64,000 nucleotides of DNA, taken from the NCBI RefSeq assembly GCF_000430585.1, contig NZ_AUMH01000012.1:62001-126000 (forward strand). The letters run 5' to 3'. A program made the translations under genes and the position numbers. The stretch is from Alicyclobacillus herbarius DSM 13609. Its GTDB lineage: Bacteria; Bacillota; Bacilli; Alicyclobacillales; Alicyclobacillaceae. Of the stretch, positions 1 to 64,000 are shown piece by piece. Within the stretch, counting starts at the first letter, position 1; each line of letters begins with the position of its first letter. The notes beneath the pieces were generated by a model. The model made no database searches. It worked only from the letters and a program-made list of their open reading frames with translations, and was not told the origin of the DNA.

Positions 1-22
1 GACAAACTCACCTCCCGCTTCC

Positions 23-451
23 GTGAAAGTCACCATCTATACGGACGGGGCTTGTTCTGGAAATCCAGGACCGGGCGGCTGGGCAGCCGTCCTCCTTTAT
101 CAGGATAAACGCAAGGAGATTTCGGGCGGCGAGCGGATGACGACGAATCAGCGCATGGAGCTGACGGCGGTCTGCGAAGCTTTGGAGTGTCTCCATTACC
201 CGTGTCAAGTCATGCTGTACAGTGACTCGGCTTACGTGGTCAACTGCATCCGTCAACGCTGGTATGTCAACTGGCGGCGCAACGGATGGCGTAACAGTAA
301 GGGCGAGCCGGTGCAAAACCGGGATTTGTGGGAACGGCTCCTGGGGCTGTTGCAGACGCACCGAGTGGAGTTTGGGAAGGTGAAAGGCCACGCCGGCGTC
401 ACCTTAAACGAACGTTGCGACGAGTTGGCGCGAGCGGCCATTCCGAAATGA
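23..451 (+). CDS. rnhA: Ribonuclease HI
   Basis: Endonuclease that cuts the RNA strand of RNA-DNA hybrids (R-loops, primers) in the cytoplasm. The 142-residue protein has the full RNase HI layout: YTDGACSGNPGPGG at the N-terminus with the first catalytic Asp, NQRMELTAV with the catalytic Glu, YSDSAYVV with the second Asp, and HAGVTLNERCDELAR near the C-terminus with the mobile His and last Asp. The start is GTG at 23, placed by the family N-terminus; no ribosome site is visible in the 22 bases available, and the frame is open to the window edge. It overlaps queG by the ATGA at 448-451, so the two are probably translationally coupled. Confidence 0.93.
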   Translation: MKVTIYTDGACSGNPGPGGWAAVLLYQDKRKEISGGERMTTNQRMELTAVCEALECLHYPCQVMLYSDSAYVVNCIRQRWYVNWRRNGWRNSKGEPVQNRDLWERLLGLLQTHRVEFGKVKGHAGVTLNERCDELARAAIPK

Positions 452-1575
452 CGGAACTTACACATAAGCGCCTGCAGGAGTTGGGGAAGCAGGCTGGTCT
501 GGACGCGGTGGGCGCCACCACGGCCGATCCGTTCCCGGAATTGCTCCCCAAGCTTACGGCGTACGCCGAGCGCGGACTGACCGGATTCGAGTGCAGCGAT
601 GCACAGCAGCGAGTGAATCCGCGGCTTTGGTACCCAGAGGCGAAGAGCTTGATTGCCGCAGCCATGGCCTACCTCACCGAGCCGGGTCGGGCAGCCGCAC
701 GGCGGCACCCGAAAGGACGGTTGACCGGGCAGGTCACCGTCTACTCGTATGGACAGGACTATCATCATGTCTTGCGGGATCGCCTGGAAACGTTACTGCA
801 CTTGATTGAGCAAGAAGTGGGCCATAAAGTGGGTCACCGGATTGGGATTGACACCTCGCCCCTTGTCGACCGGCGGGTCGCCGAACGAGCGGGCATTGGT
901 TGGCTGGGCAAGAACTGCCTCTTTTACACGCCGGAGCACGGATCATTCGTGTTTCTCGGCACCCTGGCGGTGGATATTGAGGTTGAGCCGGCGAAACGGG
1001 AGGAGCCTTCCCGCTGCGGGTCCTGCACGCTGTGTATGGACGCCTGTCCGACGGGGGCGCTTATCGCGCCGGGGGTGATTGACGCCACCCGGTGTCTCTC
1101 GTATATCACGCAGATGAAAGGGATCATTCCAAAGGCGTACCGGGCAGCCATGGGCCGACGCGTCTGGGGGTGCGATACGTGTCAGTGGGCCTGTCCCGAG
1201 AATCGGGACGTAGAGGCGTCTTGGCATGCGGAATATCTGCCGCAAGGCGAGCTGGAGTTCCCGGACCTAATTGAAATCCTTGGCTGGAGCAATCGAGCCT
1301 TCCTGCGCCGTTACGGCCATACCGCGGTAGCCTGGCGGGGAGTGCGCACTTGGCAGCGAAACGCCCTCATTGCCTTGGGAAACTGCCGCAGGCCGGAGGC
1401 CATTCCACACATCATCCCGTTCTTGCGCCACGACCGCCCCGAGCTGCGGGCGAGCGCGGCTTGGGCGCTGTGGCGAATTGGCGGGGAGGAGGCAAGGCGC
1501 GCCGTGGCGGCGGCGTATGAAACGGAGATGTGCCCGGAGGTGCGGGAGGAGATGGCGTGGGCGGCCACACATTAA
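448..1575 (+). CDS. queG: Epoxyqueuosine reductase QueG
   Basis: Cobalamin-dependent iron-sulfur enzyme for the last step of queuosine synthesis in tRNA, reducing epoxyqueuosine to queuosine. The 375-residue protein carries two ferredoxin-like cysteine clusters, CGSCTLCMDACP and CDTCQWACP, which bind two [4Fe-4S] centres, and a C-terminal HEAT-like region that in the family holds tRNA. The ATG at 448 overlaps the rnhA stop and matches the family N-terminus; an open extension to 328 lies inside rnhA and is not used. The stop TAA at 1573-1575 overlaps the stop of the convergent gene by four bases. Confidence 0.93.
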   Translation: MTELTHKRLQELGKQAGLDAVGATTADPFPELLPKLTAYAERGLTGFECSDAQQRVNPRLWYPEAKSLIAAAMAYLTEPGRAAARRHPKGRLTGQVTVYSYGQDYHHVLRDRLETLLHLIEQEVGHKVGHRIGIDTSPLVDRRVAERAGIGWLGKNCLFYTPEHGSFVFLGTLAVDIEVEPAKREEPSRCGSCTLCMDACPTGALIAPGVIDATRCLSYITQMKGIIPKAYRAAMGRRVWGCDTCQWACPENRDVEASWHAEYLPQGELEFPDLIEILGWSNRAFLRRYGHTAVAWRGVRTWQRNALIALGNCRRPEAIPHIIPFLRHDRPELRASAAWALWRIGGEEARRAVAAAYETEMCPEVREEMAWAATH

Positions 1576-2963
1576 ACCTGCTGAATTTGCTCGGCAAACG
1601 CTTCGAGAAAGTGTTGACGCTGCTCCTGCTGCTGCGCGAAGTCTTCTAAATCGGCGAGATCGTCCGGGCGCGGCTGCAGGCGCAAGTGAGCGTGCGCCAG
1701 GCGCCAGGCCCGGTAGGGGAAGGTGAGCAAAGCCCGTACCAGGGTATATTCGGCTTTGGTCATGGACTGCACCTTGTCGAATTCGAGGAAGCAGCGGTAG
1801 GCCACGTCGCCGGACCAACGCTGCCGCTCCAGGCTCCGCCGCAAAAGATGGGCCACGTCAAGCGCGCGGGGGGCGTACGCGGCGAGGTCGAGGTCGAGCA
1901 CAGCCACATCGTGGTTGGGCGTATAGATGAAGTTGTCTGGAGTCACGTCCAAGTGGCAGACGCAAGGGTCTTCCTCTTCCCGGTACAGGTGCGCGCGCAC
2001 GTCCGCTTCCGCCAGGAGAGCGAGTGCCGCTTCGGCATCTCTTCGTAGCGTCGGCCCCAGATCGCACAGCCTTTGCGCAAAACGGTCCCGGGCCTTGCGC
2101 TGTTCCGCTTCCAACAAAAGCACGCGCAGGTCAGACAGCCGGCGTTTACACAGCCCTTCCAGGTTGAACTCACTGCGTAGCGATCCGCCCGATTGCGGCT
2201 CAAAGCCTCGCGAAGCCTTGTGAAACCGGGCCAGGGCGCGGGAGACCGCGGCCACTTGCTCAATCCGGCTGAAGTTGGCGGGGTTGCCGACTACCCAACG
2301 GGTCGCGTAATACGGTTGCCCATCTCGGCTGAAAAAGGGTCGGCGCGGCTTTTTCGTTAAGGCAAACCGAGGCGTCAAGGGAAAACCGTGGATGCGCACA
2401 TAGTTGGCCAGTTCGTAGATACAACGAATGCCTTCCGGGGACAGGTGGGTTCGCTTCACCGCATAGACGCGCGACGGGGTGATAACGCGAGCCACACCAC
2501 CGACGGCTTCTGCCCGTTTCACACTCCACCCATAGGCTTTCGGCAATTCGGGTGGGATGTCGAGTCGGCGCAGGACCCGGCGCCAGGCTGGACCCGTGAG
2601 TTCCACGTTAGGCAGGGAGGTCGTGACAAGCTCCTCATCGATGGTCCCCTCGTGACGGGCATGTGGGTGGCTATAGGGCTGTGCGGGGCGCCCAGAGGCG
2701 GCCGTATGACGGCTGGAATGGGTCTCAGAGCGACCATCTGGCCGCGGGTGTACAGGTTGTCCTTCGACAAACGAATGGCCGCCGACATCCTCGTCGGCGG
2801 CCCGATTCTCCGTTTCTTTGTGGCTCTTTGGTTTCGCTTCTTGCGATGCGGACGATTTCTGCGCGTTTGCGGACGCGATTTGTTCTAGAAAGTACGGTGG
2901 GCGCAGCATGTGCTGCAGCAGCACCTTCGCCCACGGCGGAACGTTCTGTCTGCGCTTCATCAC
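1572..2963 (-). CDS. CotS-like spore coat kinase (aminoglycoside phosphotransferase fold)
   Basis: A 463-residue protein with an APH/choline-kinase fold C-terminus: CHLDVTPDNFIY is the catalytic HxDxxxxN loop and VLDLDLA the metal-binding aspartate motif. This is the pattern of the CotS/YsxE/YutH spore coat kinases, which bind the coat; CotS relatives include the coat-protein kinase CotH only in role, not in sequence. The first ~110 residues are hydrophilic, low in complexity and rich in His, Ser and charged residues, with no signal peptide, and look like a lineage-specific extension. GTG at 2963 is followed at once by ATG at 2960, with GGAG upstream; either may be used. It is convergent with queG. 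The coat assignment is inferred from family resemblance. Confidence 0.7.
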   Translation of the reverse strand: MMKRRQNVPPWAKVLLQHMLRPPYFLEQIASANAQKSSASQEAKPKSHKETENRAADEDVGGHSFVEGQPVHPRPDGRSETHSSRHTAASGRPAQPYSHPHARHEGTIDEELVTTSLPNVELTGPAWRRVLRRLDIPPELPKAYGWSVKRAEAVGGVARVITPSRVYAVKRTHLSPEGIRCIYELANYVRIHGFPLTPRFALTKKPRRPFFSRDGQPYYATRWVVGNPANFSRIEQVAAVSRALARFHKASRGFEPQSGGSLRSEFNLEGLCKRRLSDLRVLLLEAEQRKARDRFAQRLCDLGPTLRRDAEAALALLAEADVRAHLYREEEDPCVCHLDVTPDNFIYTPNHDVAVLDLDLAAYAPRALDVAHLLRRSLERQRWSGDVAYRCFLEFDKVQSMTKAEYTLVRALLTFPYRAWRLAHAHLRLQPRPDDLADLEDFAQQQEQRQHFLEAFAEQIQQV

Positions 2964-3048
2964 CGGTCATCACTCCATCCACCGCGATTGGGCGTCTATA
3001 CCCTACCTTATGCGGTGGAGGAGCGAATGCGTGGGCGAATTTCTTGGA

Positions 3049-4134
3049 TTAGTGGTTCTCGCCGAGGGTGCTCCAGACTTCCAGCTTCGCCTTGACGCGA
3101 TGGATGACATCGTCTGTGAAATCGGTGGTGCTGGTCCCGCCGCCCAAATCCGCGGTCCGCACGCCCATCATAATCGCCTCCAGGGTCGACTCGTAAATCG
3201 CCCGCGAGGCCATCTGGGCACTTTTGTCATCGTGGTGGGCCAATAGCGATGCGCCGGCAAGAATCATGGCCATCGGGTTCGCCACGTTCTTTCCGAACAG
3301 GCTGGGGGCGGTGCCGTGCGGTGCTTCCGCCATAATCACTTGCGGCTGCCAGTTCTCGTCGAGCGCCAGCAGGATGGATTCGGCTCCGGCAATCGATCCG
3401 AACATCTGCAGCACGAGGTCGGACAGGCAGTCGCCGTCCCGGTTGAGGGCGGGGATGACCAGCGGTTCACCCGCCTTGACCAGAAGCAGCGCGTACGTCG
3501 CGTCAATTAGTTGCGGATCGTACTTGACGCCGCTGTATTTGGCGGCCGCTTTGTCGAGTTCTTCCTTGAACATGCCTTCGTAGACCGGGCTGACGGTGAA
3601 CTTGGGACCGCCAAACACGGTTGCTCCCAGGCGACGAGCATGCTGGAACGCGTATTCAGCCACACCACGGCAGACGTTGCGGGAAATGCGTTCCGTGCGG
3701 AAGGCAATCTCGTCGTCGCCCTCTTGCTCCCGCCACTCCTTGGCCCCATACGCATCGTCGACCGCCATCCGTACCACCGAGATGGGGGAAAACACGCCAA
3801 CCGGGGGTGCAATGCCCGGGATGCGCCGGCCTGTCCGAACAATGACCGTGCCATTGATTTCCTTGCGCAGAATGGCATTGGGGCTGCCAACGTCGCCTTT
3901 GGTTTCCGGTGTAATGGTCGCTGCTTTCAATCCATAACGGTGCCGCCGCATCGCCTGCGCCGCTTCAAACACGACCTGGTTATTTGTCTTGCGTCGGTTT
4001 TCCAGGCTCAGGTCGTATGTCTCGAATTGGATGGGAAAGCCCAAAACGTCCGGCGAGAGCACACGCAGCGCTTCTTCCAGCAGCTCCTGACCGGTCTGGT
4101 CGCCTTGCATGACGACAATGGTCAAGTCTTGCAT
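3049..4134 (-). CDS. Isocitrate/isopropylmalate family dehydrogenase
   Basis: A 361-residue NAD(P)-dependent beta-hydroxyacid oxidative decarboxylase. Family marks are GSPNAILRKEINGTVIVR (the S-x-N-x-x-L-R substrate loop), NRDGDCLSDLVLQ (metal-binding Asp pair) and EAPHGTAPSLFGKNVANP (dinucleotide loop). The HGTAP loop resembles NAD-dependent isocitrate dehydrogenase more than LeuB. The segment TGRRIPGI replaces the usual RP..P after the substrate loop, so the substrate is open: isocitrate, 3-isopropylmalate, homoisocitrate or tartrate-type acids. ATG at 4134 has GAGGTGA eight bases upstream. It stands alone, with no leu or TCA genes beside it. Confidence 0.75.
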   Translation of the reverse strand: MQDLTIVVMQGDQTGQELLEEALRVLSPDVLGFPIQFETYDLSLENRRKTNNQVVFEAAQAMRRHRYGLKAATITPETKGDVGSPNAILRKEINGTVIVRTGRRIPGIAPPVGVFSPISVVRMAVDDAYGAKEWREQEGDDEIAFRTERISRNVCRGVAEYAFQHARRLGATVFGGPKFTVSPVYEGMFKEELDKAAAKYSGVKYDPQLIDATYALLLVKAGEPLVIPALNRDGDCLSDLVLQMFGSIAGAESILLALDENWQPQVIMAEAPHGTAPSLFGKNVANPMAMILAGASLLAHHDDKSAQMASRAIYESTLEAIMMGVRTADLGGGTSTTDFTDDVIHRVKAKLEVWSTLGENH

Positions 4135-4187
4135 TGGTCTTCACCTCTTGGCAGTACTACGTATCCCAGATAAAAGCACCGTTCGCT

Positions 4188-4196
4188 AGTATAGCA
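4188..4196 (-). promoter_or_regulatory. Extended -10 promoter candidate for the dehydrogenase gene
   Basis: Read on the minus strand this is TGC followed by TATACT, an extended -10 motif about 55 bases before the ATG at 4134. No good -35 is visible at 17 bp, as is common for extended -10 promoters. Confidence 0.35.
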
Positions 4197-4318
4197 TAGC
4201 CATTCTGGCGCATTCCAAAGATATCACGCCCTTCGATATAGACATTGGGCATTGCGATTGTCTTCCGTTGTCACGGTACGCCCATCTGACATAGGCTGTA
4301 GTACGTCATCCTGGGTGG

Positions 4319-5386
4319 GTGAGTGCAGTGTCGAATTTAACAGGGTCCATTCAAGGTTACATGGAGGAGAGAAACCGCTACTGGTTGACGGGTGACCTCG
4401 ATGCCTTGGCCAGGTACTGGGCCGAGCAAGCGGGGGAAAACTGGAAGTGGATAAAGCTGGGCTGGGAACGTCGTCGCCAATCGGCACAGATTCGGCGCAG
4501 CCGATTGCTGCGCGCGCACAGCCGCGTCCGGGTGAACCGTTGGCGGCCGCTGAATACTCCCGAACCGACAGACGGGAACCTTGGCGGGAACGGCGAATCA
4601 ACCGCCGTTGACGTAGAGATGGAGGAATCCGTCAACTGGGTGTACCGGGACGGGATGGAACACGCGGTGGAGGGGCGAATTATTCGCCACCTGCAGCGAT
4701 GGCAGCCAAGCCCGGACGGAACATGGCGCATCGTGAGCGCCCAGGAATCGGATGAGACGGGGATGGGGCCAAACCCTGTCGTCAGTGTCGAGAGCGACGC
4801 CGGCCTCGACGCGGATGCAGCCGGCATCGAGCGGCCGCAAACCGGGTTGCGAAGCCTCGTTCGTCGCTTTATGCGGCCGGCATGCAACACATACGACCGT
4901 CTGCAGGCTCTTCGCTACGCAGAGTTATGGTGGAATCGACCGAATCCCCAGTACGTGTATTTTCGCCTCGACGACTGCACGAACTTTGTTTCCCAGTGTC
5001 TCTACAGTGCGGGTGTGCCGATGCACGATACGGGCAATCGGGCCAGTGGCTGGTGGTACCGGTTCAACGACAGCGGCGAAGACACATGGAGCTTTAGCTG
5101 GTCCACCGCGCACGCATTGTACCTGTATCTGACCGGACAGGTGCAGGCCTCTGTACGGTCATCCGCGCAGGAACTGAAAATCGGCGACCTCGTCTTTTAC
5201 GATTGGCAGGGTCAGGGTCGTTTCGGGCATTGCACCATCGTCGTCGACTTTGATCAAAAGGGCGATCCGCTCGTCAACGCCCATACGGACCCGAGCTATC
5301 ATCGGCATTATCTATATTTGGACAGCCGTGCCTGGACCCCGCAAACTCGGTATGCGTTTGTCCACCTTCCGCAGCGCGTGTGTTGA
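4319..5386 (+). CDS. Amidase-domain (Amidase_6-like) protein
   Basis: The C-terminal ~170 of 355 residues match the putative amidase domain of Bacillus YhbB-type proteins: YDRLQALRYAELWW, then DDCTNFVSQCLY with the likely catalytic Cys, a mid segment with WSTAHALYLYL, and GHCTIVV with the likely His. This is an NlpC/P60-like cysteine peptidase fold thought to act on peptidoglycan or small amides. The N-terminal half is polar, starts with an Arg/Trp-rich helix and has no signal peptide or membrane segment, so export is not obvious. The start is uncertain: GTG at 4319 is listed, ATG at 4361 is equally possible, and neither has a convincing ribosome site. Confidence 0.6.
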   Translation: MSAVSNLTGSIQGYMEERNRYWLTGDLDALARYWAEQAGENWKWIKLGWERRRQSAQIRRSRLLRAHSRVRVNRWRPLNTPEPTDGNLGGNGESTAVDVEMEESVNWVYRDGMEHAVEGRIIRHLQRWQPSPDGTWRIVSAQESDETGMGPNPVVSVESDAGLDADAAGIERPQTGLRSLVRRFMRPACNTYDRLQALRYAELWWNRPNPQYVYFRLDDCTNFVSQCLYSAGVPMHDTGNRASGWWYRFNDSGEDTWSFSWSTAHALYLYLTGQVQASVRSSAQELKIGDLVFYDWQGQGRFGHCTIVVDFDQKGDPLVNAHTDPSYHRHYLYLDSRAWTPQTRYAFVHLPQRVC

Positions 5387-5452
5387 GGTTACATCCAGAA
5401 AAGGGGGGTGTGGTACACTGGATGGGATGATGGAGCAAGGAGGCAACATGGC

Positions 5453-5911
5453 ATGCACGTTGTGCTGGTGGAGCCGGAGATTCCGGGCAACACGGGGAAC
5501 ATTGCCCGGACCTGCGCGGCAACCGGGAGTGTCCTGCACCTGGTCCGTCCCCTCGGCTTCTCGACGGAAGACCGCTACTTAAAGCGGGCCGGACTGGATT
5601 ATTGGCACCTGCTTGATATTCGTTATCATGATTCGTTGCAGGAAGTATGGGACAAGCACCCGGAGGGCCGTTTTATATACACGTCGACGCGCGGGAGGAA
5701 GTGGTACAGCGAGATTCAGTATCAACCGGATGATTTTTTGGTCTTTGGCAAGGAGACGGCCGGGTTGCCTCAGTGGGTGATTGACAAAAACTTGGACTCC
5801 GTCGTTCGAATGCCGATGATTGCCGGTGCACGGTCTTTGAACCTGGCGAATTCGGTCGCGATTATTGTCTACGAAGCGCTGCGCCAATGCGGTTTTCCTG
5901 GGCTCACGTAG
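5453..5911 (+). CDS. trmL: tRNA (cytidine(34)-2'-O)-methyltransferase TrmL
   Basis: SPOUT-class methyltransferase that 2'-O-methylates the wobble base of tRNA-Leu isoacceptors. The 152-residue product begins MHVVLVEPEIPGNTGNIART, the family signature, and has the C-terminal knot motifs VFGKETAGLP, VRMPMIAGARSLNLANSVA and IIVYEALRQ. ATG at 5453 lies nine bases after AAGGAGG (5437-5443); an ATG at 5448 is out of frame. The 152-residue length is typical for YibK/TrmL. Confidence 0.93.
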   Translation: MHVVLVEPEIPGNTGNIARTCAATGSVLHLVRPLGFSTEDRYLKRAGLDYWHLLDIRYHDSLQEVWDKHPEGRFIYTSTRGRKWYSEIQYQPDDFLVFGKETAGLPQWVIDKNLDSVVRMPMIAGARSLNLANSVAIIVYEALRQCGFPGLT

Positions 5912-5964
5912 AGACCACTGGATTCGCCTGGGGCATCCACTCATTCGAGGAGGCGACACCGTGA

Positions 5965-6699
5965 ATGCTGACGACACTCCTGTTTGACCTTGACGGGACA
6001 CTCTTGCCGATGGACTTGGACGAGTTCATGCGGGCCTATTTTGAACACTTGGTTCCGCGGATTGCCCATGTCTTGGATGAAAAGACCGCAGTGCGGGAAA
6101 TTTGGAACGCCACCACGGCCATGATTGAAAACGAAGAACCGAATAAAACCAATTTGACCGTTCTGAAGGAACGCTTCCTCCAGGCTACTGGCCTCTGCGA
6201 AGAACAGATCTGGCCGCTGTTTGACCAATTCTACGAAGAAGGCTTTCGGGAACTCCGAAGCTATACCTCACCGACGCCCCTCGCTCGGGAAATCTGTCAA
6301 ACCGCGCACGAGAAAGGGTATCAACTGGTCATTGCGACCAATCCCATCTTCCCAGAGCGGGCCATCCGGCATCGGATGGAATGGGCCGGGGTGGGGGACA
6401 TCCCGTTTCAGTTGGTGACGACCCTGGAAGACATGCACTTTTGTAAACCGAATCCGAAGTATTTTGTAGAAATCGTAGACAAACTGGATGTGAGCCCGTT
6501 TTCCTGCATCATGTTTGGCAACGACGTGCAGGAAGACGGGGTGGCCGGAAAGTTGGGCATCGAAACGTATCTCGTCACCGACTGTTTGATCGACCACGGT
6601 CGCGGTCACTTCGAATTTACCCATCAAGGCAGTCTGGCGGACGTACTGATGTTCATCCGCGATTTGCCGAAACTGGAGCACCCTGCGTCGTCGAACTAA
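5965..6699 (+). CDS. HAD-superfamily hydrolase
   Basis: A 244-residue cytoplasmic phosphatase-type protein. LLFDLDGTLL gives the nucleophile and acid aspartates (motif I), VIATNPIFP is the motif II Thr region, KPNPKYF gives the motif III Lys, and FGNDVQEDGVAG the motif IV acidic pair. A helical cap lies between motifs I and II (subclass I). The substrate cannot be told from sequence. ATG at 5965 follows GAGGAGG (5947-5953); the nearby GTG at 5961 is out of frame. It sits 53 bases after trmL on the same strand and may be co-transcribed. Confidence 0.85.
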   Translation: MLTTLLFDLDGTLLPMDLDEFMRAYFEHLVPRIAHVLDEKTAVREIWNATTAMIENEEPNKTNLTVLKERFLQATGLCEEQIWPLFDQFYEEGFRELRSYTSPTPLAREICQTAHEKGYQLVIATNPIFPERAIRHRMEWAGVGDIPFQLVTTLEDMHFCKPNPKYFVEIVDKLDVSPFSCIMFGNDVQEDGVAGKLGIETYLVTDCLIDHGRGHFEFTHQGSLADVLMFIRDLPKLEHPASSN

Positions 6700-6767
6700 C
6701 GCTGAAGACTGACCAGGTTGAAGTGACATCGGCCATATCCAGAGCCGGCACATACCGCCCGCAGAAC

Positions 6768-6812
6768 AAAAAACGGCGTCTCGCCGCTGATGACGAGGCA
6801 CCGTTTTTCTTT
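6768..6812. terminator. Bidirectional terminator between the HAD gene and lpdA
   Basis: An imperfect hairpin with arms near AAAAACGGCGTCTCG and its complement, flanked by A's on the left and by TTTTTCTTTT on the right, so it can stop transcription from both convergent units. Confidence 0.75.
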
Positions 6813-6833
6813 TGGGCTTGATGTGGCTTTTTG

Positions 6834-8243
6834 TTACTTGCTGACGATGTGGATAGGCGAACCCAGGGCCACCTCAGAAGCCTCCATAACCATCTCGCCC
6901 AAGGTCGGATGGGCGTGAATGGTGAGGGCGATGTCTTCGAGGGTGGCACTCATCTCAATCGCCAACCCGAGTTCGGCAATCAAGTTGGACGCCTCGTGCC
7001 CGATGACCTGGGCTCCAACCAGCAAGCCACTCTTCTTGTCCGCAATCAGCTTTATGTAGCCTTCGCTGGCGTTGAGGGCGACGGCACGGCCGTTGGCCGC
7101 ATACGGGAAGCGCCCGGTTGCGACCTCGCCATACTGCTCCTTGGCTTCTTCCTCGCTCAGGCCGACACTGGCAATTTCAGGGTCGGAAAAGACGACGGAC
7201 GGAATGCACCGGTAATCTACCGCGCTCTTTTTCCCCGCAATCACTTCTGCGGCGACCTTGCCTTCGTACGAGGCTTTGTGTGCGAGCGCAGGCCCAGGCA
7301 CGATGTCGCCAATCGCATAGATGTTGGGGACGCTGGTGCGACACTGTTCGTCGACCTCAATCAGACCCTTGTCGGTCATCTTGATGCCAATCGATTCGAG
7401 CCCCAGTTCGTCGGTGTTTGGGCGGCGTCCCACGGTAACCAGGACATATTCAGCCTTGACCGACTTCTCTTCGTCACCGACTTTGTAGGTGAGCGTGACG
7501 CCGTCTTCGTGTTCTTCCACACCTTGCGCGAACGCTTCGGTGACCACGTCCACACCATACTTCTTCAGGTTCCGTTGGACCAAGCGGACGGCCTGCGGAT
7601 CGAACGTCGGCAGAATCGACTTGGTCCCCTCAATGATGGTGACCTTGGAGCCAAACTTCGCATAGGTTTGTCCCAATTCGATGCCGATGTAACCGCCACC
7701 GACAACCACCAGGCTCTCCGGCACATGGTCGAGGGAGAGGGCTTCTGTCGAGGACAGTACCCGTTTTCCATACGGCAGAGACTTCAACTCAATCGGGCGC
7801 GATCCAGTCGCAATGATGCAGTGTTGGAATTTGTAGCGCTCACTCTCGTGTTCCTTCATAATCCGGACTTCGTCCGCCTTGGAGAAGAACGCTTCGCCTT
7901 GCACAAAGTTGATCTTATTGCCTTTGAAGAGGGTTTTGACGCCTCCGGTCATCTTGTCGACGACCGATTGCTTCCACTCCATGACTTTGGCGAAATCCAA
8001 CTCCGCCTGTGTCGTGACGCCGGGGAACGGAGACTGCTTGCTTTTCTCGTAAAACTCGGCGGCGCTGATGAGGGCTTTCGACGGGATGCAGCCCACATTC
8101 AGGCAAACACCGCCCAGGTTACCCTTGTCCACGACCGTGACGCTCTTGCCGAGCTGGGCGGCCCGAATGGCGGCGACGTAGCCGCCAGGGCCAGCACCAA
8201 TCACAATGACGTCTACTTCCTGGGTAAATTCACCGACGACCAA
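6834..8243 (-). CDS. lpdA: Dihydrolipoyl dehydrogenase (E3)
   Basis: FAD flavoprotein that reoxidises dihydrolipoamide on E2 and passes electrons to NAD+. The 469-residue chain has the N-terminal dinucleotide fold VIVIGAGPGGYVAA, the redox disulfide in GGVCLNVGCIPSK, the NAD fold VVVGGGYIGIELG, the FAD motif YAIGDIV and the C-terminal HAHPTLGE with the catalytic His-Glu pair. The start is TTG at 8243, seven bases after GGAGGTG, which lies across the pdhC stop. Last gene of the four-gene complex operon. Confidence 0.95.
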   Translation of the reverse strand: MVVGEFTQEVDVIVIGAGPGGYVAAIRAAQLGKSVTVVDKGNLGGVCLNVGCIPSKALISAAEFYEKSKQSPFPGVTTQAELDFAKVMEWKQSVVDKMTGGVKTLFKGNKINFVQGEAFFSKADEVRIMKEHESERYKFQHCIIATGSRPIELKSLPYGKRVLSSTEALSLDHVPESLVVVGGGYIGIELGQTYAKFGSKVTIIEGTKSILPTFDPQAVRLVQRNLKKYGVDVVTEAFAQGVEEHEDGVTLTYKVGDEEKSVKAEYVLVTVGRRPNTDELGLESIGIKMTDKGLIEVDEQCRTSVPNIYAIGDIVPGPALAHKASYEGKVAAEVIAGKKSAVDYRCIPSVVFSDPEIASVGLSEEEAKEQYGEVATGRFPYAANGRAVALNASEGYIKLIADKKSGLLVGAQVIGHEASNLIAELGLAIEMSATLEDIALTIHAHPTLGEMVMEASEVALGSPIHIVSK

Positions 8244-8246
8244 TTG

Positions 8247-9617
8247 TTACACCTCCATGAGCAACAACCGTGGATTTTCCAAGAGCCCCTTGATGTCATT
8301 GATAAACCGCTGCGCCAGTGCACCGTCGACGACCCGGTGGTCAAAGCTGAGCGAGAGGGCCAGCATCTGCGCGCCGACAACCTCGCCGTTTTTCATAATC
8401 GGACGCTCGGTGATGCGGCCGACGCCAAGGATGGCCACCTCTGGGTAGTTGATGATGGGCGTAAAGAACATCCCACCGACCGAACCGATGTTTGTGATGG
8501 ACATGGTGCTGCCCTTGATCTCTTGTGGTCCCAGTTTATTGTCGCGCGCGCGGGCCGCCAAATCGTTGATCTCTTCAGCAATGGCCCACATGCTCTTTCT
8601 ATCCGCGTCGCGGATAACCGGGACCAACAAGCCGCGCTCGGTGTCGGTCGCGATGCCAATATGATAGTACTTTTTCAACACCAATTCCTGCTTTTCCTCG
8701 TCGAGCGACGAGTTGAGCACCGGGTGCTTCTTGAGCGCAGCCACCAGCGCCTTAACGATGAATGGCAAATAACTGACCTTGACACCGCGCTCTTCGGCCA
8801 AGGGCTTAATTTCCTTGCGCAGCTGTACTAGCTCGGTGACATTTACCTCGTCCATTACTGTGACGTGCGGCGCTGTGTATGCCGAGCGGGCCATGGCCTG
8901 GGCGATAATTTTGCGGATGTTGGGCAACGGCTGGCGTTCTTCCAGTGCTGTGTTTTCGGAGATGCTGACTGGGGGTGCGCCGACAGGGGCTTGCGCACGG
9001 ACCGTCGCTTGCTCCGCAGTTGCCGCTGCCGCCGGAGCCGCTGGTTGGGCGCCGCCTTTCAAGTAGGCGTCCACATCTTCCTTCGTGACCTTGCCGTTGT
9101 TGCCTGTGCCTTTGACCTTCGTGATGTCCACGCCGTGTTCGCGGGCGTATTTGCGCACACCCGGTGTGGCCAGCACTTCGTGGGCATGGCTGGTCAGGTC
9201 TGTGCCCTGGTTGTCGGCCTCTGCGGCTGCCGGTGCAGGCGACGGGGCCTCGGCAGGGGATTGACCCTCCTTTTTCACATTGGCGGTCACGTTCTCAAGG
9301 CCTGCTCCATGCACGCCCGCATCGCTGGCATCCTGGGCCGGGGCTGACGCGCCGGTTTCCGCTTCATTGCCTTCACCTTCGACTTCAAAGGTGATGAGGA
9401 TGTCGCCAACCACCGCAGTGGCGCCTTCCTCGACTTTCAATTCTAGCACCTTGCCGGCAACTGGGCTGGGTAGTTCCACCATCGTTTTGTCATTTTCAAT
9501 TTCCGCCAGAGCGTCGTCCTCCTGAACGGTGTCGCCCGGTTTGACCAACCATTTTTCCAGGCGTCCCTCATGCAGTCCTTCGCCAAGCTCTGGCAAACGG
9601 AATGCGTAAACTCCCAT
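8247..9617 (-). CDS. pdhC: Dihydrolipoyllysine acetyltransferase (E2) of 2-oxoacid dehydrogenase
   Basis: Structural core of the complex; transfers acyl groups from lipoyl-lysine to CoA. The 456-residue protein has one lipoyl domain ([14 protein letters not shown], lipoyl Lys near residue 44), a long Ala/Pro/Glu-rich linker, a peripheral-subunit-binding domain ([19 protein letters not shown]), a second Ala/Pro linker and the catalytic domain ending [16 protein letters not shown] with the HxxxDG motif. ATG at 9617 follows GGAGGTGAGC; the open frame to 9704 reads into the intergenic gap and has no family match. Confidence 0.93.
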
Positions 9618-9646
9618 TTTGCTCACCTCCAGACGGTTGACGTCAA

Positions 9647-10627
9647 TTACATGCTCATGACCTTGTCCAGGCCGCGCAGAACCTGCTGCTCGTCGGGCAG
9701 CCATTCGTCTTCAATCAAGCCGAACGGATATACCGTGTCCGGAGGCGTGATTCGCAGTACGGGGCCTTCCAGATGATAAATGGCGTGCTCGTTAATTTGT
9801 GCGATGATTTCCGCTGCTGCACCGGCCGAGCGCTGGGCCTCTTGCACGACTACGGCGCGATGGGTCTTCTTGATGGACTCGACAATGGTTTCGATGTCAA
9901 TCGGGTTAATCGTGCGCAGGTCGATGACCTCCGCCTCAATCCCCTTTTCCTTCGACCACTGTTCTGCCGCCTTCCTAGCCACATGCACCATGTAGCCGTA
10001 GGCGATGACGGTCACGTCTTTGCCTTCGCGGACCACGTTCGCCTTGCCGAGAGGGATGGTATAGGCTTCGTCCGGCACCTCCTGACGGATGGATCGGTAC
10101 AGGCGCATATGCTCCAGGAACAGCACCGGATCGTTATCGCGGATGGCGGAGATGAGTAGTCCCTTGGCGTCGTACGGATTGGAAGGAATGACGACTTTGA
10201 TGCCAGGGGACTGGACGAACAGGCCCTCCAGGCTGTCGGCGTGCAGCTCCGGGGTTTTCACACCGCCACCGAACGGGGAACGGATGACCAGCGGGCAGGT
10301 GAAACGGCCGCCTGTGCGGTAGCGGGTACGCGCTGCCTGACCGACAATCTGGTCCATCGCTTCAAAGACGAAGCCAAAGAACTGAATTTCCGCAACTGGA
10401 CGGAACCCCTGCATCGCCAACCCGTTTGCCAACCCGATAATTCCCGACTCAGCCAGCGGGGTATCAAACACGCGTTTGTCGCCGTACTTTTCCTGCAGGC
10501 CTTCGGTGGCGAGGAAGACGCCGCCGTTGTGGCCTACGTCTTCGCCAAATAAAAGGACCTTCTCATCGCGCCCCAGTTCCAGGTCAAGCGCGTTGGTGAT
10601 GGCTTTAATCATCGTCACTTCTGCCAT
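9647..10627 (-). CDS. pdhB: Pyruvate dehydrogenase E1 beta subunit
   Basis: Beta chain of the thiamine-diphosphate E1 that decarboxylates the 2-oxoacid. The 326-residue product starts [19 protein letters not shown] and has [29 protein letters not shown] and the conserved C-terminal half ([21 protein letters not shown]). It starts three bases after the pdhA stop. The pyruvate rather than branched-chain assignment rests on overall Bacillus PdhB likeness and the operon layout without other branched-chain genes. Confidence 0.9.
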
Positions 10628-10630
10628 GGA

Positions 10631-11719
<1,089 letters not shown>

Positions 11720-11794
11720 TTATAATTTTCCTCGTGTGGTTTACAATAGGCCATCAGAAGAACAGGCCAGACATTAATACAGAACCCGTAATCG

Positions 11795-11820
11795 ATTATA
11801 ATACACATTCTTTCAATGTG
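11795..11820 (-). promoter_or_regulatory. pdh operon -10 with adjoining inverted repeat
   Basis: On the minus strand TATAAT (11795-11800) lies about 90 bases before pdhA. Just upstream, in the -10/-35 spacer, is a 6-5-6 inverted repeat, CACATT-N5-AATGTG (11804-11820). The -35 is poor, so the site may need an activator or be repressed. The operator role is inference. Confidence 0.4.
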
Positions 11821-11926
11821 CGAATCCAGACAAAAATAACGGGATCAACTGTTATATAATAATTCCACGTCGTTTATATAACAGGAATCGAATTCGGGTC
11901 ACCACCCAAACGGAGGAGGGGCCAGC

Positions 11927-12682
11927 ATGAGCCAGTCCGCATCCAGTCAACGTGTGATTGAGAGTCACGAGATCTACAGTTCCCATCTTTGCGAAGATCG
12001 AACCATTAAGGTCTGTCTTCCCCCCGGGTACTCGCGGGAAGAGGCCTATCCGGTGTTGTTCTGCCACGATGGGAACGAGTTTATAACCCACGGCCGCATC
12101 GCCACCATTGCCTGCGAACGCATGACCAGTGGCGAATTATCGCCATTGGTGATTGTCTGTATGGCGATGAACAAACGGCTGCGCAGCGCTGATTACGACA
12201 TTTCAGGCGACCGGCATGAGGCATACAGCCGTTTTGTTCTAGAAGAGTGCATTCCGTACATCGAGGAAGAGTACGCCATCGCGCCAGACAAGGGAAAGTG
12301 GTTTATGGCTGGGATCTCCCTGGGGGCGGCCGCCTCGCTGTCGATTCATCTGCAGCGGCCGGACGTCTTTTCGCAGCTGTTGTTGTTCTCGGGCGCTTTT
12401 TATCCGCCCCTGCAAGCGAAAGTGGCGGAGACTCATGATTTATCCAAGTTGGCCGGGTACATGCTGGTCGGACGTCAGGAGACGGCGGTGGAGACGAAAG
12501 AGCACGGCACCCTGAATTTCTACGAGTTTAATAGGCAGATGCACACGCTCCTGACCGAGCGAGGCGCTGTCATGAATTATCACGAGGCGGATGGGACGCA
12601 CATCTGGGGGTTCTGGCAGAAGCACCTGCCCGAGGCTTTGGCGTGGCTCGAACAGCGCTTGCACGGGGCAGCTCCCGTATAG
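11927..12682 (+). CDS. Alpha/beta-hydrolase esterase (Esterase D/enterochelin esterase-like)
   Basis: A 251-residue cytoplasmic serine hydrolase. It has the nucleophile elbow AGISLGAAAS (G-x-S-x-G), an early YPVLFCHDGNEF strand-turn with the oxyanion region, a mid IEEEYAIAPDKGKWF segment and a likely catalytic His in ADGTHIWGFW. This fits the putative esterase family of IroE/Fes-like enzymes, also seen in Bacillus as small uncharacterised esterases. ATG at 11927 follows GGAGGAGGGG. It is divergent from pdhA; substrate unknown. Confidence 0.8.
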   Translation: MSQSASSQRVIESHEIYSSHLCEDRTIKVCLPPGYSREEAYPVLFCHDGNEFITHGRIATIACERMTSGELSPLVIVCMAMNKRLRSADYDISGDRHEAYSRFVLEECIPYIEEEYAIAPDKGKWFMAGISLGAAASLSIHLQRPDVFSQLLLFSGAFYPPLQAKVAETHDLSKLAGYMLVGRQETAVETKEHGTLNFYEFNRQMHTLLTERGAVMNYHEADGTHIWGFWQKHLPEALAWLEQRLHGAAPV

Positions 12683-12938
12683 GCTATTGCCGTTGGGACA
12701 CCTCGCGCGCGCCGCGCATATAGTAGAGGTAACCCAGCCGTGCCCGGTTCCTGAGCATCATATTCAAAATCTTCTTACCTTGGATAGGCAGCGGGCATGT
12801 GGTCAAGGGTGGCGGGAATATAGTCTGATAAGTAAGGCACGTATCTTCAGGCTGTGGGACACATGTTGCGGGAAGGTCTCAAAACTTCTAAGCGGCGAAC
12901 TGCGAGGGCTCGGGCCCGAACAAAAGGGGGATGACGTC

Positions 12939-14837
12939 ATGAGCTTTCTCTCTCGTCTCAATGCGTATCGGGCCGAAGAAGAGGCATTGCGCTGGGAAGG
13001 AACCTTTCTCGACTACCTGGATATTGTCCGCCGAAACCCCGACGTGGCGAAAACGGCCCACAATCGGATTTACGATATGATTGCGGATGCCGGCATTGAG
13101 ACCGATGCAGACGGACGCCGGCACTACCGGTTTTTTGAACGTGAGCTGTTCGGTCTAGATGCCACGATTGAGCGGTTGGTCGAGGAGTACTTTCACGCCG
13201 CGGCGCGCAGGCTCGAGGTGCGCAAGCGCATTTTGCTCCTGATGGGACCGGTCAGTGGTGGAAAGTCGACGATTGTAGCGATGCTCAAGCGCGGGTTGGA
13301 ACGGTACAGTCGCACGCCACAGGGTGCATTATATGGCATTAAAGGTTGTCCGATGCACGAGGAGCCTCTGCATCTCATCCCAGAGCCCCTGCGTCCCGAG
13401 TTTGAACAAGAATACGGGGTTCGCATCGAAGGGAACCTGTGTCCGGCTTGTCAACTGCGCCTGGAGTTGGACTTTGGCGGCGATATTGAAAAGGTACCTG
13501 TGGAACGGGTTATCTTGTCAGAAACGAAACGCGTCGGGATTGGCACGTTCAGTCCGTCCGATCCGAAGTCCCAAGACATTGCCGATTTAACCGGGAGTAT
13601 TGACTTTTCGACCATTACGGAGTACGGATCGGAATCCGATCCGCGCGCGTACCGGTTTGACGGGGAACTGAATAAGGCCAACCGGGGTCTGATGGAATTT
13701 CAAGAGATGCTCAAGTGCGACGAAAAGTTTCTCTGGCACCTCTTGAGCTTGACGCAGGAGGGGAATTTCAAGGCGGGACGGTTTGCGCTCATATCCGCTG
13801 ACGAGATGATTGTCGCGCATACCAATGAGGCGGAGTACAAGGCGTTCATCGCGAACAAGAAAAACGAGGCCTTGCAATCGCGCATGATTGTCATGCCGAT
13901 TCCCTACAACCTGCGCGTGGACGATGAGATCAAGATTTACGAGAAGCTGGTCAAGCAAAGCGATTTGAAAGACATTCACATCGCTCCACACGCGCTGCGT
14001 ACGGCCGCCATCTTCTCGATTCTGACGCGTCTGCGCGAGTCGAAGAAGCAAGGGGTCGACCTGTTAAAGAAGATGTACGTCTACAATGGGCAGGTGGTCG
14101 AGGGTCTAAAAGACGCTGACATCAAAGAGTTGAAGGAAGAGTTTCCGGACGAAGGGATGTTTGGGCTCGATCCGCGCTATATCATCAACCGGATCTCAAC
14201 GGCCCTGGTCCGTCAGGACACGACCTGTATCAATGCCCTGGACGTACTCCGCGCCATCAAGGACGGGCTGGATCAACACGCGTCGATTTCCAAGGAAGAT
14301 AAGCAGCGTCTGCTCAACTTTATCGCCACCGCCCGGAAAGAGTACGACGAGATGGCGAAGACCGAGGTGCAAAAGGCGTTCGTCTATTCCTTTGAGGAAT
14401 CGGCCAAGACGTTGCTGGAAAACTACCTGGACAACGTAGAAGCGTATTGCAGCTGGCAAAAGATTAAGGATCCGCTCACCGGCGAGGAGATGGATCCGGA
14501 CGAGAAGCTGATGCGTTCGATTGAGGAGCAGATTGGCATCTCAGAGAACGCCAAGCGCAGCTTCCGCGAGGAGATTCTCATCCGCATCTCGACGTACGCG
14601 CGGCGCGGGAAAAAGTTTGACTACCGCTCGCACGAACGGCTGCGCGAGGCGATTGAAAAGAAGTTGTTTGCCGACTTGAAGGACATTGTGAAAATCACGA
14701 CGTCGACCAAGACGCCGGATGAATCGCAGTTGAAGAAGATCAACGAGGTTATTGCTCGGCTTATTGACGAACACGGCTACTGCGCGGTATGCGCGAACGA
14801 ACTGCTTCGTTACACGGGCAGCCTGCTCAATCGCTGA
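12939..14837 (+). CDS. prkA: PrkA serine protein kinase (AAA+ / sporulation)
   Basis: A 632-residue AAA+ protein with a C-terminal kinase-like domain, the length of Bacillus PrkA and E. coli YeaG. Walker A is GPVSGGKST at residues 103-111; the N-terminal ~90 residues and the C-terminal region (KTEVQKAFVYSFEESAKTLL onwards) match PrkA. In Bacillus it acts in the mother cell and aids sporulation; in enterics it works in nitrogen-stress adaptation. ATG at 12939 is eight bases after AAAAGGGGG; the frame open back to 12591 runs into the esterase gene. It heads prkA-yhbH-spoVR. No clear promoter was found in the 256-base gap upstream. Confidence 0.94.
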   Translation: MSFLSRLNAYRAEEEALRWEGTFLDYLDIVRRNPDVAKTAHNRIYDMIADAGIETDADGRRHYRFFERELFGLDATIERLVEEYFHAAARRLEVRKRILLLMGPVSGGKSTIVAMLKRGLERYSRTPQGALYGIKGCPMHEEPLHLIPEPLRPEFEQEYGVRIEGNLCPACQLRLELDFGGDIEKVPVERVILSETKRVGIGTFSPSDPKSQDIADLTGSIDFSTITEYGSESDPRAYRFDGELNKANRGLMEFQEMLKCDEKFLWHLLSLTQEGNFKAGRFALISADEMIVAHTNEAEYKAFIANKKNEALQSRMIVMPIPYNLRVDDEIKIYEKLVKQSDLKDIHIAPHALRTAAIFSILTRLRESKKQGVDLLKKMYVYNGQVVEGLKDADIKELKEEFPDEGMFGLDPRYIINRISTALVRQDTTCINALDVLRAIKDGLDQHASISKEDKQRLLNFIATARKEYDEMAKTEVQKAFVYSFEESAKTLLENYLDNVEAYCSWQKIKDPLTGEEMDPDEKLMRSIEEQIGISENAKRSFREEILIRISTYARRGKKFDYRSHERLREAIEKKLFADLKDIVKITTSTKTPDESQLKKINEVIARLIDEHGYCAVCANELLRYTGSLLNR

Positions 14838-14874
14838 CCACAACAAGGACCTACGAAGAGAGGAGGGGAGCGCG

Positions 14875-16038
14875 ATGGCGGCCACCCAGTTTACACTCAG
14901 CAAAGAGGACTGGTCCCTGCACCGCAAGGGGCATCAGGACCAGGAGCGGCATCGGGAAAAGGTCAAGCAGGCCATAAGGGAGAATCTGGCGGACCTAATC
15001 AGCGACGAAGGCATCATTATGAGCGACGGGCGGCAGATTGTCCGGATTCCAATCCGTTCCCTGGAGGAATATCGATTCCGCTACAATTTCAACAAAAGCA
15101 AGCAGGCAGGGACGGGGAAAGGCGACTCTCAGGTCGGGGACGTGATTGCATCCGACGGGCCGCCGCAGCCGGGTCAGGGACAAGGGGCCGGCAACCAACC
15201 TGGAGTGGACTACGTGGAGGCGGACGTGGCGCTTGAAGACATCGAGGCGGAGTTGTTTGCCGAGTTGACCCTGCCCAACCTCAAACCCAAGTCTCCGGAC
15301 GACATGGTTACCCATGACATCGATTTTCGGGACGTGCGCAAGACGGGGCTATCAAACAACATCGACAAGAAACGGACCCTGCTCGAGTCCATCCGCCGCA
15401 GTCAGCGCGAATCCGCCCAACAAGGCAGCATGAACTTGCGCATCCTGCCGGATGATTTACGCTACAAGACCTGGGAGGATGTGGAGGAACCCGATTCGAA
15501 GGCGGTCGTTCTGGCGATGATGGATACGTCGGGAAGCATGGGGTTGTTTGAAAAGTACTGTGCACGCACCTTCTTCTTCTGGATGACACGGTTTTTGCGG
15601 ACCAAGTACGACACGGTGCAGATTCGCTACATCGCCCATCACACCGAGGCGCGCGAGGTGAGTGAGGAGCACTTTTTCACCCGCGGCGAGAGCGGCGGCA
15701 CCATCTGTTCGTCCGCCTACGAGTTCGCCCTGGCGATGATTGAGAAAGAGTATCCGTCAGAGCGCTACAACATCTATCCGATTCACTTCTCAGACGGCGA
15801 TAACTTGACGTCTGACAACGAACGGTGTGTGCGGTTGGTCAACCAATTGTGCGAACTGTCCCAAATGTTTGGTTACGCAGAAGTCAACCAATACGGCCGA
15901 TCCTCGACCTTGATGAACGCCTTTGGGAAGGTTAGCCACCCGTATTTCCGAACCGTCGTGATTCGGGAAAAGGCGGGTATCTATCAAGCCTTGAAGGCTT
16001 TCTTCAGCTCCCGCGACGAGACCGTGAAGCCAGCTTAA
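14875..16038 (+). CDS. yhbH: Sporulation protein YhbH (DUF444, VWA-like)
   Basis: A 387-residue protein of the YhbH/YeaH family, which partners PrkA genetically. An N-terminal charged helical part (DQERHREKVKQAI) and a Gly/Gln-rich linker precede a von Willebrand A-like domain whose metal site is visible as MMDTSGSMG (DxSxS) with a later HFSDGDNL. Loss in Bacillus gives sporulation defects. ATG at 14875 follows AGGAGGGG and lies 37 bases after prkA, so the two are co-transcribed. Confidence 0.93.
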   Translation: MAATQFTLSKEDWSLHRKGHQDQERHREKVKQAIRENLADLISDEGIIMSDGRQIVRIPIRSLEEYRFRYNFNKSKQAGTGKGDSQVGDVIASDGPPQPGQGQGAGNQPGVDYVEADVALEDIEAELFAELTLPNLKPKSPDDMVTHDIDFRDVRKTGLSNNIDKKRTLLESIRRSQRESAQQGSMNLRILPDDLRYKTWEDVEEPDSKAVVLAMMDTSGSMGLFEKYCARTFFFWMTRFLRTKYDTVQIRYIAHHTEAREVSEEHFFTRGESGGTICSSAYEFALAMIEKEYPSERYNIYPIHFSDGDNLTSDNERCVRLVNQLCELSQMFGYAEVNQYGRSSTLMNAFGKVSHPYFRTVVIREKAGIYQALKAFFSSRDETVKPA

Positions 16039-16059
16039 GGCGAGGGGGTGCGGGATACG

Positions 16060-17526
16060 ATGAACGACGCGGAGCTTAAGGAGCTTGAACAATCGATAGA
16101 AAAAATCATGCGGATTGCGGACGGGTTTGGCCTCGACTATTTTCCGATGCGCTACGAGGTGTGCCCGTCCGATATTATCTATACGTTCGGTGCGTACGGA
16201 ATGCCCACTCGCTTCAGCCATTGGAGTTTTGGAAAGGCATTCCATAAAATGAAATTAGAGTACGATTTTGGGCTCAGTCGCATTTACGAGCTGGTCATCA
16301 ACTCCAATCCGTCGTATGCGTTCTTGTTGGACGGGAACACCCTGTTGCAAAACAAGACCGTCTGCGCACACGTATTGGGACACTCGGACTTTTTCAAAAA
16401 CAACATCGCCTTTGCCAACACGTCGCGCGATATGGTGGAGCGAATGGCGGCGAACGCGGAGCGGGTGCGCCAGTACGAGCTGGAGTACGGGCGGCAACGG
16501 GTGGAGCAGGTGCTGGACGCCGGCATCGCGCTGCAACAGCACATCGACCCTTCGCACAACGCCGACAAGGTGCGGCGCGAACGCCTGCGGCGGATGCGCG
16601 AGGAAAAGCGGCACAAGGCGCGGCGACAAACGGGACCGTATGACGACTTGTGGCAACTCGACGAAGAAGACCCGGTCAGCCGGGCGGATGCCAAAGCGGG
16701 ACAAGGCAACGGCAACAAAACGGGGCGGACAGGGTGGAGATCCGGTCAGATGCTGGTTCCGGAACGCGACCTGATGTTGTTTCTTATCGAGTACAGCCGC
16801 GTCCTTGAGGAATGGGAGCGTGACATTCTGTCCTTGCTTCGGGAGGAAATGCTCTACTTTTGGCCGCAGTTGGAGACGAAAATCATGAACGAAGGTTGGG
16901 CTACCTATTGGCACCTGCGCATCATGCGCGAGATGGATCTGACCGACGCGGAAGCCGTTGACTTTGCGCAGATGCATGCCGGCGTCGTGCTACCCTCGCG
17001 GACCACGATTAATCCGTATCACCTCGGTTTGGCGATTTGGGAGGACATCGAGAAGCGGTGGAACGAACCGACGCAGGAGGAACGGGAGCGGTTTGGGCGC
17101 GAGCCCGGCCAAGGCAGGGCAAAGATGTTCGAGGTGCGAGAGACGGAGACAGACGTTTCCTTTCTGCGCAACTATCTCACCAAAGAACTGGTTGAGGAGC
17201 TCGACTTATATCTCTACCAAAAGGTCGGCAATGAATGGAAGATTGTGGAGATCGATTGGGAAAAGGTACGCGACCACATCTGCGCTTCCCGCGTCAACGG
17301 CGGGATTCCGGTGATTTGGGTGGAAGACGGAGACTATAACAACAACGGCGAACTGTATCTGAAGCACGGGTATGAAGGCGTGGAACTGGACCTCAAGCAT
17401 GTCGAAAAGACACTCCCGTACGTACACCAGTTGTGGGGGCGCACATGCCATCTAGAGACGGTGGTGGATGAGCGGGCCATTCTGTTTAGCTGTGACGGAT
17501 CGCGAGTGCAGAGGAAGTTTTTATAA
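16060..17526 (+). CDS. spoVR: Stage V sporulation protein R (SpoVR)
   Basis: A 488-residue SpoVR/YcgB family protein required for normal spore cortex formation; biochemical role unknown. Conserved features include [62 protein letters not shown] and [14 protein letters not shown], whose clustered His/Glu residues suggest a metal site. ATG at 16060 is preferred with GAGGGGG 11 bases upstream; GTG at 16048 is too close to that site. It lies 21 bases after yhbH. In enterics the same trio acts as yeaG-yeaH-ycgB. Confidence 0.95.
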
Positions 17527-17560
17527 CGTCAGAAGCAACCACGCTGCGACCATGAATAGA

Positions 17561-17599
17561 GAAAATGTTTTGGGCGCCGCGATACAGGCGCCATTTTCA
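17561..17599 (+). terminator. Terminator-like hairpin after spoVR
   Basis: GGCGCC-N8-GGCGCC hairpin flanked by GAAAATG and ATTTTC, which extend the stem. It ends the prkA-yhbH-spoVR unit 35 bases after the stop; the T-run is short. Confidence 0.5.
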
Positions 17600-17608
17600 T
17601 GTTATACT
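17600..17608 (+). promoter_or_regulatory. Extended -10 promoter of the 4-TM protein gene
   Basis: TGT followed by TATACT (TG-n-TATACT), about 36 bases before the TTG start at 17644; no clear -35. Confidence 0.4.
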
Positions 17609-17643
17609 GCACACAAAAATAGGAATGGAAGGCAGGGTGTGAA

Positions 17644-18099
17644 TTGCGGATAAAGTCTAGAGTTTCGTTGGTGGTTATGGCAGCGGTGTTGGGCATTATC
17701 GGACTGCTGGTTCAGGTGGGGTTGGGTAACGGGAGCAGCGTTGTGACTGTGGTCGCATGGATTATTAACATTCTGCTGTTGGTGTTGCTGTTTCTGGCTG
17801 GGCGCACCGCGAAGCAGCAGGGCTGGCGACCGGTTTGGACCGGAGCCTTGACGGGGGCGGTGTATGGGGTGTTTCGTGGGCTGAGCGGATTTTTCACGCA
17901 TGTTACTGCGGAACAGCTCCAAAAGAGCACCCACGGGCAGCTTTCCCAGGATGCGATTGACAAGGCCGTGGCGTTGGCCAACTCCACGACGACCCACTTC
18001 ATTTCGCTCATCACCATGATCGTCGTCTGGGGGATTGTCGGACTGATTGTCGCCATAATTGGCGGGACGACGGTCAAGAAGCCCGTGGATTCGGAATAA
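17644..18099 (+). CDS. Small four-helix membrane protein of unknown function
   Basis: A 151-residue protein with four likely membrane helices: residues ~7-28, ~34-54, ~66-85 (weaker, Gly-rich) and ~119-143. A polar loop (HVTAEQLQKSTHGQLSQDAIDKA) lies between helices 3 and 4. I do not recognise the family beyond a loose likeness to small Bacillota integral membrane proteins. The start is TTG at 17644 after an AGGGTG ribosome site. It is convergent with the ABC permease gene. Confidence 0.6.
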   Translation: MRIKSRVSLVVMAAVLGIIGLLVQVGLGNGSSVVTVVAWIINILLLVLLFLAGRTAKQQGWRPVWTGALTGAVYGVFRGLSGFFTHVTAEQLQKSTHGQLSQDAIDKAVALANSTTTHFISLITMIVVWGIVGLIVAIIGGTTVKKPVDSE

Positions 18100-18170
18100 A
18101 TCGGTCAAACGTGGAAGACATACGTCATCAACGTGCCGAAGAACCTTCACCTTCCCTACATCCCCGAATA

Positions 18171-18200
18171 AGCCATGGACTGTACTATCAGCCATGGACT
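18171..18200. repeat. Short direct repeat in an intergenic gap
   Basis: AGCCATGGACT occurs twice, at 18171-18181 and 18190-18200, in the 246-base gap between convergent genes. No function is evident. Confidence 0.35.
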
Positions 18201-18250
18201 TCATCCCATCCGGTTATTTCCGTCAGGCTTCAGATGGCTAAGGACACCGA

Positions 18251-18285
18251 GTGAAAAGCTGGCACACCGAAGTGGGTGTGCCAGC
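18251..18285 (-). terminator. Terminator of the ABC-2 exporter operon
   Basis: A perfect 11-bp stem, GCTGGCACACC (18258-18268) with its complement at 18275-18285 and a six-base loop. On the minus strand it is followed by TTTT, so it ends the ABC permease transcript. Confidence 0.7.
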
Positions 18286-18345
18286 ATGGGAGGGTTTCAT
18301 CTTTGCGTGCGGCCGTGGACTCCGCGCGACTGCGCGACAACGCGA

Positions 18346-19305
18346 CTAATTCGTGCCTTGCACGTCGCGGCGCGTGAAAACAATCCACGAGACCAAGTGA
18401 AAAAGAATGAAATAGACGGCCAGCACGACGATGGAAAAGCCCAGGGTCATGCCTTTGACCACGGGGGTTCCGTCCATATATTGCGTGAGATCCGTGTTCG
18501 CGAACAGGATGAATTTCACCCAGGTGTGGCTGCTCAAAAATTGGACAAGGGTGCTGCCGACAAACAGCAGCAACAGAGAGATGGCAATCGCCAGGGCGCT
18601 ACTGCGGAGCAAGACCGAGATCATAAAGGAAATGGTTACAATCATCAATAGATTGATGCATTTGAGTCCGTACATCGCAAGGACGTGCGCGTACATGGGC
18701 ATTTGCTCGATATCCCCGGCGTGATTGGCGTATAAGTACGGTGTGGAGAGGCCGTCAAACCCGAACGTGATACCGCCGACAATCCAAGCGGCCAACGCCA
18801 GTTCGACAATCAAGGCGAGTGCAAACAGGAGGCTGGCCACGTATTTGGAAATGAGGATTTTGCCCCGCCGCATGGGCCGAATTAACAGCAGTTTAATCGT
18901 TCCGGACGAGAATTCGCTGGCGATGATGTCCGCAGCGACGACGGCCGCAAACAGGGTCACGAGCACCAACAGACTGGCCGCGTTGTTGGTGAAGTTCCAA
19001 GCGGAGTTTTGTGCAGGCGGAATGTTATGGTCCAATCGGTACTGGTTTTCTTTCAATTGCGTGGTTAACTGAGTCTTGGCGCTGCTTGGCAGTTTATCTC
19101 CGGAGTGGTCCAGGCTCTGCTGAATCTCCTGGTTTTGCTGCTGAAGCTCCTGTCGCCAATGGGTACCGTGAGTGTTTTCGGAATGTGTCGCCTTGTGGGT
19201 CAAGAAAGCCATGGCAATGACTGCCAAGAGAACGAGGGCGGCAAAGATCCAGGTGCGTGCACGGCGGTAGATCTTGAAGTTTTCATTTCGAATCAGCTGC
19301 AGCAC
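18346..19305 (-). CDS. ABC-2 type transporter permease
   Basis: A 319-residue membrane protein: one helix near the N-terminus (WIFAALVLLAVIAMAFL), a large outside loop of ~75 residues rich in Gln/Asn, then five more helices, the layout of NatB/BcrB-like permeases. The likely start is GTG at 19305, eight bases after AGGAGG; a GTG at 19314 overlaps that site. It overlaps the end of the ATPase gene by 23 bases. Together they form an exporter of unknown substrate (ions, peptides or antibiotics are usual for this class). Confidence 0.8.
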   Translation of the reverse strand: MLQLIRNENFKIYRRARTWIFAALVLLAVIAMAFLTHKATHSENTHGTHWRQELQQQNQEIQQSLDHSGDKLPSSAKTQLTTQLKENQYRLDHNIPPAQNSAWNFTNNAASLLVLVTLFAAVVAADIIASEFSSGTIKLLLIRPMRRGKILISKYVASLLFALALIVELALAAWIVGGITFGFDGLSTPYLYANHAGDIEQMPMYAHVLAMYGLKCINLLMIVTISFMISVLLRSSALAIAISLLLLFVGSTLVQFLSSHTWVKFILFANTDLTQYMDGTPVVKGMTLGFSIVVLAVYFILFHLVSWIVFTRRDVQGTN

Positions 19306-20212
19306 GATACCCACCTCCTGTCACTTCGAGGAATTGGTCCTCCAGGCTCTTTGTGCGCGTTTGGATGGCATATACGGAGACGCCCTGCTCGACAAGCAGA
19401 CGGTTGAGTTTCGGAATGGTTTCGCGCTCGGCGGACAGGCGCAGGGACTGACCGATGGTTTCGACGTCGCGATGACCAGCCTGCTTCAGTACCTGTCGCG
19501 CCACATCTGGAGCGTCAACTTCAAACTCGACCACCTGAGCTTCGGGGTGCGTGGATTCCCGTACGGTCTGTACCTGGACGAGGCGTCCGTTTTGGATGAT
19601 GGCGACCCGGTCGCACATCAATTCCATTTCTGTAAGCAGGTGGCTGGAGACGATGACAGCGACACCGTGGTTTTCCGCCAGTTCCCGCAGATGGTCACGC
19701 AGCTCGCGGATACCGGCCGGATCAAGCCCGTTGGTGGGTTCGTCAAGGATGAGCACGGACGGTTTGTGCAGTAGAGCCTGCGCCAATCCGAGGCGCTGGC
19801 GCATGCCGAGCGAATACGTTTTGACTTTGTTGTGTATCGCAGATTCGAGACCGACAAAGCGTACGACCTCGTCAATGCGCGCCTTATCCACTTCCGGGTA
19901 CATCCGGGCATACAAACGAAGGTTGTCGTAGCCGGAGAGAAACTTGTACATCTCTGGGTTTTCCACAATGGCGCCGACGTGGCGGATTGCTGCTTCGAAC
20001 TCCGTGCGGATGTCGCGGCCTTGAATACGCACATGCCCGCGCGTAATGGAGATGAGTCCGACCATCATCCGGATCGTCGTGGTCTTACCTGCACCGTTGG
20101 GGCCTAACAGGCCGAATACTTCTCCCGGTTGAATTTCCAGGGAAAGATTGTCGACCACGGTTTTTCGGCCGATGGTTTTGGTTAGTCCTTGGATTTCAAC
20201 TGCCGACGGCAA
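19283..20212 (-). CDS. ABC transporter ATP-binding protein
   Basis: A 309-residue ATPase of the BcrA/NatA group. Walker A is GLLGPNGAGKTTT, the signature is YSLGMRQRLGLAQ, Walker B is VLILDEPTNGLDPAG and the switch His is in VIVSSHLL. A ~90-residue C-terminal extension (VEFEVDAPDVARQVL onwards, ending SLEDQFLEVTGG) is typical for drug/antibiotic exporters. TTG at 20212 has AAGGAGG eight bases upstream and a family-like N-terminus (PSAVEIQGLTKTIG); the longer frame from 20269 lacks a ribosome site. Confidence 0.88.
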   Translation of the reverse strand: MPSAVEIQGLTKTIGRKTVVDNLSLEIQPGEVFGLLGPNGAGKTTTIRMMVGLISITRGHVRIQGRDIRTEFEAAIRHVGAIVENPEMYKFLSGYDNLRLYARMYPEVDKARIDEVVRFVGLESAIHNKVKTYSLGMRQRLGLAQALLHKPSVLILDEPTNGLDPAGIRELRDHLRELAENHGVAVIVSSHLLTEMELMCDRVAIIQNGRLVQVQTVRESTHPEAQVVEFEVDAPDVARQVLKQAGHRDVETIGQSLRLSAERETIPKLNRLLVEQGVSVYAIQTRTKSLEDQFLEVTGGGYRAAADSK

Positions 20213-20419
20213 GTCCTCAACCTCCTTGTGTCCAGCATTGGACACTGGATTTCCGCTCCATGATATCATATTTTTTCAGAAAGTAGCGGGAATATGATAG
20301 AAACTTCTTTGACGCTTTCGGATCGAGTTGGTCACAAAATCATCGTCTGTGAAGTGTGTTTTCGTTCGTGAAATATCGCCGTTTCGGTTATGCTATCTTA
20401 TATAGTAGGTGAGATTCGT

Positions 20420-21262
20420 GTGTTTCTGGGGAGGTGTCCCATCACGACTGGAAAGGCTGCGTCCACAGACGAGGGCGGGAACACCCAAGCGCGTGTAGAT
20501 GGGACCAGGTGCTCGGAAGGGTGGACAAACCACATAGACCGTGAGGTGAACGGGCAGCCGCCACAGCGCAACGCAGCATCAAGTGCCCATGCGCGGGGGA
20601 AGCAGCGCATCGTAGGTGTACGGGAGATTGTGGCCACGGCTTTTCTTTTTCTGGCTGGGATAGCCTGCGTCGTGGCGTTTTTCCATTACGACCAATCCGA
20701 TAGGTTGTCGCGGTTGATTATCGCGGCCGGGCCGTTGGCGAGCGTCATCGGTATCATCCTGATGACCATTTTTTGCATCATCCCTGTCCCGTCCGAGTTT
20801 CTCATTATCATTCTAATGAAGATTTTTGGCCCTTGGCTCGGCAGTTTGTATAGTTGGACGGGATCGATGTTAGGTGCGATGACCACGTTTTGGTTGGCTC
20901 GGCGCTACGGGGGGAAGATGCTGCGGAGGTTCATCACGGAGGAGCGGTTTCAACAGGTCAATCAATGGATAGGCCGCGGGGGACCGCTTGGACTGCTGTT
21001 GGCCCGCATCGTGCCGCTGCCGTTTATCGTCGTCAACTACACAGCCGGCGTCATGAAGTCGGTTCGTACGTGGGATTATTTCTGGACGTCGGCGGTCGGT
21101 GGCATACCATACTATGTCGGTGCGGCGTTGGTGTTTTTGGGGGTGTCCAAGCGCCGCTACATGGTTTGGCTCATCATCGGCGGACTCGTCATCGTGTTGA
21201 TCTGGATTGGCGGTTATTTCCTGAACCGTCACGTGCGCAAACTGAAGCGTTGGGCCCACTGA
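20420..21262 (+). CDS. TVP38/TMEM64 (VTT-domain) membrane protein
   Basis: A DedA-related inner-membrane protein; VTT/DedA proteins are linked to lipid scrambling or carrier recycling and to membrane stability. After ~65 polar residues there are five to six helices; the VTT core is seen in CIIPVPSEFLIIILMKIFG, GSMLGAMTTFWLARRYGG and LLARIVPLPFIVVNYTAGV. The start is uncertain: GTG at 20420 follows TAGGTGAG, ATG at 20390 has no ribosome site. The unusually long polar N-terminus may mean that the true start is further in. Confidence 0.78.
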   Translation: MFLGRCPITTGKAASTDEGGNTQARVDGTRCSEGWTNHIDREVNGQPPQRNAASSAHARGKQRIVGVREIVATAFLFLAGIACVVAFFHYDQSDRLSRLIIAAGPLASVIGIILMTIFCIIPVPSEFLIIILMKIFGPWLGSLYSWTGSMLGAMTTFWLARRYGGKMLRRFITEERFQQVNQWIGRGGPLGLLLARIVPLPFIVVNYTAGVMKSVRTWDYFWTSAVGGIPYYVGAALVFLGVSKRRYMVWLIIGGLVIVLIWIGGYFLNRHVRKLKRWAH

Positions 21263-21312
21263 CACTACCTCGGTGTTTGTGGGCCCAACTTCGAGAGACA
21301 GTTCGACTGGGA

Positions 21313-22473
21313 CTACGCTGCTTTCCCGTCTTCTTTCGTCACTTCCAGTGCGGTCTGTGCCAATTGGCGGCCGAGTCGGATGCTGGGACGTTCCACAAAC
21401 CGGTACATGACGTACGCGGACAGGATGGAGACGGGCGGCACCAAGAGAATAATCCAGTGCTTAGGCAGCCATCCGTCGAGACCATACACTAGACCTGCCA
21501 AGACGACCGGGTGAATCAGGTATAAGCTGAAGGAGATGTGGCCCAGCCAAAGGAACGGTCCCTTACCCAGCCACGTCTTCATCCGAGTGCTGCCAAGGGA
21601 GAGCGCGATGATGAGGGCAGCGGCGACGGCAATGATGATGTCGATGCCAGGGCGTCGTTGGTCAAAGAAGCTATGGATGGCCGGGAACCAGTCCGCATTG
21701 TAAAGGAGTAAGGCTAAGACGAGCAGGACCACTTTGGTGCTGCGAGAGAAGCGCTCCATGATGGCGCGAATGGTCAAACGGTGTTTGGCTAGCAACACGC
21801 CCAAGGCGAAAAAGCCGACGTAGTACAGTGTGGCTCCGAGTCGGTACGGAAACGCGTTGTACCACGCACTCATCGACAGGACCAAACCTGCGGCGCACGG
21901 GACGGACACTTGGGTCGGAATCCTGCGCAGCAGTACGACGAGGACGGGAAAAATCAAGGATATGCGAAGTTCGTGGACGAGCGACCACGAGCTGACGTCC
22001 AGGTTATGCGTGTCCTGACCGGTCATCAGAATGTATTGGGCAACGACGCTTGGCGTGACTGCATGATTCCAGATCCCCTGAAACCAGCTGCTCATGTGCT
22101 CCTCCTGGCCATGCACCGGGCCGTCGGCAAAGACGCAGGTGAGGAGTCCCGCCGAAAGGAGAACCACCACCATGTAGGGAATGTAAAGCCGACATATGCG
22201 TTTCATAAGATAGCCAGCGTACGGAAGGGATTTGTTGTTCAGGAATGGCAGGGCCAACACGAAGCCACTGAGCACAAAGAAGAAAATGACCGCTTCATGG
22301 CCAGCCCAGGCGAGGTGCAAGGGCGTAAAGGTGAGCGCATCCACCCATGGTTTCCCGGGATCTCGATATCCGTTGGCTTGGTTAAAAGCCGGAAGGCTGA
22401 TGAGGCAGTGCTCAAACACCACCGTGAGGGCAGCCAACCCACGCAACGCGTCCAGCACGGCAATTCGCTTCAA
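21313..22473 (-). CDS. Acyltransferase 3 family membrane protein (OafA/YrhL-like)
   Basis: A 386-residue multi-pass O-acyltransferase. It opens IAVLDALRGLAALTVVFEHC with the family R/H pair (LRG...EH), then about ten helices including FFFVLSGFVLALPFL and WLGHISFSLYLIHPVVL. Such enzymes acetylate or succinylate cell-surface polysaccharides and antibiotics. It lacks the C-terminal SGNH domain of OafA. TTG at 22473 lies six bases after GGAGGG. It stands alone. Confidence 0.85.
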   Translation of the reverse strand: MKRIAVLDALRGLAALTVVFEHCLISLPAFNQANGYRDPGKPWVDALTFTPLHLAWAGHEAVIFFFVLSGFVLALPFLNNKSLPYAGYLMKRICRLYIPYMVVVLLSAGLLTCVFADGPVHGQEEHMSSWFQGIWNHAVTPSVVAQYILMTGQDTHNLDVSSWSLVHELRISLIFPVLVVLLRRIPTQVSVPCAAGLVLSMSAWYNAFPYRLGATLYYVGFFALGVLLAKHRLTIRAIMERFSRSTKVVLLVLALLLYNADWFPAIHSFFDQRRPGIDIIIAVAAALIIALSLGSTRMKTWLGKGPFLWLGHISFSLYLIHPVVLAGLVYGLDGWLPKHWIILLVPPVSILSAYVMYRFVERPSIRLGRQLAQTALEVTKEDGKAA

Positions 22474-22841
22474 CCATATCCCTCCAAAATCGCCCCCCTG
22501 TCTGCGGCGTCCGACCTAATGTGTATGGCACGCCGTTTCTCTGTGTGCTTTTCATGCTACAAGACGCAGCTGTAGGGCTCAACCCGAATAAACCTTCGTC
22601 TATCTGCGAGGTCTGCAGTCAGCGGGTATGAATCGGGAAGACCTCCTATACACAACAAAATCCGAGGTAATGTATCGGTTTTTCACTCTTGGCCGGGTTT
22701 CCTGGATTCCTGGATGCCCCAGTGAAGACTTGAAACTGGAAAGTGGGCCAAGAATGTCGTGACGAACATTGTAATGTTCGATGAATTACGAAGTGATAAA
22801 ATAGAATTGCAAGAGGTACCGCTTGGGATGGAGGGAGACGG
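22474..22841. promoter_or_regulatory. Divergent intergenic region with an 18-bp palindrome before korA
   Basis: The 368-base gap between the acyltransferase and korA holds a perfect palindrome, CGAACATTGTAATGTTCG (22763-22780), just upstream of a likely -10 TAAAAT (22797-22802) for korAB, so it covers the -35 region. The rest of the gap shows no gene that I can support. Confidence 0.45.
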
Positions 22842-24599
22842 ATGAACGAAATTGGTTGGAAGGTTGGAGGAAAGCAAGGGGAGGGCATTGACAGCACCGG
22901 TGAGATCTATGCGCTGGCCATGCACAGGCTGGGCTACTTTGTGTTCACGTATCGTCACTTTATGTCGCTCATTAAGGGTGGGCATACCAACTATAAAATC
23001 CGTGTGGCGGATGAAAAGGTGCGTCATCATGGGGACGAGACCCACATCTTAATTGCCTTTGACCAGGTCACGATTGATTACAACGGGTCCGAATTAGCGG
23101 ATGGGGCAATTGTTGTGTACGACGAATCGTCCTTTCAGGCAAAACCTCCATCGTCGGCAAACGTGCACCTCTGCGGGGTGCCGTTGACGGGCATCGCGCG
23201 CGACGCCGGCAGCCCGATTATGAAGAATATGGTGGCCATCGGTGTAACCGCAGCCATCAATGGTCTTCATCCAGACGAGTTTGTGCCCATTGTCGAGGAT
23301 AAATTCGGGAAAAAGGGAACTTCGGTCGTGAACAACAATATGGAGGCTCTGCGGCGTGGACATGCGTATTATCAACAGAATTTTGCGGTACAGTTCCCAG
23401 TGCCGCCCAAGCCGGTTCACCAAGGTCCGGATCATTTATATGCTTCTGGTAATCAAGCAACGGCTTTTGGCGCTCTGGCGGGAGGATGTCGGTTGTTGGC
23501 TGCCTATCCCATCACGCCGGCGACGGAGATTATGTACTGGGTGCTGAAGTATTTTCCCAAGTACGGTGGGGTCGTCCTGCAGGCGGAGGACGAGATTGCG
23601 GCCATCAACATGGCCATTGGCGCCAACTTTGCCGGTGCCCGTGCGATGACGTCGACCTCGGGTCCCGGATTTTCGCTGATGATGGAAGCCCTGGGCTTGT
23701 CCGGGATGTCGGAGACGCCGGTAGTCATCGTCGACGTACAGCGCAGTGGTCCTTCCACTGGGTTGCCGACGAAGACCGAGCAGAGCGACTTGAATGAGGC
23801 CCTCTTTGGCACGCATGGCGAAATCCCGCGCATTGTGCTCACCCCGCGTACCGTGGAGGAGTGTTTTTGGTTCACCGCCGACGCGTTTAACCTAGCAGAC
23901 AAGTATCAATGCCCGGTAATTCTTCTCAGCGACTTGTACCTGGGAATGTCCTACCAATCGATATCCGGATTTCCACTTGAAAAGGTGCACATCGACCGCG
24001 GGAAACTGGTCCGAGTCGAAGACATCGCCAATTCCACTCCGTATCAATACCAACGGTATGACGCCTCGGTTCCGGACGGCATCTCTCCGCGCACCCTGCC
24101 GGGCACACGAAACGGGAGGTACACCGCTTTAGGCAATGAGCACAACGGGATTGGCATCGAGGTGGAGGACCTAGAGACCCGGGTCGCACAAATGAATAAA
24201 CGGGCGCGCAAACTCACCGGCTTTCAGCATGAAAGCGGCGTCAGTGTAGACGGGGCGGCGACCGCTCCAGTAGCACTGATTGGCTTTGGCAGCACGTACG
24301 GGGTGCTCGAGGAGGCACGGATGCGGCTTCAGGCGGAAGGACTGGATGTGAAGCACATTCACTTTTCCCGGGTGGCTCCGTTCCCGCTGGCAGAGTTCCA
24401 GACCGCGATGCGCGGGGTTCGTCGCGCTTTGGTTGTGGAACTGAATTCGACCGGTCAGTTGGCGCAGCTGATTCGACAGCAGGCCGGCTACCATGACAAG
24501 CTGGCCTCCTGCTTGAAATACAATGGCGATCCGATTCTACAAAAGGAAATTTTGGCCCAAGCGAATGAAGTGTTCGCGACGGAGGTGCTGCACGGATGA
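22842..24599 (+). CDS. korA: 2-oxoacid:ferredoxin oxidoreductase, fused gamma-alpha subunit
   Basis: A 585-residue chain that makes acyl-CoA from a 2-oxoacid and passes electrons to ferredoxin. Residues ~1-185 are the gamma domain (GGKQGEGIDSTGEIYA, HFMSLIKGGHTNYKIRV); the rest is the alpha domain (GCRLLAAYPITPATEIMYW, ARAMTSTSGPGFSLMMEALG, RSGPSTGLPTKTEQSDL). The gamma-alpha fusion with a separate beta subunit is the two-subunit type known as KorAB, usually 2-oxoglutarate- or pyruvate-specific. ATG at 22842 has GGAGGG upstream; the stop overlaps korB by ATGA. Confidence 0.92.
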   Translation: MNEIGWKVGGKQGEGIDSTGEIYALAMHRLGYFVFTYRHFMSLIKGGHTNYKIRVADEKVRHHGDETHILIAFDQVTIDYNGSELADGAIVVYDESSFQAKPPSSANVHLCGVPLTGIARDAGSPIMKNMVAIGVTAAINGLHPDEFVPIVEDKFGKKGTSVVNNNMEALRRGHAYYQQNFAVQFPVPPKPVHQGPDHLYASGNQATAFGALAGGCRLLAAYPITPATEIMYWVLKYFPKYGGVVLQAEDEIAAINMAIGANFAGARAMTSTSGPGFSLMMEALGLSGMSETPVVIVDVQRSGPSTGLPTKTEQSDLNEALFGTHGEIPRIVLTPRTVEECFWFTADAFNLADKYQCPVILLSDLYLGMSYQSISGFPLEKVHIDRGKLVRVEDIANSTPYQYQRYDASVPDGISPRTLPGTRNGRYTALGNEHNGIGIEVEDLETRVAQMNKRARKLTGFQHESGVSVDGAATAPVALIGFGSTYGVLEEARMRLQAEGLDVKHIHFSRVAPFPLAEFQTAMRGVRRALVVELNSTGQLAQLIRQQAGYHDKLASCLKYNGDPILQKEILAQANEVFATEVLHG

Positions 24600-25459
24600 C
24601 CACGCTCAAGGATTTTAAGACGGAAAAGGCAACCTGGTGCCCGGGGTGCGGCGATTTTGGGGTGTTGAACGCGTTGCAGAAGGCGGCGGTCAACCTGGGG
24701 ATTCACCCGGACGATATCGTGGTCGTCTCTGGTATCGGCTGTTCCGGCAAAATCTCGCAGCACTTTGGTGGGTACGGGTTTCATTCACTGCACGGACGGT
24801 CTCTGCCCGTCGCGCAAGCGGTGAAGCTGGCGAACAAGGACCTGACCGTGATTGCCGCTGGCGGCGATGGTGACGGATTCGGGATTGGCATGGGTCACTT
24901 TATTCACGCCATGCGGCGGAATATCGATATCACTTACGTGGTGATGGATAATCACATTTACGGGTTGACCACCGGTCAGGCATCCCCGACCAGCGATCCT
25001 GGATTTCAGACGAAGACCTCACCCGATGGTACGGTCGAGATGCCGATTCATCCGATTCAACTGGCTCTGGCGCAAGGGTGCGGATTTGTGGCGCAAGGAT
25101 TCTCCGGGAACATCAAACACTTGACCGAACTGATAGAAAAGGCCATCTGGCACAAAGGATTCTCGTTCGTCAACGTGTTCAGTCCGTGCGTAACCTTTAA
25201 CAAAGTCAACACGTACGATTTCTACAAGCAACACTTGATCAACCTGGATGAAGAGGAAGGATACGATCCGCACGACCGGGAGCAGGCGTTTGCGCGCGTG
25301 GCTGGAAAAGAACAGGCCGTCATCGGCTTAATCTACGAAGATGTGTCCCGCCCGGCGTATGAAGACGCAGTCCACGGGTTTCCGGACGAGGCCATCGCGA
25401 AGCGGGATTGTGCACTCTCTGTGGAACAGCTCGCGGAATTGGCTGCCACTTTTCGGTGA
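24596..25459 (+). CDS. korB: 2-oxoacid:ferredoxin oxidoreductase, beta subunit
   Basis: A 287-residue thiamine-diphosphate subunit. The four cysteines expected to hold the [4Fe-4S] cluster are visible in TWCPGCGDFG, GIGCSGK and FSPCVTFN, and the TPP site in AAGGDGDGFGIG followed by VVMDNHIYGLTTGQ. The substrate (2-oxoglutarate, pyruvate or branched-chain) cannot be fixed from these motifs. It is translationally coupled to korA through ATGA. No ferredoxin gene is adjacent. Confidence 0.92.
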   Translation: MTTLKDFKTEKATWCPGCGDFGVLNALQKAAVNLGIHPDDIVVVSGIGCSGKISQHFGGYGFHSLHGRSLPVAQAVKLANKDLTVIAAGGDGDGFGIGMGHFIHAMRRNIDITYVVMDNHIYGLTTGQASPTSDPGFQTKTSPDGTVEMPIHPIQLALAQGCGFVAQGFSGNIKHLTELIEKAIWHKGFSFVNVFSPCVTFNKVNTYDFYKQHLINLDEEEGYDPHDREQAFARVAGKEQAVIGLIYEDVSRPAYEDAVHGFPDEAIAKRDCALSVEQLAELAATFR

Positions 25460-25543
25460 AGGCCTTTCGGCGAAGGTCCCGATCTCTGAAACCGAGTGCC
25501 ATCTGAAACATCATGCCATCGCGTGAGACTGGCCCATGCAGCG

Positions 25544-25590
25544 AGCCACCCCGCGGGGCCGTTGTTGAAGCTCCGCGGGGTGGCTTGTTC
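25544..25590. terminator. Terminator between korB and mtnB
   Basis: AGCCACCCCGCGG (25544-25556) pairs perfectly with 25573-25585, a 13-bp GC-rich stem in the gap between convergent genes; the following T-run is weak (TTGTTCC). Confidence 0.6.
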
Positions 25591-25658
25591 CACCGCAAAT
25601 CATTGCATCTTCGGGGACACCCGGCTCTTTCCGCTGCGAATTTCGGCGGCCAGGTGGT

Positions 25659-26309
25659 TCACTTGGTCGATGGTTGGCGATATTGCTGCCGTAGAAGGTG
25701 GTATTCGAACAACCACTCGAGAGCTTCCAGGTGCCGCTTCGCGTCCTGTGGGGTATCCCCCCAGGCATAGATGCCATGGTTGCGGACCAGCACGCCCGGC
25801 ACGTCCGGTCGAGCCTCTGACGCAACAGCTTCGCCCAGTCGGTCGAGATCGGCGTAATTTCCGACAATCGGGACTTCAATCGCGGCATCTTCCTCCCAAT
25901 GGCCAAGTGCTTTGAGCAACTCATATCCGGCCAACCGCACGAATCCAGTCGAAAAATACAGGTCAGAGGCGAGGTTGTTGTACAACGTGTGCACGTGCAG
26001 CACCGCGCCGCAGCGGAAGCGGCGATACAGCTGGGTGTGAACCGCCGTCTCTGCGGACGGTTTTTGTTCGGTCCGTTCGAGCACGCAGTTGTCCGCGCCG
26101 ACCAAGATCACGCCCTCTTCGCGCAGGTGCTGTTTGTCCCAGCCACTCGCCGTGATGGCGATAACGAGCGGATCGTCCGCAATTTTTATCGACAGGTTGC
26201 CGCTCGTGGCCGGTAGCCAACCGCGCCCGGCCAATTCGGCGGCGAGCTGGCAGACGGTTTGACGGGCTTGCTGTACGGCGGGTGATGCGGCATCTGCAGG
26301 TTGCGTCAT
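25659..26309 (-). CDS. mtnB: Methylthioribulose-1-phosphate dehydratase
   Basis: Zinc class II aldolase-fold enzyme of methionine salvage; dehydrates 5-methylthioribulose-1-phosphate to 2,3-diketo-5-methylthiopentyl-1-phosphate. The 216-residue chain shows ATSGNLSIKI near the N-terminus, zinc ligands in LHVHTLYNN (His105, His107) and NHGIYAWG, plus KPSAETAVH with the usual Glu. It starts with an ATGA overlap on the mtnX stop (26306-26309), so mtnW-mtnX-mtnB is one coupled unit. Confidence 0.93.
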   Translation of the reverse strand: MTQPADAASPAVQQARQTVCQLAAELAGRGWLPATSGNLSIKIADDPLVIAITASGWDKQHLREEGVILVGADNCVLERTEQKPSAETAVHTQLYRRFRCGAVLHVHTLYNNLASDLYFSTGFVRLAGYELLKALGHWEEDAAIEVPIVGNYADLDRLGEAVASEARPDVPGVLVRNHGIYAWGDTPQDAKRHLEALEWLFEYHLLRQQYRQPSTK

Positions 26310-26983
26310 CGCGGGCTTCCTCCTTCAATGCAGGGCGAGGCCTGTAGAAAATCGAGGATATCAAAGAACGTATGAAACGGGGCATGTTTCAGGTCTAGGC
26401 GCTGACAGGCAGCTAACAGTTTGTCCCGGGCGAATACAAAATCGGCCAATTGCGCCTGCTTCAGGTCGGTCACGCCGTCGCCGATGACGATGATGCGTTC
26501 ACCGGGACGGCGGGTGCGACGGATGACGGTAGGCTTGCACAGTCCGCACCCGCCCGTGCACGCCTCGTCGCACGGCACGCTCCAAACGACGCGTAGAAAC
26601 TCGTCCGAATCGTCCAAACGGTTGCAGTACACCGCGATTGAGTCTCGAAACGGCGCCACGACGGGGTGCACAAAAAAGTCGAAACCACCGCTGACCACGG
26701 TCAGACGCCAGCCCTGCCGTTGGACAAATTCGACAAACGCCGGAAAGCCGGGGCGTACGCGCGTCGCTTGGCGGGCAAACGTCTCGAGCTCCGGCATGCG
26801 GCTGGACGGGATCTGGCCAAACATCGCCTCGACGCCGCGCCTAACCGACCATTCACCCGCATTCACTTTGTCCACGATGGCTTGTCCGGTCTGTGGCAGA
26901 AATTCCTGGACGATGGCGCCAATCATGTCGCGCTCGGCGATGGTGCCGTCAAAGTCGCAGTAGAATGCGAGCGGTTCTCTCAT
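26306..26983 (-). CDS. mtnX: 2-hydroxy-3-keto-5-methylthiopentenyl-1-phosphate phosphatase
   Basis: HAD phosphatase that follows the enolase step and yields acireductone. The 225-residue protein begins MREPLAFYCDFDGTIAERD (motif I DFDGT), has VVSGGFDFFV (motif II Ser) and IVIGDGVTDLKQA (motif IV), and a Cys-rich insert (CDEACTGGCGLCKP) also found in Bacillus MtnX-like proteins. ATG at 26983 overlaps the mtnW stop (ATGA); a GTG at 26998 lies inside mtnW. Confidence 0.92.
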   Translation of the reverse strand: MREPLAFYCDFDGTIAERDMIGAIVQEFLPQTGQAIVDKVNAGEWSVRRGVEAMFGQIPSSRMPELETFARQATRVRPGFPAFVEFVQRQGWRLTVVSGGFDFFVHPVVAPFRDSIAVYCNRLDDSDEFLRVVWSVPCDEACTGGCGLCKPTVIRRTRRPGERIIVIGDGVTDLKQAQLADFVFARDKLLAACQRLDLKHAPFHTFFDILDFLQASPCIEGGSPR

Positions 26984-28209
26984 GCACGAGACCCCCACTT
27001 ATCCAGGGCCAGTCGCAACGGTTCGCTGGTCTTTGCATGTTCCGTGAGCGGGGTGCCGTTTGAGACGGCTTCAGCCGCAGCGAGAAAGGCGCGCCCACCC
27101 CCAGTGGCACCCTGCGGGTGACCGTGAATCGCGCCGCCGGCGTTGAGAATCACGTCGAGCCCAAAATCTCGGACAATGTCGGGTACCAATCCGGGATGAA
27201 CGCCGGCCGACGGAGCCGGGAAGACAGGGCGCAAGCCGTTCTCCTCGCGCAGCGCGCGCACCAGACGCTGGGCCTCAGGGACGGGCAGTTTGACCGATCC
27301 GTACGGCGACGGGAAAATGGCGATGTCCGCTCCCGCTAGGCGCATGAGTTGTCCGAGCACGATGTCGGCGGCGATGCCGTGGTGCGGCGCCGCGTACAGC
27401 GCGCCTGAGACGGCCGGGTGTGCCAGGATGGGCACGGGAATTTCCGCATCGGCGGCAAGGTGCTGCAGGACATCGTATCCGAACGCGACCACGTTCAACA
27501 GCAAGGCGCTGGCACCCAGGTCCACCAGCCGCCGGGCGCGATCGCGCAAATCAAAGACGGGCCCGGTCAAGTTGACCGCATACAGGACGGGGTGCCCGAG
27601 TTTGTCGGCGACCGCATCCGCGACCGCGCGGTAGCGCTCCACGCGCTGTTCGGGCGTGGCGAGGGATTCGCTGAAGAAAATCTCATCGTCCTTAATCAGG
27701 TCGACCCCACCTTCCGCCTGTTCCGTAAAGTGGGCCGTCAATTCATCGAGGGTCTGGCCAAGACAGGATTTAAAGATGCTCATGACGAGCGGACGGTGTT
27801 TCACACCCAGCCGCTCGCGAATGCCCTGTACGCCAAGTTTCGGGCCAGGAAACAGCTGCATGTACGTCTCGGGCAGCTGCAGAGCCGTCAAGCGGATAAC
27901 CCCGTCCATGGACAGCTTCCCAAATACTGTGGTCAGCAGGGCGGCAATACTGGGCGTCAGATTTTGTACTGGATAGCCGATGGTGATGCGTGCCCGCACT
28001 CGGTCGGAGGCGAGCTCTTCCAGGACCTCAATCCCCTGAACGACCCCGCAGTAGGGCCGCATCGACACCTGTTTCGCCGCGGGCACGTCGGTCCACGACC
28101 CGACCGTCAAGCCGACGGCAATGCCTTCTGCCCGTTTTTCCAGGGCGTTCGCTTTATCTTCGAGTTCATACGTGGCCAGAACGTAACGGGAGGCATCAAT
28201 CGCCATCAT
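26980..28209 (-). CDS. mtnW: 2,3-diketo-5-methylthiopentyl-1-phosphate enolase (RuBisCO-like, form IV)
   Basis: RuBisCO-like protein that enolises the diketone in methionine salvage and does not fix CO2. The 409-residue chain keeps the large-subunit fold: GVDLIKDDE (metal-ligand region near residues 170-176), MSIFKSCLG in place of RuBisCO's TIIKPKLG, and GGAIHGHPQGATGGG (phosphate loop). The CSCL-type change of the catalytic loop Lys marks form IV. ATG at 28209 has GGGAG about seven bases upstream. It heads mtnW-mtnX-mtnB, divergent from mtnD; mtnK/mtnA are not in the window. Confidence 0.94.
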   Translation of the reverse strand: MMAIDASRYVLATYELEDKANALEKRAEGIAVGLTVGSWTDVPAAKQVSMRPYCGVVQGIEVLEELASDRVRARITIGYPVQNLTPSIAALLTTVFGKLSMDGVIRLTALQLPETYMQLFPGPKLGVQGIRERLGVKHRPLVMSIFKSCLGQTLDELTAHFTEQAEGGVDLIKDDEIFFSESLATPEQRVERYRAVADAVADKLGHPVLYAVNLTGPVFDLRDRARRLVDLGASALLLNVVAFGYDVLQHLAADAEIPVPILAHPAVSGALYAAPHHGIAADIVLGQLMRLAGADIAIFPSPYGSVKLPVPEAQRLVRALREENGLRPVFPAPSAGVHPGLVPDIVRDFGLDVILNAGGAIHGHPQGATGGGRAFLAAAEAVSNGTPLTEHAKTSEPLRLALDKWGSRA

Positions 28210-28233
28210 CTTCAATCTCCCTTCTGGTGTTTC

Positions 28234-28262
28234 ACTTTATAGAGGGGGGAAAAGCCTGTCAA
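28234..28262 (-). promoter_or_regulatory. Sigma-A-type promoter of mtnWXB
   Basis: On the minus strand TTGACA (28257-28262) is followed by TATAAAGT (28234-28241), with 15-17 bp between depending on which hexamer is taken as -10. It starts ~25 bases before mtnW. The short leader leaves no room for a SAM riboswitch. Confidence 0.5.
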
Positions 28263-28373
28263 CTCAATTTCCGGCGGTTCAAGGAATCTAGGCATGGACT
28301 TTTGTCATGGTCTGCCCTATGATGGGGGCATACGTAAAGGCTTAATAGCGGGGCCATCGGGAGGTTTGTGCAA

Positions 28374-28916
28374 ATGGCGACCATTCGCGTGCGCAATACA
28401 GGGGAAACGATTTCAGGCGAGGCCGAGGTGCGCCAGTTCCTGGAATCCAACCAGGTCTATTATGACCACTGGCAGGCGGACAAACTGCCTGCGTCACTGC
28501 GGGGGAAGTTTCAGTTGACGGCATCTGAGCAGGAAGCGGTGTTGACCGCCTTCCAGCCGGATATTGAACACTTGGCCAATACCCGGGGCTACGTGAAATG
28601 GGATGTCATCTCCCTGTCGGAGTCGACCCCGAACCTGGAGGAGCTGCTGAAAAAATTCGAACAGGTGCACACCCATACTGAAGATGAGGTACGGGCCATC
28701 GTCGCCGGCAGTGGGGTCTTCGTCATTAAAGGTCAAGGGAATACGGGTTACTTCGACGTGGAGCTTGAGGCCGGAGATGTCATTTCCGTCCCCGAAAACA
28801 ATCCCCACTTTTTCACCTTGACAGACGAGCGCAGGGTTGTTGCGATTCGACTGTTTATCGATCCGTCGGGCTGGGTCGCTCATCCGTATGAGGATCCCGA
28901 ATTCCAATCCGCGTAA
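28374..28916 (+). CDS. mtnD: Acireductone dioxygenase
   Basis: Cupin metalloenzyme of methionine salvage; with Fe(II) it turns acireductone into formate and 2-keto-4-methylthiobutyrate, the methionine precursor. The 180-residue protein shows the metal ligands in VHTHTEDEV (His99, His101, Glu105) and NPHFF (His145). ATG at 28374 is nine bases from GGGAGG; the GTG at 28368 is only three bases away. It is transcribed away from mtnWXB and closed by a hairpin at 28936. Confidence 0.94.
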   Translation: MATIRVRNTGETISGEAEVRQFLESNQVYYDHWQADKLPASLRGKFQLTASEQEAVLTAFQPDIEHLANTRGYVKWDVISLSESTPNLEELLKKFEQVHTHTEDEVRAIVAGSGVFVIKGQGNTGYFDVELEAGDVISVPENNPHFFTLTDERRVVAIRLFIDPSGWVAHPYEDPEFQSA

Positions 28917-28935
28917 GGGATATGGACTGAAAAGG

Positions 28936-28962
28936 AACGGCCGCCCTGGTGGCGGCCGTTTA
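28936..28962 (+). terminator. mtnD terminator
   Basis: AACGGCCGCC-CTGGT-GGCGGCCGTT, a perfect 10-bp stem 20 bases after the mtnD stop, followed by a short T-stretch. Confidence 0.65.
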
Positions 28963-29037
28963 CGAACCGAATCTATGCTCGGCGACCCGTTCTGCCTCCC
29001 GGATGGACGCGACCATCTCAGGCTGATGTGTTATGAA

Positions 29038-29274
29038 TTACGCAAACCCTCGCAGGTCTGGCAATAACGTCATCAACGTGAGTAGGGCGAGAAAAATCGT
29101 GATGAAGACCAAGTCCCGCTTTTGTTCCGGTGTGCGTTCATCTTTATGATACGGACCGCGTTTCCATTTGTGCGCCGGCAGATGCACGACGCGGCCGAAC
29201 TCTTCTGGAGTCGCGGATTCGGACTCAGCGAAGCTTGACTTGCGAACCGTATCTTGACTCTCCTCGGGCAGCAT
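29038..29274 (-). CDS. Small C-terminally anchored membrane protein
   Basis: A 78-residue protein of unknown function: ~50 polar, charged residues (PEESQDTVRKSSF, KWKRGPYHKDERTPEQKRD) followed by a single hydrophobic helix (LVFITIFLALLTLMTLL) close to the C-terminus. The tail-anchored layout with a basic stretch before the helix suggests a cytoplasmic N-terminus. ATG at 29274 is seven bases after AAGGAGG; the ATG at 29280 is too close to that site. It stands alone. Confidence 0.6.
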   Translation of the reverse strand: MLPEESQDTVRKSSFAESESATPEEFGRVVHLPAHKWKRGPYHKDERTPEQKRDLVFITIFLALLTLMTLLPDLRGFA

Positions 29275-29447
29275 AATCATTCCTCCTTGGAATTTAAAAG
29301 GAAACGGAGCAGTCTACTCAGGTTGCGCAAAGTCTGAATCATCCGTCTATATTGAGTATATGACTATAGACACAGAAATGCCACACTTTTGCTGAAAAAT
29401 CGCCACATAGTTGAGGGGAAGGTGTGAAGAAAGTCACAACCCTGCAG

Positions 29448-29792
29448 TCACGATTCTGCAGAGATTGTGAAATATAAGGAGTAATGGCTTGCGCAGCCAG
29501 GGTTAAATTCGGCCGAACAGTTTGGGCAGCGGCTAGAGCTATTGAGGTATTCGTGAATCGTCAGCTCGTAGCCGCAAGCCCCGCAGAGGATGGCCTTTTC
29601 GTCGAATCGGTCCCGTGGCCAAACCTGAGCAGGATGGTCGGCCAGGGCATCATGGCACTGATGGCAGGGGTAATAGGTCTGACAGCAGAAGAACTTAATC
29701 GCGATGATATCCCGCTGCGTTCTGTAATGGGCGCATCGGGTCTGGTCATCCATGTCGCATCCATAGACCGGGATGCCATGCAGATGAGTCAC
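29448..29792 (-). CDS. CHY zinc-finger protein
   Basis: A 114-residue protein with the CHY-type zinc-finger arrangement: CAHYRTQRDIIAIKFFCC, YYPCHQCH, a lone His (ADHPAQVWP), CGACGYELT, CPNCSAEFNPGC and a final His. The Cys/His pairs should bind three zinc ions, as in the CHY domain of yeast Hot13 and plant RING proteins. Bacterial stand-alone CHY proteins have no settled role; metal handling or redox is possible. GTG at 29792 follows AGGAGGG. It lies 47 bases after the last sugar permease gene, on the same strand, so may share its transcript. Confidence 0.8.
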   Translation of the reverse strand: MTHLHGIPVYGCDMDDQTRCAHYRTQRDIIAIKFFCCQTYYPCHQCHDALADHPAQVWPRDRFDEKAILCGACGYELTIHEYLNSSSRCPNCSAEFNPGCASHYSLYFTISAES

Positions 29793-29839
29793 CGGTTTCC
29801 CTCCTGGACCGCGTTTTTACCCGCTGTTTCCAATCCCTC

Positions 29840-30658
29840 TTATTTGATGGCACCTTTGGTGACGTTGTTGACAATCCAACGCTGAAATATCAGGTAAATA
29901 ATGATCATGGGTAGCAGCGCCAGCAGGTACGATGCAAACGCCAGGTCATAGTTGGTGCTGTACTGCGACTGAAAGGCGTACTGCACTAAAGGCAGCGTGT
30001 ACTGGTTCGGATCGGACAGCATCACTAGCGGCAGCATGAAATCATTCCATGCCCAGAGTCCGGTTAAGATGGCCACGGTGGCGTTCATCGGGCCGAGCAA
30101 GGGAAACACAATTTGCCAAAAAATCCGCCAGCGGCTGGCGCCATCCACCAAGGCTGCCTCTTCCAGTTCGAGCGGTATGGATTTCAGGTAACCGATATAG
30201 ACAAAGACGTTGAACGAGATGCCGTAGACGATATAGAGAATAATGAGTCCCACTCGATTTGCCAAGCCAATGTGGCTCATCTGATGGACAAGCGGCAGCA
30301 TCAGAATGGGAAATGGGACAAACATCGCGGCGAAAAAGTAATAGTAGATGCCTTTGAACAGGCGGTTGTTCATGTTCCGAGCGATGGCATAAGCCACCAT
30401 GGAGTTGCTCAACACGGTCAGTACCACGGCAAAGAAGGTGATTAATAAACTGTTGCCAAAGGTATGCCAATAGTGCGTAATGGCCATGGCGTTACGGAAG
30501 TTTTCCCAATGGATGTGCGTCGGAATCCCGAGCACCGATTTCGCAAGCTCTTGTGGCGATTTCACAGCGACAACGACGGCCATGTAAAGCGGAAAAAGGA
30601 TAAACAGGGCACCGATGGTCAAAAAGATCATGGCTGGCCAATTGCTGCGCGTCCTCAT
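29840..30658 (-). CDS. Carbohydrate ABC transporter permease (MalG type)
   Basis: A 272-residue inner-membrane subunit with six helices and the cytoplasmic EAA loop EEAALVDGASRWRIFWQIVFP, which docks the ATPase. MalG/LacG likeness is clear from LPLVHQMSHIGLANRVGLII and the C-terminal WIVNNVTKGAIK. It overlaps the upstream permease by ATGA (30655-30658). No ATPase gene is present, so a shared MsmX-like ATPase is expected elsewhere. Confidence 0.9.
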   Translation of the reverse strand: MRTRSNWPAMIFLTIGALFILFPLYMAVVVAVKSPQELAKSVLGIPTHIHWENFRNAMAITHYWHTFGNSLLITFFAVVLTVLSNSMVAYAIARNMNNRLFKGIYYYFFAAMFVPFPILMLPLVHQMSHIGLANRVGLIILYIVYGISFNVFVYIGYLKSIPLELEEAALVDGASRWRIFWQIVFPLLGPMNATVAILTGLWAWNDFMLPLVMLSDPNQYTLPLVQYAFQSQYSTNYDLAFASYLLALLPMIIIYLIFQRWIVNNVTKGAIK

Positions 30659-31524
30659 AGTTGCACCTCCCGTCCCTGCATCAGACGGACTTGCGCGAGG
30701 GCGACGATAACGAGGACAATCAGAAAGATCACTGCGTTGGCGGATTGGTACGATAGTTCACCGCCGCCGAGACCATTGGTATAAATGACAAACGATACAG
30801 ACTGCGTGGCCGTGCCAGGGCCGCCGTTCGTCATACCGACAACCTGGTCGAATACCTGCAGGTAGTTCTTTGCCGCCAACACCAAATTAATGGTCAAAAA
30901 CGGAGCAATGAGCGGCAGCGTAATTCTCCAAAACGTCGTCCATGAGGAAGCGCCGTCAATGCTCGATGCTTCGTATACCTCCTCGGGGATGGTCTGCAGA
31001 CCGGCCAGGTAGAGCAGGGTATTGAAGGCCGCCCCTTGCCAGACCGAAACAATCACGATTCCTACCCACGCCCAACCGGTGCCCAACAGGTTTTGCGATA
31101 GGGCAGTCAGGTGCAACTGGGTGGCCACGTTCGGAATGACGTGGGAAAACAGGTAGTTGAAGATGAACGAGACAATCAGCGTGCTCAGGACGTAAGGCAT
31201 AAAGAAGATGGCCTTAAACGTACGCGATAGATGAATTCTCGCATTGAGCGCAAGAGCAATCGCCAGGCTCAACACGTTAACCAAAATTGTGGTCACAAAG
31301 GCGAACAAGAACGTGAACCCATACGCGTGTAGTACCTGGTGGTCATGGAACAAGTCCACGTAGTTTTTCAGGCCAATGAAGTGATATGGGCCAAAGCCGT
31401 TCCAGTTGGTGAAGCTGAGAAAGATCCCATGCAGAGCTGGCCAAGTATGAAAGTAAAAAAACAATACCAAAGCCGGCAAGGTCATCAGCAAATAGGTCCA
31501 TGATCGGCGTATGGCGTTTAGCAA
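30655..31524 (-). CDS. Carbohydrate ABC transporter permease (MalF/UgpA type)
   Basis: About 290 residues with six helices and an EAA loop, VYEASSIDGASSWTTFWRITLP. GGPGTATQSVSFVIYTNG near the C-terminus is typical of sugar permeases. TTG at 31524 is nine bases from GAGGAA and is preferred over GTG at 31533, which is only two bases away; this is not certain. It lies downstream of a strong hairpin that separates it from the binding-protein gene. Confidence 0.88.
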   Translation of the reverse strand: MLNAIRRSWTYLLMTLPALVLFFYFHTWPALHGIFLSFTNWNGFGPYHFIGLKNYVDLFHDHQVLHAYGFTFLFAFVTTILVNVLSLAIALALNARIHLSRTFKAIFFMPYVLSTLIVSFIFNYLFSHVIPNVATQLHLTALSQNLLGTGWAWVGIVIVSVWQGAAFNTLLYLAGLQTIPEEVYEASSIDGASSWTTFWRITLPLIAPFLTINLVLAAKNYLQVFDQVVGMTNGGPGTATQSVSFVIYTNGLGGGELSYQSANAVIFLIVLVIVALAQVRLMQGREVQL

Positions 31525-31545
31525 CTGAACCACTTCCTCGCTAGG

Positions 31546-31580
31546 GTCTGAAGTGAAAGGGGGACCCTTTCACTTCAGAC
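31546..31580. terminator. 16-bp intercistronic stem-loop between binding-protein and permease genes
   Basis: GTCTGAAGTGAAAGGG (31546-31561) pairs perfectly with 31565-31580 around a three-base loop. It lies just after the binding-protein stop (31590) and just before the permease start on the minus strand. No T-run of note follows. It most likely stabilises the upstream mRNA or partly ends transcription, so that binding protein exceeds permease. Confidence 0.6.
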
Positions 31581-31589
31581 GGCAGGGTT

Positions 31590-32861
31590 TCACTGGTGAG
31601 ATGCGCTTTGCTGATACAGGCTGTCCAGTTGTTGCAGCATCTGTTGAACCGATTGCTTTTTGGACAAGGCGCCTTGCAACACAGATTCGTACTGGTTGCC
31701 CGCTGCCATGGCCGGTGGGTAATAGTGGTCGTCAAAGTCGACAACTTTGCCCTGGTCGATGTACGGTTGCAGGGGTTTGAGGGCTGGGTCCGAGTTTTTC
31801 ACTCCGACAACTGTCGAGAATAGGCCAGCCACATTGGCATACTCGGCGGCGTTTTTCTTCTCAAGCAGAAAGTCAATAAACTTCATCGCGGCCTGTTCTT
31901 TCGTCGAGTTGCCCGAATTGGTAATTGCCAACAACGAATCCACTCCGGACACCATCTTGGTCTGGCTGGGATCGTTCGTGGCCGGAACTACGAAGGTGCT
32001 AAGCTTGATATTCGGATTGGCCTGACGGATGACCGGGAGTGTCCAGATGCCCTGGGCGTAGAACACCGACTTCCCTTTAGCAAAGGCAACGTTGGCATCG
32101 TTATAATCGACTCCGAACTGGTTGGACTGGCCATATGATACGAATTCTTGCATCCGTTTAGCTGCTGTCACGTCACTCCTGCTGAAACTGGTTTTGCCTG
32201 CCTTCAGGTCCGGAAGGAAGTGGCTTCCTTCCGTATTAACAGCCAGGGCGTTCCAGATAGGAGCCGTAGTCCAGGCGTCTTTGAATCCGTTGTAAAAAGG
32301 TGTACCGCCTGCGGCCTTAATCTGTTTCGCCTCCGCCATCAGTTGGGTCCAGGTCGTCGGAACCTTGAGGTGGTACTTATTGAACAGGTCGACATTGTAA
32401 ACAATGGGCACCGCATTGACTGTGTAGGGAAGGGCATACGGTGTATTTTTGCCGACTTCCTTTTCCAGCATCTTCACGTAAACAGGAGACACCTTGTTCA
32501 GTTCGGATGCATTGGAGAGATCCTTAAACACGTTGTTTTTCGCCATTTGAATGAAGGTCGCATCCGCCCCCATCGCTACGATATCCGGCATTTGTCCTTT
32601 GGCCAAATCGGCCTGCAGCGTGGTGTCTGTATTTGGTGGGTTAATCTGCTTAATTTTGATGTTTGGATTTTGTTTCTCGAATTCCTGAATTAGTTTATTC
32701 CACTCAGCGACGACTTCCGGTTTATTTTGCAGAAAGTTGAGGTTTACCGTTTTACTGGAACTTCCGCCTGAAGTGTTGTTAGTTCCCGTGCTGCTTCCAC
32801 AGCCGGCCAAAGCAGCGGTTAGGACCAGGGCGCTTGAAGCAGCCATTGCAAACCCTTTCAT
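31590..32861 (-). CDS. Extracellular sugar-binding lipoprotein of ABC importer
   Basis: A 423-residue solute-binding protein (cluster 1, MalE-like). The N-terminus is a lipoprotein signal: basic start, hydrophobic core, lipobox ALAGC at about residues 17-21, then a Ser/Gly/Asn-rich linker. The mature part has NLNFLQNKPEVVAEWNKLIQEFEKQ and the late hinge MVSGVDSLLAITNSG. ATG at 32861 has AAGGAGGA upstream. The sugar is unknown; regulation by the adjacent LacI-type protein is likely. Confidence 0.9.
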   Translation of the reverse strand: MKGFAMAASSALVLTAALAGCGSSTGTNNTSGGSSSKTVNLNFLQNKPEVVAEWNKLIQEFEKQNPNIKIKQINPPNTDTTLQADLAKGQMPDIVAMGADATFIQMAKNNVFKDLSNASELNKVSPVYVKMLEKEVGKNTPYALPYTVNAVPIVYNVDLFNKYHLKVPTTWTQLMAEAKQIKAAGGTPFYNGFKDAWTTAPIWNALAVNTEGSHFLPDLKAGKTSFSRSDVTAAKRMQEFVSYGQSNQFGVDYNDANVAFAKGKSVFYAQGIWTLPVIRQANPNIKLSTFVVPATNDPSQTKMVSGVDSLLAITNSGNSTKEQAAMKFIDFLLEKKNAAEYANVAGLFSTVVGVKNSDPALKPLQPYIDQGKVVDFDDHYYPPAMAAGNQYESVLQGALSKKQSVQQMLQQLDSLYQQSASHQ

Positions 32862-33211
32862 CGAGGTTCCTCCTTACATTTCATGATTGGTTTGATGACG
32901 AATTCAGGCTGAACCGGATGGAATTGGAACGGAGTAGATGGCTTTGTTGCAGGATATTTCGTTACGTCATTGCACCGCTACCCCGTTATCCCCGGCCTCA
33001 CCACCTTTCCGTCGAATCGATAGGATGATGATTTACGAGCGAATTGAATAATAGGTTTCATGATGAAGAGTTCATAACCATCTTGAGTAATGTTCCTCAA
33101 AGTTTGACCTACGGACATCATATTTTCCGTCATTTTGGACGTCGGAGTTTCCCAAAGCTTGTTCCACGACAGGTATCACGGACGGATTGTCCATCGTTGA
33201 CCGTCCTCTAA
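32862..33211 (-). promoter_or_regulatory. Sugar importer promoter region with candidate LacI-family operator
   Basis: The 350-base gap between the regulator and the binding-protein gene holds no gene that I can support. On the minus strand, TATTAT (33048-33053) and TATGAA (33071-33076) form a 17-bp-spaced promoter, and TTCATGATGAA (33057-33067), a 5-1-5 palindrome, lies in the spacer where a LacI-type repressor could block RNA polymerase. This leaves a leader of about 180 bases. Confidence 0.4.
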
Positions 33212-34240
33212 CTAGAGGAAAAAGCGAGCGTTCTCCTTTACGACGACATCCAATCGTGTGATGTACTCAGGTGTATCCGTACCTTCGTCCAGGGCGATCC
33301 GGTGGAACAACTTTTTCACCGTCAAGTAGCCCTGTGCCTGCGGGTCTTGGCAAATGACAGCCGTAATGGCGTCCGTCTGCATGTGCGTGTAAATCTCCGG
33401 GCTTAGGTCATGGCCAATCAGGATCGCCTTCGGGTTCACCTGTTGCTTGAGCTCTGCGATCCGCACCAACTCGGCACTGGACACATAGATGCCGTCGAGG
33501 TCACGCAAGTCATCCGCCAGCGCGGCAATCGTTCCGGTTGGATCGGAAAGTTCAAACTTTAGTGGACCCACCATACGCACGTCCGGGTACTCTGCAAGTG
33601 CCTCGCGAAATCCGAGGATCTTTTGATGCGATTGGAACGATGTCCACGAGTCGGTGATGACTGTCACTTGGCCCGTACGGCCAATGAATTTACACACGAG
33701 TTCTGCTGCCAGACGGCCCGCCCGAGTGTAGTTGCAGCCGACATAAAACAACCGTTTGCTCGCGGGCGCGTCGGTATTCAGTGTAACTACCGGAAATCCA
33801 GTATCAACATACTGGTCAATGACCTGGATAAACCGGTCGTCACTCGCTACCAGCGCCAATCCAGCAAAACGACCGCTATCCACTAAATCTCGGATTTTGG
33901 CAATTTGTTCCCCGGGGTTATTTTCAATTCGCACCACCTCAACGCAAAGACCGTAGTCGCGCAGTTCCTGATAGGCCTGCCAGACCCCCTTTTCAACCTG
34001 ATCCCAGAAAAACGTAGGGTAGGTAAAGAGGACTACGCCGATATTCACATCGCGCTTGCGCGATAGCAGCCTGGCGGAACGGTTGACCTCGTAGTTCAAC
34101 TCACGGCAGGCTTCCATGACCCGGCGGAATGTTTCCGGTTTCACGTGGCCGCGATTGTTGAGCACTCGGTCGACCGTCGAGAGGGATAGCCCTGTCTGTT
34201 CGGCAATCCGCTTTTTTGTCACCCTTGAATCGGCTTTCAT
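33212..34240 (-). CDS. LacI-family transcriptional regulator
   Basis: A 342-residue repressor/activator. The N-terminal helix-turn-helix (TKKRIAEQTGLSLSTVDRVLNNRGHVKPETF) is followed by a periplasmic-binding-protein-like sensor domain (INIGVVLFTYP onwards, with ITDSWTSFQSHQKILGFREAL). It resembles the CcpA/RbsR/DegA class; the STVDRVLN recognition helix is of the inositol/ribose type. ATG at 34240. It faces the same way as the importer and probably controls it. Confidence 0.88.
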   Translation of the reverse strand: MKADSRVTKKRIAEQTGLSLSTVDRVLNNRGHVKPETFRRVMEACRELNYEVNRSARLLSRKRDVNIGVVLFTYPTFFWDQVEKGVWQAYQELRDYGLCVEVVRIENNPGEQIAKIRDLVDSGRFAGLALVASDDRFIQVIDQYVDTGFPVVTLNTDAPASKRLFYVGCNYTRAGRLAAELVCKFIGRTGQVTVITDSWTSFQSHQKILGFREALAEYPDVRMVGPLKFELSDPTGTIAALADDLRDLDGIYVSSAELVRIAELKQQVNPKAILIGHDLSPEIYTHMQTDAITAVICQDPQAQGYLTVKKLFHRIALDEGTDTPEYITRLDVVVKENARFFL

Positions 34241-34271
34241 TGTGCATAAGATCCTTTCATGTTGTAATCTT

Positions 34272-34301
34272 TATATAACGGATTGGAGACTCGTTTGTCA
34301 A
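34272..34301 (-). promoter_or_regulatory. Promoter of the LacI-family regulator gene
   Basis: On the minus strand TTGACA (34296-34301) and TTATAT (34273-34278) are 17 bp apart, about 35 bases before the ATG at 34240: a near-consensus sigma-A promoter. Confidence 0.65.
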
Positions 34302-34464
34302 GTGGAAATGAGAAGTAGCATTCATTGTCATGAAGTACGTAGGTCATATGGCGAGAGGCACCAAGGAAACCATGCGTCGAGGGGCTGGTGGTTGGTGGGT
34401 CTGGCCGCCTGTGGCGGCTAGTTAAGTCGGCGATAGCCCCGGGTAACCCCTTTCCGGACAACCT

Positions 34465-36084
34465 CTAAAGCTGCGGAGCGAACAGGCGGGCAGCCCGGTC
34501 CAAGCCCCGCCGCCATAGAGGACGGTCGGCCAATTCGTCCAGACTGAGTTGGGTGGAGGATTCCAGGTCCCGATGAAACTGCTCGCGCAGTTGTTCCGTT
34601 ACCTCTCTGCTGTAGATGACTTCAGAGACTTCAAAGTTCATGCGGAAGCTGCGCGGGTCGTAATTGGCCGCCCCAACAATTCCCACGTTGTCGTCGACGG
34701 TCATCACCTTCGCATGCAGGACGCCGGGTTCGTATTGAAACACCTGAACCCCAGCCTTCAACAAGTCCCCATAATACGTCTGGCTGGCCAGGTCGACCAA
34801 GCGGTGATCCGGGTGCTTCGGAACCAGCAGACGGACCGTAACGCCCCGCGCCACAGCCGTTTTCATGGCCATGGTCAGGTCCGGATCGGTCGCGAAGTAA
34901 GGGGTGGTAATCTCCACCTGCCGCTTGGCCAGAGTGATGGAGAGGAAAAACAATTCGCGCTGGCTTTGTGCCGGGCTGTCCGGGCCGCTTTGAATCAGCT
35001 GCACCGCTGCGGGCACAGACTGGCCGGCGAACGCCCGTGCTGCAGGACTACTGCCATGGGTGTCGGGTGTCTTTTCTTCATTGTGGTCGGAGCTTTGCCG
35101 AGAGGCATCTGCGTCCCAACCGGGGCTGTCCAGGTGGGCAAACTCCACGGCCAATGCCGGTCGAGCACGACGGATGCTTCGAGTACGTAGGCGCGACAAA
35201 ACCTTTCCGGATTCGCTTGTGGAGTTCGGGTCAAGGTCTTGACTGGACTCGGCGTTCGCGCTCTCGGTCTGCGGCGCTTTCCGGTGGAAGGGTTCGTCCG
35301 GTGTCGCGATGGCCCAGTTCATGTTGAACACCCTCGCCAGAGCCGAGACGCCGTCTCCGCTCAGGCACAGGTGCGTGTCTCGCCAGTGTCCGACGCCCGG
35401 CTTCAATCCCGTGTACTCGTCTCCCACATTGATGCCGCCAACAAACGCAATTTCGTCGTCCACAATGGCAATCTTGCAGTGGTCGCGGTAATTCAGCCGG
35501 CGGCTTAACCAAGGGAAGCGGAGAGGAAAGACGGTACGGCACTCGATTCCGGCGGCCAGCATTTCCGCCAACGTAGCTTTGGGCAACTGACGGCTGCCAA
35601 TCCCGTCACGAATAAACCGCACCTTCACGCCGGCGCGGGCGCGATCGCACAGAATGGCCGTTATCAGTTGCCCGACGTGATCCGCCCGATAAATGTAGTA
35701 CTCCATGTCGATGCGGCGCCGGGCCGCGCGTAGGGCGTCCACCAATGCTTCGTACTTCTCCGGTCCGTTGGTCAAAATGCGGACGTGTGCGTGGCGCGGT
35801 GGTTCTCCCGTAATTCGCCACAGGGCCGCATGAAGTTCCTCCGCAGGTGCTTCGACGCCGGTCAGGTCAGCTTTAGGGTCAGCCGGCGAGGCGTCGGATT
35901 TGGACCGTCGCCGAATTCGGGCCGGCCAGCTGAGTGCCACGTAGAGGAGCGGGCCGAGGATAGGCAGAATCAACCCGACCGCCAGCCAATTGAGGGCTCT
36001 TTGCGGGCGGGTTGCGTCGCGCAGGGCGATGCCCATAAGACATACGGTATTCACGACATAGAGCAGAATGACGAACAGCAGCAA
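34465..36084 (-). CDS. cls: Cardiolipin synthase with an extra linker
   Basis: Phospholipase-D-type enzyme that joins two phosphatidylglycerols to make cardiolipin. The 539-residue protein has two N-terminal membrane helices (residues ~1-20 and 31-53) and two HKD sites: DHCKIAIVDD (His202) and LHAKVMTVDD (His457). Between them, residues ~265-355 form a polar, low-complexity insert rich in Ser, Asp, Glu and Arg, absent from usual ~480-residue Cls proteins; the second half then resumes with VQLIQSGPDSPA. It stands alone, convergent with nothing. Confidence 0.9.
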   Translation of the reverse strand: MLLFVILLYVVNTVCLMGIALRDATRPQRALNWLAVGLILPILGPLLYVALSWPARIRRRSKSDASPADPKADLTGVEAPAEELHAALWRITGEPPRHAHVRILTNGPEKYEALVDALRAARRRIDMEYYIYRADHVGQLITAILCDRARAGVKVRFIRDGIGSRQLPKATLAEMLAAGIECRTVFPLRFPWLSRRLNYRDHCKIAIVDDEIAFVGGINVGDEYTGLKPGVGHWRDTHLCLSGDGVSALARVFNMNWAIATPDEPFHRKAPQTESANAESSQDLDPNSTSESGKVLSRLRTRSIRRARPALAVEFAHLDSPGWDADASRQSSDHNEEKTPDTHGSSPAARAFAGQSVPAAVQLIQSGPDSPAQSQRELFFLSITLAKRQVEITTPYFATDPDLTMAMKTAVARGVTVRLLVPKHPDHRLVDLASQTYYGDLLKAGVQVFQYEPGVLHAKVMTVDDNVGIVGAANYDPRSFRMNFEVSEVIYSREVTEQLREQFHRDLESSTQLSLDELADRPLWRRGLDRAARLFAPQL

Positions 36085-36268
36085 GACGAATTCCTCCCTG
36101 ACCCCGCCTATGATGGGACGATGTCTTTCTTTTCATACGTGTGCAGGGCCAGGGTGGCTCGGACAAGGACGTCCTTTATGTTTCTCGCTAGTGTAAAAGG
36201 CACTTAGCGAGAAGGCATGTGGCGGTGGCAAGTGGGTAATATTACCGATGGGGGGATTTACTTGTGGT

Positions 36269-36973
36269 CTATGAAGGTTCAACCATGACCGCGCTCTCCA
36301 TAGACGCCACCCGTTCCCAGGCTTCAAGCAAGCGGGAGATGGCAGGTTGATAGCGGGGCCTGTCCCACGAGTTGTACGACGGATGTGGGATGTCTGGAAT
36401 CACAAGCCACTGTTCACTGTGCACGTCAGCGAGTCGGAAGAACTTCTGTGCGAAGCGTCCACATGGGACCATGACGCAAGCGCGATCCGTCAATTTTTGC
36501 AGTTTCGCGCGCAGTGAGGCGACCAGCACGTCTTGCACAGCTTGAGCCAGCGGCGAATCGAAGGTGTCCCTCTGATTGTTCGACCGAACCCACTCCAGAG
36601 CCTTCAACCATTCTCCGTAGTTCCTGTGCACGTCGTGACTGCGATAGGCGCTCCCCTGCATCGGGATGTTGGATACGTTCATCAGACCGATGCGGTCGAG
36701 GCTCGGTCGGTGCTTTTCTTCGTCTCTGTTCTTTTTTACCAAGAGACCGAGTGGAAAACGGGCGTAGCGCTCACCAAACAGGTGGCGAGTCATGGTGGCG
36801 CCGGAAGACCCGGACACCGGTGCCTGGTAGCGCAGTTCCTGCACATGCGGGGATTCGAGAAGAAAGATAAAACGCGAACTGGGTTGAATAATGTCTGGCA
36901 CCTCAAAGTGTTTCCGCAGCTCCGCTTGGACCAACTGGAACGCTTCACGGTATTCCACCGTTGAGTCTTGCAT
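36269..36973 (-). CDS. Possible uracil-DNA-glycosylase-fold protein
   Basis: A 234-residue cytoplasmic protein that I cannot place firmly. It has FIFLLESPHVQEL followed by APVSGSSGATMTRHLFG, VMVPCGRFAQKFF and IPDIPHPSYNSW. The order, an N-terminal strand with a loop, a mid VPCG strand and a late HPS motif, recalls the uracil-DNA glycosylase superfamily, in which an HPS loop pries open DNA, but the catalytic motif I is not the canonical one. ATG at 36973 is seven bases after GGGAGG. It stands alone, upstream of and divergent from amtB. Confidence 0.4.
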   Translation of the reverse strand: MQDSTVEYREAFQLVQAELRKHFEVPDIIQPSSRFIFLLESPHVQELRYQAPVSGSSGATMTRHLFGERYARFPLGLLVKKNRDEEKHRPSLDRIGLMNVSNIPMQGSAYRSHDVHRNYGEWLKALEWVRSNNQRDTFDSPLAQAVQDVLVASLRAKLQKLTDRACVMVPCGRFAQKFFRLADVHSEQWLVIPDIPHPSYNSWDRPRYQPAISRLLEAWERVASMESAVMVEPS

Positions 36974-37061
36974 TGCATAACCTCCCACTTCCATTCTAGC
37001 ACGTTTCGGCGTGAGAAGAACCCAGAAGCTTCGTTTGTTATGAAAATTTATCTGACTTGAT

Positions 37062-37078
37062 TGTTAGAAAAACTAACA
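37062..37078 (+). promoter_or_regulatory. GlnR/TnrA box of amtB
   Basis: TGTTAGAAAAACTAACA fits the Bacillus GlnR/TnrA consensus TGTNA-N7-TNACA at every fixed base. Its centre (37070) lies about 52 bases before the start site expected from the promoter at 37086-37115, the spacing known for TnrA-activated promoters. A weaker copy (37036-37052, TGTTA-N7-TTATC) is 26 bp upstream. Confidence 0.8.
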
Positions 37079-37085
37079 AATCGTA

Positions 37086-37115
37086 TTGCGGGTGGCCCGT
37101 AATTTACGGTATGGT
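37086..37115 (+). promoter_or_regulatory. amtB promoter
   Basis: TTGCGG (37086-37091) and TATGGT (37110-37115) with an 18-bp spacer; both are weak, which suits an activated promoter. Confidence 0.45.
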
Positions 37116-37148
37116 TTGAGCACAAACCGGGAAGGGGTGTAAAGAAAT

Positions 37149-38471
37149 ATGCCAAATGTAAGTCCGGGAGATACGGCATGGGTATTGGCCTCGGCCGCCC
37201 TCGTTTTCATCATGACGCCGGGTGTGGCATTCTTCTACGGCGGATTGGTGCGCAAGAAAAACGTCATCACTACCATTTTTCAGGCGTTTGCAGTGATTCT
37301 GCTGGTCTCTGTGCAATGGGTGGTCTTCGGGTACAGTCTGGCTTTTGGTCCCGACGTCGGCCACCTCTTCGGCAATCTCAGTTGGCTCTTTCTGCATGGG
37401 GTGGGGGCGGTTCCAGACCGCGACTACGCAGCAACGATTCCGGCGGCCGCCTTCAGCATGTTTCAGCTCATGTTTGCCATCATTACCCCGGCCTTGATTG
37501 TCGGTGGTCTGGCGGAACGCGTAAAGTTCTCGTCCTTTTTGGTCTTTGTCCTTCTCTGGTCCACCTTTATCTACGATCCGCTCGCGCACTGGGTGTGGGG
37601 CGTCGGCGGTTGGCTGCGCAATCTTGGGGTGCTTGACTTCGCCGGTGGCACGGTGGTTCATATCAGCTCCGGTGTGGCCGGGCTCGTGGCCGCCATTTAC
37701 CTGGGGCGGCGCGTTGGGTACGGATCGAACAGCATCCGCGCGCACAACGTTCCGTTTGTGCTCCTTGGGACGACGCTGTTGTGGTTTGGCTGGTTTGGTT
37801 TCAATGCTGGCAGCGCTCTGGCCGCCAACGGGTTGGCCGCCACAGCATTCATGACGACCAACACCGCCACAGCGGCTGCGGCGCTTGGTTGGATGGTGGT
37901 GGAGCGGCTTAGGACGGGCCACTTCACACTGGTCGGGGCGTGTGCTGGAGCGGTGGCCGGGTTGGTGGCGGTCACCCCTGCTGCAGGATTTGTCACCCCG
38001 GGGGCCTCGCTGGTCATCGGGTTTGTCGGTGGCATCGTTTGCTACCTGGCGTGCACCTTTATGAAGGGCCGACTCGGCTACGACGATGCCCTGGATGCTT
38101 TCGGCGGCCACGGTATTGGTGGCACCTGGGGCGCGCTGGCGACCGGACTGTTTGCCACGACCGCGGTCAATTCCGCAGGGGCCAACGGACTGCTCCATGG
38201 TCATCCGCAACAGGTGCTGTTGCAGCTTTGTGGGGTCGCCACAACCTGGGTCTTTTCCGGTTTAGGAACCCTTATTCTCATCTGGGTGGTTGACAAGGTG
38301 ATGGGCTTTCGGGTTACACCGGAAGAGGAGGAGCTGGGGCTGGACGCTGTGTTGCATAACGAATCAGCCTATCCAGATTTAGTGTCCCCTGAAGAGTGGG
38401 CGAAACAGAGACTCGTGGAAGTAGGGGGAGAGGGTATACCCCACACCTCGGCGGTTGTGCCGCAGCGGTAA
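37149..38471 (+). CDS. amtB: Ammonium transporter
   Basis: A 440-residue Amt/Rh channel for ammonium uptake with eleven helices. Family marks are the N-terminal WVLASAALVFIMTPGVAFFYGGLV, WSTFIYDPLAHWVWG (pore His168 type), VHISSGVAGLVA and FGGHGIGGTWGAL (second pore His). It has no signal peptide, as usual for Gram-positive Amt. ATG at 37149 follows AAGGGGTG. No glnK gene follows, unlike in many genomes. Confidence 0.94.
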   Translation: MPNVSPGDTAWVLASAALVFIMTPGVAFFYGGLVRKKNVITTIFQAFAVILLVSVQWVVFGYSLAFGPDVGHLFGNLSWLFLHGVGAVPDRDYAATIPAAAFSMFQLMFAIITPALIVGGLAERVKFSSFLVFVLLWSTFIYDPLAHWVWGVGGWLRNLGVLDFAGGTVVHISSGVAGLVAAIYLGRRVGYGSNSIRAHNVPFVLLGTTLLWFGWFGFNAGSALAANGLAATAFMTTNTATAAAALGWMVVERLRTGHFTLVGACAGAVAGLVAVTPAAGFVTPGASLVIGFVGGIVCYLACTFMKGRLGYDDALDAFGGHGIGGTWGALATGLFATTAVNSAGANGLLHGHPQQVLLQLCGVATTWVFSGLGTLILIWVVDKVMGFRVTPEEEELGLDAVLHNESAYPDLVSPEEWAKQRLVEVGGEGIPHTSAVVPQR

Positions 38472-38520
38472 AACGGGTGTGGTTGGAAACAAGGGGTCAT
38501 AGGTTTGTTGCGACCCTGCT

Positions 38521-38546
38521 GAGCCGGGAAGGATTTCTCCCGGCTC
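38521..38546 (+). terminator. Hairpin after amtB
   Basis: GAGCCGGGA (38521-38529) pairs with 38538-38546, a 9-bp GC-rich stem 50 bases after the amtB stop; no T-run follows, so it is terminator-like only. Confidence 0.4.
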
Positions 38547-38590
38547 GGTGGCGCGTTCACCTGTCTCGGGCACTCATTCGTATGCGCGGT

Positions 38591-39835
38591 TTACTTTTGG
38601 GAATGGCGCAGGGAGCGCAGTTGGGGCAGGTGGGCATTCCCCAAATTGAACCACACCCAAACGGCGTTCACGAACAGGAGTGCCGCTGTAACGAAAAAGA
38701 CGTTGGCGATTCCGAATCCGGCGGCCAATTGACCGCCCAACAGCGGACCGCATAAATTGCCCAGGTATTGGGCCGATTGGTTATACCCGAACATACGCCC
38801 GGCAATATCGTCCGGGACAAGCCGGCGTACCAAGGAGTTGACCGATGGCAATAAGCCAGCCATAAATAATCCGAGGATAAACCGGAGCACCAGCAATTCC
38901 CAGGCGTTTCCTACAAACGCCTGCGGAATGAACGCAATCGCGGACGCCGTCAGGCAGATTAACAAAACGCGTTGTTGTCCGAATTTGTCCGCCAGTTTTC
39001 CAATCGTGGGCGCAGCGATAACGTTGGCCAGACCGGCTGCCGCCACAACCGCGCCGGCCAAAAGGGCAATGTGGCGGCTGTGCGGGCTCAGTTGCTGAAC
39101 GTAGACGGTGACAATCGGGTTGATAGACATGACCGCCAACTGCAGAATAAACGTGGTCACAAACATGGCCCACACAGTCCGCGGGTTGCTCAGTTGCGCA
39201 AAGACCTCGCGCCGCGTCAGCTTCGGGGCGTGACTGCGTTCCTCGGCGGTGGGGCGTACAAACGTCTCTTTGACAAATAGAACGGTGACCAGAAAGGCGA
39301 TAAACATAAATGCTCCGGTGACGAAAAAGACGTGCCGAAGGCCGAGAGCATCCGCCAGCAATCCACCGAACAAAGGTCCCAGGAGCGATCCGCCCACCGT
39401 TCCGGTGTTCAGTGTCCCCATCGCCCAACCAGACTTCTCCTGCGGTGCCTGGGTCGCCACCAGTGTGATGGCGGCCGAGATGTAGCCGGACACGCCACCC
39501 ATGAGCAAGCGAAGTCCGACCAACTCCCATACGTTCTGGACGAACCCCATCAAGGTCATGATGATGGCCATGCCCAGGCTTGCACGCAATAGCATGACTT
39601 TTCGACCGTAGGTATCCGCCATGCGGCCCCAAATCGGAGCAACGATGGCGGCTAGAAAAAACGTCGCGCCAAACGCGACACCCGACCACTGTTCAACCGC
39701 TGCCGTACTCTTGACACCCAGCTCAGCGATATACAAGGGTAAGAAGGGAACGACCAAACTCATGCCAGCTGTGGTGGCAAAGCAGCCAAACCAGACGACA
39801 AAGAGGTTTCGTTTCCAAAGCGGCATATGCATCAC
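38591..39835 (-). CDS. MFS drug/metabolite exporter (DHA1 family)
   Basis: A 414-residue, twelve-helix proton antiporter. The cytoplasmic loop GRMADTYGRKVMLLR (motif A) after helix 2 and the motif C-like GTVGGSLLGPLFGG in helix 5 place it with DHA1 multidrug exporters such as Bacillus NorA/YfiS-type proteins. The substrate is unknown. ATG choices at 39832, 39835 and 39826 are close together; none has a strong ribosome site. Confidence 0.85.
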   Translation of the reverse strand: MMHMPLWKRNLFVVWFGCFATTAGMSLVVPFLPLYIAELGVKSTAAVEQWSGVAFGATFFLAAIVAPIWGRMADTYGRKVMLLRASLGMAIIMTLMGFVQNVWELVGLRLLMGGVSGYISAAITLVATQAPQEKSGWAMGTLNTGTVGGSLLGPLFGGLLADALGLRHVFFVTGAFMFIAFLVTVLFVKETFVRPTAEERSHAPKLTRREVFAQLSNPRTVWAMFVTTFILQLAVMSINPIVTVYVQQLSPHSRHIALLAGAVVAAAGLANVIAAPTIGKLADKFGQQRVLLICLTASAIAFIPQAFVGNAWELLVLRFILGLFMAGLLPSVNSLVRRLVPDDIAGRMFGYNQSAQYLGNLCGPLLGGQLAAGFGIANVFFVTAALLFVNAVWVWFNLGNAHLPQLRSLRHSQK

Positions 39836-39879
39836 TTCGATTCCAAAAAATTTTTATTTCCGAATCAATCTCTTGACTT

Positions 39880-39908
39880 ATTATACGCGCAACCTGTGTG
39901 CGTGAAAA
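39880..39908 (-). promoter_or_regulatory. Promoter of the MFS exporter gene
   Basis: On the minus strand TTTTCA (39903-39908) and TATAAT (39880-39885) are 17 bp apart, about 45 bases before the start. Confidence 0.55.
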
Positions 39909-39923
39909 TGGCATAAATATGAA

Positions 39924-39956
39924 GGGTGTGAACGGCGGACGTCGCACACCCTTTTT
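39924..39956. terminator. Terminator between the MFS and MMPL genes
   Basis: GGGTGTG (39924-39930) and CACACCC (39945-39951) form a hairpin followed by TTTTT on the plus strand and by an AT-rich stretch on the minus strand. It most likely ends the minus-strand MMPL transcript, since no plus-strand gene lies upstream. Confidence 0.5.
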
Positions 39957-40018
39957 GCGTCGAGATCGGGGAGTACCGATGGAGATTTTAATACGAGCCC
40001 GGATGACCTATCGGGGCG

Positions 40019-43000
40019 TCAGTTTGTCCATCCAGGAGAGGACGACCTTTCCACCATGCCAGAATCCGGTTGGGAACGAAACGGCCAGGTGTGTCCCTGC
40101 CCAATCACGCGAGCGCTGGCTGGGACGAAAAACGCCAACATGACAAGCGCGTACAGAAAGAGTCCGAGCATGACGGCGCTGGCGATTTCGACCAGGGAGG
40201 CGACCCCGGTTGCAATCATGGACCCGAAGGTTCCACCCATGATGACAGCGGCGGAGAAGACGACGGCCCCCATCTGCTTCATGGCGGTATGCATCGCGTC
40301 TGCGACGGACTCGGTTCGCTGTCGTTCTTCCTCAAAGCGGGTCATCAAGAAGATGCTGTAGTCGACGCCGAGTGCCACGAGAATGAGAAATACGAAGAAC
40401 GGAACCACCCAGTTCAGCCCCGTTTTTCCCAGAATGTCCACAAAGATAAGCTGCAGACCGGCCATCGTGACAAAATAGGTACCTGCCAGCGAGGCGATGA
40501 TGTATAGCGGCGCCAGGATGGAGCGCAGCATGATGACCAGCAACAGGAAGATGACGCTTAAAATCAAGACCACCGTGTGGATAAAGTCTTGGCTCGAGAT
40601 CCGGTTGAGTTCCGCCTGCTGGGCGGTGGTTCCGGCTGCCAGGATGTCCCCGTTACGAATGGGACTGGCTGCCAGTGCCGATTGACCGGCTTGTTCGATG
40701 TCCGGCAGTTCTCGAATGGCCGTGCTGGAATACGGGTTTGCCTTCAGGACGACAGAAAACTTCGCGAGATGGCCGTCTCGAGAAATGTACGCGTTCATCG
40801 CTTTTGCCAGCTGTGCGTTGGTGCGGATGGTGCTTGCTGGCACGTAAAATCCCGGGCTGCCGTGACCCTGGGCGGCTGCGCCAGACTGATGGAGAAAATT
40901 CGTGGCCTGTTTGACGCCGCCCGCAAGCTTCGCGGCTCCTTGGCTGGCCTTTGTGAGTTCGTCCGGCGCATTCGTCAAATTGCCGGCTAGTGCGCCTAGC
41001 CCGGTTGCCACTTGCGCCGTCCCGGTGTTCAGGGACTGGGCGCCGGTGTTCAAGCGGTTGATCCCGCTCGCCAGGGCCTGGCTGCCGCTGGCCAGTTGTT
41101 CCGTGCCTTGGTGCAATTGGACGGTGGCGTTGGCGAGCGGACCTGCCGCCCTAGTCAGCTGGTCCAATTCGTCTGCAAACCGATGGGCGCCTTGCTGCAG
41201 TTGTTGAGCCGCCTGCCCCACGGTTTTTGCTCCAGTTGCCAGTTTCTGGCTTGCCGTAGCGGCTTTCGCCTGGCCCCCGGCCGCCTCTTCCGCGAGTTTG
41301 AGCATCGCTTGGAAGGACGGACTAGCCGCTTCCGCAGGATGGGTTTGCATCCACTGGCGCAGTGCTTGCACTAGCTGGGCGTTGGCCCCGGCGAGTTGTT
41401 TCTCGTCGGCGGCCAGGGCTCCTATACCTTGGGCCAAGCCTTGGCTGCCGTTCAGTCCGGCGGCGAGTTGGTCTGCACCACCGGCCAGTTTCTGGGCACC
41501 GTGATTCACCTGACGCGCACCCTGCTGCCAGCGGTTCATTCCCGCCTGCAGCTGCTCGGCCCCATGGGCCAACTGCTTGGCGCCACTGCTTAATTTTTGC
41601 GTTTGGTCCGCCGCCTGCGTCAGACCATTCGCGAGCTGACCGGCGCCGGCTTCGACCTGCTTCGCCCCTTGAGTCAACTTTGCGCTGCCCGCCGCTCCCT
41701 GAGCCATGCCCTGGGCCGCGGTATGCAGCTGACGGGACAGTTGACCAAGGCCGTCCTGGATTGACGCAAGGCCGGAGGCGGCCTGTCTGTTCTCGGTGGC
41801 GAGTTGGAACTGATGGATGACTTCACCCTCTGGTCGGGTGGCACTGTCCACCTTGCTCACCCCAGGCAAGGCGGCTATGCTTTCGGATACCTTTTCAATC
41901 GTCGCCAACCCCTGCGAACTGCGCAGGTTTTTATCTGTCCGCAGGATGATGTCGACCGGCATGACGGTGCCAGAACCAAAAGCCTGCGACACCGTACGGA
42001 AGCCTTCCGCCGAGTCTGCGCCGGGAATGTCTCCGAGCGGATCGAACGAACGCGGGTTGGTAAACAAGAGACCGAGGGGTGTCAGCACGGCCAACAGACA
42101 CAACAGCGTCCACCAGGGGCGACGTAGCGCCAGTCCGCCGGTAAAGCCCCACACGCGGGAGGGGCGGTGCGCGTTTGTGGCGTCGATGCGGCGCGGCCAG
42201 AACAGCCGCGGACCGAGGATGCCAATCAACGCCGGGATGAAGGAGAAGCAAAGAACAATCAGTACAGCCACACCCACCGCGACGCCGACACCACTGCGGT
42301 ACAGGCCGAAGTGAGCGAGGTAGAGGACGGCGAATGAGGTCAACACGGTTAACCCGCTGAACAGCACCGTCTTACCTATTGCCGAAACGGCGTGTGTCAA
42401 GGCGGCGGCTGGGTCATCGGGGTGTCGCCCCAGTTCCTCGCGATAGCGATTGAGAATGATAATGGAGTAGTCGGTGCCAGCGCCAAACAGCACGGCGATG
42501 AGAAAGGTCTGCGTGAAGCTGGATACGGGTAGACCAAAACCGGCCAGCCAGGCCACCAGACCGGTGGTGATGAGGTACGTCAGACCGACCGCGAGCAGCG
42601 TCACTAAGGGCGCGACAATGGAGCGGAAGACGAGGAGCAGGATAACGAGCACCAACGCCACCGTGATATAGGCGGTCTTTTCCACCCCGGCCATGGAGAC
42701 GGCAATTTCATCCTGCTGCAAGGGTGCATCGCCCGTAAAGTAGACCTTGGCGTCGCTTGGTGCGTGGGCAAATACCTGATGGAGACGGTTCAGCGCTCCT
42801 TCCATGGCGTCGCTGGCCACACTATAACGTAGGCCCACGGTGGCAATCTCAGTGGTCTTATCCTTGCTGATGAACACCGCATTCGTCTTCGAGCTGCCTG
42901 AGTTCGGGCCTTGCACATACGTCACACCGTACTCACCGCGGTGCGCGTCAATTTCCGATAACTGATGGCGAAAATAATTCCGGTCAAAAGCGGTGAGACC

Positions 43001-43240
43001 GTGTCCGTTGTGAATCGCGATCACGGCGGTGCTGTTGGCCCCATGTTTGGTATCAATCTGCTTGACCAGATGGCTGGCCTCAACAACCGTGGAGTTGTTT
43101 GGAATGTAATCGGTATGGGTGTGCGCCACCACCTTGTTAAGGTTCGGCAGACCCAGCAGCGCAGCTGCGGTCAAAGCGAGCCACGCCGCCACAACCCACC
43201 AACGAAATCGGTAGATGGCCTGGCTCAATCGCGCATACAT
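40019..43240 (-). CDS. MMPL/RND-type transporter with large helical external domain
   Basis: A 1073-residue, twelve-helix RND-superfamily exporter of the MmpL/YdfJ group. Two MMPL halves are seen, with the proton-relay type segments FGAGTDYSIIILNRYREE and ALGVDYSIFLMTRFEEE. Between them lies an external region of ~320 residues made of repeated Leu/Gly motifs (for example QLANGLTQAADQTQKLSSG, QLAHGAEQLQAG, QLASGSQALASGINRLNTG), as in YhgE/Pip proteins, expected to form long helical hairpins. ATG at 43240 has AAGGAG eight bases upstream. It likely exports lipids or antibiotics and stands alone. Confidence 0.85.
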   Translation of the reverse strand: MYARLSQAIYRFRWWVVAAWLALTAAALLGLPNLNKVVAHTHTDYIPNNSTVVEASHLVKQIDTKHGANSTAVIAIHNGHGLTAFDRNYFRHQLSEIDAHRGEYGVTYVQGPNSGSSKTNAVFISKDKTTEIATVGLRYSVASDAMEGALNRLHQVFAHAPSDAKVYFTGDAPLQQDEIAVSMAGVEKTAYITVALVLVILLLVFRSIVAPLVTLLAVGLTYLITTGLVAWLAGFGLPVSSFTQTFLIAVLFGAGTDYSIIILNRYREELGRHPDDPAAALTHAVSAIGKTVLFSGLTVLTSFAVLYLAHFGLYRSGVGVAVGVAVLIVLCFSFIPALIGILGPRLFWPRRIDATNAHRPSRVWGFTGGLALRRPWWTLLCLLAVLTPLGLLFTNPRSFDPLGDIPGADSAEGFRTVSQAFGSGTVMPVDIILRTDKNLRSSQGLATIEKVSESIAALPGVSKVDSATRPEGEVIHQFQLATENRQAASGLASIQDGLGQLSRQLHTAAQGMAQGAAGSAKLTQGAKQVEAGAGQLANGLTQAADQTQKLSSGAKQLAHGAEQLQAGMNRWQQGARQVNHGAQKLAGGADQLAAGLNGSQGLAQGIGALAADEKQLAGANAQLVQALRQWMQTHPAEAASPSFQAMLKLAEEAAGGQAKAATASQKLATGAKTVGQAAQQLQQGAHRFADELDQLTRAAGPLANATVQLHQGTEQLASGSQALASGINRLNTGAQSLNTGTAQVATGLGALAGNLTNAPDELTKASQGAAKLAGGVKQATNFLHQSGAAAQGHGSPGFYVPASTIRTNAQLAKAMNAYISRDGHLAKFSVVLKANPYSSTAIRELPDIEQAGQSALAASPIRNGDILAAGTTAQQAELNRISSQDFIHTVVLILSVIFLLLVIMLRSILAPLYIIASLAGTYFVTMAGLQLIFVDILGKTGLNWVVPFFVFLILVALGVDYSIFLMTRFEEERQRTESVADAMHTAMKQMGAVVFSAAVIMGGTFGSMIATGVASLVEIASAVMLGLFLYALVMLAFFVPASARVIGQGHTWPFRSQPDSGMVERSSSPGWTN

Positions 43241-43364
43241 CTGCCTCTCTCCTTCATGTCCTGTGTTCCAGTATATCGGAAACACTTTCTTTCAGGAAGA
43301 TAAATCCTTGACGGAGTCGTCGAAATAGGACGACGAGATGGCGGTGCACACGTGGCTCATAACC

Positions 43365-43407
43365 TTTACAACTTCTTTACAAAACCTCCGCCGATCCGGA
43401 GTACAAT
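43365..43407 (+). promoter_or_regulatory. PhoP boxes and -10 of phoPR
   Basis: TTTACA at 43365 and 43376 (11 bp apart), a degenerate third position at 43387 (TCCGCC), and -10 TACAAT at 43402, 15 bp after the start of the third position. No -35 is visible, as usual for PhoP-activated promoters; suggests autoregulation. Confidence 0.7.
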
Positions 43408-43451
43408 CGTGGTACCAGAGAGCGTTTCATGCAGGAGGTGGCGGAGAGTCT

Positions 43452-44183
43452 GTGACCAATCAGCCCTTTGCAACGCAAAAGCTGTTGATTGTGGATGATG
43501 AACCGGCAATTGTGAAGTTGGTGGAGTTCAACTGTCAGCGAGCAGGCTTTGCCACCGATACGTTGGTCGACGGTCGCGCTGCGTATGAGCGCGTCGTTGC
43601 CGAACCGGACCGGTATGACCTGGTCATTCTGGACGTGATGCTGCCCGGGATGGACGGGATGGAGGTCTGTCGGCGCTTGCGTCAGGAACACGTCATGGTC
43701 CCCATCATCTTGTTGACCGCCCGCGATGAGGAGCTGGACAGAGTGCTCGGCCTGGAAATCGGGGCGGATGACTACGTGACGAAGCCGTTCAGCCCACGCG
43801 AGTTGGTCGCTCGCGTTAAAGCGATTCTGCGTCGCGGTGAGCTTGCGGCGGAATCGAACCGAACAGAAGAGGTGGAGCGTTTGTCTGCCGATGGTCTGGT
43901 CGTTGACGTGGTGCGCCACGAGGCCACGTTGGACGGCCAGATGCTGACATTGACCCCGAAGGAGTTTGACCTGTTGCGCTATCTGATGGAAAACCGAGAC
44001 CGCGTCCTGACCCGTGACCAGCTGTTGGATCAGGTATGGGGGTACTGGACCAGCGCGGATACGCGGATTGTCGACGTTCACGTGTCCCACCTGCGGGAGA
44101 AAATTGAACAGAACCCGAAACACCCGCGTTTCATCCATACCGTGCGCGGTGTCGGATACAAGTTCAGCCCGAGGGAGGATTGA
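43452..44183 (+). CDS. phoP: Phosphate response regulator PhoP
   Basis: OmpR-family response regulator for phosphate starvation. The 243-residue chain has a receiver domain (LLIVDDEP, phosphoacceptor Asp61 in LVILDVMLPGMDG, Lys111 in VTKPFSP) and a winged-helix domain (LTLTPKEFDLLRYLMENRDRV, HTVRGVGYKF). GTG at 43452 is preceded by GGAGAG and AGGAGG; the longer frame lacks a family match. It is followed nine bases after GGGAGG by phoR. PhoP boxes in its own promoter suggest feedback. Confidence 0.93.
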   Translation: MTNQPFATQKLLIVDDEPAIVKLVEFNCQRAGFATDTLVDGRAAYERVVAEPDRYDLVILDVMLPGMDGMEVCRRLRQEHVMVPIILLTARDEELDRVLGLEIGADDYVTKPFSPRELVARVKAILRRGELAAESNRTEEVERLSADGLVVDVVRHEATLDGQMLTLTPKEFDLLRYLMENRDRVLTRDQLLDQVWGYWTSADTRIVDVHVSHLREKIEQNPKHPRFIHTVRGVGYKFSPRED

Positions 44184-44187
44184 ACGG

Positions 44188-45486
44188 GTGAACTGGTGGA
44201 GCGGTTTGCTGCTTTTGGGGTGGCTGGTCACGGCGGTCTTATGGCGGTTTGACGTGGCGCGCCGGAATCGTTTCCTTCATCATATCGCGGCGGTTGCCCG
44301 GCAGCTTGCGCACGGACAGTTTGACGTCAAGTTGTCCAGTCATCGCGGCTGGGTCGATTTGGTTGTGTTCGATGCCATCAATCACATGATTCACATACTG
44401 TCCGACCATCAGGAGCGATTGCGCGCTGAACGGGATTTGTTGGAACACATCCTCCAACATTTGACCAGCGGGGTCTTGTTTGTGAGCCACCTGGGACGGA
44501 TTGAGCGCATCAATGAGGCCGGGGCGCGGTTGTTGCGGCGGCCGCGCGAACAGTGCCTCGGGTTAGACTACTGGACCGTCTTCCGTTGGCACCCAGAGGT
44601 GGCTGCGGCGTTGACGCGCGCTCTTTTTCACGGTGAAGCGTGGCAGGAAGCGCTGACGGTCGAGGGAGGGGTGACCGTCGAGGTTCGCGTGGTACCTGTC
44701 CCCCTTGGGAGTAAGCCCCGTTTTGCCAAGCAGCAGTCTTTTGAGGCCATCATCTTACTCCACGATATTTCGCAGTGGCAGCGCCTGGAGCGCATGCGGA
44801 GCGATTTTGTCGCTAACGTCTCGCATGAGTTAAAGACCCCCATCACGTCCATTCGCGGGTTTGCCGAGACGCTGCTCGCCGATGAGGTGGCTCCGGACGT
44901 CCAAGACGACTTTTTGCGTGTGATTGTCGATGAGGCGAAGCGGATGGAGAACCTCGTCGCCGATTTGCTGACCCTCTCTCGCCTTGAGACGGCCGATGCT
45001 GCCCTGGAACTGGCGCCGGTGGCGATCACGGACGTGATCGACAAGGCGCTGACGCGTGTGCAAAGCGAGGCCGTGCACCACCAGATAGAGCTTGAACGCG
45101 TGTCCGGGTGCGATGTGTTGGTCTGGGCCGACGCGGACCGTATCCTGCAGGTCCTACTCAACCTGTTGACGAACGCGATTCACTATACGCCTGCGGGCGG
45201 ACGGGTGCGGGTGTTTTGCGAGGTGTCGTTCGATCGCGTCCGTGTCCACGTTCAGGATACGGGCATTGGTATCCCGGAGGATCAGCACCAGCGTGTCTTC
45301 GAGCGTTTCTATCGCGTCGATAAGGACCGCAGTCGGGCGACCGGGGGCACCGGTCTAGGACTCGCCATCGTCAAACACATCATTGGCTTGCATGGCGGAG
45401 ACCTCGGTCTGACCAGCCGTCCCGGACAAGGCAGCGATTTTTGGTTTACCCTCGCTCGCTTGACCGAGGAACGTAAGAATCCATAA
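44188..45486 (+). CDS. phoR: Phosphate sensor histidine kinase PhoR, single membrane helix
   Basis: A 432-residue kinase with one N-terminal membrane helix (residues ~5-20), a polar linker, a PAS domain (~85-200), the HisKA dimerisation site VANVSHELKTPITSIRG with His213, and the ATPase domain (NAIHYTPAGGR, DTGIGIPEDQHQ, GGTGLGLAIV). Bacillus PhoR has two helices with an outside domain; here, as in E. coli PhoR, that domain is missing, pointing to signalling through PstSCAB/PhoU. GTG at 44188 follows GGGAGG by nine bases. Confidence 0.9.
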   Translation: MNWWSGLLLLGWLVTAVLWRFDVARRNRFLHHIAAVARQLAHGQFDVKLSSHRGWVDLVVFDAINHMIHILSDHQERLRAERDLLEHILQHLTSGVLFVSHLGRIERINEAGARLLRRPREQCLGLDYWTVFRWHPEVAAALTRALFHGEAWQEALTVEGGVTVEVRVVPVPLGSKPRFAKQQSFEAIILLHDISQWQRLERMRSDFVANVSHELKTPITSIRGFAETLLADEVAPDVQDDFLRVIVDEAKRMENLVADLLTLSRLETADAALELAPVAITDVIDKALTRVQSEAVHHQIELERVSGCDVLVWADADRILQVLLNLLTNAIHYTPAGGRVRVFCEVSFDRVRVHVQDTGIGIPEDQHQRVFERFYRVDKDRSRATGGTGLGLAIVKHIIGLHGGDLGLTSRPGQGSDFWFTLARLTEERKNP

Positions 45487-45631
45487 GATGCATGTTCCCA
45501 CGCGCTTCCCTGGAGATCCATGCTTGCAGCTGACTTTTCACCCTCGGAATGGAGTGCGACAAAGGCGGCGCGAGCTCTCCGCTGTGTCGCGTTCACGACC
45601 CCTTTGGGGCGGATGTCGATTGTGCCGCCCG

Positions 45632-45685
45632 TTTACAACTTCTTTACACAATCCCCACAACCCCTTCACAACCACTTGTTACCCT
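45632..45685 (+). promoter_or_regulatory. PhoP box array and -10 of pstB-phoU
   Basis: Four hexamers at 11-bp steps: TTTACA (45632), TTTACA (45643), CCCACA (45654), TTCACA (45665); -10 TACCCT starts at 45680, 15 bp after the start of the last. It gives pstB-phoU its own Pho-controlled promoter. Confidence 0.8.
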
Positions 45686-45741
45686 GACTCTGCGCCTTCG
45701 TTACAACATCAACAACAGCTTTTTAGAAACGAGGTGGCGTT

Positions 45742-46491
45742 ATGGGCAGGTCCATCTCTGTGTCTGGCTTGTCGGCTTGGTACGGAGACCACCAGACCCT
45801 GCAAGCCATTGATATGAATCTGGGGGCAAATGCGGTGACAGCCATCATCGGGCCTTCCGGATGCGGAAAATCGACGTTTGTCCGCTGTCTGAATCGGATG
45901 CACGAAACGATACCTGGTGCCCGCAGTGAAGGTCGCGTGGAACTCGAAGGGGAAGACCTATACCGGATGCATCCGGTGGACGTACGGCGCATTGTCGGGA
46001 TGGTGTTTCAGAAACCGAATCCGTTTCCGACCCTTTCTATATTCGAAAACATCGCGCTGGCGCTCCGTTTATCCGGTATGCGGCGGGCTGAAATCACCGA
46101 ACGAGTCGAGCAGAGCCTGCGGATGGCGGCGCTGTGGGACGAGGTGAAGGACCGGCTGCAGCATCCCGCCACGGCGCTCTCCGGCGGGCAGCAACAGCGC
46201 CTTTGCATCGCCCGGGCGCTTGCAGTGGAACCGGACGTCCTGCTGATGGATGAACCGGCCTCTGCGCTCGATCCGGTCTCCACGCTGCGTATTGAGGAGC
46301 TCATTGCTGAGCTGAAGAGTCGCTACACGATTGTCATTGTCACGCACAATATGCAACAGGCGGCGCGCGTGGCCGATAAGACGGCGTTCTTCCTGAACGG
46401 ACAGTTGATAGAGTACGGCGAAACCGACCAGGTATTCACGAATCCGCGCGACAAGCGGACGGAAGACTACATCACCGGCCGGTTTGGCTGA
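45742..46491 (+). CDS. pstB: Phosphate ABC transporter ATPase PstB
   Basis: The 249-residue ATPase of the high-affinity phosphate importer. It has Walker A ([11 protein letters not shown]), the Pst-typical [20 protein letters not shown] and [12 protein letters not shown], the signature LSGGQQQR, Walker [15 protein letters not shown] and the switch His in [12 protein letters not shown] at 45742 follows GAGGTGG. phoU starts 11 bases after its stop. It precedes pstS rather than following pstA. Confidence 0.95.
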
Positions 46492-46502
46492 GGAGGGTGT
46501 GC

Positions 46503-47162
46503 ATGGAACACCGGCGTGTCGGGTTTGAAGCGTCGTTGCGTGAACTCAAGGCTCAGCTATTGACCATGGGGAGTATGGTACAACACGCCCTGTCCGAGGC
46601 CATGGCTGCGTTTGCGGATGGCGATGTGCGGCGGGCGGAGGTGGTCGTGGAAAAGGACCAGTTGGTCAATCGACTGGAGCAGCAGATTGAGGACATGGCT
46701 ATCGGGTTGATTGCCCGTCAGCAGCCGGTTGCCGGCGACCTGCGGCAGATTGTCAGCGCGCTGCGCGTGGCCGGGGACCTCGAACGGGTTGGCGACCTGG
46801 CCGTGGACGTCGCAAGGGCGGGGGTGCGTGCGCGCGGGCGGCAGGTGTCCGTGTCGCCCAAGCCTTTGCTGGAAATGACGAGTCTGGTGACCCAGATGCT
46901 TGTAGACGCTTTGGCGGCGTACGTGGAGGGTCGGCCGGAACTCGCGCGGAGTTTGGCCAGGCAGGACGATGAGGTGGATAGGCGTTACCGTGAATGGGTC
47001 GAGTCGCTGTTCGCCGTCGAGGCGTCCAGTTCCGAGGCCGTGACGGACGCGGTGACACTCGCTTTTGTCGGTCGTTATCTGGAGCGTGTCGGAGACCACG
47101 CGACGAACGTGGCCGAACACGCGGTGTACGTGTTGTCCGGAGACCGAACCGATCTCAACTAG
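46503..47162 (+). CDS. phoU: Phosphate signalling protein PhoU
   Basis: A 219-residue helical protein with two PhoU three-helix bundles, binding metal and linking PstB to PhoR to keep the Pho regulon off when phosphate is plentiful. E/D-x-x-x-D patterns are seen in VVEKDQLVNRLEQQIED and RQDDEVDRRY, with DLERVGDLAVDVAR and YLERVGDHATNVAEH. ATG at 46503 is six bases after AGGAGG (46491-46496), which follows the pstB stop directly. Confidence 0.93.
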   Translation: MEHRRVGFEASLRELKAQLLTMGSMVQHALSEAMAAFADGDVRRAEVVVEKDQLVNRLEQQIEDMAIGLIARQQPVAGDLRQIVSALRVAGDLERVGDLAVDVARAGVRARGRQVSVSPKPLLEMTSLVTQMLVDALAAYVEGRPELARSLARQDDEVDRRYREWVESLFAVEASSSEAVTDAVTLAFVGRYLERVGDHATNVAEHAVYVLSGDRTDLN

Positions 47163-47227
47163 GCTCTATCGCTCGGCCGTCATCGCTCAACTAAGTCTTT
47201 AGGATTCAACCAAATCTTCGTCGCCTC

Positions 47228-47281
47228 TTTACAAAGCGTTAAAACAGACTTCGCGGACGATTTACAGATGTCCTCTATGAT
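47228..47281 (+). promoter_or_regulatory. PhoP box array and -10 of pstSCA
   Basis: Hexamers at 11-bp steps: TTTACA (47228), TTAAAA (47239), TTCGCG (47250), TTTACA (47261); -10 TATGAT starts at 47276, 15 bp after the start of the last, the same geometry as at pstB. Confidence 0.8.
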
Positions 47282-47330
47282 GACTATCGAAAGCTATGAC
47301 AATGAATTACAGGTATGGAGGGACAAAGTG

Positions 47331-48503
47331 ATGCGGATGAATGCACGCATGCGGACTTGGATGGGAGGCGCGGCGGCGGCTGCCGCTCTGTTGACGGTCG
47401 CGGGATGCGGAGCCAATTCGGGCAACACAAATAACGGGGCCAACCCGAGCACGAGCGGATCGACCAATTCCGCGAATACGAGCAACCAATCCGGGGCGCA
47501 GAGCGGATCGGCAAAGACGGTAAAACTGAACGAAACCGGGTCCTCCTTGCTCTATCCGTTGTTCAATGGGCAGTGGATTCCTGCCTATCAGTCCGCGCAC
47601 CCGAATGTGCAGCTGTCTGCGGCGTCGACCGGCAGCGGCAAAGGAATTTCGGACGCCATGCAAGGGTTGGTTCAGATTGGCGGTTCGGATGCTTATCTGG
47701 CCGATGCGCAGATGCAGCAGAATTCGTCGATGCTCAACATTCCGTTGGCGATATCGGCGCAGCAGATCATGTACAACGTTCCGGAAGCGGGGAAGAAACA
47801 CCTGCGCTTGGATGGTAATGTCCTGGCCAAAATTTACACGGGCCAAATCACGTATTGGGATGACGCGGCCATCAAGAGCCTCAATCCGGGCGTACAGCTG
47901 CCGCACCAAAAGATTGTGGTGGTTCGTCGTTCGGACGCCAGCGGCGATACGTTCCTGTTTACGCAGTACTTGTCTGACAACAACGCACAGTGGAAATCCA
48001 AGTATGGATTTGGCACCGATGTTTCCTGGCCGGCGGTCAACGGCGAGATTGGTGCCAAAGGGAACGATGGTGTCGTGACGGCGCTGGAGAAGAACAAGTA
48101 CAGCATTGGTTACGTTGGTATCAGCTGGTTAGACCAGGCGACGTCTGGCGGATTGGGATACGCGGCGCTGAAAAACCACGATGGCCAGTTCGTGCTCCCC
48201 TCCGCCGCGACGATTGAAAACGCCGCGTCCGCGATGGTCAGCAAGGTTCCGGCGGATGAACGCATCTCCTTGATTGACGCGCCTGGACCCAACTCGTATC
48301 CCATCATCAATTTCGAGTATGCGATTGTCAACAGCAAGCAGGCGGATCCCACCACTGCAAAGGCGTTGAAAAACTTCTTGCAGTGGGCCATTGATCCGGC
48401 AGGTGGAAACGACGCGAAGTACCTTTCGCCGGTACATTTCCAACCGCTGCCGCAGAATTTGGAGAACAAGACGAAAGCACAGATTGCAAAGATTCAGGGC
48501 TGA
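47331..48503 (+). CDS. pstS: Phosphate-binding lipoprotein PstS
   Basis: A 390-residue phosphate-binding protein. A basic N-terminus and Ala-rich helix lead to the lipobox LTVAGC, then a ~50-residue Asn/Ser/Gln-rich linker tethers the domain. Phosphate-contact regions are visible as ETGSSLLYPLF, STGSGKGISDAMQG, RRSDASGDTF and the hinge YVGISWLD. ATG at 47331 is eight bases after GGAGGG (GTG at 47328 is possible). It is followed by a hairpin, then pstC. Confidence 0.93.
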   Translation: MRMNARMRTWMGGAAAAAALLTVAGCGANSGNTNNGANPSTSGSTNSANTSNQSGAQSGSAKTVKLNETGSSLLYPLFNGQWIPAYQSAHPNVQLSAASTGSGKGISDAMQGLVQIGGSDAYLADAQMQQNSSMLNIPLAISAQQIMYNVPEAGKKHLRLDGNVLAKIYTGQITYWDDAAIKSLNPGVQLPHQKIVVVRRSDASGDTFLFTQYLSDNNAQWKSKYGFGTDVSWPAVNGEIGAKGNDGVVTALEKNKYSIGYVGISWLDQATSGGLGYAALKNHDGQFVLPSAATIENAASAMVSKVPADERISLIDAPGPNSYPIINFEYAIVNSKQADPTTAKALKNFLQWAIDPAGGNDAKYLSPVHFQPLPQNLENKTKAQIAKIQG

Positions 48504-48515
48504 TTACGGAGCTTT

Positions 48516-48549
48516 ACGGCAGGCGGTGATAACAGCACCAGCCTGCCGT
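48516..48549. terminator. Intercistronic stem-loop between pstS and pstC
   Basis: ACGGCAGGC (48516-48524) pairs with 48541-48549, 9 bp around a 16-base loop, 12 bases after the pstS stop and without a T-run. Such hairpins raise binding-protein mRNA over permease mRNA in other pst operons. Confidence 0.55.
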
Positions 48550-48616
48550 GGTGCTGGTCAGTTGGGTGTCGTCGTGACCCTTCCATCAGCCAAGAGATAG
48601 ACAGGGGGAGATTCAT

Positions 48617-49624
48617 GTGGTGTCGCAAAAACGTGGGCTGCGTTGGATGGATGCCGGCTTCCGCGCGGTGGCCGCGGCATGCTCGACGATGCCGCTTATC
48701 GTCCTGGGCGCCATTCTCGCCGTGGTGGCGGTAGAGTCGATTCCAAGCATCCGATTTATGGGCTGGCGCTTCCTCACGAACATCACCTGGAACTTAGGCA
48801 ACTTATACGGCGCGATGACCACGCACGGCGGAGTTGAGGCGCCGGCAGGGGCGAGTTACGGAGCCTTGGTCTTTGTGGTCGGCACCTTGGCTTCCTCTGT
48901 CATTGCCCTCGTGGTCGCAGTCCCGGTTTCCGTCATGACGGCAGCCGTGTTGGCCTACCAGGTGCGCGGACCACTCCGGACCCTGCTTTCCTTGCTGGTG
49001 GAACTGTTGGCTGGCATTCCTTCCGTTGTCTTTGGGCTCTGGGGCATTGTGGTGTTGGCGCCCTGGGTGAGTCGCCAGTTGGGTCCGGCCTTGGTGCATA
49101 TACTCGGATGGGTGCCATTCTTTGGTGGTTCAGCCGGAACCGGCCTCGGGCTCTTGAGCAGTGGCCTCGTACTCGGGCTGATGGTCGTGCCAATCATCAC
49201 GGCTTCCGTCCGAGACCTGCTGCAGCAGGTTCCGGTTCTTTACCGTGAGGGCGGTATTGGATTGGGGCTCACAAGTTGGGAGGTGCTCTGGTACATCTGT
49301 CTCCCGTTCATCCGGGAAGGGCTAATTGGTGCAGTTGCCCTCGGTTGGGGACGAGCTATGGGCGAAACGATGGCGGTTTTGATGGTGGGCGGGAGTGCCT
49401 TGAATCAGTTGCCGCAAAACCTATACAGTCCAATTTCTACGATGGCCGCTGTCATCGCCAACCAGCTCGACAGCGCGTTGACCGACGCCTCACACATGGC
49501 GGTGCACGCATTGGCCGAACTGGCGCTTGTGCTCTTGCTGCTGACGGTGGCGACGAATTTGGGGGCGCGGATGTTGGTCAGGCGGGTTGGTCGTGCATCG
49601 CAAGTGCAGGGGGTGAGGGTGTGA
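48617..49624 (+). CDS. pstC: Phosphate ABC transporter permease PstC
   Basis: A 335-residue, six-helix membrane subunit with an outside loop after helix 1 (NITWNLGNLYGAMTTHGG). The ATPase-docking loop is LLQQVPVLYREGGIGLGLTSWEV and GWGRAMGETMAVLMVGG follows. Starts at GTG 48617 or GTG 48620, both after GGGGGAG; the ATG at 48615 is out of frame. Its stop overlaps the pstA start. Confidence 0.93.
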   Translation: MVSQKRGLRWMDAGFRAVAAACSTMPLIVLGAILAVVAVESIPSIRFMGWRFLTNITWNLGNLYGAMTTHGGVEAPAGASYGALVFVVGTLASSVIALVVAVPVSVMTAAVLAYQVRGPLRTLLSLLVELLAGIPSVVFGLWGIVVLAPWVSRQLGPALVHILGWVPFFGGSAGTGLGLLSSGLVLGLMVVPIITASVRDLLQQVPVLYREGGIGLGLTSWEVLWYICLPFIREGLIGAVALGWGRAMGETMAVLMVGGSALNQLPQNLYSPISTMAAVIANQLDSALTDASHMAVHALAELALVLLLLTVATNLGARMLVRRVGRASQVQGVRV

Positions 49625-50544
49625 TGTCGGTGAAGTCACCAGAGACCAGCGTATTGATGACAAGCTCGACCCAATCGGAGGAACGAAGACAAGCGCAGGT
49701 GCGGCGGCGCCTGCGCCGTCGCGCCGGTTCATGGTTGGGCTGGGGCCTGGCCTGGGCCTGCGCGGGGCTGGTTGTTTTCGCTCTACTCGATTTGGTGGCC
49801 ACGGTGCTCGTCAAGGGCATCACATCGTTCCGTTGGGACATGCTGACCACCGTCACGCACGGGATTGCTGGAGGTTTGCAGAACGCTCTGCTGGGAACAC
49901 TTTGGCTGGTGTTGATTGCGGTGGTTATCGCGGCCCCCATTGGGGTGCTGGGCGGAGTCTACCTGTCCGAGTTTGCCCCGGCTCGCTGGGCACGGGTGGT
50001 GCGCTTTTGGACCGAGGTGCTGTCGGGGGTTCCGTCCATCGTCGTCGGCTATTTTGTCTATTTGCTGCTCGTCCTGCGTTGTGGGTTTGGCTTTTCGGCG
50101 CTGGCGGCGGGCATCGCCCTGTTCATGATTATGCTCCCGTACATCGTCAACACGACCGAATCGACCTTGCGCCAGGTTCCTTGGGCATTACGGGAAGGCG
50201 CATGGGCACTCGGCATGACACGGTTTCAGGCTGTGTCGCGGGTGATTTGGCGTCCCGCCGCAGGTGGCATCGCGACCGGGCTGTTGACTTCCATCGCCGT
50301 TGCGTTAGGGGAAACGGCGCCCCTGCTCTATACGGCTGGGTGGTCGTCCTACAATCCAGATTTTCACCTCACGCACAGTCAAGTTGGGTATTTGACCTAT
50401 GTGGTCTGGACGTATATCGAACAGCCCTATCCGCAAGCGCACGCCCTGGCCTATAGTGCGGCGTTCATCCTGATGGTGGTGATCCTCTTTATTCATATCG
50501 CAGTGCGCACGCTGGTGCGTCGTTGGCGGGCCGGATCGAATTAA
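49624..50544 (+). CDS. pstA: Phosphate ABC transporter permease PstA
   Basis: A 306-residue, six-helix subunit that pairs with PstC. Marks are IGVLGGVYLSEFAPARWARVV, PSIVVGYFVYLLLV, LRQVPWALREGAWALGMTRF (docking loop) and LTSIAVALGETAPLLY. ATG at 49624 overlaps the pstC stop by one base (TGATG). It closes the pstSCA unit; the ATPase PstB lies upstream in its own unit. Confidence 0.94.
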   Translation: MSVKSPETSVLMTSSTQSEERRQAQVRRRLRRRAGSWLGWGLAWACAGLVVFALLDLVATVLVKGITSFRWDMLTTVTHGIAGGLQNALLGTLWLVLIAVVIAAPIGVLGGVYLSEFAPARWARVVRFWTEVLSGVPSIVVGYFVYLLLVLRCGFGFSALAAGIALFMIMLPYIVNTTESTLRQVPWALREGAWALGMTRFQAVSRVIWRPAAGGIATGLLTSIAVALGETAPLLYTAGWSSYNPDFHLTHSQVGYLTYVVWTYIEQPYPQAHALAYSAAFILMVVILFIHIAVRTLVRRWRAGSN

Positions 50545-50545
50545 C

Positions 50546-50610
50546 TTTACGAAACCGGCAAACAAGTTTGACGTGTGCTTCACGTGGAATTTACATCCAC
50601 CTGGCATGGT
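50546..50610 (+). promoter_or_regulatory. Five-position PhoP box array and -10 of the phosphoesterase gene
   Basis: Hexamers at exact 11-bp steps: TTTACG (50546), GGCAAA (50557), TTGACG (50568), TTCACG (50579), TTTACA (50590); a -10-like CATGGT starts at 50605, 15 bp after the start of the last. It begins two bases after the pstA stop, marking a separate PhoP-activated unit. Confidence 0.75.
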
Positions 50611-50655
50611 TCTGGTTAGGGGAAAGGGGAATTTTCACGAAAGGGGATTCCCAAG

Positions 50656-53079
50656 ATGGGCAAAACATCCGGCCAGAACATGCGACGCAGGTGGATTGCG
50701 GGGGCGGCTGCAGCCGCTTTGGTCCTGACAGGTTCGTCGGCCTACGCGGCGATTCGTTGGTTTCCCGGTCCACAAGGGGACGGCACCGGGGTGACGCCGT
50801 ACGATTGGAAATTGACTCCCGCAGGGCAATCGGTAACCTTGGGGAACTTTCCGATGGGTGGCGCCCTAAGCCCAGATGGACGCTACTTGGTGGTGAGCAA
50901 CGACGGAGATGGCGTCCAGTCGCTGCAAGTCGTGGACACGCGCTCGCAGCAAGTGGTGCAAACCATTCCTTACAATGCACCGGAGGCGTTGTATCTGGGT
51001 GTCGCGTTTAGCCCAGACGGTCAGCATCTGTACGTTTCGGCGGGTGGGAACGATAAGATTCGCGTCTATAGCTTGGGCGCCGGGCAATTGACCGAGCAAA
51101 ACCCGATTGCCGTCCAAGGGACGACGGACGCCCCCATGTATCCGGGGGGACTGTGTGTTTCCCTGGACGGGCGCTACCTGTACGTTGCCAATAACCTAAA
51201 CAACTCGGTGGCGCGCATCAATCTGGCCCAGCGCACGGTGGATAAGGTGACACAGGTCGGAAAAAACCCTTATACAGTTGCACTGAGCGCGGATGGTCGC
51301 ACCCTGTATGCCAGCAATTGGGGCGAGGACACGGTTAGTGTGCTGAATGCAGAGACCATGCAGACCGTGAAGACGCTCAAGGTTGGACTTCATCCGAACG
51401 CGTTGGCGGTCAATGCGAAGACGGGCTGCGTTTATGTGGCAGACGGGGACAGCGACCAAATTTCCATCATCGACTCAGCAACGCAAAGCGTGACAAAAAC
51501 CTTATCCCTGGCTCCCTATCGAGGCGCGTTGCCTGGGAGCGAGCCGGACAGCCTCGCGGTGTCTGCGGACGGTCGGACCCTGTATGTGGCCAACGCTGGA
51601 AATAACGACGTGGCAGTGGTGGCGCTCGACCAACGCGGCTACCCAGAAGCGAATGCCGTACAAGGGCTGATACCCACCGCTTGGTATCCGACCGGAGTGT
51701 TCGTCAGTTCGGATAACAGGCATCTCTTTGTGATGAACGCCAAGGGTCTCGGTGCCGGTCCAAACAAGGACGGACAATACATTGGCAATATGATGATGGG
51801 CACCTTGCAGTTTGTGGATGTTCCGGATGCGGGACAGCTGAAACACTACACCGCAGAGGTGCGTCAAAACAACCGCGGGCCCGAGTCTAGCCCCTGGTGG
51901 CACCTCCCCTTCCAGGACAACTCCGAGGTGCCGGTGCCGCGCTACCAAAACCAACACTCCCCTATCAAACACGTGATCTACGTGATTAAAGAGAATCGTA
52001 CGTATGACCAGGTTTTCGGCGACTTGGGGAAAGGCAACGGTGACCCCAGTCTGACGATGTTTGGGCGCACGATTACTCCTAACCTGCACGCTTTAGCCAA
52101 TCAGTTTGTGACCCTGGACAATTTCTATGCGGATGCCGAGGTTAGCGCACAGGGACATAACTGGTCGACAGCGGCCGACTCGGATGACTATGTGGAGAAA
52201 AATTGGATGGCAAACTACTCTGGACGCGGGCGCGGCTACGACTTTGAGGGCACGAATTCCGCCACGTATCCCGAAGACGGGTTTCTGTGGGACGACGCTT
52301 TGCGCGCTCATGTGTCCTTCCGCGACTACGGGGAATTTGAGTCGTACCTCCCGAACACAGGGCTGTGGGCCCCGGACGATCCGTCCGTGGGCGACAACTA
52401 CGACCCGCACTACCCCGGTTGGAACCTCGATATCTCGGACTTAACCCGATTTGACGAGTGGAACCGGGAGTTTCAGCAGTACTGCAAGAACGGGAACCTG
52501 CCTCAGCTTGAGATTTTGCGGCTGCCCAACGACCATACCAAAGGCACGACGCCAGGCGCCCTAACCCCGCAGGCGTACGTCGCTCAGAACGATTATGCCT
52601 TGGGTAAGCTGGTGGATGCGGTAAGTCACTCCCGTTATTGGAAGGACACCGCCATTTTTGTGGTTGAGGACGATGCCCAAAACGGTCTTGACCATGTCGA
52701 CGCACACCGCACCGAGGCGTTGGTCATCAGTCCGTATACGCAGACCGGTCGCGTAGACAGTACGTTTTACGACACCGCGTCCATGCTCCGCACGATGGAG
52801 CTGATTCTCGGCATGAAGCCACTGACTCAGTATGACGCGGCGGCAATGCCGATGGTCGGCGCGTTCACGAACAAACCGAACTTCCAACCCTACAATGTGA
52901 AGGAACCTCAATACCCTATCGATAAAACCAATTCGGCTCATTCCCCCGGCGCTGCCGAATCCGCGAGGATGGATTGGTCGCACGAGGACGAGGCTCCGGA
53001 ACAACAATTGAATCACATCCTGTGGGAGGCGACGATGGGCAAGCGGCCGTATCCTCACGTGACACAGCACAGCCGGTAA
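50656..53079 (+). CDS. Secreted beta-propeller phosphoesterase
   Basis: An 807-residue exported protein, probably a Pho-regulon phosphatase/phospholipase. A signal peptide (basic start, WIAGAAAAALVLTGSSAYA) is followed by a YncE-like propeller with repeated SPDGRYLVV, SPDGQHLYV, SLDGRYLYVAN and SADGRTLYVAN blades to about residue 380. A phosphoesterase domain (phospholipase C / acid phosphatase type) follows: KHVIYVIKENRTYDQVFGD, TPNLHALANQFVTLDNFY, HNWSTAADSDDY and FVVEDDAQNGLDHVDAHR with metal-ligand Asp/His residues. ATG at 50656; no C-terminal anchor. It lies in the Pho island behind its own PhoP boxes. Confidence 0.88.
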   Translation: MGKTSGQNMRRRWIAGAAAAALVLTGSSAYAAIRWFPGPQGDGTGVTPYDWKLTPAGQSVTLGNFPMGGALSPDGRYLVVSNDGDGVQSLQVVDTRSQQVVQTIPYNAPEALYLGVAFSPDGQHLYVSAGGNDKIRVYSLGAGQLTEQNPIAVQGTTDAPMYPGGLCVSLDGRYLYVANNLNNSVARINLAQRTVDKVTQVGKNPYTVALSADGRTLYASNWGEDTVSVLNAETMQTVKTLKVGLHPNALAVNAKTGCVYVADGDSDQISIIDSATQSVTKTLSLAPYRGALPGSEPDSLAVSADGRTLYVANAGNNDVAVVALDQRGYPEANAVQGLIPTAWYPTGVFVSSDNRHLFVMNAKGLGAGPNKDGQYIGNMMMGTLQFVDVPDAGQLKHYTAEVRQNNRGPESSPWWHLPFQDNSEVPVPRYQNQHSPIKHVIYVIKENRTYDQVFGDLGKGNGDPSLTMFGRTITPNLHALANQFVTLDNFYADAEVSAQGHNWSTAADSDDYVEKNWMANYSGRGRGYDFEGTNSATYPEDGFLWDDALRAHVSFRDYGEFESYLPNTGLWAPDDPSVGDNYDPHYPGWNLDISDLTRFDEWNREFQQYCKNGNLPQLEILRLPNDHTKGTTPGALTPQAYVAQNDYALGKLVDAVSHSRYWKDTAIFVVEDDAQNGLDHVDAHRTEALVISPYTQTGRVDSTFYDTASMLRTMELILGMKPLTQYDAAAMPMVGAFTNKPNFQPYNVKEPQYPIDKTNSAHSPGAAESARMDWSHEDEAPEQQLNHILWEATMGKRPYPHVTQHSR

Positions 53080-53175
53080 CCCGGGACTCCTGGCGCAGGC
53101 GGAGAGCCGCTGCCGCATCTCGGTCATTCGCGGTCGATCACGCCAGTTAGTGTGGCCGCCCTGAATGTGAAGATT

Positions 53176-53184
53176 TGGTATACT
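53176..53184 (+). promoter_or_regulatory. Extended -10 promoter of ribokinase
   Basis: TGG followed by TATACT, about 60 bases before the likely start; no matching -35. Confidence 0.45.
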
Positions 53185-53247
53185 ACAAGTGCGTATTCGG
53201 AAATCGGAAAACGTCGAAAGGGGAAACGGATGGAGGGGCGGGATCCT

Positions 53248-54195
53248 GTGCGCACATTGGCCGTCATCGGCAGTATCAACATGGATGTGGTGAACAAGGT
53301 CGAGCGGCACCCAAAGCCGGGTGAGACGATTCACGGCCTAGGCACGACGTACAGCCCGGGCGGGAAAGGCGCCAACCAGGCTGTGGCCGCAGCTCGCGCT
53401 GGCGCGGTGGTGCGCATGGTCGGGGCCGTAGGTACGGACGCTTTCGGGCCGGAACTGATTCAGTCCCTGCAGGGATTTGGAGTCGATACCCAGTGGGTGA
53501 GCACAAAGCCGGGGTCCTCCGGATTGGCGTTTATCACCGTCGCTCGGAGCGGCGAAAACAACATCATCTTGTCGTCCGGTGCGAATGGCCAATTGACGAA
53601 AGAGGATGTAGACGCGGCCGCCGCGATGCTGGATAGCGTGGACGCCGTACTCCTGCAGAACGAGATTCCCTGGTCGGTGACTGAGGCCGCGCTGCGCAAG
53701 GCACATCAGTTGGGCAAACAGGTGTTTCTCAATCCAGCGCCTGCGCGTCAAGTGGAGCCGGAAATGTTGCAAATGGTGGACGTCTTGGTGGTGAACGAAT
53801 CCGAGGCGGAAGCCATCACCGGGGTCAAGGTCGATTCGGCCGATGCGGCCGACGCGGCCTTGCAAAGCCTGTTGGCGGGCGGTTGCGGATGTGCGGTTTT
53901 GACGCTCGGCGGAGCCGGGTTGGTTTGTCGGAATGGGCGCGGGCAGAGCATACGCCTGCCCGCGTATCCGGTCGAAGTCGTCGATACCACGGCGGCCGGA
54001 GACACGTTTATCGGCGCCTTGGCGAGTGCCTGGGACACAGACGGGGACCTTTTGCCCGCCCTGCGGTTTGCCAGTGCGGCGGCGGCGCTGACCGTGACCC
54101 GCGCCGGTGCCCAAGGCTCAATTCCCGAACGGCAGGAGATTGAGGCTTTTTTGGAGCGGATCAACGGTGGTGGAGGTACCGATTCGCACGCGTGA
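53248..54195 (+). CDS. rbsK: Ribokinase (PfkB family)
   Basis: A 315-residue sugar kinase that phosphorylates D-ribose at O5. It starts RTLAVIGSINMDVVNKVERHPKPGETI, has GGKGANQAVAAARAGA, the Asn/Glu segment VVNESEAEAITG and the catalytic DTTAAGDTFIGALA with anion-hole glycine and base Asp. Ribokinase is the best fit, but other PfkB sugars are possible as no rbs transport genes are near. GTG at 53248 is nine bases after GGAGGGG and gives the family N-terminus; ATG at 53230 is an alternative. Its 3' end overlaps the convergent reductase gene by 35 bases. Confidence 0.85.
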   Translation: MRTLAVIGSINMDVVNKVERHPKPGETIHGLGTTYSPGGKGANQAVAAARAGAVVRMVGAVGTDAFGPELIQSLQGFGVDTQWVSTKPGSSGLAFITVARSGENNIILSSGANGQLTKEDVDAAAAMLDSVDAVLLQNEIPWSVTEAALRKAHQLGKQVFLNPAPARQVEPEMLQMVDVLVVNESEAEAITGVKVDSADAADAALQSLLAGGCGCAVLTLGGAGLVCRNGRGQSIRLPAYPVEVVDTTAAGDTFIGALASAWDTDGDLLPALRFASAAAALTVTRAGAQGSIPERQEIEAFLERINGGGGTDSHA

Positions 54196-55075
54196 GTTGC
54201 CGCAGTGCCGCGATGTCTTTTGCCGAGAGCGACGAGGCCGTCACCGCCTGCACGTTCTCCGTGAGCTGCTCCATACGGCTGGCGCCCGGGATGACCGTGG
54301 CCACCGCGGGATGGGCTAATGGATAACGCAGCGCCAGTTCAGTCAGCGAGTGGCCGGACGCCTTTGCGTACGCGGACAGGCGTTGGCGGGTATCTGAAAG
54401 CTCTTGCGGGGTGTAATCCAGGTAGCCCTCCTCGTCCTTGGTATCGGCTCGGGTTTGCGTCAACAGTCCACGCGCCAGGGGACCGCGAGCGATAACGCTG
54501 ATACCGCGCTCCTCCAGCAGGGACAGGACCGACTCCTCCGGGCGTCTGTCCAACAGACTGTACTGCATCATCACACTGACGATGCGGGACCGCGCCGCGT
54601 ATTCACGAATCACGTTCGGGCGGATGGAAGAAATCCCGTAGTAACGAATGACCCCTTCGTCGCACAATTGTTCGAACGCCTCAATCGTTTCATCGATAGG
54701 GTCGTCAATGGTGCCGCCGTGCAGTTGATACAAGTCAATGTAGTCCGTGCCGAGGCGGCGGAGGCTGTCTTTGACCGCGCTCAGGATGTATGCCTTGGAC
54801 GGGTCCCAGAACCACCCGGGTTTGCCGGGCTGCCAGTGATTGCCGACTTTCGTGGCGAGGATGACTTCGTCCCGCCGATCCGCAATCGCTTTCCCGACTA
54901 GTTCCTCATTCACTCCCTGGTCGTACAAATCGGCGGTATCGAGAAAGTTGACCCCGGCGTCCAAAGCGGCATGGATGATTCGGGTGGCATGCGCTTCGTC
55001 CTGTCCAAGAGACATGCAACCCAGCCCCATTTCACTTACATATAGGTCGCTGGTGCCTAGACGTCGTCGTTTCAT
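54161..55075 (-). CDS. Aldo/keto reductase
   Basis: A 304-residue NADPH-dependent oxidoreductase with the TIM barrel. The catalytic tetrad is visible as Asp and Tyr in NFLDTADLYDQGVNEELVG, Lys in ILATKVGNHW and His in DLYQLHGG; the coenzyme motif is near IPGASRMEQLTENV. It resembles YqkF/YhdN-type stress oxidoreductases of Bacillus. ATG at 55075 has AAGGAGG ten bases upstream; the open frame to 55246 shows no family match. Confidence 0.88.
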   Translation of the reverse strand: MKRRRLGTSDLYVSEMGLGCMSLGQDEAHATRIIHAALDAGVNFLDTADLYDQGVNEELVGKAIADRRDEVILATKVGNHWQPGKPGWFWDPSKAYILSAVKDSLRRLGTDYIDLYQLHGGTIDDPIDETIEAFEQLCDEGVIRYYGISSIRPNVIREYAARSRIVSVMMQYSLLDRRPEESVLSLLEERGISVIARGPLARGLLTQTRADTKDEEGYLDYTPQELSDTRQRLSAYAKASGHSLTELALRYPLAHPAVATVIPGASRMEQLTENVQAVTASSLSAKDIAALRQLTRANRYLHHR

Positions 55076-55244
55076 TACCCGGCGGCCTCCTTTCATGGGA
55101 GTTGGGAGAGGAAAAAAGGTGTCTGTTGGCGAATCTATCCAAAGTAAGCCCAAATCAAGTATCCAAACAAGGCATAGTCTGTGAGGTCTAGTATATCGCA
55201 CATTTTGGCTGCACAGTATGGTGCGGTTCTGAGGGGGAATTGGC

Positions 55245-55709
55245 ATGAGCCAGGTTGAACAGGTGTTGAATCATTGGTTGAGCCACAGGCAGGCGCTCAT
55301 GGATTTGCTCGCCGTGATTCCGTCCGACAAGGCGGACTTCCGGCCGTGGGAAAAAGCGATGAGTGTCAACGAACTGGCCTTGCATGTGGCCGGATCGACT
55401 TACAAATTCGTCACCAGCGTGGCCGCTGGACGGTTTGAGCCGGGGTGGCCTCAGCTCCAGGCGGAAACGATGGAGGAGACGCGGAGGATTCTGGCAGAAT
55501 ACACGGAAAAGAGCCGCTCCGCTCTCGCCGACCTGAGCGCGGCGCAGCTCGACGCGGTCGTGGACGCACAGGCCGTGTTCGGCTTTTCGGCGCCGGGTTC
55601 GGTCTTTTTAACGTCCGCGATTGACCACGAGATTCACCACAAAGGGCAGCTTTTTGTCTACGCCCGCTTGGTGGGGGTGGAGTCGGTTCCATTCTTTGTA
55701 AAACGATAA
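55245..55709 (+). CDS. DinB/YfiT-like putative metalloenzyme
   Basis: A 154-residue four-helix-bundle protein of the DinB superfamily (thiol transferase/hydrolase-like). Metal-ligand histidines are expected in NELALHVAGS and DHEIHHKGQLFVYAR, a clear DinB pattern. Bacillus members are often damage-inducible, but no LexA box is seen here. ATG at 55245 follows GAGGGGG. It lies 35 bases before the PBP gene and may be co-transcribed. Confidence 0.85.
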   Translation: MSQVEQVLNHWLSHRQALMDLLAVIPSDKADFRPWEKAMSVNELALHVAGSTYKFVTSVAAGRFEPGWPQLQAETMEETRRILAEYTEKSRSALADLSAAQLDAVVDAQAVFGFSAPGSVFLTSAIDHEIHHKGQLFVYARLVGVESVPFFVKR

Positions 55710-55744
55710 CGATGGGAGAAACCAGATATGGGGAGGGGTATAGT

Positions 55745-57793
55745 TTGCGCCGTTGGATCGGACTGGCGGCTCCGGCCGCACTGGCCTGTTTCAGTGTAGC
55801 CTGCAGCCATCCGCCGAGTCCAAACGATGTACTGCAGGAATATCTCAGCGATTGGCAGAAACAAGATTTCCAAGGTATGTACACGCTGTTATCCGCGAAG
55901 GTGCAGAAACAGATTTCGAAAAACGATTTTGTTTCTCGCTATAAGTCGATTGAAGAGGGGATTGGCACCACCGGCTTGACGCTCAAGGCAGTAGTCCCCA
56001 AGGACAGTCAGAATAATGGGGACAAGCCGGTGACTATCACCGTGCAAGGCCGGTGGTCGACGAGTACGGCCGGATCGTTCCAGGAGACGTATCACGTGCG
56101 CCTGGTCAAGGACAAGGATGGCTGGCGCGTTGATTGGACACCAGCGCTTATCTTTCCTCAGTTGAAGTCTGGGTGGCAGGTGCGCGCGGTCAGCGAGCCG
56201 GCAGAGCGCGGAGAAATCTTGGACCGGAACGGCAAACCGCTGGCGGAAAACGCAGCCGCAAAACAGATTGGGTTGGTACCTGGAAAACAAAAGCCCGATT
56301 CAGCCAAACAGCTGGCGAAGGTGCTGGGCATCGACGTCGCGCAGGTGGAAGCGGACCTCAAGCAGTCATGGGTGAAACCGGATTTGTTCGTACCCGTCCG
56401 GACACTGCCCGACAGTGAGGAGAAGCAACTAGAAAAACGGTTGTTGGCGATTCCTGGGGTCGAGATTGTCGACGCTTCCCATCCGGTGCGAACCTATCCC
56501 CTCGGCGCGGCGGCTGCCCACCTGACCGGTTACGTTGGACCCATTACGGCGGATGAATTGACCCCGGCCAAGAAGCGCGCCGGCTATACGGCGTCGGATG
56601 TCATCGGCCAGCAGGGGTTGGAGCGCTCACTGGAAAGCGAACTGCGCGGGCAGCCAGGCGGACGCATTTGGGTTACGGACGCGTCCGGGAAGCAGGCGGT
56701 CACGATTGCCCAGAAAGCGCCGGTCGCAGGAAAGAATGTCGAGTTGACGATTGATGCCAATGTGCAGAAGGCCCTGAACAAGGCCCTGGCCGGGCAGGTG
56801 GGATCGGCCGTGGTGCTCAATCCGAACACGGGCGCCGTGTTGGCACTGGCGAGTCAGCCAGGCTTCAATCCGAATGAACTGGCGCGTGGTGTGTCAAGCG
56901 CTGCGTGGAAGAAAATGGTCCAGGCTAAGGACCCGCCGTTTGTCGATCGCGCCCTCTCGGCGGTTCCTCCGGGATCGACCCTGAAGCCACTGGTGGCTGC
57001 GGCTGCCCTCGATGCCGGGGCCATCCGACCGGATACCACCTTCCCTGGGACCAACCATCTGAAGTGGCAGAAGGATAAATCGTGGGGTAACCACTATGTG
57101 CACCGGGTTCCGCACCCGAGTGGAACGGTCAATCTGGAACGGGCGTTGGTCTGGTCAGACAATATTTATTTTGCTCAAGTCGGGCTGGCGCTCGGCAAGG
57201 AGAAGTTCGTCAACGGCATGGAGCGGTTTGGGTTTGGCAAGACGTTTACGTTCCCGCTGGCTGTGGGCGCCTCGCAGGTGGCCAACCACGAAAACATCAC
57301 CAGTGAAGAACAGCTCGCGGATAGCGCCTACGGTCAGGGGCAGGTGCTGGTCAGTCCGCTCCAGTTGGCCAGCATGTATACCGCGTTCTGGAATCAAGGG
57401 AACGTGATGCGTCCGTACCTCGTGCAACGGGTCACCGATGCCACGGGGAATACCGTGCAGCAAACGAAACCGGTAGTCTTTGCGGCACACGTCATGTCGG
57501 ACAAAACGCGGAAAATCCTCGTTTCGGACCTGCGCCAAGTCGTGGCGGACAGCACGGGGACCGCCCATGCGGCCGCGGCGCTGCCGGGGTGGACGGTAGC
57601 TGGAAAAACAGGGACGGCGGAGAAAAAGGCCGGCGGCGATGAGTGGGGCTGGTTTGCCGCCACGGCAACACGTAAAGGCGATACAAAGCCCACGTACCTC
57701 ATTGTCATGGCGCTTGACCACACCCAACATGAACAAGGCAGCCACGCAGCGGTTCATCGGGTGGTGGACTTCCTTAAGGCGCTGCCTCGCTAA
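55745..57793 (+). CDS. Class B penicillin-binding protein with MecA-type N-terminal domain
   Basis: A 682-residue transpeptidase that cross-links peptidoglycan outside the membrane. The TTG start at 55745 (six bases after GGGGAGGGG) gives a lipoprotein-like signal, LRRWIGLAAPAALACFSVAC, with Cys20. Next come an NTF2-like MecA_N domain (residues ~25-145), a PBP dimer domain (RGEILDRNGKPLAEN) and the transpeptidase: STLK at 411-414, SDN in VWSDNIYF and KTG in AGKTGTAEK. It resembles Bacillus PbpC (PBP3). ATG at 55712 exists but has no ribosome site. Confidence 0.9.
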   Translation: MRRWIGLAAPAALACFSVACSHPPSPNDVLQEYLSDWQKQDFQGMYTLLSAKVQKQISKNDFVSRYKSIEEGIGTTGLTLKAVVPKDSQNNGDKPVTITVQGRWSTSTAGSFQETYHVRLVKDKDGWRVDWTPALIFPQLKSGWQVRAVSEPAERGEILDRNGKPLAENAAAKQIGLVPGKQKPDSAKQLAKVLGIDVAQVEADLKQSWVKPDLFVPVRTLPDSEEKQLEKRLLAIPGVEIVDASHPVRTYPLGAAAAHLTGYVGPITADELTPAKKRAGYTASDVIGQQGLERSLESELRGQPGGRIWVTDASGKQAVTIAQKAPVAGKNVELTIDANVQKALNKALAGQVGSAVVLNPNTGAVLALASQPGFNPNELARGVSSAAWKKMVQAKDPPFVDRALSAVPPGSTLKPLVAAAALDAGAIRPDTTFPGTNHLKWQKDKSWGNHYVHRVPHPSGTVNLERALVWSDNIYFAQVGLALGKEKFVNGMERFGFGKTFTFPLAVGASQVANHENITSEEQLADSAYGQGQVLVSPLQLASMYTAFWNQGNVMRPYLVQRVTDATGNTVQQTKPVVFAAHVMSDKTRKILVSDLRQVVADSTGTAHAAAALPGWTVAGKTGTAEKKAGGDEWGWFAATATRKGDTKPTYLIVMALDHTQHEQGSHAAVHRVVDFLKALPR

Positions 57794-57841
57794 CAGAAGC
57801 CGCAGCGTGCCACACGGGTTCATCGCCTGAGGTGGATAGTG

Positions 57842-57885
57842 AGAAAAAAGGACGGCCAATCGCCGAGACTAAGGCGGTTGGCCGT
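57842..57885 (-). terminator. Terminator of the L,D-transpeptidase gene
   Basis: A 13-bp stem near ACGGCCAATCGCC (57852-57864) and 57873-57885; on the minus strand it is followed by CCTTTTTT. It may also stop the convergent PBP transcript. Confidence 0.75.
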
Positions 57886-57907
57886 TGTGGTCAGTCGTTA
57901 GACCTGG

Positions 57908-58849
57908 TTAGTCTGAAACCGTTACTAGGGTTCCGTAATGCATATGCTCCCAGGCGGTTTTAGCTGCGTCCAGCGGCAACTCGACGCATCCCACACTTTG
58001 CGGCCAGCCATAGTCGTTGCGGACGAACCCATGTACAGCATCCCCCTTATAGAAGTAGCTGATGTATGGCACTCCTGGGTCTTCATAGGTGCTCCCGTCC
58101 GGATTTCTCCCTTTCATCGTTTGTGAGCGCAGACGCAGATAGACGGGCCACGTTCCGGATGGGGTCGGCGCTCCCGCCACTCCGGTATTGACTTTGGTCT
58201 CTAGAACGACACGTCCGTTTTCCCAGAGGGTTAAACGTTCTGGCGATTCTTTGCTAACATACACGTAGCTGTACGTGTACGGACAGGTTTGATGGCTCAT
58301 ATCTGCCTGAATCAACGCCTGCCAGAGCTCCGGTCCAGCGATACCGTCGATGGTCAAATGGTGAACCTCCTGAAAGGTCATGACGGCCCCTTCGACCATG
58401 ACGTTATACTGTCCGGGCTGCCACATCTGGCGCAAGGCGGCCGGCGTCGAGGCATACCGCCAGGACCAGCTGCCTTGCGGCGGATTCTTCAGCGCCAACA
58501 GTTCATCCCCATAGGCGTCGTTGGCGGCATTCTTTCCGTTCCAAACTAGCGGGAGGTAACCCAGGCGCGCTAAAATCTGCTGCAGGCGCAACACGGCTGC
58601 CGAATGGTCACCCAGGTGCAGGACCGGATAATGAACCTCAGCCGGTCTTACGGTGAGTGCGTCAGTCGGATCCGATTCCGTGGGGTCGGCGGTAGTGTTG
58701 GCCGTTCCCGCAGTCTGTCTGACGGTTACCTGTCGCTCCGCAGTCTTGTCGGCCGACGGTTTCGCCGCAAGATGCCAAGAGATGGGACCACACCCCGTTA
58801 TCAGGGTGCAAATGGCTAACGCTGCTGCCCAAACCTTCGACCGATGCAC
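57908..58849 (-). CDS. Lipoprotein L,D-transpeptidase with peptidoglycan-binding domain
   Basis: A 313-residue exported enzyme predicted to make 3-3 cross-links or anchor proteins in the wall. A lipobox (TLITGC) follows a short signal; residues ~80-190 form a PG-binding domain (VLRLQQILARLGYLP, FQEVHHLTIDGIAGPELW), and the YkuD domain at the C-terminus has HGFVRNDYGWPQSVGCVELP with the catalytic His and Cys. GTG at 58849 is eight bases after AAGGG; a GTG at 58858 overlaps that site. It is convergent with the PBP gene. Confidence 0.88.
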   Translation of the reverse strand: MHRSKVWAAALAICTLITGCGPISWHLAAKPSADKTAERQVTVRQTAGTANTTADPTESDPTDALTVRPAEVHYPVLHLGDHSAAVLRLQQILARLGYLPLVWNGKNAANDAYGDELLALKNPPQGSWSWRYASTPAALRQMWQPGQYNVMVEGAVMTFQEVHHLTIDGIAGPELWQALIQADMSHQTCPYTYSYVYVSKESPERLTLWENGRVVLETKVNTGVAGAPTPSGTWPVYLRLRSQTMKGRNPDGSTYEDPGVPYISYFYKGDAVHGFVRNDYGWPQSVGCVELPLDAAKTAWEHMHYGTLVTVSD

Positions 58850-58947
58850 GCCTTTCACCCTTCCCGTTTCCTGTCTCCCAGTTGTGGAATCCCCAGCATC
58901 CCAGTATACGTGGCAACATTAGATTCGATATGACGAAGTTTGCCTAA

Positions 58948-59997
58948 TTATACCGAGTTTCGTTGCTTCTGTTGTACCTTATCTTTGGAGACCTTGGCAA
59001 ATCGGCCATCATTCGACAACGAGCCATTGTCCCCCGACTGTCCGCAGAGCACCGCGTCGTCGTGCGGATGTTCGCGGTCTTCGGTTTGAATCGTTACGTG
59101 ACCGATGCCCAAGTGCACCAGACGGTGCTCCATTTCGCGCAGGATGACCTGGCTTTGCTCAATCGTCAGTTCGCCGTCAATTACTGCATGGCAGGACAGC
59201 GCGTTCCGTCCGTCGGCGATGCTCCAGACGTGCACATCATGCACATCGTAGACCCCCTGTACCCCGCGTAGCGCGGCGACCACCTCGTGCAAGTTCACGT
59301 CATTGGGGGTGCCTTCCATCAAAATGCTGCTGGCCTGACGTACCAGTCGCCAAGCACCCAGGCCAATCAGAATGGCAATCAGCACGCTGAGCGCGGGGTC
59401 TATCCAAAACCATCCGGTCCACAGGATGATGAGTCCGCCGACAATCACCCCGGCCGATGCGGCCGCGTCGCCCAACATATGGAGAACAGCCGCACGGAGG
59501 TTGAGACTGGCTGGTCGCCCGAAGCCAAAGCCCAAATAGAGATTGACCGCTAAGCCGACAAGCGCGCTAGCAAACATGTAGACGCTGTTGACCGGATGAG
59601 GATGCAGTAGTCGACCATACGCTTCCCACAATATGACGAGTGCAATCCCCAATAATGTGACACCGTTGATCATGGCGGCGAGTATTCCTGCACGGTGATA
59701 GCCGAACGTCATCGCTTCGTTGGCTGGCTTGCGCGCCTGGGCCAGGGCGTACCAGGTGAGCGCGATTGCTCCTAAGTCCGTCAGCACGTGTCCGGCGTCC
59801 GAGAGGAGCGCCAGTGAATGCGAAGCGAAACCCCCGGCGATTTCTACAGCCAGGATAATTACCGTCCACCAGAACGCGGCTTTCATTTTCGCAGTGGGCG
59901 TATGCGTATGCACCAAGCCATGCGCATGGTGCTGATGGTCATGCACATGGTCGTGGTGGTGCCGGTGATGAACGTCCGATTTCGATGAATGAGACAT
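58948..59997 (-). CDS. czcD: CDF-family cation efflux protein (CzcD-like)
   Basis: A 349-residue proton-coupled exporter of Zn2+, Co2+ or Cd2+. The N-terminal ~35 residues are strongly His-rich (HHRHHHDHVHDHQHHAHG), a likely metal buffer. Six helices follow with the transport-site pairs in HSLALLSDAGHVLTDLGA and HMLGDAAASAGVIVGG, then a cytoplasmic ferredoxin-like domain (VYDVHDVHVWSIADGRNALSCH). ATG at 59997 follows GAGGGAA. The frame continuing upstream lacks a ribosome site. Confidence 0.92.
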   Translation of the reverse strand: MSHSSKSDVHHRHHHDHVHDHQHHAHGLVHTHTPTAKMKAAFWWTVIILAVEIAGGFASHSLALLSDAGHVLTDLGAIALTWYALAQARKPANEAMTFGYHRAGILAAMINGVTLLGIALVILWEAYGRLLHPHPVNSVYMFASALVGLAVNLYLGFGFGRPASLNLRAAVLHMLGDAAASAGVIVGGLIILWTGWFWIDPALSVLIAILIGLGAWRLVRQASSILMEGTPNDVNLHEVVAALRGVQGVYDVHDVHVWSIADGRNALSCHAVIDGELTIEQSQVILREMEHRLVHLGIGHVTIQTEDREHPHDDAVLCGQSGDNGSLSNDGRFAKVSKDKVQQKQRNSV

Positions 59998-60172
59998 TTT
60001 GGTTTCCCTCGGATAAAAAGTGTTTCCCCCATTATACCCGTTGCCGCCGGCGCTTGCTCCTGGTGTGCCTCTCGTCGCCAGCGAGTCTATGAACATTTCG
60101 GGTTCTATAAATATCGCGTATCATAGTCTTGAAGGGACCTCTACAGGACGATGCGACGAGGAGAGAGTGCAC

Positions 60173-61567
60173 ATGAACCTGCGAGACGTATTGCTGTCTG
60201 TGATTTCCGATCCCGAGCGTGTGAGTGTCAGTCCTTCGGTGCGCGAGCAACACGGCCGGGACCTCAGCTATCACCGGCCCACGACCCCGGATGTGGTTGT
60301 GTTTGCGAAAACCACCGAAGAGGTTGCTAGGGTGCTTCAAGCGGCCAATGACCTGGCGATTCCTGTCGTACCCTACGCGGCCGCGTCCAGCTTGGAGGGG
60401 CACATTATCCCCGTTCACGGCGGCATCAGCCTGGACGTGAACGGGATGAACCAAATCTTAGAGATCCGCCCGGATGACTTCCTCGTCCGGATACAGCCTG
60501 GGGTGACGCGCGAACAACTGAACGCCGCCCTGAAACCGTACGGCCTGTTCTTTCCGGTTGACCCGGGTGCAAACGCTTCCCTTGGTGGCATGGCAGCCAC
60601 CAATGCCAGTGGCACGGCGGCCGTCCGCTACGGCGTGATGCGGCAGCAGGTGCTGGGCCTAGAGGTCGTGTTGGCCGACGGCCGCGTGGTGCGAACCGGC
60701 GGCATGGCGATGAAGACGTCAGCCGGATACAACTTTACGCAGCTGTTTGTCGGATCCGAAGGGACGCTTGGAGTCATCACCGAACTCACCCTGCGCGTTT
60801 ACGGAATACCGGAACACACGGTGGCCGCCCGTGCAGTGTTTTCGGACCTAGGTTCTGCCTGCCAAGCGGCCTACGCCATCATGGGTTCCGGGACCCCTGT
60901 CGGCCGGATGGAGCTGGTCGATGAGTGGACCGTGGCGGCTGTCAACCAGTTCAAGGGCACGGCATATGACGAAGCGCCCACGCTATTCCTCGAGTTTTCC
61001 GGAAACCGTTCGGCGGTAGAGGCGGATGTCGCCTTAGCGGAAGAGGTCTGCCGCGAGGAAGGGTGTCGGGCGTTCGTATTTGAAACTGAAGGAGACGCAC
61101 GTGCCCGGTTGTGGGAAGCCCGTCATTCAGCCGCCCTGGCCATCATGCAGACAGCACCCGGAAAGCGACATAAGGCGACCGATGTTTGCGTTCCCTTGTC
61201 GAAGATGCCGGAAGCCATCCGTTTTGCCCGCGAAACTATAGACCGGTACGGCATCTATGGGGCGATTCTGGGACACGTGGGGGACGGAAACTACCATGTC
61301 AGTTTCATGGTCGATCCGGACGACGAAAAGGAAGTCGAAACGGCGGAGCGCGTCAACGATGAGATTGTCGATTTCGCCCTAAAGGTTGGCGGCACGTGTA
61401 CCGGCGAACACGGCGTAGGGCTCGGCAAGGTGAAACACTTGGAGCGTGAACATGGGGATCTCTTGCCTCTGATGGTCTCCTTAAAACAACTGCTCGACCC
61501 CAAGGGCATTTTAAATCCGGGAAAAATCTTTTTGTCAAAGCCTGTACCCGAGTCCATGGCGCATTGA
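60173..61567 (+). CDS. FAD-linked oxidase of the GlcD/D-lactate dehydrogenase family
   Basis: A 464-residue flavoprotein that oxidises glycolate, D-lactate or a similar 2-hydroxy acid. FAD-binding segments are VVPYAAASSLEGHIIPVHGG, PGANASLGGMAATNASGT and MKTSAGYNFTQLFVGSEGTLG; the C-terminal cap holds ILGHVGDGNYHVSFM and GTCTGEHGVGLGK with family His residues. ATG at 60173 follows GAGGAGAG. glcE/glcF partners are absent, so the electron acceptor and substrate are open. Confidence 0.88.
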   Translation: MNLRDVLLSVISDPERVSVSPSVREQHGRDLSYHRPTTPDVVVFAKTTEEVARVLQAANDLAIPVVPYAAASSLEGHIIPVHGGISLDVNGMNQILEIRPDDFLVRIQPGVTREQLNAALKPYGLFFPVDPGANASLGGMAATNASGTAAVRYGVMRQQVLGLEVVLADGRVVRTGGMAMKTSAGYNFTQLFVGSEGTLGVITELTLRVYGIPEHTVAARAVFSDLGSACQAAYAIMGSGTPVGRMELVDEWTVAAVNQFKGTAYDEAPTLFLEFSGNRSAVEADVALAEEVCREEGCRAFVFETEGDARARLWEARHSAALAIMQTAPGKRHKATDVCVPLSKMPEAIRFARETIDRYGIYGAILGHVGDGNYHVSFMVDPDDEKEVETAERVNDEIVDFALKVGGTCTGEHGVGLGKVKHLEREHGDLLPLMVSLKQLLDPKGILNPGKIFLSKPVPESMAH

Positions 61568-61644
61568 CCGCTGCACCCGCGCTCAAGTTGGCGCATATCT
61601 TTCCCTGATGAACCTCGTTTTACCGGGGGAGAGGGGAGAGTTCG

Positions 61645-61983
61645 ATGGCTCATTTTATCGATTTCCGACTGGGCGGTATGAAACTGGGCGTCATCAGCGG
61701 CACGTCCGGCGTGTTTACCGGGAACAACTTGCAATACGGTTGGAGATTGTCCACTAAATCCAATGATGCCATCGGCCGTGTCGATGGGGACGCCTGTCGC
61801 ATTGAGGCCTGGCGTAACACGGTGGTCGATCCGGACGTGCTGGATACCTTTATTCAGAAGCCGCTGCCGTTTCAGGGTAACGAGGCGCCTTGGCCCGGAT
61901 TCGCGAGGATGCGGGCGGATCGTCCCCATCCACCGACTCCGCCCGAGGTGGAGCCACCCAGCTCGGCAGAATGGGATTGGTGA
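61645..61983 (+). CDS. Small protein, possibly GerPA/GerPF-like
   Basis: A 112-residue protein. The first ~55 residues (FIDFRLGGMKLGVISGTSGVF, then NNLQYGWRLSTKSN) resemble small spore proteins of the GerP type, which carry a strand-rich, Gly/Ser/Asn N-terminus; the C-terminal 25 residues are Pro-rich (PHPPTPPEVEPPSS) and probably disordered. No signal peptide. ATG at 61645 follows GGGGAGAG. The GerP link is weak and inferred. Confidence 0.5.
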   Translation: MAHFIDFRLGGMKLGVISGTSGVFTGNNLQYGWRLSTKSNDAIGRVDGDACRIEAWRNTVVDPDVLDTFIQKPLPFQGNEAPWPGFARMRADRPHPPTPPEVEPPSSAEWDW

Positions 61984-62015
61984 GAGTAACGCGGCGGGTT
62001 GGACGGCAGAATAGG

Positions 62016-62059
62016 ATCAGCCCACCCTGATACGGGCAAAAGCGACTTTTCGGGCTGAT
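62016..62059 (+). promoter_or_regulatory. Folded leader before the GNAT gene
   Basis: ATCAGCCC (62016-62023) pairs with GGGCTGAT (62052-62059) and encloses AAAAG-CGA-CTTTT (62038-62050); the GNAT ribosome site follows at once. It could modulate translation. Confidence 0.35.
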
Positions 62060-62073
62060 GGTGGAGGTGAACC

Positions 62074-62667
62074 ATGGATTCAATGTACCCTGCAAATGAG
62101 ACAACGCCTGAGATGGCACCGCGCTCAGAGCCGCCCTGGTTTGAACGCCTGGCAGCCTATTTTCCGGAACATGAGCTCAAAGACCCGCGGCAGATGCAGG
62201 ATCTGTTGAGCCATCACACCGCGTACCGCAAGATTGAAACCCCCGAATACCTCGTGACTTATGCGGAGTATCCAGATTTTATCTTTATCGACTACCTGTT
62301 GGTGGATGCGAAGACGCGCGGTAAGGGTATCGGCAGCAAGCTGTTGTCCTGGTTCAAACGCAAAGGGAAACCGATTATCCTGGAGGTCGAGCCACCGGAC
62401 GCAGACGACAAGGACACGCTGCGGCGGATTCGCTTTTATGAAAAGAACGGGTTTGAACGGGCGGATAATATCGTCTATACACGTTCGGACGAAGACGGCG
62501 AAACCTTCACCATGAACATTTACTACTGGCATCCCGATTTGGTCTCAGAACAGAAGGTCATGTTTGACATGGCAAAGGTCTGTCGAGAGATCCACAATTT
62601 CCGGGCGATGAAGTATTATGGTCGTCTTTTGGCGGATCCCGAAGAGGTTCTGGATTGGGATCCGTAA
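62074..62667 (+). CDS. GNAT-family N-acetyltransferase
   Basis: A 197-residue acetyltransferase. The acetyl-CoA motif A is LLVDAKTRGKGIGSKLLSWF, followed by IILEVEPPDADDKDTLRRIR and FYEKNGFERADNIVY (motif B). It resembles Bacillus uncharacterised GNATs; substrate unknown. ATG at 62074 lies five bases after GGTGGAGGTG. It stands alone and ends at a strong hairpin. Confidence 0.85.
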   Translation: MDSMYPANETTPEMAPRSEPPWFERLAAYFPEHELKDPRQMQDLLSHHTAYRKIETPEYLVTYAEYPDFIFIDYLLVDAKTRGKGIGSKLLSWFKRKGKPIILEVEPPDADDKDTLRRIRFYEKNGFERADNIVYTRSDEDGETFTMNIYYWHPDLVSEQKVMFDMAKVCREIHNFRAMKYYGRLLADPEEVLDWDP

Positions 62668-62670
62668 ATA

Positions 62671-62720
62671 ATCAAGGGGCTGTCCCAAAGTGCCAGCGCA
62701 CTTAGGGACAGCCCCTTGAT
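62671..62720 (+). terminator. GNAT gene terminator
   Basis: A 16-bp perfect outer stem (62671-62686 with 62705-62720) plus an inner AAGTGC/GCACTT stem, followed by TGTT, four bases after the GNAT stop. Confidence 0.75.
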
Positions 62721-62860
62721 TGTTGGAAATATGCGGGCAAGTTCTCTGTATGTCCACAACGGTAGTGGATAGCGTAAGAGCAAAGCAAATGAATAGAGGA
62801 TACCGCTTAAGGGAAGGTTGTCGTTGTGATTGGATAACAAATCTTGGAGTGTGATACACA

Positions 62861-62992
62861 ATGCGGAAAGTCCCCGACAGTCAGCCAGATGAGATGACAC
62901 CGGTAGATCGCCCTGAAATTGAGACAGACACACCACACCCCGATACACCGAAACCCAACAGAGTAGAGCAGGTACTTGGTGGTAGAAATTAA
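62861..62992 (+). CDS. Possible acidic peptide ORF
   Basis: A 43-codon frame starting MRKVPDSQPDEMTPVDR, rich in Asp, Glu, Pro and Thr and ending in a VLGGRN-like tail. GGAG lies 11 bases upstream, a loose ribosome site. It abuts, without a gap, a frame with a truncated methyltransferase. It could be a real small protein, a peptide precursor or chance; I do not recognise it. Confidence 0.3.
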   Translation: MRKVPDSQPDEMTPVDRPEIETDTPHPDTPKPNRVEQVLGGRN

Positions 62993-63202
62993 ATGGAGCT
63001 ACTACCTCGATTGTATCACTGGCTTGTGCGACCGCCATCGTTGACTAAACGATCTATTCACAATGTGATAAATGACCATTTTAATCTTCGGAACAAAACG
63101 GTCCTAGATTTTGGATCTGGAGTAGGTTCGAATTGCAGCTATCGCTTCACGAAATTATCCCTGTATAACGAAGTGTTCTTCTTTGCTCAGCCAAAATGTT
63201 AG
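62993..63202 (+). pseudogene. Truncated class I methyltransferase fragment
   Basis: A 69-residue frame in which SIHNVINDHFNLRNKTVLDF leads straight into GSGVGSNC, i.e. motif I of a SAM-dependent methyltransferase (VLDFGSGVGSNC), after which homology stops and the frame ends 22 residues later (YRFTKLSLYNEVFFFAQ). Normal members run on for about 130 more residues. It looks like a decayed or truncated gene. Confidence 0.5.
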
Positions 63203-63295
63203 TACTAGGGTACATGGTGCACCTTCGTTGGGTCCAGGTAATTAGAAGCAAAGGGAAAGCGGCTTCTTCCAAGGTGATCTTTGGGAGTGTTGAAT
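63203..63295. other. Short gap before the SDH-type protease gene
   Basis: No gene, repeat or hairpin that I can support in these 93 bases; GGGAG near 63283 is the likely ribosome site of the next gene. Confidence 0.5.
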
Positions 63296-64000
63296 ATGTG
63301 GTTTTGGATTCTCTTCTTCATTTGGATGTTCATCCCCGTTTGGCGGCAGTACTTGATTAATATGAAGCGCATTCGTACTATCCGCTGTCTGGAGCGGCGT
63401 CGTAAGACGCGCGTGATTACGCTGATTCACCGGCAGGAGACCATTAGCTTCTTCGGTATCCCCCTCCGCAACTACATCTCTATCGAGGACTCCGAGCAGG
63501 TACTCCGTGCGATCCGGTTAACTCCCGATTCAATGCCAATTGACCTCATCCTTCACACACCGGGCGGGTTAGTTCTAGCATCGGAACAAATCGCTTATGC
63601 GCTCAGCCGCCATCCCACCAAAGTAACAGTATTCGTGCCGCACTACGCCATGTCAGGCGGAACCATGATTGCACTGGCGGCGGACGAGATCGTGATCGAC
63701 GAAAACGCTGTACTCGGCCCGGTCGATCCGCAACTTGGCCAGTATCCGGCCGCCTCGCTCGTTGAGGTAGCGATACAAAAGCCTCTGGAGGAAATCAAAG
63801 ACGAGACCCTTGTGCTCATCGACATGGCGCGTAAGGCCTTGCGTCAAGTCGAGTCGTTCCTGAGAGGCCTGCTTGAGGAGAAGTTGGACGCAGAGCGCGC
63901 CAGGGAGGTGGCTCACGCACTGTCCTCCGGATTGTGGACGCACGATTACCCGATAACTGTCGACAAGCTCCGTAGTCTCGGCCTGCCCGTGCAGGTAAAC
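63296..64000 (+). CDS. Membrane-anchored SDH/SppA-like serine protease (partial, 3' end outside window)
   Basis: 235 codons are seen with no stop. An N-terminal helix (MWFWILFFIWMFIPVW) is followed by a ClpP-fold serine protease region of the SDH/ClpP-related class: ISFFGIPLRNYISIEDSE, LILHTPGGLVLASEQIAYAL, VPHYAMSGGTMIALAADEIV with the likely nucleophile Ser in MSGGT, and LGPVDPQLGQYP. ATG at 63296 is in frame with GGGAG upstream. Such proteins may degrade membrane peptides or regulate stress. Confidence 0.75.
   Translation, partial: MWFWILFFIWMFIPVWRQYLINMKRIRTIRCLERRRKTRVITLIHRQETISFFGIPLRNYISIEDSEQVLRAIRLTPDSMPIDLILHTPGGLVLASEQIAYALSRHPTKVTVFVPHYAMSGGTMIALAADEIVIDENAVLGPVDPQLGQYPAASLVEVAIQKPLEEIKDETLVLIDMARKALRQVESFLRGLLEEKLDAERAREVAHALSSGLWTHDYPITVDKLRSLGLPVQVN

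Follow-up and report, generated by a model that had tools for sequence, protein, structure and literature searches.

A propeller-phosphoesterase gene behind a PhoP-type repeat array in Alicyclobacillus herbarius, a predicted member of the Pho regulon

A phosphate cluster and the gene behind it

The window, by which we mean the whole stretch of 64,000 nucleotides of Alicyclobacillus herbarius DSM 13609 DNA that was analysed, carries a complete phosphate cluster in the order response regulator, PnpS/PhoR-type kinase, pstB, phoU, pstS, pstC and pstA. Directly behind it lies a long gene for a protein that joins a propeller to a phosphoesterase domain. The genes are as follows.

43452 to 44183, forward strand: phoP/phoB-type response regulator gene (profile searches with Pfam and NCBIfam)
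44014 to 45486, forward strand: phoR/pnpS-type histidine kinase gene (PnpS NF046044, 378 bits, below the cut-off of 400)
45742 to 46491, forward strand: pstB (TIGR00972, above cut-off)
46497 to 47162, forward strand: phoU (TIGR02135, above cut-off)
47268 to 48503, forward strand: pstS (TIGR00975, above cut-off)
48617 to 49624, forward strand: pstC (TIGR02138, above cut-off)
49624 to 50544, forward strand: pstA (TIGR00974, above cut-off)
50656 to 53079, forward strand: propeller-phosphoesterase gene (807 residues, ATG start, ribosome-binding site AAAGGGG at 50640-50646)

The kinase coordinates are those of the open reading frame as called, and its true start is probably further in. Likewise, the response regulator gene probably starts at the GTG at 43452, the call at 43338 being too long. 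Neither of these two proteins reached a name-giving NCBIfam cut-off among the model matches shown, so their identity as a PhoP-PhoR pair rests on family membership and on synteny with the pst genes.

A preliminary description of this DNA had placed the gene of a secreted 807-residue protein behind pstA, and an open reading frame check, the Pfam matches and the TIGR00974 match to pstA all agree with it: the frame is complete and uninterrupted. The gap between pstA and the gene measures 111 bp, and a scan found no terminator-like site in it.

An 11-bp repeat array upstream of the gene

The PHO box is described as a series of 11-nt direct repeats in the accessible part of PMC4415409. Such head-to-tail repeats lie upstream of the propeller-phosphoesterase gene and of three genes in the phosphate cluster.

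43365 to 43381, forward strand: two-register PhoP array before phoP (matrix scan; inside the over-long frame call)
45632 to 45670, forward strand: four-register PhoP array before pstB (score 28.2)
47228 to 47266, forward strand: four-register PhoP array before pstS (score 26.8)
50546 to 50595, forward strand: PhoP-type direct-repeat array of 11-bp period before the propeller-phosphoesterase gene (half-site matrix, shuffles and genome-wide pattern)
50605 to 50610, forward strand: CATGGT, a weak -10-like hexamer preceded by TGG (extended -10), exactly 9 nt past the last register

The arrays before pstB, pstS and the propeller-phosphoesterase gene were graded strong. The scores come from a B. subtilis-type half-site matrix whose underlying consensus is the hexamer TTHAYA. 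The registers before our gene read TTTACG (50546), GGCAAA (50557), TTGACG (50568), TTCACG (50579) and TTTACA (50590). The preliminary description had reported five registers beginning two bases past the pstA stop. The start and the 11-bp spacing hold, but because the second register, GGCAAA, is poor, only four of the five are good.

When the 185 bp upstream of the gene were put through 300 dinucleotide shuffles, no shuffle reached the four-register score; with a longer stretch, 1 of 300 did as well as the array. Across the 3.3-Mb genome, three exact copies of TTNACR at 11-bp spacing occur solely in this array and on contig 26, where they lie in a minisatellite of 11-bp units. When one mismatch was allowed, two further sites appeared outside the minisatellite, while the reversed-pattern control gave no forward and one reverse match in the whole genome. 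One of the two sites lies before the gene for a protein homologous to phosphate:H+ symporters (TIGR00887, E 4e-93, below cut-off) and is for this reason compatible with a Pho box. Taken with the period controls and control promoters described below, the shuffles and the genome-wide pattern led us to reject a chance repeat.

Other candidate Pho genes of this genome were scored by the same measure. Its stand-alone PF04185 gene has an array scoring 14.3, and the orthologues in two congeneric genomes score 23.6 and 23.2. Genes for a GDPD enzyme and for PhoD are present, and no array was found before them.

A recurrent distance to the -10 element

The array before the propeller-phosphoesterase gene stands beside a -10 element, as would suit activation by PhoP. 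The same 9-nt distance separates array and hexamer at three other genes of this genome, namely pstS (TATGAT), pstB (TACCCT) and the stand-alone PF04185 gene (TATACT), and CATGGT is the weakest of the four hexamers.

This spacing was first noticed by eye and only later counted. Among the 33 arrays examined, 5 of which are not upstream of the propeller-phosphoesterase family, 20 have a good three-register score. A NANNNT hexamer lies 9 nt past the last register in 12 of these 20, and every other offset from 0 to 30 accounts for at most 4. In a control on 305 open reading frames that was run afterwards, offset 9 was best in 13, compared with 12 of 28 family genes, or 11 of 27 without the window copy; these 28 are the Bacillota genes of a set of 30 from which the copies at L038 and L152 were left out. 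A strict sigma-70 scan upstream of the gene returned no promoter-like site. By our own reading such an empty scan is expected, because PhoP would stand in for the -35 element.

Arrays before relatives away from pst

Of all copies at the loci examined, the window copy is alone in adjoining pst genes, and adjacency to pst was therefore rejected as regulatory evidence. The upstream regions of relatives were compared instead, with their starts chosen by a ribosome-binding-site rule; the reference sequences at L031 and L034 begin away from the true start.

For 29 of the 30 Bacillota upstream regions (the copy at L152, with a truncated start, was dropped), the mean best four-register score was 12.4 at a period of 11 bp, compared with 2.0 to 5.2 at periods of 8 to 10 and 12 to 15 bp. 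Eleven was the best period in 21 of the 29, and some other period was best in the remaining 8. In a reduced set of 16 of the 30 regions, holding one copy per genus as judged from the record titles and excluding the window, 11 bp was still best in 10 (p=3.6e-6 against an expectation of one in eight). Intergenic regions upstream of other genes at the same loci showed no period preference, with 11 bp best in 32 of 223.

Scores of at least 15 were reached by 14 of 30 family upstream regions versus 7 of the 223 controls. Six of those seven controls belong to phosphate genes that neighbour family members: GlpP antiterminator genes (twice, at L046), a GDPD gene and a PhoP homologue (L038), and stand-alone PF04185 genes (L149 and L150). 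The seventh high-scoring control gene is found at L035.

The copies at L038 and L046 have no array of their own, and the head gene of the run in which each lies does have one (GDPD at L038 and GlpP, twice, at L046; scores 22 to 25). One Aneurinibacillus genome holds six copies of the gene, four of them with strong arrays. By contrast, 68 non-Bacillota relatives showed no 11-bp preference when scanned with three half-site consensus types. Because no Pho box of these three kinds was found outside Bacillota, phosphate scavenging may not be the role of the family everywhere.

The array might be non-functional at this locus, the gene being merely read through from the pst operon. The terminator-free gap behind pstA and the weak hexamer would suit this arrangement. 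The window array is intact, however, with four good registers, and relatives without nearby pst genes retain the same form of array and the same spacing to the -10 element, so that we regard simple read-through as very improbable. The proposal that the gene belongs to the Pho regulon thus draws support from the 11-bp arrays and recurrent -10 spacing before Bacillota relatives away from pst, and the comparison with these relatives strongly indicates that PhoP regulation is to be predicted for the gene.

A signal peptide and a seven-bladed propeller

50656 to 50745, forward strand: Sec-type signal peptide, residues 1-30 (read by eye: MRRRW, then a hydrophobic helix; model helix 8-26)
50815 to 51831, forward strand: seven-bladed YVTN/YncE-type beta-propeller, residues 54-392 (Pfam, NCBIfam and fold match)
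51970 to 52878, forward strand: alkaline-phosphatase-superfamily phosphoesterase domain, residues 439-741 (PF04185; fold Z 25.1-21.6 to NPC, PlcN, GPE-EP and AcpA)

The amino-terminal segment is expected to direct export, with cleavage probable near AYA-A. The region behind it matches the Pfam lactonase family PF10282 (E 2e-22, residues 51-276) and the NCBIfam YVTN repeats (109.1 bits, cut-off 27.85). An AlphaFold2 model of the full-length protein, built with 54 sequences, has a pLDDT of 88 and a pTM of 0.89. Its propeller matches E. coli YncE with a Z of 35.0 (rmsd 2.8, 306 residues aligned) and a designed seven-bladed protein with a Z of 35.2. The YncE equivalog model NF052280 gave 70.1 bits and so missed its cut-off of 400. 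The earlier view that a YncE-type propeller is fused to a phosphoesterase domain is thus borne out by PF10282, the YVTN repeats, PF04185 and the fold match.

A compact phosphoesterase domain

A search for PF04185 had been proposed as a check, and it gave a match well above the gathering cut-off (E 5.4e-16; 59.1 bits against 23) over residues 465-718, beginning at position 98 of the profile. This domain was modelled alone (pLDDT 86.9) because the propeller dominated the list from the fold search with the whole model. The closest fold is RePLC, with a Z of 25.1 (rmsd 3.0, 272 aligned), followed by PlcN (24.1; 3.6, 297), NPC4 (23.3; 3.1, 263), the glycerophosphoethanolamine phosphodiesterase GPE-EP (22.6; 3.5, 300) and AcpA (21.6; 3.5, 286). 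Sulfatases and nucleotide phosphodiesterases score from 20 downward. An original suggestion of a phospholipase C or an acid phosphatase therefore finds its match at the level of the fold, where the nearest neighbours are PLC and AcpA enzymes.

The residues used by NPC4 are given as E23, N24, H79, T158, H264, D299 and E300 in the accessible part of PMC9837106. The proposed counterparts in our protein are listed here.

51991 to 51996, forward strand: E446-N447, counterpart of NPC4 E23-N24 (54/54; AcpA aligned at ENR/ENN)
52144 to 52146, forward strand: S497, candidate nucleophile, corresponding to NPC4 T158 and the AcpA Ser (54/54; order and conservation)
52534 to 52536, forward strand: H627 of NDHT, which may correspond to NPC4 H264 (54/54; putative assignment)
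52669 to 52674, forward strand: D672-D673 in an EDDxQxxxDHV motif, counterpart of NPC4 D299-E300 (54/54; aligned with AcpA and with the stand-alone PF04185 YDD...DHV)

All six residues are invariant in the 54 sequences compared, which comprise 53 of 80 named loci and the window. The E-N and D-D pairs were mapped through an alignment with AcpA, and S497 and H627 through order and conservation. The loop that carries S497 has a pLDDT below 50 in the domain model, and for this reason its assignment uses conservation and order with no claim about geometry. The set expected of such enzymes (E-N, a Ser or Thr nucleophile, His, and D-D/E) is present and conserved.

The domain departs from the PLC/AcpA/NPC subclan in one respect. 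E446 and S497 are 51 residues apart, compared with 125 in the stand-alone PF04185 enzyme of this genome and 135 between E23 and T158 of NPC4. The protein lacks the insertion in which NPC4 has its D76/H79 pair, the general acid, and the segment is about 75 residues shorter. Another histidine, H478 (51/54) or H501 (50/54), could serve in place of this pair. More specific models fell short of their cut-offs, with 26.8 bits against an equivalog cut-off of 580.25 for phosphocholine-specific PLC (TIGR03396) and 40.4 bits against a subfamily cut-off of 362.75 for AcpA-type acid phosphatase (TIGR03397, acid_phos_Burk). A PLC/AcpA-like enzyme class is indicated by the modelled fold and the residues.

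The domain might instead hydrolyse another kind of ester, such as a sulfate ester, or be non-catalytic, in which case the array would merely place a surface protein under PhoP. Sulfatases require a modified Cys or Ser in CxPxR. Their fold scores only slightly lower (Z 18.6-20.0), and the late start of the PF04185 match and the missing D76/H79 insertion would fit such a departure. Yet the six catalytic residues do not vary, the nucleophile is a Ser of the AcpA type, no CxPxR was seen by reading, and the neighbours are phosphate genes. We consider this possibility quite improbable.

A proposed secreted phosphoesterase of the Pho regulon

The best explanation, to which we assign a probability of about two in three, is that this is a PhoP-activated Pho-regulon gene for a secreted phosphoesterase that hydrolyses organic phosphoesters outside the cell. 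Architecture, fold, residues, arrays and -10 spacing were computed, and from them we infer PhoP binding, induction, export, activity, substrate and the role of the propeller. When phosphate is low, phosphorylated PhoP would occupy the head-to-tail repeats at 50546-50595 and bring RNA polymerase to the weak -10 hexamer that lies 9 nt past them. The signal peptide would then take the product out of the cell, where phosphoesters would be hydrolysed by the compact domain, with a chemistry like that of AcpA and non-specific phospholipase C. S497 would attack phosphorus held by the metal/acid cluster of E446, N447, D672 and D673, and H627 would help water to free the product. The substrates are likely to be phospholipids or small organophosphates that derive from them, such as glycerophosphodiesters and headgroup phosphates. 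The propeller may act as a rigid N-terminal module that contacts substrate or surface, and Pi or a small phosphoester could enter by PstSCAB or other carriers.

Other phosphate genes are found among the neighbours of the Bacillota copies. Stand-alone PF04185 genes with arrays lie immediately upstream at L043, L149 and L150; a GDPD gene lies 103 bp upstream at L038 and 4.4 kb upstream at L044; and GlpP antiterminator genes occur beside copies at L046. RND permeases adjoin the gene at six loci (L035, L044, L047, L058, L151 and L152).

The glycerol-phosphate neighbours GDPD and GlpP are among the points that speak for a Pho-regulated envelope enzyme, one that trims or recycles the cell's own glycerophosphate polymers (teichoic and lipoteichoic acids) or membrane lipids when phosphate is limiting. 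Its task would then be to replace polymers rich in phosphate, and not to scavenge organic phosphate from outside sources. The adjoining RND permeases could move a lipid product, and lipoteichoic acid synthases belong to the fold clan (LtaP 4uop, Z 18.7). The PLC/AcpA enzymes are nearer in fold, however, at Z 21.6-25.1; no wall-biosynthesis gene is found among those neighbours that were identified, which are a part of the whole; and the secondary structure of the model, by reading, shows no membrane helix besides the signal peptide. An envelope role is thus unlikely in our estimation, and scavenging by a secreted phosphoesterase is the reading that we carry forward.

Distribution and significance

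A genome scan, covering the first 596 candidate stretches, found at least 575 relatives, and at 80 named genome loci the homologues extend across most of the length. Relatives with 56-68% identity, and more distant ones with 34-40%, are patchily distributed, with the gene in 7 of 41 genomes of the host's family and 16 of 398 of its class. Neither of the two congeneric genomes carries it, a point against the preferred explanation. Behind pstA both have a gene for O6-methylguanine-DNA methyltransferase, next to which comes rbsK, and the space after pstA holds no array.

This large secreted two-domain family has only a compound name. Because the PhoP arrays are conserved, its Bacillota branch gains a testable role in phosphate acquisition. 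Such enzymes may also belong to the extracellular phosphatase equipment, since a homologue of PhoA (PF00245) was found in none of the six genomes searched.

A bolder proposal, which we offer as speculation that is probably wrong in its full extent, is that the Bacillota propeller-phosphoesterases form a separate catalytic type in the PLC/AcpA clan. They would have a compact core that lacks the usual general-acid insertion, with the propeller completing the active site or docking the enzyme on a membrane or polymer. All of the subfamily would then be a fixed Pho class that replaces PhoA in these bacteria, paired in some lineages with an RND permease that moves a lipid or headgroup product.

Comparison with known systems

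The fusion itself is already known by its NCBI name, "bifunctional YncE family protein/alkaline phosphatase family protein," and our protein has the propeller and the phosphoesterase in one chain, in the same order and with a match over the whole length. A Nostoc plasmid record that bears this name aligns at 97% coverage and 36.5% identity. A literature search found no functional or regulatory study of such a bifunctional fusion and no paper joining PF04185 with the Pho regulon, and the accessible part of PMC12502724 deals with two separate proteins rather than a propeller-phosphoesterase fusion. What would be new is a Pho-controlled member of the PLC/AcpA clan that joins a propeller to a compact core.

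E. coli YncE has the same seven-bladed propeller, but at 13% identity, and itself lacks a phosphoesterase domain. The PF04185 enzymes, which include Pseudomonas PlcN and PlcH, Francisella AcpA, the plant and fungal NPC enzymes and Streptomyces GPE-EP, have the fold and the E-N, S/T, H and D-D/E residues in common with our protein, whereas its N-terminal propeller and its compact core without the D76/H79 insertion set it apart.

The secreted Pho members commonly named in the accessible part of PMC4415409 are alkaline phosphatases, PhoD and GDPD enzymes. In comparison with the Bacillota Pho regulon (PhoPR, pstSCAB), the present case differs in the absence of PhoA from the genomes searched and of arrays from the PhoD and GDPD genes of this genome. 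It resembles that regulon in the 11-nt repeats that precede phoP, pstB, pstS, the phosphate:H+ symporter homologue and the propeller-phosphoesterase gene itself.

Genomic context of the propeller-phosphoesterase gene in relatives

In two congeneric genomes, an ogt-type DNA repair gene lies between pstA and rbsK (loci L182 and L183, from G001 and G002, respectively), and occupies the place held by the propeller-phosphoesterase gene in the window. Another relative (G011) carries a stand-alone PF04185 gene within the pst cluster itself (L184:4437-6338), where it adjoins phoR and has arrays close by. The Aneurinibacillus genome G235 contains six copies of the propeller-phosphoesterase gene (L153-L158), and the PhoP-type arrays upstream of four of these reach a strong score of at least 15.

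In six loci from Bacillota (L035, L044, L047, L058, L151, and L152), the immediate neighbour of the propeller-phosphoesterase gene is a gene in the same orientation for an RND-family permease of about 1000 aa; this permease gene is split in L035.

RND-family permease genes, all on the same strand as the propeller-phosphoesterase gene
L035:12404-14746, same strand, RND-family permease, split
L044:10507-13650, same strand, RND-family permease
L151:12587-15679, same strand, RND-family permease
L152:2070-5213, same strand, RND-family permease

PhoP arrays and a look-alike repeat

A pattern scan of the source genome (G000) also encountered an exact mimic of the Pho box on contig 26 (1731-1802; L181). 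This 11-bp minisatellite, with approximately seven repeats of the unit TTGACACCCAT, exemplifies a pitfall of scanning for Pho boxes.

The phoP ORF call (window 43338-44183) is overlong by about 38 codons, and the PhoP array of phoP itself falls within this surplus 5' stretch. The position of this array ahead of phoP is consistent with autoregulation of the gene.
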